A DNA stretch of 45,949 nucleotides, from contig JAFGCQ010000006.1 of assembly GCA_016932555.1 (NCBI GenBank), positions 1 to 45,949 on the forward strand, written 5' to 3'. The notes beneath the pieces are model-generated. The model had not been told where the DNA came from and searched no databases. It saw only the letters and a list, made by a program, of their open reading frames with translations. Positions 1 to 45,949 of the stretch are shown here, piece after piece. This DNA is from Candidatus Zambryskiibacteriota bacterium (lineage in GTDB: Bacteria > Patescibacteriota > Minisyncoccia > Phycocordibacterales > WO2-35-19). The position numbers and the translations under genes are program-made. Numbering within the stretch: the stretch's first letter is position 1; the number at the start of each line of letters is the position of its first letter.

Positions 1-1
1 A

Positions 2-1201
2 AAGAATAAGCAAACAAAAAAACGTTTTTCCCAAAACGGAAAGAAAGCCAATAAAAAAAATCCTAAGAATAAAAGTAAAAAAAGAATTAAAGTTTTAAAT
101 TCGTCAAAATCTCGTCAAATAAGCAAAAAAACTCAATCCAAATTGGAAATGAAAAAAGAGCAATTAGTGATAAAAGGTAAAGAGCGAGGATTTATTACTT
201 TCGATGAAATACTCAAAGAATTTCCTACTATTGAAGATAACATTGCTCTTCTAGAAGAAATTTACGATGAATGCCACAAAGCCAGTATAGATATTCTGGA
301 GGGTGGTCGACTCCTTGAAGATTCAATAACCTTAAAAGTTAAAGATTATTTTAAAGATCCGAATGTTTATGATTCTATCCAGATGTATCTTAAAGAAATT
401 GGGCAACATTCTTTAATTTCTGGAGCTCAAGAAAAAGAATTAGCTAAAAGAATTTTAGCTGGAGATGAGGAAGCTCGAAATGTTTTAGCTCGAGCAAATT
501 TGCGTTTAGTGGTTTCTATCGCTAAAAAATATGTAGGCCGTAGTGCTGATTTGACCCTACTTGACCTTATCCAAGAAGGCAACTTAGGGCTCTTTAAGGC
601 TGTAGATAAATTTGATTATACTAAAGGTTATAAATTTTCTACTTACGCCACTTGGTGGATTAGACAAGCTATTACTAGAGCTCTAGCTGATCAATCCAGA
701 ACTATCAGAGTACCGGTACATATGGTAGAAACTATAGCTAAATATAAACAAGTTGTTCGCCGTCTCTCTCAAGATCTTGGCCGAGATCCTCTACCAGAAG
801 AAATTGCGGTAGAAATGGGGCTTGAACCGGAAAAAATTTATATGATTGAAAAAATAGATCAAGGTACAATTTCTTTAGAGAGTCCGGTTGGCGGAGAAGA
901 GGAAGACACCAAATCTACTTTGGGCGATTTTGTGGCTGACGATAAAATCATTTCTTCTGATCAAGAATCAAATCGTCGCATTATCCGTGACCAGCTACAA
1001 GAAATACTAGCTGATTTACCACCAAAAGAGAAAAAAATCATTGAAATGAGAAATGGTTTAATTGATGGAGTTTATCATACTTTAGAAGATGTTGGTAAAG
1101 AATTTGGTGTCACCAGAGAACGTATTCGCCAGATTGAAGCTAAGGCTCTCGAAAAAATGCGCCAGCATGAAAAAATAAAACGTCTTCAGCATTTCTTTTA
1201 A
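2..1201 (+). CDS. rpoD: RNA polymerase sigma-70 factor (RpoD/SigA type); frame is open to the window edge with a Lys-rich N-terminal extension, so the 5' end is probably truncated by the window
   Basis: Sigma-70 regions 1.2-4 recognisable: DPVRxYLKEIG-like start (DSIQMYLKEIGQHSLIS), region 2 (FDYTKGYKFSTYATWWIRQAITRALADQSRTIRVPVHM), region 4 (GVTRERIRQIEAKALEKMR). Translation upstream of the listed Met is open and Lys-rich back to nt 2. Confidence 0.93.
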   Translation, partial: KNKQTKKRFSQNGKKANKKNPKNKSKKRIKVLNSSKSRQISKKTQSKLEMKKEQLVIKGKERGFITFDEILKEFPTIEDNIALLEEIYDECHKASIDILEGGRLLEDSITLKVKDYFKDPNVYDSIQMYLKEIGQHSLISGAQEKELAKRILAGDEEARNVLARANLRLVVSIAKKYVGRSADLTLLDLIQEGNLGLFKAVDKFDYTKGYKFSTYATWWIRQAITRALADQSRTIRVPVHMVETIAKYKQVVRRLSQDLGRDPLPEEIAVEMGLEPEKIYMIEKIDQGTISLESPVGGEEEDTKSTLGDFVADDKIISSDQESNRRIIRDQLQEILADLPPKEKKIIEMRNGLIDGVYHTLEDVGKEFGVTRERIRQIEAKALEKMRQHEKIKRLQHFF

Positions 1202-1240
1202 AACACCGATTTTTCATAAAAAATGTATCATCTAAGGTTA

Positions 1241-1257
1241 ACAAGGGGCGCCCTTGT
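1241..1257 (+). repeat. REP-like palindrome copy 1 (ACAAGGGGCGCCCTTGT), upstream of the RAYT gene
   Basis: Inverted repeat CAAGGG-GCG-CCCTTG; part of a 22-bp direct repeat GTTA(A/G)CAAGGGGCGCCCTTGTA shared with 1950-1971. Confidence 0.8.
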
Positions 1258-1285
1258 ATTTTAGGAGTTATGATATAATCTAAAT

Positions 1286-1939
1286 ATGAAAAACAGAGAT
1301 TATAAAAATTTTTCAATAGGAGAAATTTATCACGTTTACAATAGGGGGGTTAATAAGGAAAAAATATTTTTAACTCAAAAAGATTATAATGTTTTTTTAC
1401 AAAGACTTAAAGAAAATCTCTTCCCCCATCTTGTAGACAATAAAAAATTGCTGTGGTCAAAGAGACGAAGAAAAATTCTTCCACCCAATTCCTTTGATCT
1501 TATTGCATACTGCTTGATGCCAAACCATTTTCATTTGCTTATACAACAAAAGACTGAACTATCTATAACAAAACTCTTATCAAAAATATGCACCAGTTAT
1601 TCTATGTGTTTTAACAGAGTAAATAAAAGAGTAGGAACGATATTTCAAGATAGATTTAAAGCAATTTTAATAGAAAACAATGAACAATTATTGTGGACTT
1701 CATACTATATTCACAAAAATCCTATTGAGGCAAAATTAGTTAAAGACTTAAATGATTACAGATGGAGCAGTTATAAAGAATATTTTAATTCAGATAAAAA
1801 CTTATTTGATAAATTATGCAATAAAAAAATTATTTTGGAACAATTTAATTCAGAGGAAAAATATTTAAAATATTTTCAAGATAAAGAAGAATTAATAGCG
1901 TCTTTTAAAGATTTATATTTTGATTTTGAAGAAGAATAA
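1286..1939 (+). mobile_element. REP-associated tyrosine transposase (RAYT / Y1 transposase, IS200-like)
   Basis: YHVYNRGVNKEKIF start, HxH motif in YCLMPNHFHLLIQQ, candidate catalytic Tyr in YYIHKNPIEAKLV, WSSYKEY; flanked by palindromes. Confidence 0.9.
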
Positions 1940-1953
1940 CAATTAGCAAGTTA

Positions 1954-1970
1954 GCAAGGGGCGCCCTTGT
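1954..1970 (+). repeat. REP-like palindrome copy 2 (GCAAGGGGCGCCCTTGT), downstream of the RAYT gene
   Basis: Same orientation and near-identical to copy 1. Confidence 0.8.
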
Positions 1971-2050
1971 AGTTTTGGATTTTTTGACTTTTAAAGAGAA
2001 ATATATTAAATTTGGGGTAGAAATAAATTCTGAATAAGGGAGGTTAAAAA

Positions 2051-2242
2051 ATGAAGGACAAAACAGTTCCCGAAACCCAAAAAGCCAGATTATGCGCGGA
2101 AGGACTTATAAGAATCCTGATAAGAGGATTTCTCACCAGGAAACAACTGTTTTCTGAAATCAGAAAACAGGTAGACATAATGGAAGCTGCAGCAGAAGAC
2201 CTTGAAGAAGATGAGGACAAGGTCAAAACAGTGGGAGGCTGA
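2051..2242 (+). CDS. Hypothetical small protein, 63 aa
   Basis: Good SD (AAGGGAGG) at about 7 nt before ATG; followed by a terminator. Confidence 0.6.
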   Translation: MKDKTVPETQKARLCAEGLIRILIRGFLTRKQLFSEIRKQVDIMEAAAEDLEEDEDKVKTVGG

Positions 2243-2261
2243 AATGATCTTGTTATTTTTT

Positions 2262-2295
2262 AAGGGGCGGGAATGGAAACTCTCGCCCTTTTTAT
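2262..2295 (+). terminator. Rho-independent terminator
   Basis: AAGGGGCGGGA...TCTCGCCCTT followed by TTT, one-nt bulge in the stem. Confidence 0.7.
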
Positions 2296-2315
2296 ATTTA
2301 TGCTAATCTTATTTT

Positions 2316-5285
2316 ATGAAATCGACAGAATTTGAAAAGCAGTATAAAAAACTAAATCCGAAACAAAAAGAAGCGGTAAATACTATAGAGGGACCGGTTA
2401 TGGTTATTGCCGGCCCAGGAACCGGTAAAACCACTATTTTAACTTTACGTATTGCTAATATCTTACTCAAAACCGACACTAAGCCAGAAAATATTTTAGC
2501 ACTGACCTTTACTAACTCAGGTGTATCGGCAATAAGAAAAAATTTAATTGAATACATGGGTGATGATGCTTATCGTGTCAATATTTTTACTTTCCACGCT
2601 TTTGCCGAAAATATTATCAAAGAATTTTCTTTCTATTTTAAAGAACTAGAATCTTCAAAAATTATAAGCGATTTGGAAAAATTGGAAATCCTTGAAGAGA
2701 TAATGGGGAATGGAAAATTTAAAGAAATTATCTCTAAAAATGATTTATTCAGTTCGCTTTCTCAAATTAAAAAGGCAATCAATTCCATTAAAAAAGAAGG
2801 TCTCAATCCTGAAGAATTTGAATCCAAGATCCCAAAATGGGAAAAAGATCTTTGGGTAGACGAAAATCTTTTTTATAAGAAAAAATTTGGAAAATACAGC
2901 GCAGGAGATATGAAACCAGCTGAAAAAGAAAAACTGAATAAAAAGATTGCCAAAACCAAAGAAATTGCCAAGGTTTTTCGAGAATATCAAAAAAAAATAA
3001 AAGAAAAGAGCTTTTATGATTTTGACGATATGATTTTAAACACTTTAAAAGAACTTGAAAAAAACCAAAACTTAAAACTTGATTTACAAGAACAATACCA
3101 ATATTTGCTTATCGATGAACACCAAGACACTAATGACGGACAAAATCGATTGATCGAACTTTTAACAGATGCCGAACATTTGAACGGCAAGCCTAATTTG
3201 TTCACCGTAGGTGATGAAAAACAATCAATTTATCGATTCCAGGGAGCTAGTGAAAAAACTTTTAGACATTTTAATGAAATTTATGAAGAAGTAGAGATTA
3301 TAAATTTGGAAGACAATTACCGGTCTACTCAGAATATTTTGGATTCTTCGCATAGCTTGATTGAATATACTATAGATAAACCTGAAAAACTTAAGGCTTG
3401 CAATAAATCGAATGATAAAAAAATAAATTACCTGGAATTTTCAAACTATAAATTTGAATTATTGTATATCGCAGAAATCATAAAGAATAAAATCGAAAAA
3501 GAAAAAATTAATCCTAAAGAAATTGCCGTCATTTATCGATCCAATAGGCAAGTTAATGATCTTAAAAATATTCTAGACCAAAAAAATATTCCTTTTACTG
3601 TTATTTCAAAGGAATATTTGCTTGAAGACCCTAATATAAATAACCTTATTTCAATATTAAAAGTTATAAATAATCCTAAAGATAATTATCATTTAGCAAA
3701 ATCTCTTTTGGTAAATTTCTTGAAATTGGATTCATATAAAGTGGTAGATATTCTAAACAAATTCAATAAAAAAAACCGAGGCGAAGACAAAGTTTTATTT
3801 GATTTTATCGTTGGACAAAAAGAATTTAAAGATTTTGTCTCTAAGATAAAATCTCTGAAAACAAAATCAGCCAATGTAAATTTTGATCAGTTCTTCAAAG
3901 AATTCTTGAGTGAATCGAGATACCTTGACTATATGCTTGAAAGTCCCGATAGTCGATATCAGCTCATCAAAATTGATAAGCTTTTTGATGAAATTAAGAG
4001 ACAAATTCAAAATAAAAAAGGTTATTCTCTAGATGATTTTATAAAATTTATTAATTTATATAAAAAATATAATTTGGATATCGAAACTAAAGATCCGGAA
4101 GTAATGGAAGGAATCCAGCTTATGACTGCCCACCGATCAAAAGGTTTAGAATTTGAGTATGTTTTCATTGTAAACGCTACAAGAAAAAGTTGGGAAAAGA
4201 GCCGCGGATTTGGCAGTATTGTACTGCCAATAGACAACTATAAAGGCAATCTTGACGACGAAAGGCGACTTTTTTATGTATCAATGACCAGAGCTAAGAA
4301 AGAGCTTTATATAACCAGTTCACTTACCGACTGGGAAGGAAAATTACAAGATAAAAGCCAGTTCATAACCGAAATCAAGAAAAATCTTATAAAAAATACA
4401 AATACGGACGAATTTGAAAAGAAAAATATTGATAATTTGTATTTGTTTATCAAAAAAACAGACACAAATAAAAGTTTGTTTGACAAAAAATATTTAAAAA
4501 ATTTGTTTTTCGAAAAAAATCTTAATGTTACTGCTCTTAATAATTATTTAGAGTGCCCAAACAAATATCTCTTTAGAAATTTGATTCAGTTGCCAAGTGA
4601 ATATTCTCCCATTTTACTTTACGGCAATTTAATTCATGACAGTTTGGAAAAATTTTTTGAAGAGAGTAAAAATAATAAAAAAATTTCAAGCAAGAAAGAG
4701 CTTGTTAGAATTTTTAAAGAATTGATTGAAAGATCGAGCTTTTATGGTAAAGAGTATGAGAGATATCTGGGGAGAGGAATAGAAACTTTGGGAGAGTATC
4801 ATAACTATTATCATAAAAATTGGACTCTAGAAATAGAGAACGAAAAATATATAAGACGTGATTTTGAGCTTGGTGGAGGAAAGAAAATAAACATAAGCGG
4901 CCGTTTGGATAAAATAGAATTTTTGGATTCCAATCTGGAAGGTAGAATAAATATAGTAGATTACAAAACCGGCAGACCCTTTAGTGATAAAACCAAAAAA
5001 CAAGAAAAAGAAAACTTAAAAAGGCAGCTCGTTTTCTATTACATTCTTTACGAAAATTTCGCCGACAATAAATTCACCATAAATCAAGCTATTTTAGACT
5101 TTGTTGAAAAAAACAAAAATGGCCAATTTGAGCAATACAGCGTTCCAATTGGAGATAAGGAAATAAAAGAAGTAAAAAACGAGATAAGACAGATGGCGCA
5201 AGAAGTTTTAAGCGGCGATTTTCTAGACCTCGGCTGCAATAAAAAAGACTGCCAATACTGCACTTACCGAAAATTAATTCTCTAA
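2316..5285 (+). CDS. UvrD/PcrA-like superfamily 1 helicase with C-terminal PD-(D/E)XK (AddB/RecB-like) nuclease domain and Cys cluster
   Basis: Walker A GPGTGKTT, LLIDEHQDT, VGDEKQSIYRFQGA, VSMTRAKKELYITSS; C-terminal LECPNKYLFRN, NIVDYKTG, CNKKDCQYC. Confidence 0.92.
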   Translation: MKSTEFEKQYKKLNPKQKEAVNTIEGPVMVIAGPGTGKTTILTLRIANILLKTDTKPENILALTFTNSGVSAIRKNLIEYMGDDAYRVNIFTFHAFAENIIKEFSFYFKELESSKIISDLEKLEILEEIMGNGKFKEIISKNDLFSSLSQIKKAINSIKKEGLNPEEFESKIPKWEKDLWVDENLFYKKKFGKYSAGDMKPAEKEKLNKKIAKTKEIAKVFREYQKKIKEKSFYDFDDMILNTLKELEKNQNLKLDLQEQYQYLLIDEHQDTNDGQNRLIELLTDAEHLNGKPNLFTVGDEKQSIYRFQGASEKTFRHFNEIYEEVEIINLEDNYRSTQNILDSSHSLIEYTIDKPEKLKACNKSNDKKINYLEFSNYKFELLYIAEIIKNKIEKEKINPKEIAVIYRSNRQVNDLKNILDQKNIPFTVISKEYLLEDPNINNLISILKVINNPKDNYHLAKSLLVNFLKLDSYKVVDILNKFNKKNRGEDKVLFDFIVGQKEFKDFVSKIKSLKTKSANVNFDQFFKEFLSESRYLDYMLESPDSRYQLIKIDKLFDEIKRQIQNKKGYSLDDFIKFINLYKKYNLDIETKDPEVMEGIQLMTAHRSKGLEFEYVFIVNATRKSWEKSRGFGSIVLPIDNYKGNLDDERRLFYVSMTRAKKELYITSSLTDWEGKLQDKSQFITEIKKNLIKNTNTDEFEKKNIDNLYLFIKKTDTNKSLFDKKYLKNLFFEKNLNVTALNNYLECPNKYLFRNLIQLPSEYSPILLYGNLIHDSLEKFFEESKNNKKISSKKELVRIFKELIERSSFYGKEYERYLGRGIETLGEYHNYYHKNWTLEIENEKYIRRDFELGGGKKINISGRLDKIEFLDSNLEGRINIVDYKTGRPFSDKTKKQEKENLKRQLVFYYILYENFADNKFTINQAILDFVEKNKNGQFEQYSVPIGDKEIKEVKNEIRQMAQEVLSGDFLDLGCNKKDCQYCTYRKLIL

Positions 5286-5969
5286 AATCATATCAATAGC
5301 AGATTTGACTTGAGAATATGGGTAAGCACCCGGTAGTTCATAATGTTCGCCGTTTTTAGTATCTACAATTACGTTGTAAGGAGTGCCCCCAACGCTTAAT
5401 TTCTGACCGCTCTGGAAATCAGCTTCTACTTCTGAAACCAACTCCTCGCTTTCAAGACAAGCATTGAAATCAATTGATGAAAGGCCTATTTGAGTAGCAA
5501 TGTTGATTAATTCTTTTGGATCAAGTCCATCATTAGAAGGAGTTATCTCGTAAAGTTTATTTATGTATTCCCAAAATTTACTATTACCGCCCAACTTATC
5601 AGCGCATTCAGTAGCTAGAGCTTCATTAAAAGCTTTGGAGTGCAGTTGTTCAAGTGGAAAATGTCGATATACCCAAGCTACCTCTCCTTCTTTGCCGTAT
5701 TCCTGCATTATTGAGTTCATAGTAACATGAAAATTCTTGCAAAACGGACATTCAGTATCAGAATATTCAATTACTAAAATTCGAGCATTAGCACTACCCA
5801 AAATATGATCATTAGCATTAAGAGACAAAATTGATGCAGCAGTGTTTTGAGCTGATTCTAATAGATTTGGTTGGTTGTCATTGTTAATTTTACCGTTTAG
5901 GTAGATCCCTCCGGCAATCAAAAGAGCTGCTAAGATAATCGCAACAGGTAATGAAAATTTTTCAGGCAT
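5274..5969 (-). CDS. DsbA-like thioredoxin-domain protein, N-terminal membrane anchor
   Basis: N-terminal hydrophobic helix, YSDTECPFCKNFH (CxxC) and cis-Pro region GGTPYNVIVD. Confidence 0.85.
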   Translation of the reverse strand: MPEKFSLPVAIILAALLIAGGIYLNGKINNDNQPNLLESAQNTAASILSLNANDHILGSANARILVIEYSDTECPFCKNFHVTMNSIMQEYGKEGEVAWVYRHFPLEQLHSKAFNEALATECADKLGGNSKFWEYINKLYEITPSNDGLDPKELINIATQIGLSSIDFNACLESEELVSEVEADFQSGQKLSVGGTPYNVIVDTKNGEHYELPGAYPYSQVKSAIDMILEN

Positions 5970-6013
5970 ATTTTTATATTAATTACAATATCGATATTAT
6001 AGCATAACCTTTA

Positions 6014-6592
6014 TTAAAAAGGCAGAGTTCTATTTAAGGTAGCGGATTCTGGGGTTTTCCCCCAATCAGAAACATCTAATTTAACTTCATTCAAATTCGG
6101 TCCTTCTTTAAAGATAAGTTTACTTTCTTTAAGAGCATACTCGTAGATATCTTTAGTCAGGCGTACATCATTAAGGCAATATCTCTTAACTTTTTCAATT
6201 TCGCCATTACGCCACCATTTTATGGCATCAAGTCCATGGCCGCTTTTGTTTGCCCCGAGCGTACCTTCGGCAATTTGATCTAACTTCATTCGGCGGCCTG
6301 CAGATTTGTACATTTCTTTTAAAATATCTACACTCTTTAATTTCAAAAGATCACCAGGATAATATTTATTTAAAAGAGGAATATCAAAATGATCTCCATT
6401 AAAGGTAATGAGTATTTGAGCATTTTCTATAATTGGCCAGAGTTTATTAAACTCTTCTACTAAAAAAGCTTTATATTTATCATTAGCGTAATCATAAACA
6501 CCTACTACCGATATATCCAAACTGGCTGGGTTATTTGATCCAATATCTTGGAAAGTATTTGAAGTTTCAATATCAAAAACTATTTTGTTCAT
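6014..6592 (-). CDS. Predicted 3'-5' exonuclease (RNase H-like fold, YprB/PolB-exo related)
   Basis: MNKIVFDIETSNTF, LITFNGDHFDIPLL, YCLNDVRLTKDIYEYA. Start chosen at the internal Met. Confidence 0.75.
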   Translation of the reverse strand: MNKIVFDIETSNTFQDIGSNNPASLDISVVGVYDYANDKYKAFLVEEFNKLWPIIENAQILITFNGDHFDIPLLNKYYPGDLLKLKSVDILKEMYKSAGRRMKLDQIAEGTLGANKSGHGLDAIKWWRNGEIEKVKRYCLNDVRLTKDIYEYALKESKLIFKEGPNLNEVKLDVSDWGKTPESATLNRTLPF

Positions 6593-6695
6593 AATATTTA
6601 AGTATAACAAACACAAAAATTAAAGTAATTTGACAATATTGATATTTATGATAATATATGAAAAGTAAAATGCTCTTTGAGAAAGGAAAATCACT

Positions 6696-7397
6696 ATGAA
6701 AGAAGTAATGAGAGATCATTTCGAAGAATGTCTCGAAGATTTTTGTAAGCGTGTTATCAAGATCGCGCCACCAGGGACTCGGGCTCGAAATGATATTTTG
6801 CTGCCTCTTACCCGTTTTTGTAAAGTAGATTTTCAAACTTTTAGAAAATGGGCAACAGGGCGAGCATCTCCAACAGGAGAAATCAGGGTGAGACTTATGT
6901 GTTATTTAAGTCTACATGGTTACAAAATCATCGAATTTGAAAATCTACCTGCATTTTTGAAGGGGGTTTTTGAAATTATCGGATTCAACCTGCTTTCAGC
7001 AAAAGAAGTTGCTGGAATAGTGGGTTATACCAAAACTTCCTCTTTATTTGACGTTTTGTTCGGAAAACAAAACATAAGTAAAGCCAAGAAGTTTATAATG
7101 TGGAATCTCTGGAAAGTACACAAAGATACATTGGAAGAAATGTTTGATGAATCTGTTTCCGTGTGCCTTGATATTTCCAGGGAGGTTTCTTATTCAGAAA
7201 CAAAAAATGTGTCTCCGATTTACTCTTCAATTCTCCTGTCTATGCAAGGCTTGGTCGTCGCTCTAGATAGCGGCATTTTCTCAAATCTATCTAAAAAAGA
7301 AATCGATTATTTGAGAAGCGCTGAAGGAAAGTCGGTTATACAAAGGCTTTCTAATCATCTAAAATCAATCGAGATCAGTTATCTGAAGGAGGATTGA
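6696..7397 (+). CDS. Hypothetical protein, possible HTH-type DNA-binding protein, first gene of a ParB-like operon
   Basis: 233 aa ORF with SD-like GAAAGGAAA and upstream TTGACA box; helix-rich N-terminal half (FCKVDFQTFRKWATGRASPTGEIRVRL). Confidence 0.6.
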   Translation: MKEVMRDHFEECLEDFCKRVIKIAPPGTRARNDILLPLTRFCKVDFQTFRKWATGRASPTGEIRVRLMCYLSLHGYKIIEFENLPAFLKGVFEIIGFNLLSAKEVAGIVGYTKTSSLFDVLFGKQNISKAKKFIMWNLWKVHKDTLEEMFDESVSVCLDISREVSYSETKNVSPIYSSILLSMQGLVVALDSGIFSNLSKKEIDYLRSAEGKSVIQRLSNHLKSIEISYLKED

Positions 7398-7399
7398 TT

Positions 7400-7642
7400 A
7401 TGGAAGATAAAAATTACCAAGCAATAGTTGAAAAAGTAATTTCCGGCAGGCATGGAGAATATTGTCATACCCGTTCGAAAGAATTGGGTTCCGTCACTTT
7501 TTCCTTGGATGTCTGGCAAGAAAAAATAAAGCCAGAACCGGGAACTTATGTCATGCTTTCACAGGTGTTCAAGAAGCGCGCTGGTTGGCGTGCCGCCAGT
7601 GCAAGGTTTTTACAGCCGTCCGATGAGACGAGAGAGGACTAA
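7400..7642 (+). CDS. Hypothetical small protein, second gene of the operon
   Basis: SD AAGGAGG lies inside the end of the upstream gene; start assigned to ATG at 7400, 2 nt after the upstream stop. Confidence 0.55.
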   Translation: MEDKNYQAIVEKVISGRHGEYCHTRSKELGSVTFSLDVWQEKIKPEPGTYVMLSQVFKKRAGWRAASARFLQPSDETRED

Positions 7643-7645
7643 GCA

Positions 7646-8437
7646 ATGAGAACATTAGGAACTGAGAAAGTAAAACTCGCGGATTTAAATACTAATCTTT
7701 TTGTCCGCGAAGAGTTGGACCAGGATCATGTTTTATACCTGGCCGAGCTCATCCAGAATGGAGTGGCTCTTCCACCCATCGAAATCACAAAAGATTATGA
7801 TGTGGTTGAGGGCAGACATCGAATTGAAGCTTTTGAACTCAACAGCATAAAAAATGTTGAGGCTAAAATCTTATCTTTCTCCTCCGATAGTGAGATGATA
7901 GGATATGCGTACAAATCAAACGCCGGTGGTCACAAACCGCCCACGACAGCTGACACCGAACACACCGTGGCCCTCCTTATTAAAAATGGGGAGACCATAA
8001 AATGTATAGCGGAGATACTCGGATTACCACCTAGTTTGACCCGCAAATATGTCCGGACCATCAAGTCCAAGATTTCCAGGCAGAAGATCAACTCCGCAGT
8101 CAGTGCTGTTACTGAAGGTGGTTTGACAGCTCCCAAAGCAGCTGAGAAATATGGGATTGAGGTCGAAAAGCTCAAGGAAACACTGAGCGGCAAGCGCAAG
8201 AAACAGCGAACCAATGGCATTGCTGAAATTTTTACTTCGCTGACCACTAATTACAAGTCGGCAAGTCAGAAAAACGCCGCTATCTTCAAGAAACTTCGGG
8301 ATCAGTATGATGACGGCGACGTGAGCAAGAAGCAGATCCTGGAAGTTATAAAACGTATCAAGGATTTGCAGAAGAAGCATGTCAGATCCCTTGACCACTG
8401 GGAGAAGCGCTTCCTGGCCAAGTTTGAGAGTGATTAA
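7646..8437 (+). CDS. ParB/KorB-family protein (ParB N-terminal domain plus HTH)
   Basis: KVKLADLNTNLFVREELDQDHVLYLAELIQNGVALPPIEITKDYDVVEGRHRIEAF followed by HTH-like ILGLPPSLTRKYVRTIKS. Confidence 0.8.
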   Translation: MRTLGTEKVKLADLNTNLFVREELDQDHVLYLAELIQNGVALPPIEITKDYDVVEGRHRIEAFELNSIKNVEAKILSFSSDSEMIGYAYKSNAGGHKPPTTADTEHTVALLIKNGETIKCIAEILGLPPSLTRKYVRTIKSKISRQKINSAVSAVTEGGLTAPKAAEKYGIEVEKLKETLSGKRKKQRTNGIAEIFTSLTTNYKSASQKNAAIFKKLRDQYDDGDVSKKQILEVIKRIKDLQKKHVRSLDHWEKRFLAKFESD

Positions 8438-8448
8438 TCTTTCTCATC

Positions 8449-8480
8449 AAAATCGGGGTGCCAAGCACCCCGATTTTTTC
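8449..8480 (+). terminator. Terminator shared between the ParB operon and convergent hisS
   Basis: AAAATCGGGGTG-CCAAG-CACCCCGATTTTTT. Confidence 0.85.
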
Positions 8481-9768
8481 ATTTTAATATTTTGATAATC
8501 TCTTCCAGATTGCCGGGTTGTTCTTCTCGCGTCTCAGTGTTTCTCACGACAAAATTTTGATTTTCAAGCTCGTCTGGTCCGACTGTCATAACATAAGAAA
8601 TCTTTCTTCTATCTAAAGATTTGAGCTGATCACTCAATTTTTTGCCAGAAATATCAACTGCTGTGTTTATTTTGTTGCTTCTCAGAGTTTCCGCTATTTT
8701 ATAGACCTCTTTAATTGGTGTTTCTGGCGCTACGCAAATATAAAGATTAGTTCTGGATTTAAAATCAGGCAGTAAATTACGTGTCGTTAAAAAGTCTCTA
8801 ATAGTCACATCGCCCATACCAAAGCCAAAACCCGAAATTGACTGGCTCGAAAAAGAACCAACTAAATCATCAAAGCGGCCGCCACCAAACATGGCTCTCG
8901 GGTTTTCCTTATTGGTGTCAAAAACTTCAAAAACTATGCCAGTGTAATAATCAAAACCACGAGTTAAGGTTGGCTTGAATTTTAAGTTTGATATGCCAGC
9001 ATTTCTAAGATTATTAATAACTTGATTTAAGTATTTGGCACCAGCACTATCTTTCATTGTAGTTAAAAGACCTTCGCCAAAATAAATTGTCTCCATTAGT
9101 ATTTTTGCACTTTCATCTCCAATTAGAGAATTTAGAGCATGATTGAAATCCTTCTCTGTCATTTTTAATTTTTTATCAAGTAGACGATAAACAAATTGCT
9201 TTTTATCTTCATCTACTGAGGCTTTTTTCAAAACATCGTCGAGAAAAGCTCGGTTATTTATCCAGATTTCAAAATCCTTTTCTCCTGCACCAAATCTTTT
9301 CATTAAATCATAAGCAATAGAAATCACTTCTACTTCAGCCATAAAATCCAGATTGCCAAAAATATCCACATTAAGCTGCCAGTGTTCGCGCAAACGACCA
9401 CGTTGGGGCTTTTCATATCTAAAAAGATTGGGAATAGAATACCAGCGGATAGGCATCGGTAATTCTTGAATTCGAGCAGCGATCATACGAGCAGCGGTAG
9501 GGGTCATCTCAGGACGTAGAGCTACTTCGCGTCCGCCACGGTCTTTAAAAGAGTAAATCTGCTCATTAACAATTTCTTCGCTAGTCTTGGACTTATAAAG
9601 CTCCAAAGGCTCTAAAACAGAAGCGCCATATTCGTTATATCCCCAAGCTTCAGCTGTCTCTCTCATCACCTTAAAAATATAATTCTGAATAGTCTGATCT
9701 TCAGGATAAAAATCCCTGACTCCTTTGTAGCTTTCTGTAGATAATTTTTTCTTACTAATTCCAAACAT
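8479..9768 (-). CDS. hisS: Histidyl-tRNA synthetase
   Basis: Class II aaRS motifs: KGVRDFYPEDQ, ALRPEMTPTAARM, FRYEKPQRGRLREHWQLNVDIFG, TRGFDYYTGIVFEVF, GGGRFDDLVGSF, GFGFGMGD. Confidence 0.96.
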   Translation of the reverse strand: MFGISKKKLSTESYKGVRDFYPEDQTIQNYIFKVMRETAEAWGYNEYGASVLEPLELYKSKTSEEIVNEQIYSFKDRGGREVALRPEMTPTAARMIAARIQELPMPIRWYSIPNLFRYEKPQRGRLREHWQLNVDIFGNLDFMAEVEVISIAYDLMKRFGAGEKDFEIWINNRAFLDDVLKKASVDEDKKQFVYRLLDKKLKMTEKDFNHALNSLIGDESAKILMETIYFGEGLLTTMKDSAGAKYLNQVINNLRNAGISNLKFKPTLTRGFDYYTGIVFEVFDTNKENPRAMFGGGRFDDLVGSFSSQSISGFGFGMGDVTIRDFLTTRNLLPDFKSRTNLYICVAPETPIKEVYKIAETLRSNKINTAVDISGKKLSDQLKSLDRRKISYVMTVGPDELENQNFVVRNTETREEQPGNLEEIIKILK

Positions 9769-9792
9769 ATGTTTTTATTATAGCAAATTTTG

Positions 9793-9865
9793 TGGACCGT
9801 ATCGGATTTGAACCGATGACCTCCACATTGCAAATGTGGCGCTCTACCAACTAAGCTAACGGCCC
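9793..9865 (-). tRNA. tRNA-Ala (anticodon UGC)
   Basis: Minus strand GGGCCGT...CCACA-TTTGCAA-TGTGG...GGTTCAAATCC...ACGGTCC-A; G3:U70 identity pair. Confidence 0.95.
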
Positions 9866-9939
9866 AAATGACCCTTAAGTTTTATTTATAACATAAAATT
9901 GTCTTAAAAACAAAAAATATTTCATGCTAAAATGCTTAC

Positions 9940-10509
9940 ATGAAAAAGATTTATTTAATACACGGGTGGCAGAGCTCGCCCGAAGACGGTTTTTTCCCTT
10001 GGTTGAAAAAAGAATTGGGGAGTAGGGGATTTGAAGTTATTGCACTTTCCATGCCCGACCCAAATTACCCTAAGATTGAAACTTGGGTGCCGTATCTACA
10101 AAAACAAATCAAAGACCCCGACGAAAATACTTTCATATTGGCTCACTCCATTGGTTGCCAAGCAATCCTTCGATATTTAGAAACCCTTAATAAAGATCAG
10201 AAAATTGGCGGGGTAGTGCTTCTGGCTGGATGGTTACATCTTAAAAATAAAGCCCGTGAAGTAGATGAGAATTTAAAAATCGCTCGACCTTGGCTAGATA
10301 CACCGATTGATTGGGAAAAGATAAAATTACATTGTAATAAATTCGTAGCTATTGCTTCAGATAATGATCCGATTGTTCCACTCTCTGATTTGGAAATTTT
10401 TGCCGAAAAGCTCAGTGCTAAAACTCTGATTGAGAAAAATCAGAGTCATTTTGAAGACGCTTTAGAACTGCCTTCCGCTCTGGAAGCAATTTGGGAAATT
10501 GCTGATTAA
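9940..10509 (+). CDS. RBBP9/YdeN-like alpha/beta serine hydrolase
   Basis: KKIYLIHGWQSSPEDGFFPWLKKEL, nucleophile elbow AHSIGCQAILRYLE, DNDPIVPLSD, SHFED. Confidence 0.85.
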   Translation: MKKIYLIHGWQSSPEDGFFPWLKKELGSRGFEVIALSMPDPNYPKIETWVPYLQKQIKDPDENTFILAHSIGCQAILRYLETLNKDQKIGGVVLLAGWLHLKNKAREVDENLKIARPWLDTPIDWEKIKLHCNKFVAIASDNDPIVPLSDLEIFAEKLSAKTLIEKNQSHFEDALELPSALEAIWEIAD

Positions 10510-11039
10510 CCTTCCAAAACAAATCTGTATAATTTTTTGGACCAAACCTGTCCGGCATAATCAACTCCGGCGCGGGGCAACTTTTTAATTTTCCGATTGT
10601 CCATTTTTTCACGGCCGTGAATTTTTGGCCAATTACCAGCTTCAATCCAAAGGCCAATTTTTCGGCAAGACTCAAGACCATTAAAACCCCTATCTATACC
10701 AAGCGATTTAGTTAGTCGACCAGGACCTTTAAATCCTGTCACACCTCTTATCAAAACTGCCGCTGGGTGACCTTCTTTACCGCAAACAATATTGAGCATG
10801 TTATACATCCCATAAATGAAATAAACATACCAGATACCCGGTTTACCAAACATTACTTCATTGCGTGGTGTCCGACCGCGCGAAGCGTGACTTGCTAAAT
10901 CATTCGGCCCTTCGTAAGCCTCGGTTTCTATGATTTTACTTTTATGAACCTTGCCGTTTTTTCTTACGCAAAGTAGGCAGCCTAAAAGATTTTTAGCTAC
11001 CTCTACCGCGCTTCTTTCAAAAAATTCTGGTTTAAGCAT
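10506..11039 (-). CDS. 3-methyladenine DNA glycosylase (AAG/MPG family)
   Basis: FFERSAVEVAKNLLGCLL, IIETEAYEGPNDLASHASRGRTPRNEVMFGKPGIWYVYFIYGMYNMLNIVC, VLIRGV. Confidence 0.92.
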   Translation of the reverse strand: MLKPEFFERSAVEVAKNLLGCLLCVRKNGKVHKSKIIETEAYEGPNDLASHASRGRTPRNEVMFGKPGIWYVYFIYGMYNMLNIVCGKEGHPAAVLIRGVTGFKGPGRLTKSLGIDRGFNGLESCRKIGLWIEAGNWPKIHGREKMDNRKIKKLPRAGVDYAGQVWSKKLYRFVLEG

Positions 11040-11121
11040 GTGGACTTCGTTAGAGTCTATTGGAACCAAATTGTAGCAGATTTGCATGGTTGGAGCCAAT
11101 TTATAGAGTTTGAGATGAGCT

Positions 11122-11703
11122 TTAAACAACCGGTTTCTGGCCATTTGACTGTATAGAACTTGTTATACTTACACATCTAAAAAGGAGACCTGAAATTATA
11201 AATGTTACAGCAAATATAGAATTGAGAATAAACACACCGATTACCCCTGCACCACCCCAAGAAACGTTTGGTGATATTATGAGTGCCGCTATGGGAATCA
11301 ATAACTGAACAAGTGCTGCGACAAACAATGTATACGCCATTCCACCAGGTCTAAGCCGTGAGACAACGAGTCCAATAATCATTACAAGCGGTATTCCCCA
11401 ATACATTAAATTAACAGGATTATTCTCGCTTCCAATAATACCAACAGCGCCACTGACCCAGCCAAGCAGAAGCAGACCCGCAGATCCAACACCAAAAGCA
11501 ACACGATACATTTTACTGCGTGTTTTCAACCATTGTATTAATTCATACGCACCGCCAGCGACCAGAAGTATCATGGTGTAAGCGACAGCCTCATTCCACT
11601 GCACTTCAGTTTGTCCGAAGTCGGTAAACTGCGTCACCAAAAGTACCAGCAACACAAGTACTGTTACAGTAGCCCATACGATAATTCTTGAAGTTTTTTG
11701 CAT
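11122..11703 (-). CDS. Hypothetical multi-pass membrane protein
   Basis: Several hydrophobic segments; conserved-looking AVGIIGSENNPVNLMYWG motif. Confidence 0.7.
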   Translation of the reverse strand: MQKTSRIIVWATVTVLVLLVLLVTQFTDFGQTEVQWNEAVAYTMILLVAGGAYELIQWLKTRSKMYRVAFGVGSAGLLLLGWVSGAVGIIGSENNPVNLMYWGIPLVMIIGLVVSRLRPGGMAYTLFVAALVQLLIPIAALIISPNVSWGGAGVIGVFILNSIFAVTFIISGLLFRCVSITSSIQSNGQKPVV

Positions 11704-11778
11704 ATATATTTATATTTTCACCTTTTATTTAATATGCCCATATCCAAAAAGGTTCCAAAATTTACGATGTGGACTAAA

Positions 11779-12045
11779 TCAATCTTTTGTTTCTAAGCCG
11801 TTTTTGTATCTTTCAACCAGTATTTCTTTTTTATCTCTTCGCCATTTTTTAATCTGAATCTCACGTTTCCGAGCGGCAGACATAGAGGGATATTCTTCGA
11901 GAAAAACGATTTTATAAGTTGGAATTCGGCTTGTATATTGAGCACTCCTTTTGGAATTATGCTCTTTCAATCGCTGTTGTGGATTATCTGTAACACCAAC
12001 ATACAATTTACCTACAGAATTTTTAATTATATACACAAAATACAT
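11779..12045 (-). CDS. GIY-YIG endonuclease domain protein
   Basis: MYFVYIIKNSVGKLYVGVTDNPQQRLKEHNSKRSAQYTSRIPTYKIVFLEEY; TATAAT box 6 nt before ATG at 12045. Confidence 0.9.
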   Translation of the reverse strand: MYFVYIIKNSVGKLYVGVTDNPQQRLKEHNSKRSAQYTSRIPTYKIVFLEEYPSMSAARKREIQIKKWRRDKKEILVERYKNGLETKD

Positions 12046-12152
12046 AAATATATTATAGCCCATTCGACTCTAAACATGAATTTAGAGAAAGTGGCTTGCC
12101 ACGAGCGAGTAAGAGAATTTTGGGCGTAGCGATAAATTAACTACGAATCGAG

Positions 12153-12223
12153 TGGACTTATCGGGAATCGAACCCGAGCCTCGGCAATGCGAATGCCGCG
12201 TAATACCACTTTACTATAAGCCC
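12153..12223 (-). tRNA. tRNA-Ala (anticodon CGC)
   Basis: Minus strand GGGCTTA...CGGCA-TTCGCAT-TGCCG...TCGGG-TTCGATT-CCCGA-TAAGTCC-A; G3:U70 pair. Confidence 0.92.
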
Positions 12224-12292
12224 ATAACTAAATAATACAATTAAAAAATAGGGCCGCAAACTGCGGCCCATAATAGATTTTACAAATTAATC

Positions 12293-12517
12293 CTATGGAA
12301 TCCAACCGGGTAAATTCTTGGGCTGGTTCTTTTCGGACTTACTAATTTTGGGGTCTGAACTTTCATACTCACCACAGATACCGGGGAACTTTTTGTTTAT
12401 TTCAAAATCAGCATTTGACCTTTCTTCATCTGTCATTGCATTCCCAAGTATGGAATTAGCTTCTCTATGCTGGCTTTCTAGAAAGCCACATTTCTTACAA
12501 AGATACCCGCTAGCCAT
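12293..12517 (-). CDS. Hypothetical small protein with CxxC zinc-ribbon-like start
   Basis: SD TAAGGAGG upstream of ATG; MASGYLCKKCGFLESQHREANS. Confidence 0.7.
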   Translation of the reverse strand: MASGYLCKKCGFLESQHREANSILGNAMTDEERSNADFEINKKFPGICGEYESSDPKISKSEKNQPKNLPGWIP

Positions 12518-12586
12518 AAAAACCTCCTTATATTTAGAATCACAAAATCTTATCTAGATATATTCTCTTTTGTCCTTTTTGTCAAT

Positions 12587-13570
12587 CTATTTTTTCAAAG
12601 TCTTTTTGATGAGGTGAGAGAGAAATTCTTTAATATTAGAGCCAGCCGCTTCCAGAGCTTTCATAAATGCACCCCTGTGAGAAAGCTCCGGCAGAGTATT
12701 AACTTCCAGAACAAAAAGGCCACGGCGGGAATGATGTATAAAATCAGAGCGGGAATAGTGTCTAAGTCCCAAAGTTTGGTGTATTAATTTAGTAGCTTCA
12801 CGGATTTGTTCTTTTTCTTCTGGGCTTAAACCATAGGGCAAATGATATTTCCCCAGATCTAAATACTTAGAATCATAATCATGAAATTTCCTTGCTTTAT
12901 CTGGAATGACACTGATAGGTACTGTGGTATATAAATCTTGATCTCGGAAACCATCAATCACACCACAAGTCACTTCCTTGCCACTAATATATTCCTCAAC
13001 TAAAGCTCGTGACGAATATTCAAAAGCTCTTTCCAAACCCCGTCGAATATCGAAGGCCTTATCAACAAATGAGGTACCCAAAGAAGATCCCTGATTATGG
13101 GGCTTTATTATAATAGGAAAGATGAGATTTTCGTTTATATGATTTACTGCGCCAGTCGGAATCTCTCCATCTTCTTTCATTTCTACGATCATATACATAG
13201 GAGTTTTGAGCCCTGCCTGGCTTAGAATTTTTTTAGTCAAAATTTTGTTCATCCCCAGCCTCGAACTCATTGCATCAGAGCCAGTGTAAGGAATACCGAA
13301 ATGGTCAAGCATTTTTTGCACCGTACCATCTTCGCCATAAGTGCCGTGCAATGCATTAATCGCCATATCCAAACTTTTCAAAATCGTATAAGGATCGCGT
13401 TCTAAGCCCGAAACATGCCAGATTCCGTCTTTAGAAATAAAAATATCAATCGGCTCGCAATCTTCTGGCAGATTAGAAAGAACGGCACGGCCGGTGTTTA
13501 GCGACACGTCATATTCAGGCGAAGGCCCTCCGCGTAATACTCCTACTCTAGTTTTATGAGAAAATGCCAT
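12587..13570 (-). CDS. ddl: D-alanine--D-alanine ligase
   Basis: RVGVLRGGPSPEYDVSLNTG, ALHGTYGEDGTVQ, ATP-grasp motifs IIKPHNQGSSLGT, FVLEVNTLPEL. Start at ATG 13570, 6 nt downstream of a TATAAT box. Confidence 0.93.
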   Translation of the reverse strand: MAFSHKTRVGVLRGGPSPEYDVSLNTGRAVLSNLPEDCEPIDIFISKDGIWHVSGLERDPYTILKSLDMAINALHGTYGEDGTVQKMLDHFGIPYTGSDAMSSRLGMNKILTKKILSQAGLKTPMYMIVEMKEDGEIPTGAVNHINENLIFPIIIKPHNQGSSLGTSFVDKAFDIRRGLERAFEYSSRALVEEYISGKEVTCGVIDGFRDQDLYTTVPISVIPDKARKFHDYDSKYLDLGKYHLPYGLSPEEKEQIREATKLIHQTLGLRHYSRSDFIHHSRRGLFVLEVNTLPELSHRGAFMKALEAAGSNIKEFLSHLIKKTLKK

Positions 13571-13666
13571 ATATTTATTATACCACCAAAATAACTCATC
13601 TCCCAAACTTCTCTCTTGTAGTAAGAGAGGGTCGACGCGAAGCGCGAGGTAAGTTATATTAGATGA

Positions 13667-14695
13667 ATGGAAATCGCTTTATACAGGAAATATCGGCCGC
13701 AAAATTTTGATGAAATCAAAGGGCAGGACCATATTGTCAAAATTTTGGATAACGAAGCCAAATTTGGCAAAGCAAGCCATGCTTATCTTTTTTCTGGTAG
13801 TCGCGGCACAGGCAAGACCAGCTTAGCTCGCATCTTTGCTAAATCATTAAAAGTAAATAATGAAGACATCTATGAAATGGACGCTGCTTCTAATCGCGGG
13901 ATTGATGAAATCAGAAGTTTGCGTGATGCCGTACACACTTACCCTTATTCTTCAAAATATAAAATATATATCATAGATGAAGTTCATATGCTCACCAAAG
14001 AAGCTTGGAACGCCTTTTTAAAAACTTTAGAAGAACCGCCCGAGTATGTGATTTTTATCATGGCCACCACTGAAGCCCACAAACTGCCCAATACCGTCAT
14101 CTCGCGTTGTGAGTGCTTCATTTTTAAAAAACCTACCCATAGACATTTAGTAGAAGTAATTTTGAAAGTTGCCAAAGCTGAAAAATACGAGATAGAAAAA
14201 AAGTCAGCTTCACTTATCGCAACATTAGCTGATAGTTCTTTTCGTGATGCTCTTTCCATTTTACAAAAAGCTATGCATTCCTCTTCCGATACTAAACTTT
14301 CTCATGAAGAAGTGGAAAGGGTTTTGAGCGCTCCTCGAACAGAATTAATAGTAGAAATTTTAGAAGGGCTAGCGGCGAGAAACACTGAGCAATCCATCGG
14401 AGCTGTTCGTAAAGCATCAGAAGAAAATGTTGATATGGATATTTTTCTCAAAATGATTCTGCGTTCTCTCCGCTTTATTCTTCTTTTGCGTTTTGCTAAA
14501 GAAATAAAAGATATGATCACAGATCAAACTGGGGAAGAAGAGTACGAAAGATTATTCCAACTAGCAAAAACTGCGAAAAATATTAATTCTAAAACTTTAC
14601 TCTCATTTTTAGAAGCTCATTCGCGTCAAAACTATTCTACCATCCCCGAATTGCCAATAGAACTAGCTATTATTGAAGTTTGCAGTGAGAAATAA
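13667..14695 (+). CDS. dnaX: DNA polymerase III gamma/tau subunit, short form
   Basis: YRKYRPQNFDEIKGQDHIVKIL, GSRGTGKTSLARIFAKSL, EMDAASNRGIDEIRSLRD, IIDEVHMLTKEAWNAFLKTLEEPP. Confidence 0.93.
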   Translation: MEIALYRKYRPQNFDEIKGQDHIVKILDNEAKFGKASHAYLFSGSRGTGKTSLARIFAKSLKVNNEDIYEMDAASNRGIDEIRSLRDAVHTYPYSSKYKIYIIDEVHMLTKEAWNAFLKTLEEPPEYVIFIMATTEAHKLPNTVISRCECFIFKKPTHRHLVEVILKVAKAEKYEIEKKSASLIATLADSSFRDALSILQKAMHSSSDTKLSHEEVERVLSAPRTELIVEILEGLAARNTEQSIGAVRKASEENVDMDIFLKMILRSLRFILLLRFAKEIKDMITDQTGEEEYERLFQLAKTAKNINSKTLLSFLEAHSRQNYSTIPELPIELAIIEVCSEK

Positions 14696-14761
14696 CAATC
14701 AGACCACACTTTTTAAATTTTTTGGTAACAAAATTTGTTCAATAAAAGTCATATTAATTGA

Positions 14762-15023
14762 AAGGTCGACTCATTATTAATTATTAGAACATGTCGCAAA
14801 TTCAATTAGTAGGCGAGCGAAATTTAGTAAATTATAAGAATAGTTGACAGAGTAAAACGTCTCCGAGCCAGTTGCCAAAGCAGCTAGAACGGCAGATAGT
14901 TTCTCAAAAAATTCAACTAGAGAGGTTCGTTAATCCCTGCAAAATAAAACAATAATGCGACATTAATTAAAAAATAATTGAGTGCCTTAAATCGCAAAAA
15001 AGGCTCCTTTGTGAGCCTTTTTT
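14762..15023 (+). ncRNA. Candidate structured ncRNA with rod-like closing stem and terminator (identity unknown)
   Basis: Long-range pairs AAGG/CCTT, ACTCA/TGAGT, ATGTCGCA(14791-14798)/TGCGACAT(14956-14963), inner TAGTTGA(14841-14847)/TCAACTA(14913-14919); terminator 14996-15023. Confidence 0.5.
14996..15023 (+). terminator. Bidirectional Rho-independent terminator
   Basis: AAAAAAGGCTC-CTTTGT-GAGCCTTTTTT. Confidence 0.88.
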
Positions 15024-15037
15024 GTTTTTTTATTTTA

Positions 15038-15337
15038 CTATTTAAGTTGAATAACGTCTCTAACTCGGCCACTTCTTTCTTCAAAAGTTATATTTTTATT
15101 TTCTAAAGCTTGAGCTACATTTTCTCCAATATTCCCTCCTATAATTTTATTAACTCCTTTTTCAAACATAATTTTTGCTACAGAAAGACCCGCGCCACCA
15201 CCACCCATACTAAATACATTTTTCCAAACTTCTATAAGTTCACCCTCCTCAAATATTAGGAAGTATGGCGATCTGCCGGTTTGGGAACTTATCTCCGAAT
15301 TAATATTTTTTTCTAAAGAAGCTACTGCGATTTTCAT
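15038..15337 (-). CDS. NifX/NifB-type dinitrogenase iron-molybdenum cofactor biosynthesis domain protein
   Basis: MKIAVASLEKNINSEISSQTGRSPYFLIFE...GGGGAGLSVAKIMFEKGVNKIIGGNIGENVAQALENKNI. Confidence 0.82.
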   Translation of the reverse strand: MKIAVASLEKNINSEISSQTGRSPYFLIFEEGELIEVWKNVFSMGGGGAGLSVAKIMFEKGVNKIIGGNIGENVAQALENKNITFEERSGRVRDVIQLK

Positions 15338-15354
15338 ATTTTTTCTTTTAATTA

Positions 15355-15861
15355 TTAATCTTTTACAAACACTGAAACTAACCAACCGTTAATTACTGAA
15401 AATAACATCATTAATAAGGCAGTTACTATCATAAATGGAACTCCAAAATAATATATGATTATTGGTATTAATGGAATTTTAACTGCTCTATTGTACAAAA
15501 AAACAGCAATTAGTGAATTTTTCAACCCTTTTTCTTTTAATTCACTCAATAAAGGATACCACATGTATATTGGTCCCATAGATACAATGCCTAAGATCAT
15601 TGCGAATAAATAACCAGTAGGGCCAGATTGTTTTGCTAGTATTTTATCGGCTTTTTTATTTGTTAAAAACAAATTAGCTAAAAAAGTTAAGACAAATATC
15701 AAAATTAAAACAGGAACAATTTCTTCTAAAATTATTTTAGATTTGATCAATGATTTTAAGAAGAGTTCGATATTTAAAAAAACGGCAACAAGATACAAAC
15801 AAAAAACAGCAAATAAAAATATCCAATTAAATCCAAAATTATTTATCAATTTTTTAATCAT
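15355..15861 (-). CDS. Permease half-protein (COG0701-like), second half
   Basis: Hydrophobic; GIVSMGPIYMWYPLLSELKEKGLKN...YNRAVKIPLIPI typical of this permease family. Confidence 0.7.
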   Translation of the reverse strand: MIKKLINNFGFNWIFLFAVFCLYLVAVFLNIELFLKSLIKSKIILEEIVPVLILIFVLTFLANLFLTNKKADKILAKQSGPTGYLFAMILGIVSMGPIYMWYPLLSELKEKGLKNSLIAVFLYNRAVKIPLIPIIIYYFGVPFMIVTALLMMLFSVINGWLVSVFVKD

Positions 15862-16277
15862 ATTACACTTATTAGTAGAGTAGTTAAAAAAGCAATTAGT
15901 ATTGCCGAAAAAAAACAGAGAATATTTCTAGTCAGCGCAAAATTTTTTCCCAAAAGCAATATTTCTGCTGGCAATTGCACTATTCCCACAGTTACCCAAC
16001 TTATAATAAAAGCTGTTACAGCAGTTAAACTTACTCCCCAAGCAAGTAATTCTGAACTAATAATATAACTATTAATCGGATTCCCAGCTAAAATGCTTCC
16101 TATTACTGTAGCTATAAAAGTATCTGCTAATTTATTTCCAGTTAAAATTTTTTCCAAAAATTCTGATGATATCAGATTTACTAAAAGCGCAATCAAAAAA
16201 ATTATACCTACTAAAAGAGGTAGTGAATTTTTAAAATTATTAAGAGTTTGTCTAAGCGCTAATTTACATTTAGGCAT
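15858..16277 (-). CDS. Permease half-protein (COG0701-like), first half
   Basis: FIATVIGSILAGNPINSYIISSELLAWGVSLTAVTAFIISWVTVGIVQLPAE; ATGA overlap with the downstream half. Confidence 0.7.
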   Translation of the reverse strand: MPKCKLALRQTLNNFKNSLPLLVGIIFLIALLVNLISSEFLEKILTGNKLADTFIATVIGSILAGNPINSYIISSELLAWGVSLTAVTAFIISWVTVGIVQLPAEILLLGKNFALTRNILCFFSAILIAFLTTLLISVI

Positions 16278-16332
16278 ATTTTGTAAGAGAAGGGGACTGT
16301 TCCACAAAATTTATAGGGAATAATCATAAACA

Positions 16333-17079
16333 TTACTCAATAATCTCTAGTTGTTCCACATTAACGCCACGCTCACTCATCTGACCATAGATAAAAACTT
16401 TTGTTGCTTCTGTAAATTGATCTGGTTTGCATACAGATTTACTTTCGTCTAAACTAGTGCACTGGCTTTCTGAATTAAAGAAAAGTGGCACTACATGACC
16501 AGGTGTATTATTTTCTTCAAATATCAAATGCCAATCTTTAGAATCGTAGGGGGAAGGGATTGAGTCTTTTAGTAAATAACCCTCTCTTTCAAAACTAAAT
16601 TCTCGCTCGGGTGCAAATTCTCCAAGTGAACATTGAATATTGTCGATATACCAACCGTCGTTATATTTCACCAGCGTGACGATTGCTTGTTCAGTTACTG
16701 TTTTATCTTTTGATGTAACAAGTATTTCTGCTTCATCTGCTGTATTTGACACGGTTCTTGTGGAAATATTTTCCGGTATTACTGTTTGACATAAAACTGG
16801 ATCAAGAGTTGTATTTGGTTGTTTTAACGCATCTACAAGTTGATTTCTTAATTCTTTACTCAAAATTGGTGACTTAGCCAAAGTTGCTCTGTTCGGTTCT
16901 GTGGTTAGTTGTTGCGCCGCCATAAGCCACCCATCATAAAAATTTTTGACAGTATCTGTAGCATCCAATTTTGATACTTGTTGTTCATTTGAACCTTTAA
17001 TAAATAAAATAAATACTACAGCAAGAACTATAATTATTCCGATAATTACCGTTTTTTTCATCCCATTAGAAGTTTCCAT
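16333..17079 (-). CDS. Hypothetical membrane-anchored extracytoplasmic protein (DUF3828-like)
   Basis: N-terminal TM helix, then DTVKNFYDGWLMAAQ...NDGWYIDNIQC. Confidence 0.6.
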   Translation of the reverse strand: METSNGMKKTVIIGIIIVLAVVFILFIKGSNEQQVSKLDATDTVKNFYDGWLMAAQQLTTEPNRATLAKSPILSKELRNQLVDALKQPNTTLDPVLCQTVIPENISTRTVSNTADEAEILVTSKDKTVTEQAIVTLVKYNDGWYIDNIQCSLGEFAPEREFSFEREGYLLKDSIPSPYDSKDWHLIFEENNTPGHVVPLFFNSESQCTSLDESKSVCKPDQFTEATKVFIYGQMSERGVNVEQLEIIE

Positions 17080-17252
17080 ATGTTTTTATTAAAAATATTA
17101 ATCTTACTATTCTACAGATTTTAAACTATTTTTATCTTTATTTCAAATTGGCTGGCCACATATGTCTAGTACCTGTGTCGGTAGACCCTATAAGTTTATA
17201 TTAACAAATTTTCCAGACATAATTTCGTTCTATGCAGGCTATAAAATTCATA

Positions 17253-17291
17253 GCCGTGAGCGGAGCGAGTGCAACGAGCGAAGTCGAACGG
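17253..17291. repeat. GAGCGAAG-type extragenic imperfect inverted repeat next to tRNA-Gln
   Basis: GCCGTGAGCGGAGCGAGTGCAACGAGCGAAGTCGAACGGC, outer arms GCCGT/ACGGC. Confidence 0.45.
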
Positions 17292-17362
17292 CTGCCGGAC
17301 TTGGACTCGAACCAAGATACTCGCCTCCAAAGGGCGATGTCCTACCATTAGACGATCCGGCA
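17292..17362 (-). tRNA. tRNA-Gln (anticodon UUG)
   Basis: Minus strand TGCCGGA...TCGCC-CTTTGGA-GGCGA...GGTTCGAGTCC...TCCGGCA-G. Confidence 0.93.
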
Positions 17363-17486
17363 ATGCTAAAATATTACCATACTTTAAGCTCCCAGTAAAA
17401 ACACTTAAAAATTTGAATTTGCCGAAAATCTACCTCAATTTTCGGCAAATAGTAGCTTTTTTCAAAAAATTTTAATAAAATAAGGT

Positions 17487-17996
17487 ATGGGAAATTTTTG
17501 GAAATTAATTATTTCAATAGCTGTCGCTCAGGCAGCGGGAATTATCGGTTCCTTTTTTACTACTCCAGCCATACCAAACTGGTACGCTAATCTTGCCAGG
17601 CCAGAATTTACACCGCCCAGTTGGGTCTTCGCGCCAGTCTGGACTGCACTTTTTCTATTTATGGGTATCGCTTTGTTTTTAGTATGGAAAAAATATCCTG
17701 ATTCTATAACTGAAAAAATTGGCTCTTTTTTTAATCATTCTAAAAGAAAAATAAAAATCGCCATAATTATATTTGCGGTTCAGCTTATCTTAAATATTCT
17801 CTGGTCAATCATATTTTTCGGACTACAATCACCCGGTTGGGCTTTCATTGAAATAATCTTTTTGTGGCTCACTATAATTATCACCATCTTTACCTTTGCT
17901 AAAATTTCTAAGACAGCCGCTTGGCTCTTGGTGCCTTATCTACTCTGGGTTAGTTTCGCTGCTTTTTTAAATTACTCAATCTACGCTCTTAATTAA
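17487..17996 (+). CDS. tspO: TspO/MBR family protein
   Basis: NWYANLARPEFTPPSWVFAPVWTALFLFMGIALFLVW; five hydrophobic segments. Confidence 0.92.
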   Translation: MGNFWKLIISIAVAQAAGIIGSFFTTPAIPNWYANLARPEFTPPSWVFAPVWTALFLFMGIALFLVWKKYPDSITEKIGSFFNHSKRKIKIAIIIFAVQLILNILWSIIFFGLQSPGWAFIEIIFLWLTIIITIFTFAKISKTAAWLLVPYLLWVSFAAFLNYSIYALN

Positions 17997-17998
17997 AT

Positions 17999-18535
17999 AT
18001 GAAAAAGAAAGTAGTAGTAAATGACCGAATGCAGCGCGGTTATAAATATGAAATTACTGAACCGGCGGGTAAGAATTTTGATCCAGCCTTTAAGCCAGAT
18101 CTTTCGCCTAAAGAAATGCTTCAATTGGGAGTCTTCGGTGGAGTTTATATGAGAGATTGCACTAGAGAATTTCCCAAATTGTGGTTTGCTAGAAGCAAGT
18201 TCGCTCCTCCCAAAATAAAAGAGCATTTAGCTGGACTTAATTACTTCAAGGTTAACGCTTCACAATCGCTTTCGATCTGGCGAAAAAAGGGCTGGATTTA
18301 TAGAGAAGATCCTCGCGGCTGGTTCCAGTGGTATTGCCGTTATTATATGGGTCGGCGATTACCAGAGGAAGACCAGAGACAAATTAAACGTTGGAAAGCT
18401 ATCCGCCGGCATATCGCCCAAATAAAAAAACACTGCCCTTCGACTTCGCTCAGGACAAGCCGCAATCAAAAATGGTGCAGGCCAACTCAGCGTCAAGCTC
18501 TGCTCCACTGGGCTTATGATTCGCGAAAAATGTAA
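17999..18535 (+). CDS. Hypothetical protein (Trp/Arg-rich) with an in-frame repeat insertion near the C-terminus
   Basis: 178 aa ORF directly after tspO; CPSTSLRTS encoded by the repeat at 18436-18460. Confidence 0.7.
   Translation: MKKKVVVNDRMQRGYKYEITEPAGKNFDPAFKPDLSPKEMLQLGVFGGVYMRDCTREFPKLWFARSKFAPPKIKEHLAGLNYFKVNASQSLSIWRKKGWIYREDPRGWFQWYCRYYMGRRLPEEDQRQIKRWKAIRRHIAQIKKHCPSTSLRTSRNQKWCRPTQRQALLHWAYDSRKM
18436..18460 (+). repeat. CCTTCGAC..GCTCAGGACA dispersed repeat
   Basis: CCCTTCGACTTCGCTCAGGACAAGC; related copies at 34109, 34967 and 40800. Confidence 0.75.
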
Positions 18536-18539
18536 AATA

Positions 18540-18567
18540 TTGAAAAATATTAAAAAATGTGTATACT
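18540..18567 (+). promoter_or_regulatory. Promoter-like boxes upstream of a candidate ncRNA
   Basis: TTGAAA - 16 nt - TATACT. Confidence 0.65.
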
Positions 18568-18573
18568 TAATTT

Positions 18574-18834
18574 AGATAAGAGGCCAAAAAGCACCACAAT
18601 TGGAATTTGAGATCTTAAAAATATTCTATTTGTGCTCGATTAAAAACAACTTTTTAAATTGAGAATCTGTTTTCCTATAGGACCATAAAGACCAGGTTTT
18701 AAGATTCTCAGGTAAAGCTTTGGGTAAAAAATATCTGATTATACCTTCAAGCTAAGGTTGATTACGAGGTTGTATCGCCTCACACCTCCTCTTATCTCCA
18801 AACACCCTGCATTTTAAAATGCAGGGATTTTTTT
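18574..18834 (+). ncRNA. Candidate structured ncRNA, about 225 nt plus terminator
   Basis: 10-bp closing stem AGATAAGAGG(18574-18583)/CCTCTTATCT(18788-18797), internal TGAGAATCT/AGATTCTCA, terminator 18805-18834, promoter upstream, no ORF. Confidence 0.65.
18805..18834 (+). terminator. Rho-independent terminator
   Basis: CCCTGCATTTTAAAATGCAGGG-A-TTTTTTT. Confidence 0.9.
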
Positions 18835-18850
18835 ATTTTATATTATCAAA

Positions 18851-18872
18851 AGGGCGCTTTAATAAGCGCCCT
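18851..18872 (-). terminator. Terminator for the minus-strand gene at 18890-19255
   Basis: AGGGCGCTT-TAAT-AAGCGCCCT with TTTT on the minus strand. Confidence 0.75.
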
Positions 18873-18889
18873 ATATCAAAACCAGTTGA

Positions 18890-19255
18890 TTATTCAAATA
18901 GACTTAAAATTTTTTGAAGCAGGTGTTCAGGATTATAATCCACTGGAGTAAAAAACAGAGGAGCTTTATGCAGTCCGTTTTTTTGGTGAAATCTGCGCAA
19001 AGAAGTAGTAACCCCAAAAGAACGTTTAAAAAGAGTCCCATTTTTCCTGAGATAAACGGAAATGTCTCTGCCTCGTAAATCATCAGTACTAAACTGCTCA
19101 TGATGTATTACTCGCTCAAAAATAGGATTACCTTCATTATCTTTTACTTCCTGTAAAAAATTTGCAATTTTGGACTCTATTTCCAAACCGATCTTCCCAT
19201 ATCTCTCCATTCTGCGGATATTGATTTCATCCCATTTTTGCTTAGGTCTAGACAA
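18890..19255 (-). CDS. Hypothetical protein, TTG start, very strong SD
   Basis: AAAGGAGGTGATCATTTG on the minus strand; 121 aa. Confidence 0.75.
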   Translation of the reverse strand: MSRPKQKWDEINIRRMERYGKIGLEIESKIANFLQEVKDNEGNPIFERVIHHEQFSTDDLRGRDISVYLRKNGTLFKRSFGVTTSLRRFHQKNGLHKAPLFFTPVDYNPEHLLQKILSLFE

Positions 19256-19331
19256 ATGATCACCTCCTTTCCTCCATTCTTTATATCATATATTTATAAA
19301 AATACAAGTATATATTACTTAAACTGAAAAT

Positions 19332-19565
19332 TTAAGTATTATCAGAATTTCTGGGCAACCAGTCTATAAGTTTCTTCCTATGGTGATCGAGTGACCATGA
19401 ATTATCTTTTCGAAAAAGAGATTCGTGCTCTTTTCTAAATTTCAACAAAAGTTCTTTGGTCGCCTGCATAAAATTCGGCGGCATATTTTTATTAAATGAT
19501 TCTAAAAATTGAATGAGAGATAAAGGTCTTTCATTCGATTTAATTTCGTGAGAGTTATATTTCAT
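19332..19565 (-). CDS. Hypothetical protein, 77 aa
   Basis: ORF with plausible composition; no family recognised. Confidence 0.5.
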   Translation of the reverse strand: MKYNSHEIKSNERPLSLIQFLESFNKNMPPNFMQATKELLLKFRKEHESLFRKDNSWSLDHHRKKLIDWLPRNSDNT

Positions 19566-19655
19566 ACTTTATATGATATCACAATTTCGCGAAAAAGCAA
19601 AGAGTTTGAAAAATATCTGGAGAGATGCTAGCTTTGGGGGCAGGAGGAGTTATTT

Positions 19656-20258
19656 ATGGAAAATAAAGATCTTATTCGTATGACTCAGTTTTTGTTTGAA
19701 GTTGGTACTATGCGCAAATTGGCGCGTATGCACCGCCAAGCTCTTTTTACAGATGACATGTCAGATAATATTGCCACCCATACTTTTAGAGTTATGGTTA
19801 TCGGCTTTTTCTTGGCAAAAATGGAAAAAGTCGATCCGATAAAAGTTTTGATGATGTGCCTTTTGCATGACATGCCCGAATCCAGAACCAATGATCACAA
19901 CTGGATTCATAAGCGTTATGTAAAAGAATTTGAAAATGAGGCCATCAAAGAACAATTGAGTACCCTGCCTTTTCAAGACTTTTATGAAATCGCTTTAGAA
20001 TACGAAAAGCGGGAAAGCTTGGAGGCTATTGTAGCTAAAGATGCTGATGTGTTAGATCAAATCCTTTTGCTCCGTGAATACGCATGGCAGGGAAACAGGG
20101 AGGCTCAGATGTGGCTAGATGGGAAGAGAGAGAAAATTGAATACAATTATCTCAAATATGTCAAAACCAAATCAGCTAAAGCACTCGGTCGGGTAATTTA
20201 CGACGAAGAACCTTCCAGTTGGTGGAAAAATCTCTACCAAAATAACAAAAGAGATTAG
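19656..20258 (+). CDS. HD-domain hydrolase (YfbR/HDDC2-like nucleotidase)
   Basis: NIATHTFRVMVIGFFLA...LLHDMPESRTND...KDADVLDQILLLREY; SD AGGAGGAG. Confidence 0.88.
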   Translation: MENKDLIRMTQFLFEVGTMRKLARMHRQALFTDDMSDNIATHTFRVMVIGFFLAKMEKVDPIKVLMMCLLHDMPESRTNDHNWIHKRYVKEFENEAIKEQLSTLPFQDFYEIALEYEKRESLEAIVAKDADVLDQILLLREYAWQGNREAQMWLDGKREKIEYNYLKYVKTKSAKALGRVIYDEEPSSWWKNLYQNNKRD

Positions 20259-20277
20259 ATCGCTTTTTGTTAATTAA

Positions 20278-20318
20278 GCCAAGCACTTTGCTCGCAAAGT
20301 GCTTGGCAGTTTTTTTTA
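20278..20318 (+). terminator. Rho-independent terminator
   Basis: GCCAAGCACTTTG-CTCG-CAAAGTGCTTGGC followed by T-run. Confidence 0.92.
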
Positions 20319-20359
20319 TTGACTTTTTTGTTAGAATATGCTATCCTTTAAGCTAGAAA

Positions 20360-20455
20360 ATTACGATCTGTTGGGGCTATCAGGGTCGTAATAAAGCTTC
20401 TTGTCCTTTGCCCCTGCCGCAAAGCAGAAAGCGGATAAGCTCCAATTTGTTGGCT
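20360..20455 (+). promoter_or_regulatory. Candidate structured 5' leader with possible H-type pseudoknot
   Basis: TTACGATC/GGTCGTAA hairpin whose loop GGGGC matches downstream GCCCC; AGCTT/AAGCT and CCGC/GCGG downstream. Confidence 0.45.
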
Positions 20456-20483
20456 TCTAAAACCATCAAAAAGGAGAAAGGCT

Positions 20484-20732
20484 ATGAGTGAAGTGTGCAA
20501 GTATTGCGGAAAAGAAAACGAAAAATATCTAACGAGTCTGAAAAAGGATGACGACGATCCCGAATATTTTGAGGGTCCCATATGCTTTCACTGTTCAATG
20601 AAGATAGTAGCCGGGTTTGATCCGACTGCTTCTCCATTATTAATATACTTTGATCGCACGAAGTGGATGTTTTATGAGATAATTTGGAGACTCTCAGATC
20701 ATCTCATGTTTTGGAAAAGAAAAAATAAGTAG
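20484..20732 (+). CDS. Hypothetical small zinc-ribbon-like protein
   Basis: SD AAAGGAGA; CKYCGKENE...ICFHCS. Confidence 0.75.
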   Translation: MSEVCKYCGKENEKYLTSLKKDDDDPEYFEGPICFHCSMKIVAGFDPTASPLLIYFDRTKWMFYEIIWRLSDHLMFWKRKNK

Positions 20733-20735
20733 TGA

Positions 20736-20764
20736 AAGGGCGGTTCTCAGAACCGCCCTTTTAA
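20736..20764 (+). terminator. Rho-independent terminator
   Basis: AAAGGGCGGTTCT-CAG-AGAACCGCCCTTTT. Confidence 0.9.
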
Positions 20765-20820
20765 ATTCCAAAAACCCGAGAAAAAGCTTGATCTGAGCAT
20801 CTTGAAATTGTGTCGGAGAG

Positions 20821-21471
20821 ATGATAGCTTTGGGAGCAGAAAGGATAAAAATGATGCTAGAGAGAGAAGTTGGTATAATTTTGGATTTTCTCATTGATGC
20901 TGTGCCAGAAAAAAAACTTCCAAAAGCAGACGGGGTTTTTGGTTTTGGCCATGTTGATAGTAGGGTAGCCGAGCAGATAGTAAAAATCTTTTTAGCCGGC
21001 AAAGCAGAAAAGATTATAATTTCTGGCGGCAAAAGGGAAACAAATCGGGTACCAAACGGATTTTCATCAGAGGCCGAGTATCTCAATTCCATAATAATGA
21101 AATATGGGGTGTTGGGCAATATTTTAGAAGAAATGGCCTCAAACACTTTGGAAAATGTTTTATTCGGGATGGAAGCCGCTTATCAAGTCGGTTTTTACCC
21201 AAGATCTCTCATTTTGGTGGCAATGCCGCCGCTACTTCGCCGTTCTCGAGCAACCTTTGCCAAACAATTTCCGAAAATTACGACTTTTGGCAGCGCTTTC
21301 CCGTTTGAAAAAAGCGAGTGGCAAAGCCAGCGTCGCATTCGCAGGATACTAGCAGAAATTGATCGTTTGAAAATGTACGCAGACAAAGGAGATATAGCGG
21401 CTGTTCCGATTCCAATGCAAGTTATGTCTGCTTATCATTTTGTCTCTGCTCGTTTGAGCAAATATTACTAG
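20821..21471 (+). CDS. YdcF/SanA-like DUF218 family protein
   Basis: ADGVFGFGHVDSRVAEQIVKIFLAGKAEKIIISGGKRE...SSEAEYLNSIIMKYGV...ASNTLENVLFG. Confidence 0.85.
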   Translation: MIALGAERIKMMLEREVGIILDFLIDAVPEKKLPKADGVFGFGHVDSRVAEQIVKIFLAGKAEKIIISGGKRETNRVPNGFSSEAEYLNSIIMKYGVLGNILEEMASNTLENVLFGMEAAYQVGFYPRSLILVAMPPLLRRSRATFAKQFPKITTFGSAFPFEKSEWQSQRRIRRILAEIDRLKMYADKGDIAAVPIPMQVMSAYHFVSARLSKYY

Positions 21472-21500
21472 CCCTGCACCGTCTGGTGCAGGGCTTTTTT
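21471..21500 (+). terminator. Rho-independent terminator
   Basis: GCCCTGCAC-CGTCTG-GTGCAGGGC-TTTTTT. Confidence 0.92.
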
Positions 21501-21633
21501 ATTTGAAAAAATTAAATAAAAGCCTGTTCCGTTAAGATTTGTTAAATCTGATTCGGGATGGTATTATTTGGGCATAATAGACCCTATTAAAAACCTTACT
21601 GAAAAATTAACCACAAAAATAATCTGATATATC

Positions 21634-21845
21634 TAAAATAAAAACCAGTTCTTTCGAACTGGTTGTGGTGAGCGGGCAGTCTGGGTCACGCCAGCACCGT
21701 TTGAAGCTTGCCCTGCCGTTTAGGCCAATCGCGATATCTAATTGCTTTCGCCTTGATATCACCGTCCTATTATAGGAGAAACGGCTGGTAGTACAGAACT
21801 CCATTCATGGTAAAAAGCCATGCCGCTGCCCGCAAACCATTTTAT
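21634..21845 (-). ncRNA. Candidate compact structured ncRNA, about 200 nt, minus strand
   Basis: Closing stem GCGGGCAG/CTGCCCGC (21672-21679 with 21826-21833), internal CATGG/CCATG, TCCTAT/ATAGGA, GATATC/GATATC and CCAGC/GCTGG stems, terminator AACCAGTTC-GAAA-GAACTGGTTTTTATTTT on the minus strand; locally GC-richer than flanks. Confidence 0.7.
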
Positions 21846-21904
21846 TTTTATCAAGATTGATGTTTTTTGTAAAGGTGGATATGATAAATCTATGAAATAA
21901 AAAA

Positions 21905-21931
21905 GCGGCGAAGTCCTCAGGACTTCGCCGC
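21905..21931 (-). terminator. Rho-independent terminator
   Basis: GCGGCGAAGTCC-TGA-GGACTTCGCCGC-TTTTTT on the minus strand. Confidence 0.92.
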
Positions 21932-21953
21932 ATGGCCAATAAATAGACAAAAT

Positions 21954-22301
21954 CTAGCGAGTGATCAAAAGTCGAATCGTCCCGTCTTCTGCCGGTTTCA
22001 ATCGAGTAATCATGGTTCGGCGTTTTTTCCGGTTGTCCTCATCTTTGACAATAACAGCCGTATCACCGGGTTCAGGAACAAACTGCGCAAGACGAAATAT
22101 GAGCATCGCTTGAAACTCGACGGGCATATGGGTTATTGTTTCAAACATATTGCTCGCTGTTGTCTCTACATGCAGTCTTTTGGGCCCCTGTACGAAAAGA
22201 AAAAAACAGCTATCAGAATCATTTTCTTCCGCGATTTCAAGCTTTTTTCGCAATGGTTCAAAATCTTTAAAGATTTTGTCTACATCTAACAAATTTTTCA
22301 T
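21954..22301 (-). CDS. Hypothetical protein, 115 aa
   Basis: SD AAGGAG, consensus promoter upstream, terminator downstream. Confidence 0.75.
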   Translation of the reverse strand: MKNLLDVDKIFKDFEPLRKKLEIAEENDSDSCFFLFVQGPKRLHVETTASNMFETITHMPVEFQAMLIFRLAQFVPEPGDTAVIVKDEDNRKKRRTMITRLKPAEDGTIRLLITR

Positions 22302-22386
22302 TGTGCATTCTCCTTGTTCAATCCGAGATTCGCAGAGGTTGTGCCAGGCCTCCTCTCGGCATTAGGATTTCTAGGCACCCGCTTAT

Positions 22387-22414
22387 ATTATACACAATAA
22401 ATATAATCTGTCAA
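22387..22414 (-). promoter_or_regulatory. Consensus sigma-70-type promoter
   Basis: Minus strand TTGACA - 16 nt - TATAAT. Confidence 0.88.
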
Positions 22415-22514
22415 GCAAGGATAGGTGAAATTGAACCTATTGGTCTATTGACTTATAAGTTAACAATTGTTAACATTATCAAGTGATTAAGGTTAACGAT
22501 CTAAATATATAAAT

Positions 22515-22795
22515 ATGGAAAATAGAGACAAAAAGACGATGTATATATCTGTCGCTGAGCTTGCAAAAATGCTAGGTATCAGCCGTATAGCTGTATTCAA
22601 TAAAATAAAGAAAGGGCAAATTCCGGCTGAAAAAATCGGGCGTGCTTATGCTATTTCTATGGAAGATGTTTCTGAATTTGTAAGCGGCAACCGGTCAAAT
22701 ATTTTAACTGATGAAAAAAAGAAGAAATCAAGAAAGCTGTGGAAAAAGTCGTAAAGGAATACGGGGAAACTTTAAAGCTCCTGGGTAAAGAATAG
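22515..22795 (+). CDS. HTH (excisionase-like) protein, antitoxin-like, frameshifted at an A-AAA-AAG heptamer
   Basis: 0-frame ORF ends at 22754; -1 frame after 22721 continues EEIKKAVEKVVKEYGETLKLLGKE to TAG at 22793-22795. Confidence 0.6.
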
Positions 22796-22796
22796 G

Positions 22797-22922
22797 CATT
22801 ATGAGATTGAAACCTCTTACAATTTCGCCGTCTGGGTAGCTGAAAGCAACGCAAAAATTAAAAATGATACCGTAAGAGCAATCGAAACATTTCTTTCTAG
22901 CTATATAATTGATATTAAATAA
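22797..22922 (+). pseudogene. Possible C-terminal remnant of a toxin partner (Fic/Doc-like tail, tentative)
   Basis: Open frame without start codon HYEIETSYNFAVWVAESNAKIKNDTVRAIETFLSSYIIDIK directly after the antitoxin-like stop. Confidence 0.35.
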
Positions 22923-22968
22923 TTTTTTCGCTCTTGCAGAGCTACGGCGAGACAAGTAAAATAAAAAT

Positions 22969-23139
22969 ATGTCTAAAACCAACGAAGACCATATAAGAGA
23001 ATTTCACGAGGCGTTTATCCGAGTGCACAAGTCCAATATGAGCAAGCTGGGCGAGGACGGCAAACCGATAATGCGCGAGGACGGTAAAGTCCTCAAAGGC
23101 CCAAATTATAAGGCGCCCGACTTGAGCGATTTGGTGTAA
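22969..23139 (+). CDS. Hypothetical 56-aa protein, not in ORF track
   Basis: ATG..TAA: MSKTNEDHIREFHEAFIRVHKSNMSKLGEDGKPIMREDGKVLKGPNYKAPDLSDLV. Confidence 0.5.
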   Translation: MSKTNEDHIREFHEAFIRVHKSNMSKLGEDGKPIMREDGKVLKGPNYKAPDLSDLV

Positions 23140-23151
23140 AATATAACTATT

Positions 23152-23550
23152 ATGCTTAATTTTTTATTTTTCATAGCGGGGATTGCCTTGGGGTATTATT
23201 TGAAAGATCGAATGGGACGGAAATTTACACCCAAAGAAGAAAAAGAACTTAAAGAAATAAGAAAAGAAGCCATAGAAGCGCTCAGTGAAAGGACTGAGGA
23301 CCGCAAAGAAAAGATTTTAGAATTTATAAAGCACGAGACCGCCTATCGCGAAGAACTCAAAGCTTGTCGCCCTGGCGATTATGAGACAGGAATAACTTCA
23401 GCTGAAATTGAAAAATTGGTCGGCGTATCAAACGACACAGCCAGAAAATATTTAAACGAATTAGAAAAAGAAGGGGAAATTACTCAAGTCGGAACAAGAG
23501 GCAAGGGCGTGCATTATGTCTTAAATAGACCCAATTTGCCTAAAATCTAG
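23152..23550 (+). CDS. Membrane-anchored winged-helix transcriptional regulator-like protein
   Basis: N-terminal TM helix MLNFLFFIAGIALGYYLK, coiled middle, HTH GITSAEIEKLVGVSNDTARKYLNELEKEGEI. Confidence 0.75.
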   Translation: MLNFLFFIAGIALGYYLKDRMGRKFTPKEEKELKEIRKEAIEALSERTEDRKEKILEFIKHETAYREELKACRPGDYETGITSAEIEKLVGVSNDTARKYLNELEKEGEITQVGTRGKGVHYVLNRPNLPKI

Positions 23551-23576
23551 GCAGGTTTTCGGCAAATTCACCCAAA

Positions 23577-23613
23577 TTACACCTTTACAAGGGCGCCCCT
23601 TGTAAAGGTGTAA
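23577..23613. repeat. REP-like palindrome copy 3: perfect 17-bp inverted repeat with 3-nt loop
   Basis: TTACACCTTTACAAGGG-CGC-CCCTTGTAAAGGTGTAA; minus strand contains CAAGGGGCGCCCTTGTA as at the RAYT locus. Confidence 0.85.
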
Positions 23614-23729
23614 ACTTTATAAGCTTGTGAATTTCAAAAAGAGAAGGGGAACTCCTCTCTCTGTTGTTGTATTTGTATAAATTTGTAATATAATTTGGAT
23701 AGATTAGTCTTCATAATAAGGAGGTAGTT

Positions 23730-24050
23730 ATGGTTAGAATCTACCAGTTTTCTCCCAAAAACGCAGATGCTCTAAATTTTAGAGCAGATAGCGACAAGCT
23801 TCTCGATGATTTTTTTAAAAGTGTCATGGAAAATCCGGGGGCTGACATATTTTTCACAATCTGGTTTTACCTTATTTATCAAGACATTAAAGGCGATAGG
23901 AGTATGATTAAAAAATGGAGAAAGAAGCTAAAAAATTTAAATTTTGATCAGCTTGTAGTAATAGCCCAACTTAGCACTATTGAAGAGTGGAAAAACACAC
24001 CCAGTTATTTTTTAGCTTTAGTTGAAGAAGCTTACTCCAGAAATCCGTAA
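23730..24050 (+). CDS. Hypothetical protein, 106 aa
   Basis: SD AAGGAGG; terminator 24053-24092. Confidence 0.7.
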   Translation: MVRIYQFSPKNADALNFRADSDKLLDDFFKSVMENPGADIFFTIWFYLIYQDIKGDRSMIKKWRKKLKNLNFDQLVVIAQLSTIEEWKNTPSYFLALVEEAYSRNP

Positions 24051-24052
24051 AG

Positions 24053-24092
24053 CCCGCTTTGAAAATTTGAATTTCCAAAGCGGGCAATTTTT
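24053..24092 (+). terminator. Rho-independent terminator
   Basis: GCCCGCTTTG...CAAAGCGGGC-AATTTTTT. Confidence 0.85.
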
Positions 24093-24120
24093 TGACAATT
24101 TTTGGAAAGCGAGTATTATT
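24093..24120 (+). promoter_or_regulatory. Sigma-70-type promoter
   Basis: TTGACA - 16 nt - TATTAT. Confidence 0.8.
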
Positions 24121-24154
24121 ATTTAAAGAAATCAAACACTCAAAAGGAGACCTG

Positions 24155-24313
24155 ATGAAAAAAAAGTGGAACGAAACTCCGCAACACCGCAGAAGAAGAA
24201 ATTGGATACTCAGGCATAATATGAGGGAATCAGAACACAAAGGGGATATTCCGCCAAAAAACAACGGCGCCAGCCCCACAGACAAGACCTTTAATACTTC
24301 CCATAGGGAATGA
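24155..24313 (+). CDS. Hypothetical basic small protein, 52 aa
   Basis: SD AAAGGAGA; start moved inside the listed ORF because 24092 lies in the promoter; terminator follows. Confidence 0.65.
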   Translation: MKKKWNETPQHRRRRNWILRHNMRESEHKGDIPPKNNGASPTDKTFNTSHRE

Positions 24314-24323
24314 GTAGATCTGA

Positions 24324-24353
24324 GGCGGCGCGAGCATACGCGCCGCCTTTTTG
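24324..24353 (+). terminator. Rho-independent terminator
   Basis: GGCGGCGCG-AGCATAC-GCGCCGCC-TTTTT. Confidence 0.9.
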
Positions 24354-24376
24354 AATATATGCTATAACTAACAATA

Positions 24377-24874
24377 ATGGAGAAAAAATCTACAAAAAAA
24401 ATATTTTTGGCATTTATATCACTAATTTTGATCATAATTTTTACAATCTTCTTTTTGATAATGCCAAAAATCAGAGAAAATCAAGAAGAGCAACTTCCAG
24501 AGCCAGAAAAATCCGATTTAATCTACTTAGAGACCCCAAGACCTAACGCAGTTATAAAAAATCCACTCATTATAAAAGGTAAAGCTCGTGGTATTTGGTT
24601 TTTTGAAGCTTCATTTCCAATAATTTTAGTTAACTGGGACGGTCTAATAATAGCTGAAAGTTACGCTAACGCTCAAAGTGATTGGATGACTGAAGAATTT
24701 GTGCCTTTTGAAGCTACTTTGGAATTTGAAAGCCCATATAAAGCGGGCGACCCAGATTTTATGAAAAGAGGTGCTTTAGTTTTAAAGAAAGACAATCCAT
24801 CCGGTCTGCCACAATATGATGACGCTTTGGAAATTCCGATAATGTTTGAAATCGATTATCCACACAAAATATAG
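24377..24874 (+). CDS. Gmad2-type immunoglobulin-like domain protein, membrane anchored
   Basis: TM helix, IYLETPRPNAVIKNPLIIKGKARGIWFFEASFPIILVNWDG. Confidence 0.75.
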   Translation: MEKKSTKKIFLAFISLILIIIFTIFFLIMPKIRENQEEQLPEPEKSDLIYLETPRPNAVIKNPLIIKGKARGIWFFEASFPIILVNWDGLIIAESYANAQSDWMTEEFVPFEATLEFESPYKAGDPDFMKRGALVLKKDNPSGLPQYDDALEIPIMFEIDYPHKI

Positions 24875-24986
24875 GTTAAAATAAAGATATTTTCAAATTA
24901 GAATTTGACTTTGTATTTCAGAAAGTTATTATTTATATATAGCTATTTTTGCCGAAAAATAGCTGATTGTTAGTTAATTAAAAATT

Positions 24987-25979
24987 ATGAGAATTTTAAT
25001 CAATAAAAAACCAAAGTTAGTTGTAATCAGCGTTTTGTCTGTAGCAATGCTTTTTGGATTTGCTTCGACCGCTGGAGCTGTAAGTGCGGTAAACAATGAC
25101 GTCAGTAGTTTAATCAATCAAGTACAGAATTTATTAGAACAGGTAAAAAACTTACAAGTCCAACTCGCTGAAATGCAAAAACAACAAGGTCAAATAATGA
25201 CACAGCTTCGAGAAACTCTACGCCTTACTAAAAGTTTAAGTTTGGGTATGAGCAATGAAGAAGTGGAGGAGTTGCAAAAAGTTTTGGCTTCTGATCCAAC
25301 AATTTATCCGGAAGGATTGGTAACTGGATATTTCGGTCCCTTAACTGAAAAAGCTGTTAAAAAATTCCAACAAAAATATGGTATTGAACAAATAGGTATA
25401 GTCGGCCCCCAAACTAGATCAGCATTGCATGCTTTTTGGAACACTGGTAGCACTACCACTTCAATTTCTATGCCACCGGGTTTAGCCAAGCAAGCTCAGA
25501 ATAATTGGGGAGTTGGCTCCACTACAGAGTTGACAACCACCGGCCATAAGGTGTTGATCTGTCACAACGGTCATACTATATCTGTGGCTTTGCCAGCTTT
25601 GAGTGCTCATTTAGCTCATGGTGATTCACCAGTCCCTTGTGGACCAGTAGTTGATGATGGAGATGATGGAGATGATACAGACACAACTGCTCCAACTATA
25701 GATACTATTGAAATTACTAACATTGCCACCACTACTGCTACCGTTTCTTGGAGCACTAATGAAGAAGCTACTGGTATTCTTTGGTATAGCACTTCTACTC
25801 CAGTTGATATAGAAGCTCAGAATACTGAAAAATTAGAAAATTCCTCTTTAATGCCTTCTCACAGTTTTGGACTTTCAGGATTAGCAACTTCTACTGCTTA
25901 TTATCTAATAATCACCGCTAAAGATGCTGCTGGTAATATTGGTACCAGTACAGAAGAAACATTTATCACCACTAACTAA
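24987..25979 (+). CDS. Exported peptidoglycan-binding-like protein with coiled coil and FN3-like domain
   Basis: Signal-like N-terminus, MSNEEVEELQKVLASDPTIYPEGLVTGYFGPLTEKAVKKFQQKYGIEQIGIVGPQTRSAL, FN3-like TTATVSWSTNEEATGILWYSTST. Confidence 0.85.
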   Translation: MRILINKKPKLVVISVLSVAMLFGFASTAGAVSAVNNDVSSLINQVQNLLEQVKNLQVQLAEMQKQQGQIMTQLRETLRLTKSLSLGMSNEEVEELQKVLASDPTIYPEGLVTGYFGPLTEKAVKKFQQKYGIEQIGIVGPQTRSALHAFWNTGSTTTSISMPPGLAKQAQNNWGVGSTTELTTTGHKVLICHNGHTISVALPALSAHLAHGDSPVPCGPVVDDGDDGDDTDTTAPTIDTIEITNIATTTATVSWSTNEEATGILWYSTSTPVDIEAQNTEKLENSSLMPSHSFGLSGLATSTAYYLIITAKDAAGNIGTSTEETFITTN

Positions 25980-26000
25980 ACTATAAAATCAGTTATAAAA

Positions 26001-26026
26001 AACCCCGCTATAGCGGGGTTTTTTAA
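26001..26026 (+). terminator. Rho-independent terminator
   Basis: AACCCCGCTATAGCGGGGTTTTTT. Confidence 0.9.
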
Positions 26027-26038
26027 TGAACTCAATTG

Positions 26039-26149
26039 TCACTCATTATTTTTTTGGCGACAGACAAACTTGAATATAAGCCAAGTAGCAACAAAAAAAC
26101 AAAATATGGGCAACAAGTTTAAAACAAGATTCGTCATATTTTGAGACAC
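26039..26149 (-). CDS. Single-pass membrane microprotein, 36 aa (GTG start), not in ORF track
   Basis: TAAAAGGAGGATCATA-GTG; MSQNMTNLVLNLLPIFCFFVATWLIFKFVCRQKNNE*. Confidence 0.65.
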   Translation of the reverse strand: MSQNMTNLVLNLLPIFCFFVATWLIFKFVCRQKNNE

Positions 26150-26169
26150 TATGATCCTCCTTTTAAAAA

Positions 26170-26901
26170 CTATTGCATTTGGTCCATTAACGCTTCAACA
26201 CTGTCCCAAAGACCATTACCGTTGGTATCGCGAGCCACCGGTGAAGTTTTTACGCAATTTGTTCTATCTAAAATATTAAGGCATTCCTCCTCATAGTCAA
26301 GTTTGCCATCTTCATCATTATCTTCAGTATATTTGATGAGTCGGTCGTTGATTTCCTCCTGACTGGCGGCGCCTTTAGTAACGGCTCCGCCTTGGGTTGG
26401 GCTAAAGGAAAGAAGTTTCCAATAATCATCAATCTTTATAAAAAATATAATGCTTCTAAATCTACCATATTGGTCCAATTCTTCCGAAATTTCGGTCCAA
26501 TAATTTGTAGCTAGAATAACTTGATTGTCATCACTCCAGACATTAGTAAAATCTTTTTTATTGAGAGCCATACCATATTGATGAGCTAAACCCATACGAA
26601 TATCACAATCTACTCGAGTCGCAGAGTCAGCACAAACCGGAGAAATTTTATAAACTACCGACTCCACACCTTTCAAATCACGATTTTTATTAAAAGTAAG
26701 ATAGTTTTCAAAAACTTCCCAAACTTCATCTTTAACGCTTTTTTCGGAAAAAGGTAAATCTAAACTTGGAAGATCTATATCACCAATAATCGGCAAGCTT
26801 TTGTTGTTATCGGGACTGTTTGCGGATTCTTTAGTTTTGGGAAGAGTAATTATTAAAGTTCCCAAAACTACCAACAATACGATTAAAATTATTTTTTTCA
26901 T
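26170..26901 (-). CDS. Hypothetical membrane-anchored protein with thrombospondin-3/EF-hand-like Asp repeats at the C-terminus
   Basis: TM start; DNDEDGKLDYEEEC ... DTNGNGLWDSVEALM. Confidence 0.75.
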   Translation of the reverse strand: MKKIILIVLLVVLGTLIITLPKTKESANSPDNNKSLPIIGDIDLPSLDLPFSEKSVKDEVWEVFENYLTFNKNRDLKGVESVVYKISPVCADSATRVDCDIRMGLAHQYGMALNKKDFTNVWSDDNQVILATNYWTEISEELDQYGRFRSIIFFIKIDDYWKLLSFSPTQGGAVTKGAASQEEINDRLIKYTEDNDEDGKLDYEEECLNILDRTNCVKTSPVARDTNGNGLWDSVEALMDQMQ

Positions 26902-26922
26902 GAGTGGTATAATATCACAAAT

Positions 26923-27537
26923 ATGATAAAAATCATCAAAAAACTAAATGATCCTAAAAAGATCCAAGATTTTTTGGATAAAATACCTTTTAATTTTGAA
27001 GAAAGGAGAGAAACATATTATTCGCCAGTTCAAATGCTTAAAAAAAATAAAGCTCATTGTTTTGAAGGGGCGGTTTTTGCTTGCCTCTGTTTCCAAAAAA
27101 ACAAAATAGAAAATTATTTAATGGACTTGAAAGTGAAAAATTTAAAAAAAGATAGTGACCACACCCTTTGTATTTTCAAAATAAATAAACATTGGGGAGC
27201 GATAAGCAAAACCAATCATTCAGTTCTCCGATTCCGCGATCCAATTTACAAAAGTTATAGGGAATTAGCGATGTCTTTTTATCACGAATATTTTTTGGAC
27301 TCGGGTGAAAAAACTTTAAAATCATTTTCCAAACCACTTAATATTTGGCAAAAATTTGGAGTAAAATGGGTAGAAAGTGAAAAAGATTTAGATGAAATAG
27401 CCAAAGCTTTGGATAAATCGCCCCATATTGATTTTGTGCCCAAAGTAAACGCGAAATTAATAAGGAGGGCGGGAAAAACAGAAATAAAAGGCGCAGCCAT
27501 AACTGAGTGGAAAGAGAATAAAAAAGTGGTAAAATAA
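26923..27537 (+). CDS. Transglutaminase-like protein (tentative)
   Basis: KNKAHCFEGAVFACLCF and HTLCIFKINKHWGAISKTNH as possible Cys and His motif regions. Confidence 0.55.
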   Translation: MIKIIKKLNDPKKIQDFLDKIPFNFEERRETYYSPVQMLKKNKAHCFEGAVFACLCFQKNKIENYLMDLKVKNLKKDSDHTLCIFKINKHWGAISKTNHSVLRFRDPIYKSYRELAMSFYHEYFLDSGEKTLKSFSKPLNIWQKFGVKWVESEKDLDEIAKALDKSPHIDFVPKVNAKLIRRAGKTEIKGAAITEWKENKKVVK

Positions 27538-27552
27538 TAACATATTTAAAAT

Positions 27553-28557
27553 ATGGATAACAAATTTCAAAGCGCCAGATTTATATTCGTAACAGGTATT
27601 GGTGGAGCTGATCTAGCCTCAAAAGCAGTCTGGAACGCCATGACAATGCATAAGCCTAATGTGGCAAAGCGAATATTTTTTTTAGAATCTCCAGACAACA
27701 GAGAATATGAAGAGATACGTGAAATAACCAATAACAAAATAAACGGTTTAGAAGAAATAGCCCTTATTGCGGTGAGCAAATCTGGTAAAACACGAGAGAC
27801 TTTAGAATCATTCCGAAAAACTTTTAATATTTTATCCGAAAAATTCGGCGAACTTGTTACTAAAAGAACTTTAGTGATTTCCACTGAAGATTCTCCGCTT
27901 TGGGATTTAGCCGAAGAAAAAAATATAGATCGTAGAGCTTGGGAAGGTATGATAGGCGGTCGCTTCAGTGCTTTTACCGTAGCTCACACCACTGTTTTGG
28001 AAATAGCCGGATTAGATGTAGAAGCTTTTAAAAAAGGTCAAAAAATAATGGATGAGAAGTGCAGTTTTGAAGATTTAGATAACCCTGCTAAACACTTAGC
28101 TCAAAATATTTTTGAATATTATAAAAAAGATTTTGATATTTTAAATTTCTTTACTTTTAATACAGAACTTGAAGATTTGGGCAAATGGTGCCGTCAGTTA
28201 GTAGCTGAAAGTTTAGCTTCAATTACTCCTACAGTGTCAGTAGGTCCAGCTGATCTACATTCTATGCTTGAACTTTATTTGGGTGGGCCGAAGAACCGCT
28301 TTACTATTTTTATAAAGTCAGCTCGTGAAATTCAAAACAATATAAACAACACCGCTTATGATGAAGTAACCCGATCTTATCGTGAAGAAGGACTACCTTT
28401 TATAAAATATGAGATGGAAGAAATAAATGAGCAAGAAATCGGTAGCTTTATGGAATTTATGATAAAAACTATTATTGAACTAGCTAACCTCCTAGAAGTT
28501 GATCCTTATGATCAACCAGCTGTTGATAATTATAAAAAATCTTTGCATAATTCATAA
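27553..28557 (+). CDS. pgi: Glucose-6-phosphate isomerase family protein, short form
   Basis: FIFVTGIGGADLASKAVW, VSKSGKTRETLESF, GGRFSAFTVAHTTVLEIAG. Confidence 0.85.
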   Translation: MDNKFQSARFIFVTGIGGADLASKAVWNAMTMHKPNVAKRIFFLESPDNREYEEIREITNNKINGLEEIALIAVSKSGKTRETLESFRKTFNILSEKFGELVTKRTLVISTEDSPLWDLAEEKNIDRRAWEGMIGGRFSAFTVAHTTVLEIAGLDVEAFKKGQKIMDEKCSFEDLDNPAKHLAQNIFEYYKKDFDILNFFTFNTELEDLGKWCRQLVAESLASITPTVSVGPADLHSMLELYLGGPKNRFTIFIKSAREIQNNINNTAYDEVTRSYREEGLPFIKYEMEEINEQEIGSFMEFMIKTIIELANLLEVDPYDQPAVDNYKKSLHNS

Positions 28558-28574
28558 TTCATGATTTTTAATTC
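28543..28574 (-). repeat. AT-rich GAATTATGAATTATG dispersed repeat, inverted copy across the pgi/ROK junction
   Basis: Minus strand GAATTAAAAATCATGAATTATGAATTATGCAA. Confidence 0.65.
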
Positions 28575-29346
28575 AATCCTTTTTGATGTGGGTGCAACAA
28601 AAACGAGAATAGCTTATTCCGAAAACGGAGAGTTTTTTGAAGATCCTAAAGTTTATGAGACCTCTAAAGATAAAGAGACCTTTTTGGATATTTTTAAAAA
28701 AACAGCCGAAGAGTTGGCTAAAAATAGAGAAATAAAAATTGTTGCTGGGGGTATGACCAGGGCTTTAGATTTCAAGCCAGAAGAGATCAAAGAAAAATTG
28801 ACAGAAATTTTTGGCGTAAAAATTTTAATGGATAATGATTCAGCAGTAGTTGGATTGGGTGAAGCTAATTGGGGAGCTGGCCGAGGTTTTCAAATTATGG
28901 CTTATATCACCGTTTCCACTGGTGTGGGCGGAGTAAGAATTGTTGATGGCAAAATTGATGAGCGTTCTGTGAATTTTGAGCCAGGTAAACAAATTATGGA
29001 TATTGATTCTGGAAAAACTCTGGAAGATATGATTTCCGGTAAAAATTTAGAAAAGAGAGAAGGTAGATCGCCAAAAGAAATAAGCAACCCAGAAATTTGG
29101 GAGGATTTAGCTGAAAAACTTGCTATGGGACTTAATAATATCGCGGTAGAATGGTCTCCTGATTGTATTGTACTGGGTGGCTCTATGATTATTGGAAATC
29201 CGGCCATATCTATAGAGAAAGCGGAAAATCACTTCAAAGAAATTTTAAAAATATTCCCTAAATTACCAGAAATCAGGAAAGCTGAACTTGGTGACTTTGG
29301 TGGACTTTACGGGGCTTTGGTCTTAATAAAACAAAAGCCGAATTAA
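28561..29346 (+). CDS. ROK family sugar kinase/regulator
   Basis: SILFDVGATKTRIAY, DNDSAVVGLGEANWGAGRG, TVSTGVGGVRIVDGKI, CIVLGGSMI. Confidence 0.88.
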   Translation: MIFNSILFDVGATKTRIAYSENGEFFEDPKVYETSKDKETFLDIFKKTAEELAKNREIKIVAGGMTRALDFKPEEIKEKLTEIFGVKILMDNDSAVVGLGEANWGAGRGFQIMAYITVSTGVGGVRIVDGKIDERSVNFEPGKQIMDIDSGKTLEDMISGKNLEKREGRSPKEISNPEIWEDLAEKLAMGLNNIAVEWSPDCIVLGGSMIIGNPAISIEKAENHFKEILKIFPKLPEIRKAELGDFGGLYGALVLIKQKPN

Positions 29347-29349
29347 TAT

Positions 29350-29378
29350 TTGACAAATCTTTTTAAATAAATTATTTT
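29350..29378 (+). promoter_or_regulatory. Sigma-70-type promoter
   Basis: TTGACA - 17 nt - TATTTT. Confidence 0.65.
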
Positions 29379-29395
29379 CAAACAGGGGGTGGAAA

Positions 29396-29545
29396 ATGAA
29401 AATAACTGGCTTTTTGTTGTTTTTGTTTTTTCGCTGTTATTTGACGCTAGTAGTTTTAATTATATACATCTTAGTAATTTTCACCTATGGATCTCTTGAT
29501 CTGATTGAAAATACAGCCAAAAGACAAAACATTCTAGAAGTTTAA
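29396..29545 (+). CDS. Membrane microprotein, 49 aa, not in ORF track
   Basis: MKITGFLLFLFFRCYLTLVVLIIYILVIFTYGSLDLIENTAKRQNILEV; purine-rich SD AGGGGGTGG, own promoter and terminator. Confidence 0.65.
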   Translation: MKITGFLLFLFFRCYLTLVVLIIYILVIFTYGSLDLIENTAKRQNILEV

Positions 29546-29580
29546 CAAACCGAGGAGAAAATTTATGAATCACTCCTAAT

Positions 29581-29613
29581 GCCCAGATCAAGTTATTGAT
29601 CTGGGCTTTTTGT
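29581..29613 (+). terminator. Rho-independent terminator
   Basis: GCCCAGATC-AAGTTATT-GATCTGGGC-TTTTT. Confidence 0.9.
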
Positions 29614-29659
29614 TGAAAAATGATTTCAAATATTTTATGATAAGTATATAAATAAAATA

Positions 29660-30112
29660 ATGGAAGAAATTGTAAAATCAACTAAAAAATTTAGAGGAGT
29701 ATTGCAAGAATTCAAACAGTTTTTACTTCGAGGTAATGTGGTAGATTTAGCCGTCGGTATTGTTATCGGCGCCGCTTTTAGTACTGTGACAACCGCTTTA
29801 GTTTCAGATATTCTCACTCCATTTATAGGAGCTATCGCCAAAGTGCCAGATTTCGGAGGATTATCTTTTATGATAAATGGCAGTCAATTCACTTATGGAC
29901 ATTTTTTAAATACTGTAATTTCTTTCGTGTTAGTAGCTGCAGCTGTATTTTTCTTTGTTATCAAACCAATAAATCTTCTGATTTCCCGCTCACATAAAGA
30001 GCCGCCGGCTGATCCATCCACTAAAAAGTGTCCTGAATGTCTAAGTGAAATTCCTATTGACGCTAAACGCTGTTCCCATTGTGCTCAATTGATCGTTCAT
30101 GATTCAAAATAA
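29660..30112 (+). CDS. mscL: Large-conductance mechanosensitive channel MscL with C-terminal zinc ribbon
   Basis: FKQFLLRGNVVDLAVGIVIGAAFSTVTTALVSDILTPFIG; CPECLSEIPIDAKRCSHC. Confidence 0.94.
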   Translation: MEEIVKSTKKFRGVLQEFKQFLLRGNVVDLAVGIVIGAAFSTVTTALVSDILTPFIGAIAKVPDFGGLSFMINGSQFTYGHFLNTVISFVLVAAAVFFFVIKPINLLISRSHKEPPADPSTKKCPECLSEIPIDAKRCSHCAQLIVHDSK

Positions 30113-30154
30113 AATTAAAAAAATAAACAAGTATTAATAAATAATTTAATTTTT

Positions 30155-30943
30155 ATGTATATATATTTAATTATTTTAGTTTTGCTTTTTTTGGCAAGCT
30201 TGCGCCAAGTAAACCAATACGAAAACGGGGTGATGTTTACCATGGGTAGATACACCGGCACAAAGTTTGCCGGCTGGCGACTAGTGATTCCTATTTTTCA
30301 GCGGATGCAAAAGGTAGACTTACGTGTTAAAGCAGTGGATGTGCCAGACCAAAATGCGATTACCCGCGATAACGTTTCGGTCAAAGTTAACGCGGTTATT
30401 TATTATAAAGTTTCTTCGGCCGAAAAAGCTATTATTGAAGTTGAGGATTTTCGTTATGCTATTTCCCAATATGCTCAAACGACTATGCGTAATATTGTCG
30501 GCGAAGCCACCCTTGACGAACTCCTTGCTAATCGCGAAAAAATCGCTGAGAGGATTAGAGATATTGTAGATAAAGAAACTGACGCTTGGGGCCTTAAAGT
30601 TAGCAATGTGGAATTAAAAGATGTTTCTCTGCCACCGGATATGGAACGCACTATTGCCAAACAAGCTGAGGCTGAAAGAGAAAAGAGAGCAGTCATCATC
30701 ACTTCTGAAGGTGAGTTGGCCGCCTCTAAAAATATGGCGGCCGCCGCTGAAACTTTAAGCCGCTCTCCCGGCGCTCTGCATCTGCGCACTTTACAGTCTA
30801 TAAATGACCTATCTTCCGATCAATCTAACACTGTTGTTTTTGCTGTACCAATTGAAGCTTTGCGAGCTCTTGAAGGCTTAAGTGAATTTGTAAAAATCAA
30901 AAAGAATCCACAGAAAAATATTGAAGAAGAACACCTAGCATGA
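30155..30943 (+). CDS. SPFH/stomatin-like (slipin) membrane protein
   Basis: RQVNQYENGVMFTMGRYTGTKFAGWRLVIP, VPDQNAITRDNVSVKVNAVIYYKV, EREKRAVIITSEGE. Confidence 0.92.
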   Translation: MYIYLIILVLLFLASLRQVNQYENGVMFTMGRYTGTKFAGWRLVIPIFQRMQKVDLRVKAVDVPDQNAITRDNVSVKVNAVIYYKVSSAEKAIIEVEDFRYAISQYAQTTMRNIVGEATLDELLANREKIAERIRDIVDKETDAWGLKVSNVELKDVSLPPDMERTIAKQAEAEREKRAVIITSEGELAASKNMAAAAETLSRSPGALHLRTLQSINDLSSDQSNTVVFAVPIEALRALEGLSEFVKIKKNPQKNIEEEHLA

Positions 30944-30984
30944 GAAAATTAGAATGAGTCGAATTACTAACTAATTTTATTATT

Positions 30985-31356
30985 ATGGATATCCTAGTTT
31001 TGACCTCTAAAATACTCGGTGTTTACCTGGTAATTAGCGGTTTATTTCTTGTTATTAAAACTAAAACCGTTCACGATGTTCTTAAGGATTTCTTCAAACA
31101 TCCAGCCACTACATATCTCACTGGTATTATTTTGATTTTCTTATCTACAATGTATCTTATCCAATACAATCTTTGGGTTAAAGATTGGATAACTGTAGTC
31201 ACCGTGTTTGCTTGGCTGGTACTTCTCAAGGGCTTGACCTATGTTTTCATTCCGGGAACACTAAAGAATATGGTTGTTAAAAACAAGAGCTGGTTTAAAT
31301 TTTGGGGTCTTTTGTCTATCATCATCGGTATTTATCTGTTCTTCTTTATAGTGTAA
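30985..31356 (+). CDS. Hypothetical membrane protein
   Basis: Four hydrophobic segments; terminator 31377-31410. Confidence 0.7.
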   Translation: MDILVLTSKILGVYLVISGLFLVIKTKTVHDVLKDFFKHPATTYLTGIILIFLSTMYLIQYNLWVKDWITVVTVFAWLVLLKGLTYVFIPGTLKNMVVKNKSWFKFWGLLSIIIGIYLFFFIV

Positions 31357-31376
31357 ATTCCACCTTCATAAAGTTT

Positions 31377-31410
31377 AAAGGTTCAAGGATTTCCTTGAGC
31401 CTTTGCTTTT
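31377..31410 (+). terminator. Rho-independent terminator
   Basis: AAAGGTTCAAGG-ATTT-CCTTGAGCCTTT-GCTTTT. Confidence 0.75.
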
Positions 31411-31471
31411 ATATTAAATATTGTATGTCTAATACTCAGAAAATTATTTAATTTTTTGATACAATTAATTT

Positions 31472-31888
31472 ATGGAATATAGATGGATAGAAAAATATAG
31501 TGTAGGTATTAAAGAAATAGACAAACAACATCAGCATTATTTCGAAATCGTCAACAAGATTATAAAAATGACCGGACAATCGAGTATTTCTGCCGAAGAA
31601 ATTACTCTGAAAATCAAAGAGTTGAATGATTACGCAATTTATCATTTTACGACCGAAGAAAAACTTTTCAAAGAATATGACTATAACGAAGCTATAGAAC
31701 ACAATGCGCAACATAGAATTTATGAGGACAAAATGGATGAATTTATAAATCAAATCAGTCAAGAAAATGCTGACAACAAAAAAGTCGCTACTAAAATTGC
31801 CAGTTTCGCCGGCTCATGGCTCCTTAATCACATCATGAATATGGACCAAAAATACTCTGGTTTTATGCGCAAACATGGAGTAAAATAA
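31472..31888 (+). CDS. Bacteriohemerythrin
   Basis: YSVGIKEIDKQHQHYFEIVN, YAIYHFTTEEKLF, HNAQHRIYEDKM, WLLNHIMNMDQKY. Confidence 0.93.
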   Translation: MEYRWIEKYSVGIKEIDKQHQHYFEIVNKIIKMTGQSSISAEEITLKIKELNDYAIYHFTTEEKLFKEYDYNEAIEHNAQHRIYEDKMDEFINQISQENADNKKVATKIASFAGSWLLNHIMNMDQKYSGFMRKHGVK

Positions 31889-31895
31889 GCATCTT

Positions 31896-32948
31896 ATGAA
31901 GCTTTCAATCGGCATCGTAGGTCTGCCTAACGTAGGGAAATCAACGCTTTTTAATGCATTGACCAAGAAGAGCGTGCCGGCGGAGAATTATCCTTTTTGT
32001 ACGATTGATCCGAGCGTAGGAATAATAGCAGTACCAGATGAACGACTCGACAAGCTCGCCGCGTTTTCTGCTTCGCAAAAACGAATTCCAGCCGTAGTAG
32101 AGTTTGTAGACATCGCCGGGCTTGTAAAAGGCGCTTCCAAAGGTGAAGGAAAAGGTAATGATTTTTTGCAACACATAAAAGAGTGCGATGCTATTGCCGA
32201 AGTAGTGCGTATTTTTGACGATAAAGAAATTTTGCACATAGAAGGCAAAGTAGATCCGCTTTCTGATATTGAAACCATCAATCTTGAACTCATCTTGAAA
32301 GATATGGAAACTGTGGCCAAGCGGCTCGGCAGTTTACAGAAAGAATTAAAATCTGGAACCTCCTCCGTTAAAGCTTTGGCGGTCAATGAAAAATCAAGTT
32401 TAGAAAAAGTTTTGAAAATTTTGGAAGCAGGGAAATTTGCTTCAAATATTTTTGAAACTTTAGATAGAAAAGTTACCTCTCTGGCGACTTGTCGAGGAGG
32501 CGAGAAAAATGAATATGAAATTATAAAACAACTCCAACTTCTCACCATGAAGCCAGTTTTGTATGTTCTCAATATGTCGGAAGCAGCGGAAAATAAAAAT
32601 GTTGAAAACCTGATGCCTGGACCATTTGTAAAAATAGATCCGATTTTTGAAAAAGGTTTGAATGACTTAATCAAAAAAGCTTATGAGACTTTGGATTTGA
32701 TTACTTATTTCACTACTGGTGAAGACGAAACTCGAGGTTGGACGATCAAGAGAAATTCCACTGCACCATTGGCAGGTATGGCTATCCACACCGACTTTCG
32801 CGATAAATTTATCCGAGCTGAAGTTATAGAGTGGAATAAACTCCTTTCAGCCGGCTCATACAGCGCCGCCCGCGAAAGAGGCCTCCTTCGCACCGAAGGT
32901 AAAGATTATGTCGTCCAAGACGGAGATGTGATAGAGTTTAAAATCTAG
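31896..32948 (+). CDS. ychF: Redox-regulated ATPase YchF (Obg-related)
   Basis: IGIVGLPNVGKSTLFNALTK, VDIAGLVKGASKGEGKGNDFL, TGEDETRGWTIKRNSTAPLAGMAIHTDFRDKFIRAEVI. Confidence 0.96.
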   Translation: MKLSIGIVGLPNVGKSTLFNALTKKSVPAENYPFCTIDPSVGIIAVPDERLDKLAAFSASQKRIPAVVEFVDIAGLVKGASKGEGKGNDFLQHIKECDAIAEVVRIFDDKEILHIEGKVDPLSDIETINLELILKDMETVAKRLGSLQKELKSGTSSVKALAVNEKSSLEKVLKILEAGKFASNIFETLDRKVTSLATCRGGEKNEYEIIKQLQLLTMKPVLYVLNMSEAAENKNVENLMPGPFVKIDPIFEKGLNDLIKKAYETLDLITYFTTGEDETRGWTIKRNSTAPLAGMAIHTDFRDKFIRAEVIEWNKLLSAGSYSAARERGLLRTEGKDYVVQDGDVIEFKI

Positions 32949-32976
32949 ACAAAGAAAAAGTGGTATAATGTTACAT

Positions 32977-33969
32977 ATGTCATTAGGATTAGTGTCTATA
33001 TTAATATTAGTAATTTTAATAATCATAATCTCAAAAAATATGAACGATAGTAAAGCATCAGCCAAAGATTTCTTTTTGCACTTAGGAGCAATTGTGGCTT
33101 TGTATGCCTCAGTTATAAGCTTTCTTAATCTGGTTTTTAAAATCATCAACAACGCTTGGCCGGAAGTCGGCAGAAATATTTATGATTGGGGCAACAGCCC
33201 GGAAATTAGTATGCCGGTAGCAACTTTGATTGTAGTTTTCCCGATTTTTATAATTCTTTCTCGCATGGTCCGCAAAATTTACATGATAAGTCCAGAAAAG
33301 AAAGAGCTTGGCATCCGCAAGTGGCTCACTTATATTACGCTTTTTGTGGCCGGCATTATTCTAGCCAGCGACTTGGTTTATGTAATTTTTAAATTTTTAG
33401 ACGGGCAAGATTTAACTGGCGCTTTTCTTCTTAAAGCTCTTTCGGTGCTCATTGTAGCCGCCGGCATTTTCTGGTATTACCTTCAAGATATTCGCGATAA
33501 AATTTCATCAAAATGCATGCGAACTTGGGTAATTTCATCTATCGTTTTGGTTATCTTAGCTATAATTTTGGGCTTTGCCGTCATTGGCTCTCCTAAAAAG
33601 CAAAGGATGATAAGGGAAGACGCACAAAAAATTACTGACCTGCAAAATTTGCAATGGCAAGTTATAAGTTATTGGCAAACCAATGGCATGATACCAGAAA
33701 CCAGTGAAGTTTTGAAAAATTATTGCGCCAGAAATTACTGTTTACCTAATGACAACTTCCAAGATTATGAGTACCATAAAACCGGAATTTTAGAGTTTGA
33801 ATTATGTACAGATTTTAATTACGGAATAACTGAAGATCAAAATATAAAACCAATCATCGGTCCCAAAACCAGCATTATCCAAAACGAAAATTGGAACCAC
33901 GGACCAGGTAACCAATGCTTCGAGCGAGTTATTGATTCGATCGCTTACCCGACAAATATAAGAGGCTAA
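32977..33969 (+). CDS. DUF5671-type membrane protein
   Basis: DSKASAKDFFLHLGAIVALYASVISFLNLVFKIIN; start set at the second ATG because the first lies inside a TATAAT box. Confidence 0.78.
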   Translation: MSLGLVSILILVILIIIISKNMNDSKASAKDFFLHLGAIVALYASVISFLNLVFKIINNAWPEVGRNIYDWGNSPEISMPVATLIVVFPIFIILSRMVRKIYMISPEKKELGIRKWLTYITLFVAGIILASDLVYVIFKFLDGQDLTGAFLLKALSVLIVAAGIFWYYLQDIRDKISSKCMRTWVISSIVLVILAIILGFAVIGSPKKQRMIREDAQKITDLQNLQWQVISYWQTNGMIPETSEVLKNYCARNYCLPNDNFQDYEYHKTGILEFELCTDFNYGITEDQNIKPIIGPKTSIIQNENWNHGPGNQCFERVIDSIAYPTNIRG

Positions 33970-34025
33970 AGAATTACTGAATTAATCCAGTAGCAAAGAA
34001 AAACAGCCTATTGTATATTTTACTT

Positions 34026-36647
34026 ATGCAAGAATCGTATAATCATAGAAAAATTGAAGAAAAGTGGAGGAAAAACTGGCAGAAAATGGAACTTTATAAA
34101 ACTTCTGGTCCTTCGACAAGCTCAGGACAAGCTGATTTAAAAGGTGAAAAGGAGTATGTTTTGGATATGTTCCCATACCCATCAGGTGACGGATTGCATG
34201 TTGGACATCCAAAGGGTTATATCGCTACTGATATCTATTCGCGAATGAAAAAGATGCAGGGTAAAAATATTTTGCACCCAATGGGCTTTGATGCGTTTGG
34301 TCTGCCGGCAGAAAATTACGCAATTAAAAACAAGGTTCACCCAAAAATTGCGGTGGATAAAAATGTTAAAAAATTTAAAGAACAGCTTGAAAAAATTGGT
34401 TTCAATTATGACTGGGATAGGGAAATCAATACCACTAACCCGGAATATTACAGGTGGACCCAGTGGATATTTTTAAAACTTTTGGAAAAAGGATTGGCCT
34501 ATGAATCGGAGGAGCCGATCAATTGGTGTCCCTCATGTCAAACCGGTCTCGCTAATGAAGATTTGGATGGGGGTAAGTGCGAGAGATGCGGTTCGGTGAT
34601 AGAGCAAAAAAAAATGAGACAATGGGTCCTCAAAATTACTGATTATGCAGATAAATTGCTTGAAGACCTTGAAGATTTGGACTGGCCAGAATATATAAAA
34701 GAGAGCCAGCGCAATTGGATAGGGAAATCAGAAGGTGCCCTTCTGCAGTTTAAAATTTTAAATGATAAATCTCAAAAAATAGAAGTGTTCACAACAAGAG
34801 CCGATACTTTATTCGGAGTTACTTATTTAGTAGTAGCACCAGAACATGAGTTAATTAAAAAAATACTGAATCATGAATTAAGAATTATGAATTATGAAGA
34901 AGTAAGAGAATATTCAGAAAAAACAAAAAATAAGACGGAAATCGAAAGAACCGCAGAGGGAAAAAATCCTTCGATAGGCTCAGGACAAGCAAAAACTGGG
35001 GTAAAAATTGAAGGCATAACCGTTATAAATCCAGCAACTGGTGATGAAGTGCCAGTTTTCGTGGCTGATTACGTGCTTGGTAATTATGGCACCGGCGCCG
35101 TGATGGCCGTTCCGGCCCATGACGAACGTGATTTTGAGTTTGCTAAAAAATACAATTTGGCGAGAAAGTGCGTAATTAGACCACTAAGTTTTCCAAAAGA
35201 AAAAGTTTGGTTTAAAAATTGGCAAAAAAAGGAGGAAAGTTATGGGATGGTAGATTTTGATAAAGTTTTAGAAAAAGATAAGGATAAAATTTTGTCTGGC
35301 CATGAATGGCACACCAGGGAAGGAATTCTAATAAATTCTGGAGAATTTGACGGTATGGAGAGCGAAGAAGCTAGAAGAAAAATCACAAAAAAATTCGGCA
35401 AAAAGCAGGTGAAATATAAATTGCGAGACTGGGTGTTTAGCAGGCAGAGATATTGGGGCGAGCCGATACCAGTGGTGCATTGTGAAAAGTGTGGCGTAGT
35501 AGCTGTACCGGGAAAAGATTTGCCGGTAACTTTGCCAAAAGTCGAAAGATACGAGCCAACCGGCACAGGTGAATCACCACTCGCTAATATAAAAGATTGG
35601 GTGAATACTAAATGTCCAAAGTGTGGCGGGGAGGCTAGACGCGAAACCAACACTATGCCCCAATGGGCTGGTTCTTCTTGGTACTATTTACGATATATTG
35701 ATCCAAAAAACTCCAAAAAATTAGTAGAAAAAGAGAAAGAGAAATATTGGTCGCCAGTTGATGTCTATGTCGGTGGAGCAGAGCACGCTACCCGCCACCT
35801 TATTTACGCCCGCTTTTGGCACAAGTTTCTTTTTGATATTGGAATTGTAAACTACAAAGAGCCATTTAAAAAACTTTATAATGTCGGTTTGATTTTAGCT
35901 GAAGATGGTAAAAAGATGAGCAAGCGTTATAACAATGTAGTTAATCCAGATGATATTGTAGAAACTTGGGGTGCCGATACTTTGCGACTTTATGAAATGT
36001 TTATGGGTCCCTTCAATCAGGAAATCGCCTGGAATACCGATAATATGATCGGCCCAAGAAGATTTTTGGAGAAGATTTGGAAACTCACCCTAAAGTTAAA
36101 AGCTAAAAGCTTAGAGAAAAAAAATAAAAGCTTCAAGCTCTCAGCTTCAAGCTCTCAGCTTGATAGTTTACTACACAAAACTGTCAAAAAAGTAGGTGAG
36201 GATATTGAAGATTTTAAATTTAACACCGCAATTTCTACCATGATGATTTTTGTAAATGAATTAGAAAAAATAGAAAAAATTACAACACATAAAAAAAGCC
36301 AAGGGGAACCCTTGACACAAGAAGTATTAGAAAAGTTTTTGAAAATTTTAGCGCCATTTGCGCCACATATCACAGAGGAACTGTGGGAAAGATTAGGAAA
36401 CAAAAATTCAATCCACTTAGAAAAATGGCCCGAATATGACAAATCTAAAATAATTGAAGAAAAAGTAAATATAGTGGTACAAATAAACGGTAAAATCAGA
36501 GCACAATTTGAAGTAGAAATTGGTATTTCCGAAAATGAGGCTAAAGATAAAGCTCTCTCAATGCCCGAAATTCAAAAATGGCTCAGCTCTTCTGAAATCC
36601 GCAAAACTATTTTCGTCCCAAACAAAATCATCAATTTTGTAGTCTAA
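34026..36647 (+). CDS. leuS: Leucyl-tRNA synthetase with several in-frame repeat insertions
   Basis: MFPYPSGDGLHVGHPKGY, GFDAFGLPAENYA, WCPSCQTGLANEDLDGGKCERCG, EDGKKMSKRYNNVVNPDD. Confidence 0.96.
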   Translation: MQESYNHRKIEEKWRKNWQKMELYKTSGPSTSSGQADLKGEKEYVLDMFPYPSGDGLHVGHPKGYIATDIYSRMKKMQGKNILHPMGFDAFGLPAENYAIKNKVHPKIAVDKNVKKFKEQLEKIGFNYDWDREINTTNPEYYRWTQWIFLKLLEKGLAYESEEPINWCPSCQTGLANEDLDGGKCERCGSVIEQKKMRQWVLKITDYADKLLEDLEDLDWPEYIKESQRNWIGKSEGALLQFKILNDKSQKIEVFTTRADTLFGVTYLVVAPEHELIKKILNHELRIMNYEEVREYSEKTKNKTEIERTAEGKNPSIGSGQAKTGVKIEGITVINPATGDEVPVFVADYVLGNYGTGAVMAVPAHDERDFEFAKKYNLARKCVIRPLSFPKEKVWFKNWQKKEESYGMVDFDKVLEKDKDKILSGHEWHTREGILINSGEFDGMESEEARRKITKKFGKKQVKYKLRDWVFSRQRYWGEPIPVVHCEKCGVVAVPGKDLPVTLPKVERYEPTGTGESPLANIKDWVNTKCPKCGGEARRETNTMPQWAGSSWYYLRYIDPKNSKKLVEKEKEKYWSPVDVYVGGAEHATRHLIYARFWHKFLFDIGIVNYKEPFKKLYNVGLILAEDGKKMSKRYNNVVNPDDIVETWGADTLRLYEMFMGPFNQEIAWNTDNMIGPRRFLEKIWKLTLKLKAKSLEKKNKSFKLSASSSQLDSLLHKTVKKVGEDIEDFKFNTAISTMMIFVNELEKIEKITTHKKSQGEPLTQEVLEKFLKILAPFAPHITEELWERLGNKNSIHLEKWPEYDKSKIIEEKVNIVVQINGKIRAQFEVEIGISENEAKDKALSMPEIQKWLSSSEIRKTIFVPNKIINFVV
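34109..34132 (+). repeat. CCTTCGACAAGCTCAGGACA repeat, in-frame in leuS (PSTSSGQA)
   Basis: TCCTTCGACAAGCTCAGGACAAGC. Confidence 0.85.
34873..34899 (+). repeat. AT-rich ATGAATTAAGAATTATGAATTATG repeat, in-frame in leuS (HELRIMNYE)
   Basis: Near-identical to mnmA 41087-41120. Confidence 0.8.
34967..34990 (+). repeat. CCTTCGATAGGCTCAGGACA repeat, second copy in leuS (PSIGSGQA)
   Basis: TCCTTCGATAGGCTCAGGACAAGC. Confidence 0.85.
36129..36163 (+). repeat. Tandem AGCTTCAAGCTCTC repeat in leuS
   Basis: Two exact 14-bp copies plus AGCTTGA. Confidence 0.8.
36281..36318 (+). repeat. 38-nt THKKSQ element in leuS containing the REP-like stem CAAGGG/CCCTTG
   Basis: 33/38 identical to 41520-41557 in mnmA. 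Confidence 0.8.
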
Positions 36648-36736
36648 TTTTTTGTATTGACAAAACAAAAATTATATTTATACTACAACTCAGTTGTTCT
36701 ATTAAATATGTACAATCCATAAAGGAGGAGAGGGCT

Positions 36737-37090
36737 ATGGCGTCAAGAGAAACAGCCTTGAAAATCATAGAAATTCTTGGGAAAAACAAAAAAGACCAAG
36801 TAGAAAAAGCTTTGAATTTAAATCTGGACAGTCTAGAATTTACAAAGACCGTTCTGAATGTTAAATCCGCGACCACTGTTGAGGAGTGTTGGAGAGTTTA
36901 CAACAACGCTCCTTCGGGAAGCGAGATTGAGAGTGAGGCTTTGGCGAAAATCGAAAATTCGCTGAGAGCACAACTTAAATCCGCGACCACTGTTGAAGAA
37001 TACGCAAGTATTTTTGGGAAAACAGAAATACATTCTCCAGAAGCTTACAACTGTATCCGCAAAATGGCAGATTTTTTAGAACAAAAATAA
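36737..37090 (+). CDS. Hypothetical protein with internal KSATTVEE repeat
   Basis: SD AAAGGAGGAG; two copies of LKSATTVEE-type motif 38 codons apart. Confidence 0.75.
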   Translation: MASRETALKIIEILGKNKKDQVEKALNLNLDSLEFTKTVLNVKSATTVEECWRVYNNAPSGSEIESEALAKIENSLRAQLKSATTVEEYASIFGKTEIHSPEAYNCIRKMADFLEQK

Positions 37091-37093
37091 TAA

Positions 37094-37146
37094 CGGTCCA
37101 ATATACAAAAAGTCTGATGACTGATTAGTATATCGGACCTTTTGTA
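37094..37146 (+). terminator. Rho-independent terminator with large loop
   Basis: GGTCCAATATAC...GTATATCGGACCTTTT. Confidence 0.7.
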
Positions 37147-37231
37147 TTAAGTTTGACAAAAAACTCGTCTGTGATATTGTAGAGAGCATTAAAAATGGTA
37201 TAATATTGTGGTGTAATATTTAATCAAAAAT

Positions 37232-38290
37232 ATGAAAAAAGAAATGAGCAAAAATAAAAATGTAATTTTATCTTTCAATCCTAAACAAGTTGTCAAGAGA
37301 CTGCTCAATTCATTACCTGATAGAGCTCAAGATGTGATTGTTGGCAGATTCGGCCTTAATTCTGAAGGTAAGAGTATGACTTTAGAAGCTATCGGAAAAA
37401 AATACGGCATCACTAGGGAAAGAGTTAGACAGATAGAAAATTACGCCATAAATCACATCCAAAAATCAGAAAATTATGAAAAAGAACAGATGATTTTTGA
37501 AGAAATCAGAGATGTTATAAACAAATTAGGAGGAGTAATATCAGAAGATGATTTATTAAAATCCCTCGGTAAGGATAAAATTACCCAAAAATACATCCAT
37601 TTTTTGCTTGTTATTGGAGATAGTTTCAATAAAATAAAAGAAGATGCTGAGTTTAAGCACCATTGGCATTTAGACATTAGTTTGGCCGATAAAATTCATG
37701 ATGCTCTTCGCAATCTTTATGAAAAATTGGGGGACGATGAAATCATTCCAGAGTCAGAAATTATTACTTCTTTCTTGGAACATCTCAAAGATCTTTCAGA
37801 TGAATATAAAAAAGACGAGATACTAACCCGCTGGCTCGCCATCTCCAAAAATATCGCCAAAAACCCGCTCGGTGATTGGGGCAAGGCCAAATCTTCAAAC
37901 ATTAAAACCAAAGGTGTACGTGATTATGCTTACCTGATTTTGCGCAAACATGGGAGCCCAATTCATTTCCGCGAAGTTGCCAAGCTTATAGGCGAAGTTT
38001 TCAATAAAAAAGCCCACATAGCCACTACCCACAATGAACTTATTAAAGATCCTCGTTTCGTTTTAGTAGGCCGCGGGCTTTATGCTCTCAAGGAATGGGG
38101 TTATTCGACTGGAGTAGTCAGAGATGTTATTAAAGAAATTCTTAAAAAAGAAAATCGACCCTTAACTAAAGAGGAAATTTTGGACAAAGTTTTGAAAGAA
38201 AGATATGTCAAAGCCAATACTGTAATGGTCAATCTCCAAAATCCAAAATATTTCAAGAAAAATAAACAGGGAATGTACACAATTATCTAA
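37232..38290 (+). CDS. Sigma-70 region 4 domain fused to HARE-HTH (RNAP delta-like) domain
   Basis: KSMTLEAIGKKYGITRERVRQIENYAINHI; C-terminal GSPIHFREVAKLIGEVFNKKAHIATTHNELIKDPRFVLVGRGLYALKEWGY. Confidence 0.82.
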   Translation: MKKEMSKNKNVILSFNPKQVVKRLLNSLPDRAQDVIVGRFGLNSEGKSMTLEAIGKKYGITRERVRQIENYAINHIQKSENYEKEQMIFEEIRDVINKLGGVISEDDLLKSLGKDKITQKYIHFLLVIGDSFNKIKEDAEFKHHWHLDISLADKIHDALRNLYEKLGDDEIIPESEIITSFLEHLKDLSDEYKKDEILTRWLAISKNIAKNPLGDWGKAKSSNIKTKGVRDYAYLILRKHGSPIHFREVAKLIGEVFNKKAHIATTHNELIKDPRFVLVGRGLYALKEWGYSTGVVRDVIKEILKKENRPLTKEEILDKVLKERYVKANTVMVNLQNPKYFKKNKQGMYTII

Positions 38291-38312
38291 AAGGTTGTGA
38301 TATAATTTAGAT

Positions 38313-39551
38313 ATGTTTGATGAACTTAATTTAGAAGTTTGGGATAATTTGCTGTTGGCTTTTGAATATATTTACGAATTCGCGCCTATTTGGCTGCCAA
38401 TTTTCTTTATTTCTCTCGCATTCAAAGCCTGGCTAAACTACAAAAGAGCGGCATATTGGCAAGAAGAGAGTTCGGTTTTGCTGGAAATAAAACTACCTAG
38501 GGAAATCCATAAGTCACCTGCAGCTATGGAGGTGGTGCTTAATTCCTTGCATCAGACCGGCAAAGAAGGAACCTGGTGGGATAGAATAAGGAAAGGTCAG
38601 ACTCGAGCACGATTTTCATTAGAGATAGTTTCTTTAGAAGGAAAAATAAGATTTTTTATTTGGACTCAACCTACACATAGAAATGCGATTGAAACCCACA
38701 TATATTCGCAATATCCTGAAGTAGAAATTTATGAAGTTAAGGAAGATTACGCCAAATCTTTCGTTTACAACCCAGAAACAATCAGTATGTGGGTAGCCGA
38801 ATTTGCTTTAACAGGACCAGATCCTTTGCCTATAAAAACTTACATTGATTATGGTTTAGATAAAGACCCAAAAGAAGAGTATAAGATTGATCCCATGACG
38901 CCTCTGTTAGAATTCTTAGGTTCAATAACTTCGGGACAGAATGTTTGGATTCAAATACTAATCCGAGCCCATAAAAAAAGAAGAATTCTTGATGTCTTCA
39001 AAGAAAAGGAAGATTCTTGGAAAAATGAAGCTGAAAATGAAGTCAAAAAAATATTAGATAAGCTAAAAGAAGAGGGGGGTGGTACTTTCCCAAGGGTTAT
39101 GACTGACGAGGAAAAAAATAAAATGACCGCATTACAGAGAAGCGTTTCTAAATATCCTTTTGATTGCGGCATCAGAGCTATATACATAACGGAAAAAGAT
39201 AAATTTGTCCCATCAAATATAGGAGGAACTTTGGGCGCAGTTAAACAGTTTGGTTCGCCTGGTTCAAACGGTTTCAAACCAAAAGGTTGGATGATAGATT
39301 TTGATTACCCGTGGCAGGAATGGTTTAATTCTAAAGACAAACTAAAAGCCAAAGCTCTGGAAGAATACAAGCTTCGCCGATATTTTTACTCGCCATATCT
39401 GGGTAAGAAGTATCACAGTGCCAAACCTTTCGTCTTAAATACTGAAGAATTGGCCACTATATTTCATTTTCCAGGTGAAGTGGCTGCTACACCAACACTG
39501 GAAAAAATTCCTTCACTTAAATCTCAAGCTCCATCTAATTTGCCGATATAA
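38313..39551 (+). CDS. Conserved membrane-anchored protein, probable partner of a VirB4/TraC-like ATPase (tentative)
   Basis: N-terminal TM helix, then QEESSVLLEIKLPREIHKSPAAMEVVLNSL; C-terminal FHFPGEVAATPTLEKIPSLKSQAPSNLPI as in N-terminal halves of such ATPases. Confidence 0.6.
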   Translation: MFDELNLEVWDNLLLAFEYIYEFAPIWLPIFFISLAFKAWLNYKRAAYWQEESSVLLEIKLPREIHKSPAAMEVVLNSLHQTGKEGTWWDRIRKGQTRARFSLEIVSLEGKIRFFIWTQPTHRNAIETHIYSQYPEVEIYEVKEDYAKSFVYNPETISMWVAEFALTGPDPLPIKTYIDYGLDKDPKEEYKIDPMTPLLEFLGSITSGQNVWIQILIRAHKKRRILDVFKEKEDSWKNEAENEVKKILDKLKEEGGGTFPRVMTDEEKNKMTALQRSVSKYPFDCGIRAIYITEKDKFVPSNIGGTLGAVKQFGSPGSNGFKPKGWMIDFDYPWQEWFNSKDKLKAKALEEYKLRRYFYSPYLGKKYHSAKPFVLNTEELATIFHFPGEVAATPTLEKIPSLKSQAPSNLPI

Positions 39552-40654
39552 TGTTAAAAAATAAATTACTGGAAAAATACAATAGATGGAAAGAGTTTTT
39601 TCTGGAGGAAATAAAAGAAACTCATTTTAAAATATCCAACCATCCTAGGATAATAGTTTGGCGTTTTAGGTTTTTTAAGATTCATCCGATTTTGGGCAGA
39701 AATTTTTTAAAAATAATTTATGTTCTGGGACTAGCTTTAATTTTGTTTTTAAGTTTCCATTTAACTAGTTGGCGAGCGCCTCTGTTTTTTCCTAAACAGA
39801 CTCTAGTAACTATTGAAAGAGGGGAATCACTTTCCCAAATCGCCAAATCTTTCAAGAAAAAAAATATTGTCATATCGGATTTTTGGCTTAAGGTTTTTAT
39901 TTTTATATCAGGTGGAGAAAAAAGAATAGTTGCCGGTGATTATTATTTTCCGCAATCCGTTAATATCTTTAAAGTAGTCAAGATAATCCGTAATGGTCAA
40001 TTTGGTCTGGTAAATCTTAAAGTGACTATTCCGGAAGGTCTTTGTTCTTACGAAATTGCAGATATCTTAGCAAAAGAGTTACCAAACTTTGATAAAAATA
40101 GATTTGTAAGCGAAGTTACGGATGGTAATTATGAAGGTTTTTTATTTCCAGACACTTATTTTTTTACGCCTAATGTCAAAATTAACGATATCATTCACAT
40201 CATGGTAGAAAATTTCGCCAGACAAGTTCAACCTTACGAAGAAGACATAAAAAAATTGAATAAGCCACTCCGAGAAATAATTATTATAGCTTCAATTATT
40301 GAAGATGAAGCCAATGGTAGCTTAAAATCAAAAAGGATAGTTTCCGGTATTTTGTGGAAAAGGTTAAGTATGGATATGCTACTACAAGTAGATGCTCCTT
40401 TTCAATACTATAATGGCAAGAACTCGTATACTTTAACTAAAGAGGATTTAGCCGAAGATCATGAATATAATACTTATACTAACAAAGGTTTACCACCAAC
40501 TGCTATTACTAATCCCGGCCTTGATTCTATTCGTGCTGCTATCGCACCCACTCAGACTGATTATTTGTATTTCTTGTCGGACAAAAAAGGTAATTTATAT
40601 TACGCCGAAGATTTTGACAGTCACCAATCAAATCGAGAGCGTTATTTGAGATAA
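39551..40654 (+). CDS. mltG: Endolytic transglycosylase MltG
   Basis: TIERGESLSQIAKSFKKKNIV, GDYYF, TIPEGLCSYEIADILA, EGFLFPDTYFF, IASIIEDEANG, LPPTAITNPGLDSIRAAI. Confidence 0.93.
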   Translation: MLKNKLLEKYNRWKEFFLEEIKETHFKISNHPRIIVWRFRFFKIHPILGRNFLKIIYVLGLALILFLSFHLTSWRAPLFFPKQTLVTIERGESLSQIAKSFKKKNIVISDFWLKVFIFISGGEKRIVAGDYYFPQSVNIFKVVKIIRNGQFGLVNLKVTIPEGLCSYEIADILAKELPNFDKNRFVSEVTDGNYEGFLFPDTYFFTPNVKINDIIHIMVENFARQVQPYEEDIKKLNKPLREIIIIASIIEDEANGSLKSKRIVSGILWKRLSMDMLLQVDAPFQYYNGKNSYTLTKEDLAEDHEYNTYTNKGLPPTAITNPGLDSIRAAIAPTQTDYLYFLSDKKGNLYYAEDFDSHQSNRERYLR

Positions 40655-40680
40655 AGTTCAAAAAATTGTAAAGTAGCCGC

Positions 40681-41790
40681 ATGAAAAACAAATTCAAAGT
40701 TTTTGTCGGTCTTTCCGGTGGAGTAGATTCTGCTGTAAGCGCCGCTTTGTTAAAAAAACAAGATTATGATGTAACTGGAGTTTTTATCAAAGCCTGGCAG
40801 CCCTTCGACTCCGCTCAGGGCACCCGCAGGTTCCCATGCGGGTGGAAAGAAGATAGACGAAGTGCCATGAGGGTAGCGGCGGTTTTAGATATTCCTTTTT
40901 TAACTCTTGATTTAGAGAAAGAATATAAAAAGAAAGTAGTAGATTATATGATTACCGAGTATAAAGCTGGACGAACCCCCAATCCGGATGTAATGTGTAA
41001 TAAAGAAATTAAGTTTGGACACTTTTTGAAATTTGCTTTAAAAAATGGTGCCGATTTTATAGCTACTGGACATTATGCGATAAAAAATGAATTAAGAATG
41101 ATGAATTATGAATTATGCGAGGGAAGAGATAAAAATAAAGATCAATCATACTTTCTCTGGACCTTAACTCAAGACCAATTAAAACATATTCTATTTCCAA
41201 TAGGAAATTTACAAAAACAAGAGGTTAGGCGATTAGCAAAAAAATTTGGTTTACCTCAGGCTACAAGAAAAGACAGTCAAGGACTCTGTTTTTTGGGCGA
41301 GATAAATGTAAAAGAATTTTTATCTCACTATATTCCACAAAGGCGGGGAGAGGTTCTAAACGAAAATGGAGAAGTGATTGGCCATCATAATGGTGCCTTG
41401 TTTTTTACCATTGGCGAAAGACATGGTTTTAATGTTATTAAAAAATCAAACGAGGAAAAACCGCTGTATGTGATTTCAAAAGATATAAAAAATAATACCA
41501 TTACAGTCGCATCCAAAATTACACCACATAAAAAAAGCCAAAGGGCATCTTTGACACTAAGAGGTGTGAATATAATCAACGAATTACCTAATAATAACCT
41601 AACTTGCCGCATCAGATACCGTGGAGAAAAAATTCCATGTCAATTAAATAAAAATAAAGTTACCTTGTCTAAGCTTCAAACCGATATCTCAGCAGGCCAG
41701 TCTCTCGTGATTTACCTGCCTGTGCCCCGCCTACGCGGGCAGGAGGCAGGTCAAGATGAAATTTGCTTAGGAGGCGGTATCATTCAGTAG
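40681..41790 (+). CDS. mnmA: tRNA-specific 2-thiouridylase MnmA with in-frame repeat insertions
   Basis: KVFVGLSGGVDSAVSAALLKKQ, GRTPNPDVMCNKEIKFG, ATGHYA, KDQSYFLWTL, DSQGLCFLGEI. Confidence 0.95.
   Translation: MKNKFKVFVGLSGGVDSAVSAALLKKQDYDVTGVFIKAWQPFDSAQGTRRFPCGWKEDRRSAMRVAAVLDIPFLTLDLEKEYKKKVVDYMITEYKAGRTPNPDVMCNKEIKFGHFLKFALKNGADFIATGHYAIKNELRMMNYELCEGRDKNKDQSYFLWTLTQDQLKHILFPIGNLQKQEVRRLAKKFGLPQATRKDSQGLCFLGEINVKEFLSHYIPQRRGEVLNENGEVIGHHNGALFFTIGERHGFNVIKKSNEEKPLYVISKDIKNNTITVASKITPHKKSQRASLTLRGVNIINELPNNNLTCRIRYRGEKIPCQLNKNKVTLSKLQTDISAGQSLVIYLPVPRLRGQEAGQDEICLGGGIIQ
40800..40843 (+). repeat. Double hairpin repeat in mnmA (QPFDSAQGTRRFPCGW)
   Basis: GCCCT..AGGGC directly followed by ACCCGC..GCGGGT. 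Confidence 0.8.
41087..41120 (+). repeat. AT-rich repeat in mnmA (NELRMMNYELCE)
   Basis: ATGAATTAAGAATGATGAATTATGAATTATGCGA. Confidence 0.8.
41520..41557 (+). repeat. 38-nt THKKSQ element in mnmA
   Basis: Hairpin CAAAGG-GCA-TCTTTG. Confidence 0.8.
41714..41751 (+). repeat. GC-rich hairpin insertion near the mnmA C-terminus (LPVPRLRGQEAGQ)
   Basis: ACCTGCC..GCCCCGC-CTAC-GCGGGC..GGCAGGT. Confidence 0.85.
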
Positions 41791-41829
41791 TTAGTAGCTA
41801 GTAGTCAATATCTAGGATAAAATAAAAAC

Positions 41830-42660
41830 ATGGCAAATAAATACATCATAAAAGCTACTGGCGAAAGAGAAGAGTTTAATTCGGAGAAGCTGCGTAATTC
41901 TTTAGATAGAGCCGGGGCTGAAGATGATCAGATAGAAAAGATAATAAGTAAAATTGAATCAGAGCTTAAAGATAATACCACCACCAAAGAAATCTATCAT
42001 CATGCCTTTGAACTTCTAGCGAGCATAGAGAGTCCGGCTGCTGGGAGGTATTCATTGCGTCAGGCTATAATGGATCTTGGACCTACCGGTTTTCCTTTTG
42101 AACAATTCGTGGCTGAAATATTTAAGCTCAAGGGTTTTAAAGTAAAAAACAATTTTATTGCAGAGGGTAAGTGTGCTGAACATGAGATAGATATAGTAAT
42201 CTGGAACAATGAAAAACTCATTATGATAGAAACTAAGTTCCATAACGAGCCTGGAGTAAAATCAGATCTCAAAGTGGCTCTTTATGTTAAAGCTAGGTGG
42301 GAAGATTTAGCAGATAAAAATTTTGATTTTGATAGTCAGCGAAAAATAGATGAGGGCTGGCTTATTACTAATACTAAGTTTTCTGAATCTGCTATCAAAT
42401 ATGCTGAGTGCCAGAAAATGAAAATTATTGGCTGGAATTATCCGGCTAAAGGTAATTTGCAAGACTTAGTCGAAGAGTCAAAATTACATCCAATCACTTC
42501 CTTAAAATCAATAAAACCCAGTGATAAAAGACGACTTATAGAAGCCGGGGTGATACTTTGCCGTCAAGCGCGAGAAAATCAAGATATATTGAAGCAATGT
42601 GGTTTATCTAACACTGAAATCACAGAAATAATGATAGAAATTAATTCTTTTCATATATAA
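41830..42660 (+). CDS. ATP-cone domain fused to restriction-endonuclease-like (PD-(D/E)XK) domain
   Basis: KATGEREEFNSEKLRNSLDRAGA (ATP-cone), FEQFVAEIFKLKGFKV...EHEIDIVIWNNEKLIMIETKFH. Confidence 0.82.
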   Translation: MANKYIIKATGEREEFNSEKLRNSLDRAGAEDDQIEKIISKIESELKDNTTTKEIYHHAFELLASIESPAAGRYSLRQAIMDLGPTGFPFEQFVAEIFKLKGFKVKNNFIAEGKCAEHEIDIVIWNNEKLIMIETKFHNEPGVKSDLKVALYVKARWEDLADKNFDFDSQRKIDEGWLITNTKFSESAIKYAECQKMKIIGWNYPAKGNLQDLVEESKLHPITSLKSIKPSDKRRLIEAGVILCRQARENQDILKQCGLSNTEITEIMIEINSFHI

Positions 42661-42667
42661 ATTATAA

Positions 42668-43408
42668 ATGGCAAATTTTTATAGAAAAAAATTATATAAT
42701 CCCGAAGTGAAAGAAGCTTTTAAAATTAGTCGATCAAAAATCGATCTTTTTGTAGAATGTCCGCGCTGTTTTTATCTTGATCGGCGATTGGGAGTTTCTA
42801 GGCCAGCGGGTTTTCCATTTAATTTAAATAGTGCTGTAGATTTACTTCTCAAAAAAGAATTTGATATTCATCGCGCCCAAAAAACTCCACACCCTTTAAT
42901 GGAAAGTTATGGTATAGAAGCAGTACCTTTTCAACATGAAAAAATGAACGAATGGCGCCAAAATTTTATTGGAGTAGAAGCTTTTTTTGAGCCAGCTAAT
43001 CTGGTGGTTTCTGGGGCTATCGACGATATTTGGCAAAATTCTGAAAAAGAACTTCTGGTTGTAGATTATAAAGCCACCAGTAAAGATAGTGAGGTTAATT
43101 TAGATGCCGAATGGCAAGAAGGTTATAAAAGACAGATGGAAATTTATCAATGGCTCCTTAGACAAAATGGTTTTAAAGTTTCAGATACCGGTTATTTTGT
43201 TTACGCTAACGGCCGCCGAGACAAAGAAGCTTTTGATGGTAAATTAGAATTTAATATAACTCTTATTCCTTATGTAGGTTCTGATGATTGGATAGAAGAT
43301 ACTTTATTTAAAATAAAAGAATGTTTGAACTCAAACGAAATACCAAAACCTTCAGCAAAATGCGAGTATTGTAAATATGTCGGAGAGTATAATAAAGCGA
43401 TGAAATGA
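42668..43408 (+). CDS. Cas4/RecB-like PD-(D/E)XK nuclease with Cys cluster
   Basis: KISRSKIDLFVECPRCFYLDRRLG, VSGAIDDIW...LLVVDYKAT, CEYCKYV. Confidence 0.85.
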   Translation: MANFYRKKLYNPEVKEAFKISRSKIDLFVECPRCFYLDRRLGVSRPAGFPFNLNSAVDLLLKKEFDIHRAQKTPHPLMESYGIEAVPFQHEKMNEWRQNFIGVEAFFEPANLVVSGAIDDIWQNSEKELLVVDYKATSKDSEVNLDAEWQEGYKRQMEIYQWLLRQNGFKVSDTGYFVYANGRRDKEAFDGKLEFNITLIPYVGSDDWIEDTLFKIKECLNSNEIPKPSAKCEYCKYVGEYNKAMK

Positions 43409-43410
43409 AT

Positions 43411-44034
43411 ATGAAGATTGAAGAACGAACAGAACTCATGAGAAAGATAAAAGATGAGGTGGTAGCTCTAAAGAAGTCGCCACTTTATGGATACCGCAGA
43501 GAGAGCGGTAATTTGCCGGTTATAGGTGAGGGCAACCACAGCGCCAAAATCATGTTTATCGGAGAAGCACCAGGTCGTAACGAGGCCAAATATGGCCGGC
43601 CATTTTGCGGCGCAGCTGGTAAAATTTTAGACCAATTATTGGAATCAATAGGTATAGATCGTAAAGAGGTTTACGTTACTAATATTGTTAAAGACCGACC
43701 CCCACAAAACCGTGATCCAAACCCCGAAGAGATTAAAATTTACGGACCGTTTTTGGATCGGCAGATTAAAATTATCCAGCCAAAAATTATCGTCACCCTC
43801 GGACGTTATGCTATGAACTATATTATGCCTAAATTCGGCTTGGAGTTTGAAGTAGAGCCCATTAGTGTTAATCATGGCAAAGTTTTTACTGTGCCCAGTC
43901 AAGCTCTAGTAGAATGGGGATGGAAAGATCATGAAATTAAAGTTATTCCTCTCTATCATCCCGCTGTCGCTGTCTATAATTCCCATACTTTAGACCAACT
44001 AAAAAAGGATTTTGAAGTTTTGAAAAATATTTGA
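43411..44034 (+). CDS. Uracil-DNA glycosylase superfamily protein (type 4/5-like)
   Basis: MFIGEAPGRNEAKYGRPFCGAAGKILDQLL, VYVTNIVKDRPPQNRDPNPEEI, IPLYHPAVAVYN. Confidence 0.9.
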   Translation: MKIEERTELMRKIKDEVVALKKSPLYGYRRESGNLPVIGEGNHSAKIMFIGEAPGRNEAKYGRPFCGAAGKILDQLLESIGIDRKEVYVTNIVKDRPPQNRDPNPEEIKIYGPFLDRQIKIIQPKIIVTLGRYAMNYIMPKFGLEFEVEPISVNHGKVFTVPSQALVEWGWKDHEIKVIPLYHPAVAVYNSHTLDQLKKDFEVLKNI

Positions 44035-44058
44035 CAAATATAAGTATTAATGTATAAT
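44031..44058 (+). promoter_or_regulatory. Consensus sigma-70-type promoter
   Basis: TTGACA - 16 nt - TATAAT. Confidence 0.88.
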
Positions 44059-44105
44059 GCAATAAGAAAAAGTTTTCAGTGATAATTTCTAGAGAAAGGA
44101 GATCT

Positions 44106-44867
44106 ATGAAAGATTTGAGCCCATCAGGCCGAATTTTGATTGTAGGCGGCAGGATAGGTAATATTGAAGCTCAATTCAAGGATAATCAGAGGCTAATTTT
44201 TTGGAATTGCAACGATGGCCACGGTATCAGCAGTAAAAAATTTCCAGCTTTTGTTGAAGTGGTTATTTTTACTCGCTTCATTAAGCACAAAATAAAGGAA
44301 CAAGTCCAAAGAATGGCCAGGGGGACTGGCGCAAATTTTTTTCGGATTTGTCAGAATACCGGCGAAATAAAACGGATCCTTGAAGAATTATTGCCGAAAT
44401 TGGCACCATTACCGCTTACAAAAGATTTATCATCAAAAATACCGATGGAGAAGGAGGAAAAATTGGATACAAAAACACAAGAAACCGAGATGCGAGCTTC
44501 TAAAGGTGCTGTGTCTGGATTTATCACAGTTAATGCTGATTTCACAATAGAACCTAAAAAAGAAATTGAGCGTCTTAGTGATTTGGCAATCTCACAAGGA
44601 ATCACGAAATCTCGGAGATCAATCGAGATAGCATATTACCGATGCAAAAGAAGGACCGCTTTCGAACCAAGGAAACAGGACTCGATTAATCTTTTGGAAG
44701 AATTTTTATCTTCTCTTTCAAAAGTAGATTTGGTTCATGTAGCCTTTAAAGAAATTGTAGAGGAAAACAAAAGATTAACTACTGAAAACAACCAACTTCG
44801 CAAAGAACTCGAGGGTTACAAAGAGCTCAAGAAGATGGTTAATAAAATGAATAAAATGGAAGTATGA
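44106..44867 (+). CDS. DUF2325-like N-terminal domain protein with C-terminal coiled coil
   Basis: GRILIVGGRIGNIEAQFKDNQRLIFWNCNDGHG...VVIFTRFIKHKIKEQVQRMARGTGANFFRICQNTGEIKRIL; SD AAAGGAGA. Confidence 0.6.
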   Translation: MKDLSPSGRILIVGGRIGNIEAQFKDNQRLIFWNCNDGHGISSKKFPAFVEVVIFTRFIKHKIKEQVQRMARGTGANFFRICQNTGEIKRILEELLPKLAPLPLTKDLSSKIPMEKEEKLDTKTQETEMRASKGAVSGFITVNADFTIEPKKEIERLSDLAISQGITKSRRSIEIAYYRCKRRTAFEPRKQDSINLLEEFLSSLSKVDLVHVAFKEIVEENKRLTTENNQLRKELEGYKELKKMVNKMNKMEV

Positions 44868-44871
44868 ATAA

Positions 44872-44915
44872 TGGCCGTAGTTTTACTAAGTAGAACTACG
44901 GCCAGATTTATTTGT
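44872..44915 (+). terminator. Probable terminator hairpin
   Basis: TGGCCGTAGTT...AACTACGGCCA, weak T tract. Confidence 0.6.
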
Positions 44916-44966
44916 AAAAGAAAAATCCCACAAAGAAATCGAGATTTTTCTTTGTGAGATTAACAT

Positions 44967-45239
44967 TTAGAAAAGATTACTTTTGAGCGACATTTCTTTA
45001 ATCATTTCATTTCCATCTATTTGGACCCTGATTGAAAAAACGAGCCAAAAACAGAGAAAATGAAACAAAAAAAGAATACAACCAGTGTAGAAATTTGGTA
45101 TTTTCAACAAGATCGGCGGCTCGGAAGAGGCTAAAAAAAACAAAAAACCCGTGATTAGAAGTTTTGTCCCTTTGGCAATCAAAAAGCCGCACAATATTTT
45201 CATTTTCAGAGACATACCATCAAAAAAGTGCTTGAACAT
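44967..45239 (-). CDS. Hypothetical small membrane protein
   Basis: Two hydrophobic segments; AAGGATAGGATA before ATG. Confidence 0.5.
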   Translation of the reverse strand: MFKHFFDGMSLKMKILCGFLIAKGTKLLITGFLFFLASSEPPILLKIPNFYTGCILFLFHFLCFWLVFSIRVQIDGNEMIKEMSLKSNLF

Positions 45240-45311
45240 TATCCTATCCTTTTTAAATGTTGAATAAGAACCAAGTCTGAAATTATTTATAACAAATTGA
45301 GATAATTTTAT

Positions 45312-45949
45312 CTAGACTTTTAAGATATTTTCAAATGGTTGGGGATCTTCGTAGCAACCAACAATTGCCAGATTAAGTTTATTGTTAGTTATAACTTCTT
45401 TAGCTACTTCTTGAATATCTGTATTAGTAATTTTTTCAATTTCTTTTTCAATATCTTTAGGAGTTTTAATTTTTTCTTTAAGAATTTCTTGGAATCCATA
45501 AAAATTGGCCATAGCATCTGATGATTCAAGTCCCAGATACATATTACCTATAAGATAATCTTTGGCTTTACGCAATTCTCCCGCCGGTACTTTTTCATCT
45601 CGAATTTTTATCATTTCTTCCAATATCCCATTTATACCTTGGTCTACTCTTGAAGAATCCACCCCAGCAGCAATGGCTAAGACGCCGTGGTCAGTGAGCT
45701 CATCGGTTATAGACTTCACATAATAACAAATGCCAAGCTCCTCGCGCATCTTTTGAAAAAGACGCGAGCTCATGCCACCACCAAGTATCGCTGAAAGTAA
45801 TCTCAGAGCAGAAATTTTTTCGTCGTAAATACTGAAAGCTCGAAGCCCGATCATTAGATGGGTCTGGTCAGTTTCTTTGTGTTTGATTTTTATCTCTGGC
45901 TTGTTTTGTCTTTCTAGAATTTTTTCTTTAGTAGCCTTTTTAGTCTCTG
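45312..45949 (-). CDS. M16 family peptidase, C-terminal part (truncated by the window edge)
   Basis: ALRLLSAILGGGMSSRLFQKMREELGICYYVKS...AKDYLIGNMYLGLESSDAMANFYG; frame open upstream to the window end. Confidence 0.9.
   Translation of the reverse strand, partial: ETKKATKEKILERQNKPEIKIKHKETDQTHLMIGLRAFSIYDEKISALRLLSAILGGGMSSRLFQKMREELGICYYVKSITDELTDHGVLAIAAGVDSSRVDQGINGILEEMIKIRDEKVPAGELRKAKDYLIGNMYLGLESSDAMANFYGFQEILKEKIKTPKDIEKEIEKITNTDIQEVAKEVITNNKLNLAIVGCYEDPQPFENILKV

Follow-up and report, generated by a model that had tools for sequence, protein, structure and literature searches.

A candidate free-standing, GC-rich small RNA gene in an accessory island of a Candidatus Zambryskiibacteriota genome

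The window analysed here (the whole stretch of DNA, 45,949 nt) carries on its minus strand a short GC-rich block with inverted ends and a terminator of its own, which is probably a real, independently transcribed and free-standing gene for a structured small RNA restricted to its species. The observations behind this reading are the anatomy of the locus, its compositional contrast with the surrounding DNA, its isolation from neighboring genes and its lack of detectable relatives. A minus-strand transcript of approximately 195–200 nt would start at a promoter of its own, stop at its own intrinsic terminator, and form a GC-rich rod or branched structure with its ends protected by an 8-bp closing stem. 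The RNA would probably act in trans, either as a regulator with a stable structure or as a protein-binding (decoy) RNA, and was probably acquired together with the accessory island in which it lies. A role in trans or in protein binding is the default expectation, because the RNA would be stable, no gene lies downstream and there is no long antisense target, the longest complementarity being equal to chance. No coding signal was found in the six frames of the block, and the genome contains no exact-repeat array that would suggest a CRISPR/tracrRNA link. The 608-kb genome belongs to the Parcubacteria group. Parcubacteria genomes comprise only 0.5–1 Mb of DNA and, to our knowledge, little is known about their non-coding RNAs; an independently transcribed RNA confined to the island of one species would suggest a quick turnover of small RNA genes even in reduced genomes. 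The features of the locus, in the direction of the minus strand, are as follows.

21905..21931, minus strand: intrinsic terminator of the upstream gene, 12-bp stem
21845..21873, minus strand: putative promoter-like -35/-10 pair, TTTACA-17-TAAAAA, a consensus match only
21665..21838, minus strand: structured RNA body, ~174 nt including a possible outer UGGU/ACCA extension
21833-21672, minus strand: enclosed GC-rich block, 162 nt by direct sequence reading
21833-21826, minus strand: 5′ arm of the closing stem, GCGGGCAG, pair probability 0.99-1.0
21715..21785, minus strand: predicted apical domain, pair probabilities mostly 0.8-0.99
21679-21672, minus strand: 3′ arm of the closing stem, CTGCCCGC, pairing with GCGGGCAG over a perfect 8 bp
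21664-21643, minus strand: the RNA's own intrinsic terminator, AACCAGTTC-GAAA-GAACTGGTT, 9-bp stem with a GAAA loop
17080..24376, no strand assigned: accessory island holding the RNA, ~7 kb

All of the elements named in the initial annotation are present on the minus strand by direct reading of the sequence, with some adjustments. The enclosed block exists, although it measures 162 nt rather than about 170 nt, and the terminator described as following it directly is separated from it by 7 nt and continues into a T-rich tract reaching ~21634. The promoter-like sequence is likewise present (TTTACA at 21873), but its putative -10 box, TAAAAA, is weak and matches only four of the six consensus positions; transcription from it is predicted to start near 21838, which yields the predicted length of ~195–200 nt. 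The upstream neighbor is a minus-strand gene (21954-22301, 115 aa) that ends before a terminator of its own; because this gene is separately terminated, the RNA is isolated from read-through. The downstream neighbor is a DUF218 gene (20821-21471), which has the opposite orientation and its own terminator. The upstream terminator and the opposing downstream gene together make the RNA free-standing, with no nearby minus-strand gene that it could lead.

The G+C content of the block is 0.53, compared with an average of 0.356 for the genome, and the flanks are poorer still (0.18 in the 66 nt upstream and 0.25 in the 146 nt downstream). Noncoding GC-rich segments of 160 nt make up 11 stretches in the 608-kb genome, among them the RNA locus, and most of the others are rRNA, tRNA or RNase P. 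Among 20,000 mononucleotide shuffles, 4 gave a GC-rich stem of at least 8 bp joining the two ends. When all 607,940 bases were scanned, 164 terminators were counted, and the RNA locus was the sole unit in noncoding DNA with a GC-rich closing stem of 8 bp or longer ahead of its terminator. For the whole transcript, the z of the fold is -4.9; without the terminator, the z against dinucleotide shuffles is -1.8, and 28 of 500 shuffles are as stable, so that stability in this part is only marginally above that of the shuffles. The impression of a compact stable fold is therefore due largely to the terminator and the closing stem. Moreover, the z obtained for the complementary strand (-3.0) is slightly better, which means that the assignment of the strand rests on the terminator and not on energy.

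Within the predicted fold, the closing stem has pair probabilities near 1. The apical domain consists of a helix GCCGUUU/AAACGGC (21785-21779 / 21721-21715, minus strand; ~0.86 for most of its pairs) around a hairpin UCCUA-UAA-UAGGA (0.7-0.86) and the helix GUGAUAUC/GAUAUCGC (at least 0.9), the latter capped by GC-GAAA-GC. The annotated GATATC pair is found within this capped helix (21762-21755 / 21738-21731). The TCCTAT/ATAGGA pair is present, but only 5 bp can form around a 3-nt loop. Similarly, CCAGC/GCTGG occurs at 21788-21784 / 21695-21691, but as a helix it competes with the stronger GCCGTTT/AAACGGC, and the two are mutually exclusive because they share bases. The middle of the 171-nt RNA (positions 14-50 and 125-158) has two dissimilar solutions within 1 kcal/mol, namely a rod, which is the minimum-energy fold (-58.3 kcal/mol), and a branched form (-57.5); CATGG/CCATG, present at 21822-21818 / 21810-21806, is paired as a hairpin in the latter. 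A specific conserved fold, as the initial annotation envisaged, is thus not borne out, given that no homologue was found, the inner folding is ambiguous and the stability without the terminator is marginal.

The genome of the same-genus sister, G001, is syntenic on both sides of the island (contig 11), but at the equivalent place it lacks the genes that the window has between 17.5 and 24.1 kb, and carries MacA/MacB-like ABC-transporter genes instead. The island contains orphan genes, an HD-domain gene, an excisionase-like HTH gene and a winged-helix gene; DUF218 is its only gene matched in G001, on another contig, and no such RNA adjoins that match. A tRNA-Gln gene (17290-17362) is located at the left edge of the island. 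Adjoining it is one copy (window 17250-17294) of a short GC-rich, AGCGAGCGTAGCGAGTCGAAGG-like repeat family, which has several copies (L091:13480-13760, 13075-13167 and 17001-17087).

No DNA homologue of the RNA was found by blastn in 147 related genomes, phages, plasmids or E. coli, and no second copy was seen within its own genome. A single-sequence covariance model was run on three sets, comprising 197 order-level, 9 family-level and 387 class-level genomes, and detected no relative; the two weak matches that it gave, both in unrelated coding sequence with a short GQA..AGVTQ-like stretch in common, were taken as chance. Translated patterns searched in viral and genome contigs gave no relative, and a single 12-residue match was regarded as chance. 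In viral contigs, an exact 27-mer pattern had no match; a 20-mer had one, in probable coding DNA, which was attributed to chance; and a 16-mer had 90, in which the similarity did not extend beyond the pattern. The syntenic stretches of three further genomes (G002, G003 and G008) contain no match to the RNA, and none was present in the region examined of a G107 locus whose product is weakly related to the 115-aa protein encoded upstream. The sensitivity of blastn was calibrated between the source genome, G000, and G001, where it recovered RNase P RNA (E 3e-24), tmRNA (E 2e-20) and another RNA, encoded at the ndk locus (E 3e-8); a core RNA of the genus would thus be expected to be detectable too.

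The Rfam check gave no match at gathering or permissive thresholds, and nothing lay near the cut-off. The initial annotation had recognized no RNase P, tmRNA, SRP, 6S or riboswitch signature. In this genome the usual housekeeping slots are filled by other RNAs or appear to have been lost, so that the window RNA is not a disguised RNase P RNA, tmRNA or SRP RNA, and probably not a 6S RNA either. The window RNA shows neither a match to the RNase P model nor a P4 core, and the true RNase P RNA lies elsewhere (G000:C23:13732-14067). It also lacks the alanine tRNA-like domain and tag frame of tmRNA, which is encoded at G000:C33:3697-4104. The GNRA-capped helix 8 with an AGCA/CAGG internal loop that marks SRP RNA is missing from it as well; a search of nine family genomes yielded no SRP RNA, the Ffh/FtsY GTPase motifs were not found in G000 or G001, and both the RNA and the proteins appear from the sequences to be absent from this lineage. 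This absence in G000 and G001 agrees with the SRP loss reported in Parcubacteria (PMC4508563). As for a riboswitch or attenuator, no regulated gene lies directly downstream on the same strand. A search with RF00013 identified no 6S RNA in G000 and left the window RNA unmatched; instead of a rod with a large central bubble conserved in relatives, the window RNA has two competing folds and was not found in the sister genomes.

A 6S-like RNA was observed in both G000 and G001, where it is flanked by ndk and by a gene for a small membrane protein.

L061:7346-7484, plus strand: ndk-locus RNA of G001, a 139-nt rod (z -7.4) from the terminator scan
L075 about 16174-16020 (G000:C14 near 56.0-56.2 kb), minus strand: its counterpart in G000, found by blastn

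This RNA forms a long rod with an A/U-rich central bubble and its own terminator, and it has no match in Rfam. The closing stems are 10–13 bp long and pair in both genomes with differing sequences (GAGTCGCTCA/TGAGCGACTC in G001 and GTAGGATTGTTTG/CAAACAATCCTAC in G000), and the parts conserved between the two are the A/U-rich middle and GAGG.CACCCACCT. By shape and position, without a family match, it is a better 6S candidate than the window RNA, and with it the main reason for calling the window RNA 6S is gone. Since Rfam does not recognize it, this ndk-locus RNA could close a gap among the 6S RNAs described so far.

Two other GC-rich stretches were noted in the genome. One (L041:2205-2475, in G000:C9) is ~270 nt long, GC-rich (to 0.57), structured and apparently noncoding; its ends are closed by GATCCGTG/CACGGATC, and the minus strand has a terminator-like hairpin. 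Neither Rfam, at E 1, nor G001 gave a match to it. The other (L095:17950-18430, in G000:C33 near 38 kb) is a GC-rich, leader-like region just before a small gene, and ends in a hammerhead-type motif, CTGATGAGTCCAAAAGGACGAAAC, which scores 24.5 bits with RF00008, below the cut-off. Short genes in a phage- or plasmid-like layout surround it, and two more GATGAG-type motifs lie nearby.

The chief rival to a small RNA gene, which we regard as unlikely, is a GC-rich island remnant, that is, a decayed and non-functional fragment of a mobile element or foreign gene, in which chance 8-bp inverted ends and a high G+C content imitate an RNA gene. Its location in the accessory island, its single copy without relatives and a core stability barely above that of shuffles fit a remnant, and GC-rich DNA within an AT-rich genome can be foreign. 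However, neither a target-site duplication nor a second copy was seen, the six frames hold no trace of a protein, and a clean terminator, like the placement of the block between two terminators, is more in keeping with an RNA gene. An improbable extension of the RNA-gene reading is that the locus represents a new class of structured RNA, e.g., a ribozyme or a small-ribonucleoprotein RNA, that travels with Parcubacteria accessory islands and has been sampled too rarely for anyone to have described it.

That the window RNA is a highly diverged 6S RNA seems very improbable. Its size, its stable closing stem and its rod-like minimum-energy fold would suit one, as would the failure of RF00013 to find any 6S RNA in the genome, but the much better candidate lies beside ndk in both G000 and G001, and the window RNA is undetectable in the sister, although a core RNA should be present there. 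A small protein gene under selection hardly comes into consideration, even though a 65-codon frame open from an ATG exists (21804-21607), for this frame has no ribosome-binding site, crosses the terminator hairpin and matches nothing in Pfam, and, apart from the 12-residue chance match, phages, viral contigs and genomes yielded no homologue of it. We attach equally little weight to a riboswitch or other cis-acting leader: the arrangement does resemble an attenuator, in that a terminator hairpin comes after a compact fold, but the next possible minus-strand gene is ~2 kb away, past a convergent gene with its own terminator.

The free-standing small RNA gene proposed here shares traits with several known systems. 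Like RNase P RNA, tmRNA and SRP RNA, it would produce a GC-rich stable RNA with a terminal stem in an AT-rich genome; by contrast, the first two of these are encoded elsewhere in this genome and the third is seemingly absent from the lineage. 6S RNA, whose rod-like shape imitates an open promoter, acts as a decoy that binds the sigma-70 RNA polymerase and templates a product RNA. The window RNA is similar to it in length, in its strong closing stem and in being encoded by a free-standing gene, whereas it has no RF00013 match and no clear single-stranded central bubble, and its inner fold is ambiguous. Finally, there is the general kind of free-standing, structured intergenic sRNAs with intrinsic terminators, such as the GC-rich DIMPL-type candidates (PMC8723152). 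Conservation and covariation are the usual criteria for these, whereas the window RNA has no known relatives; nevertheless, it has in common with them a GC-rich block, a promoter-like site, a terminator and secondary structure.
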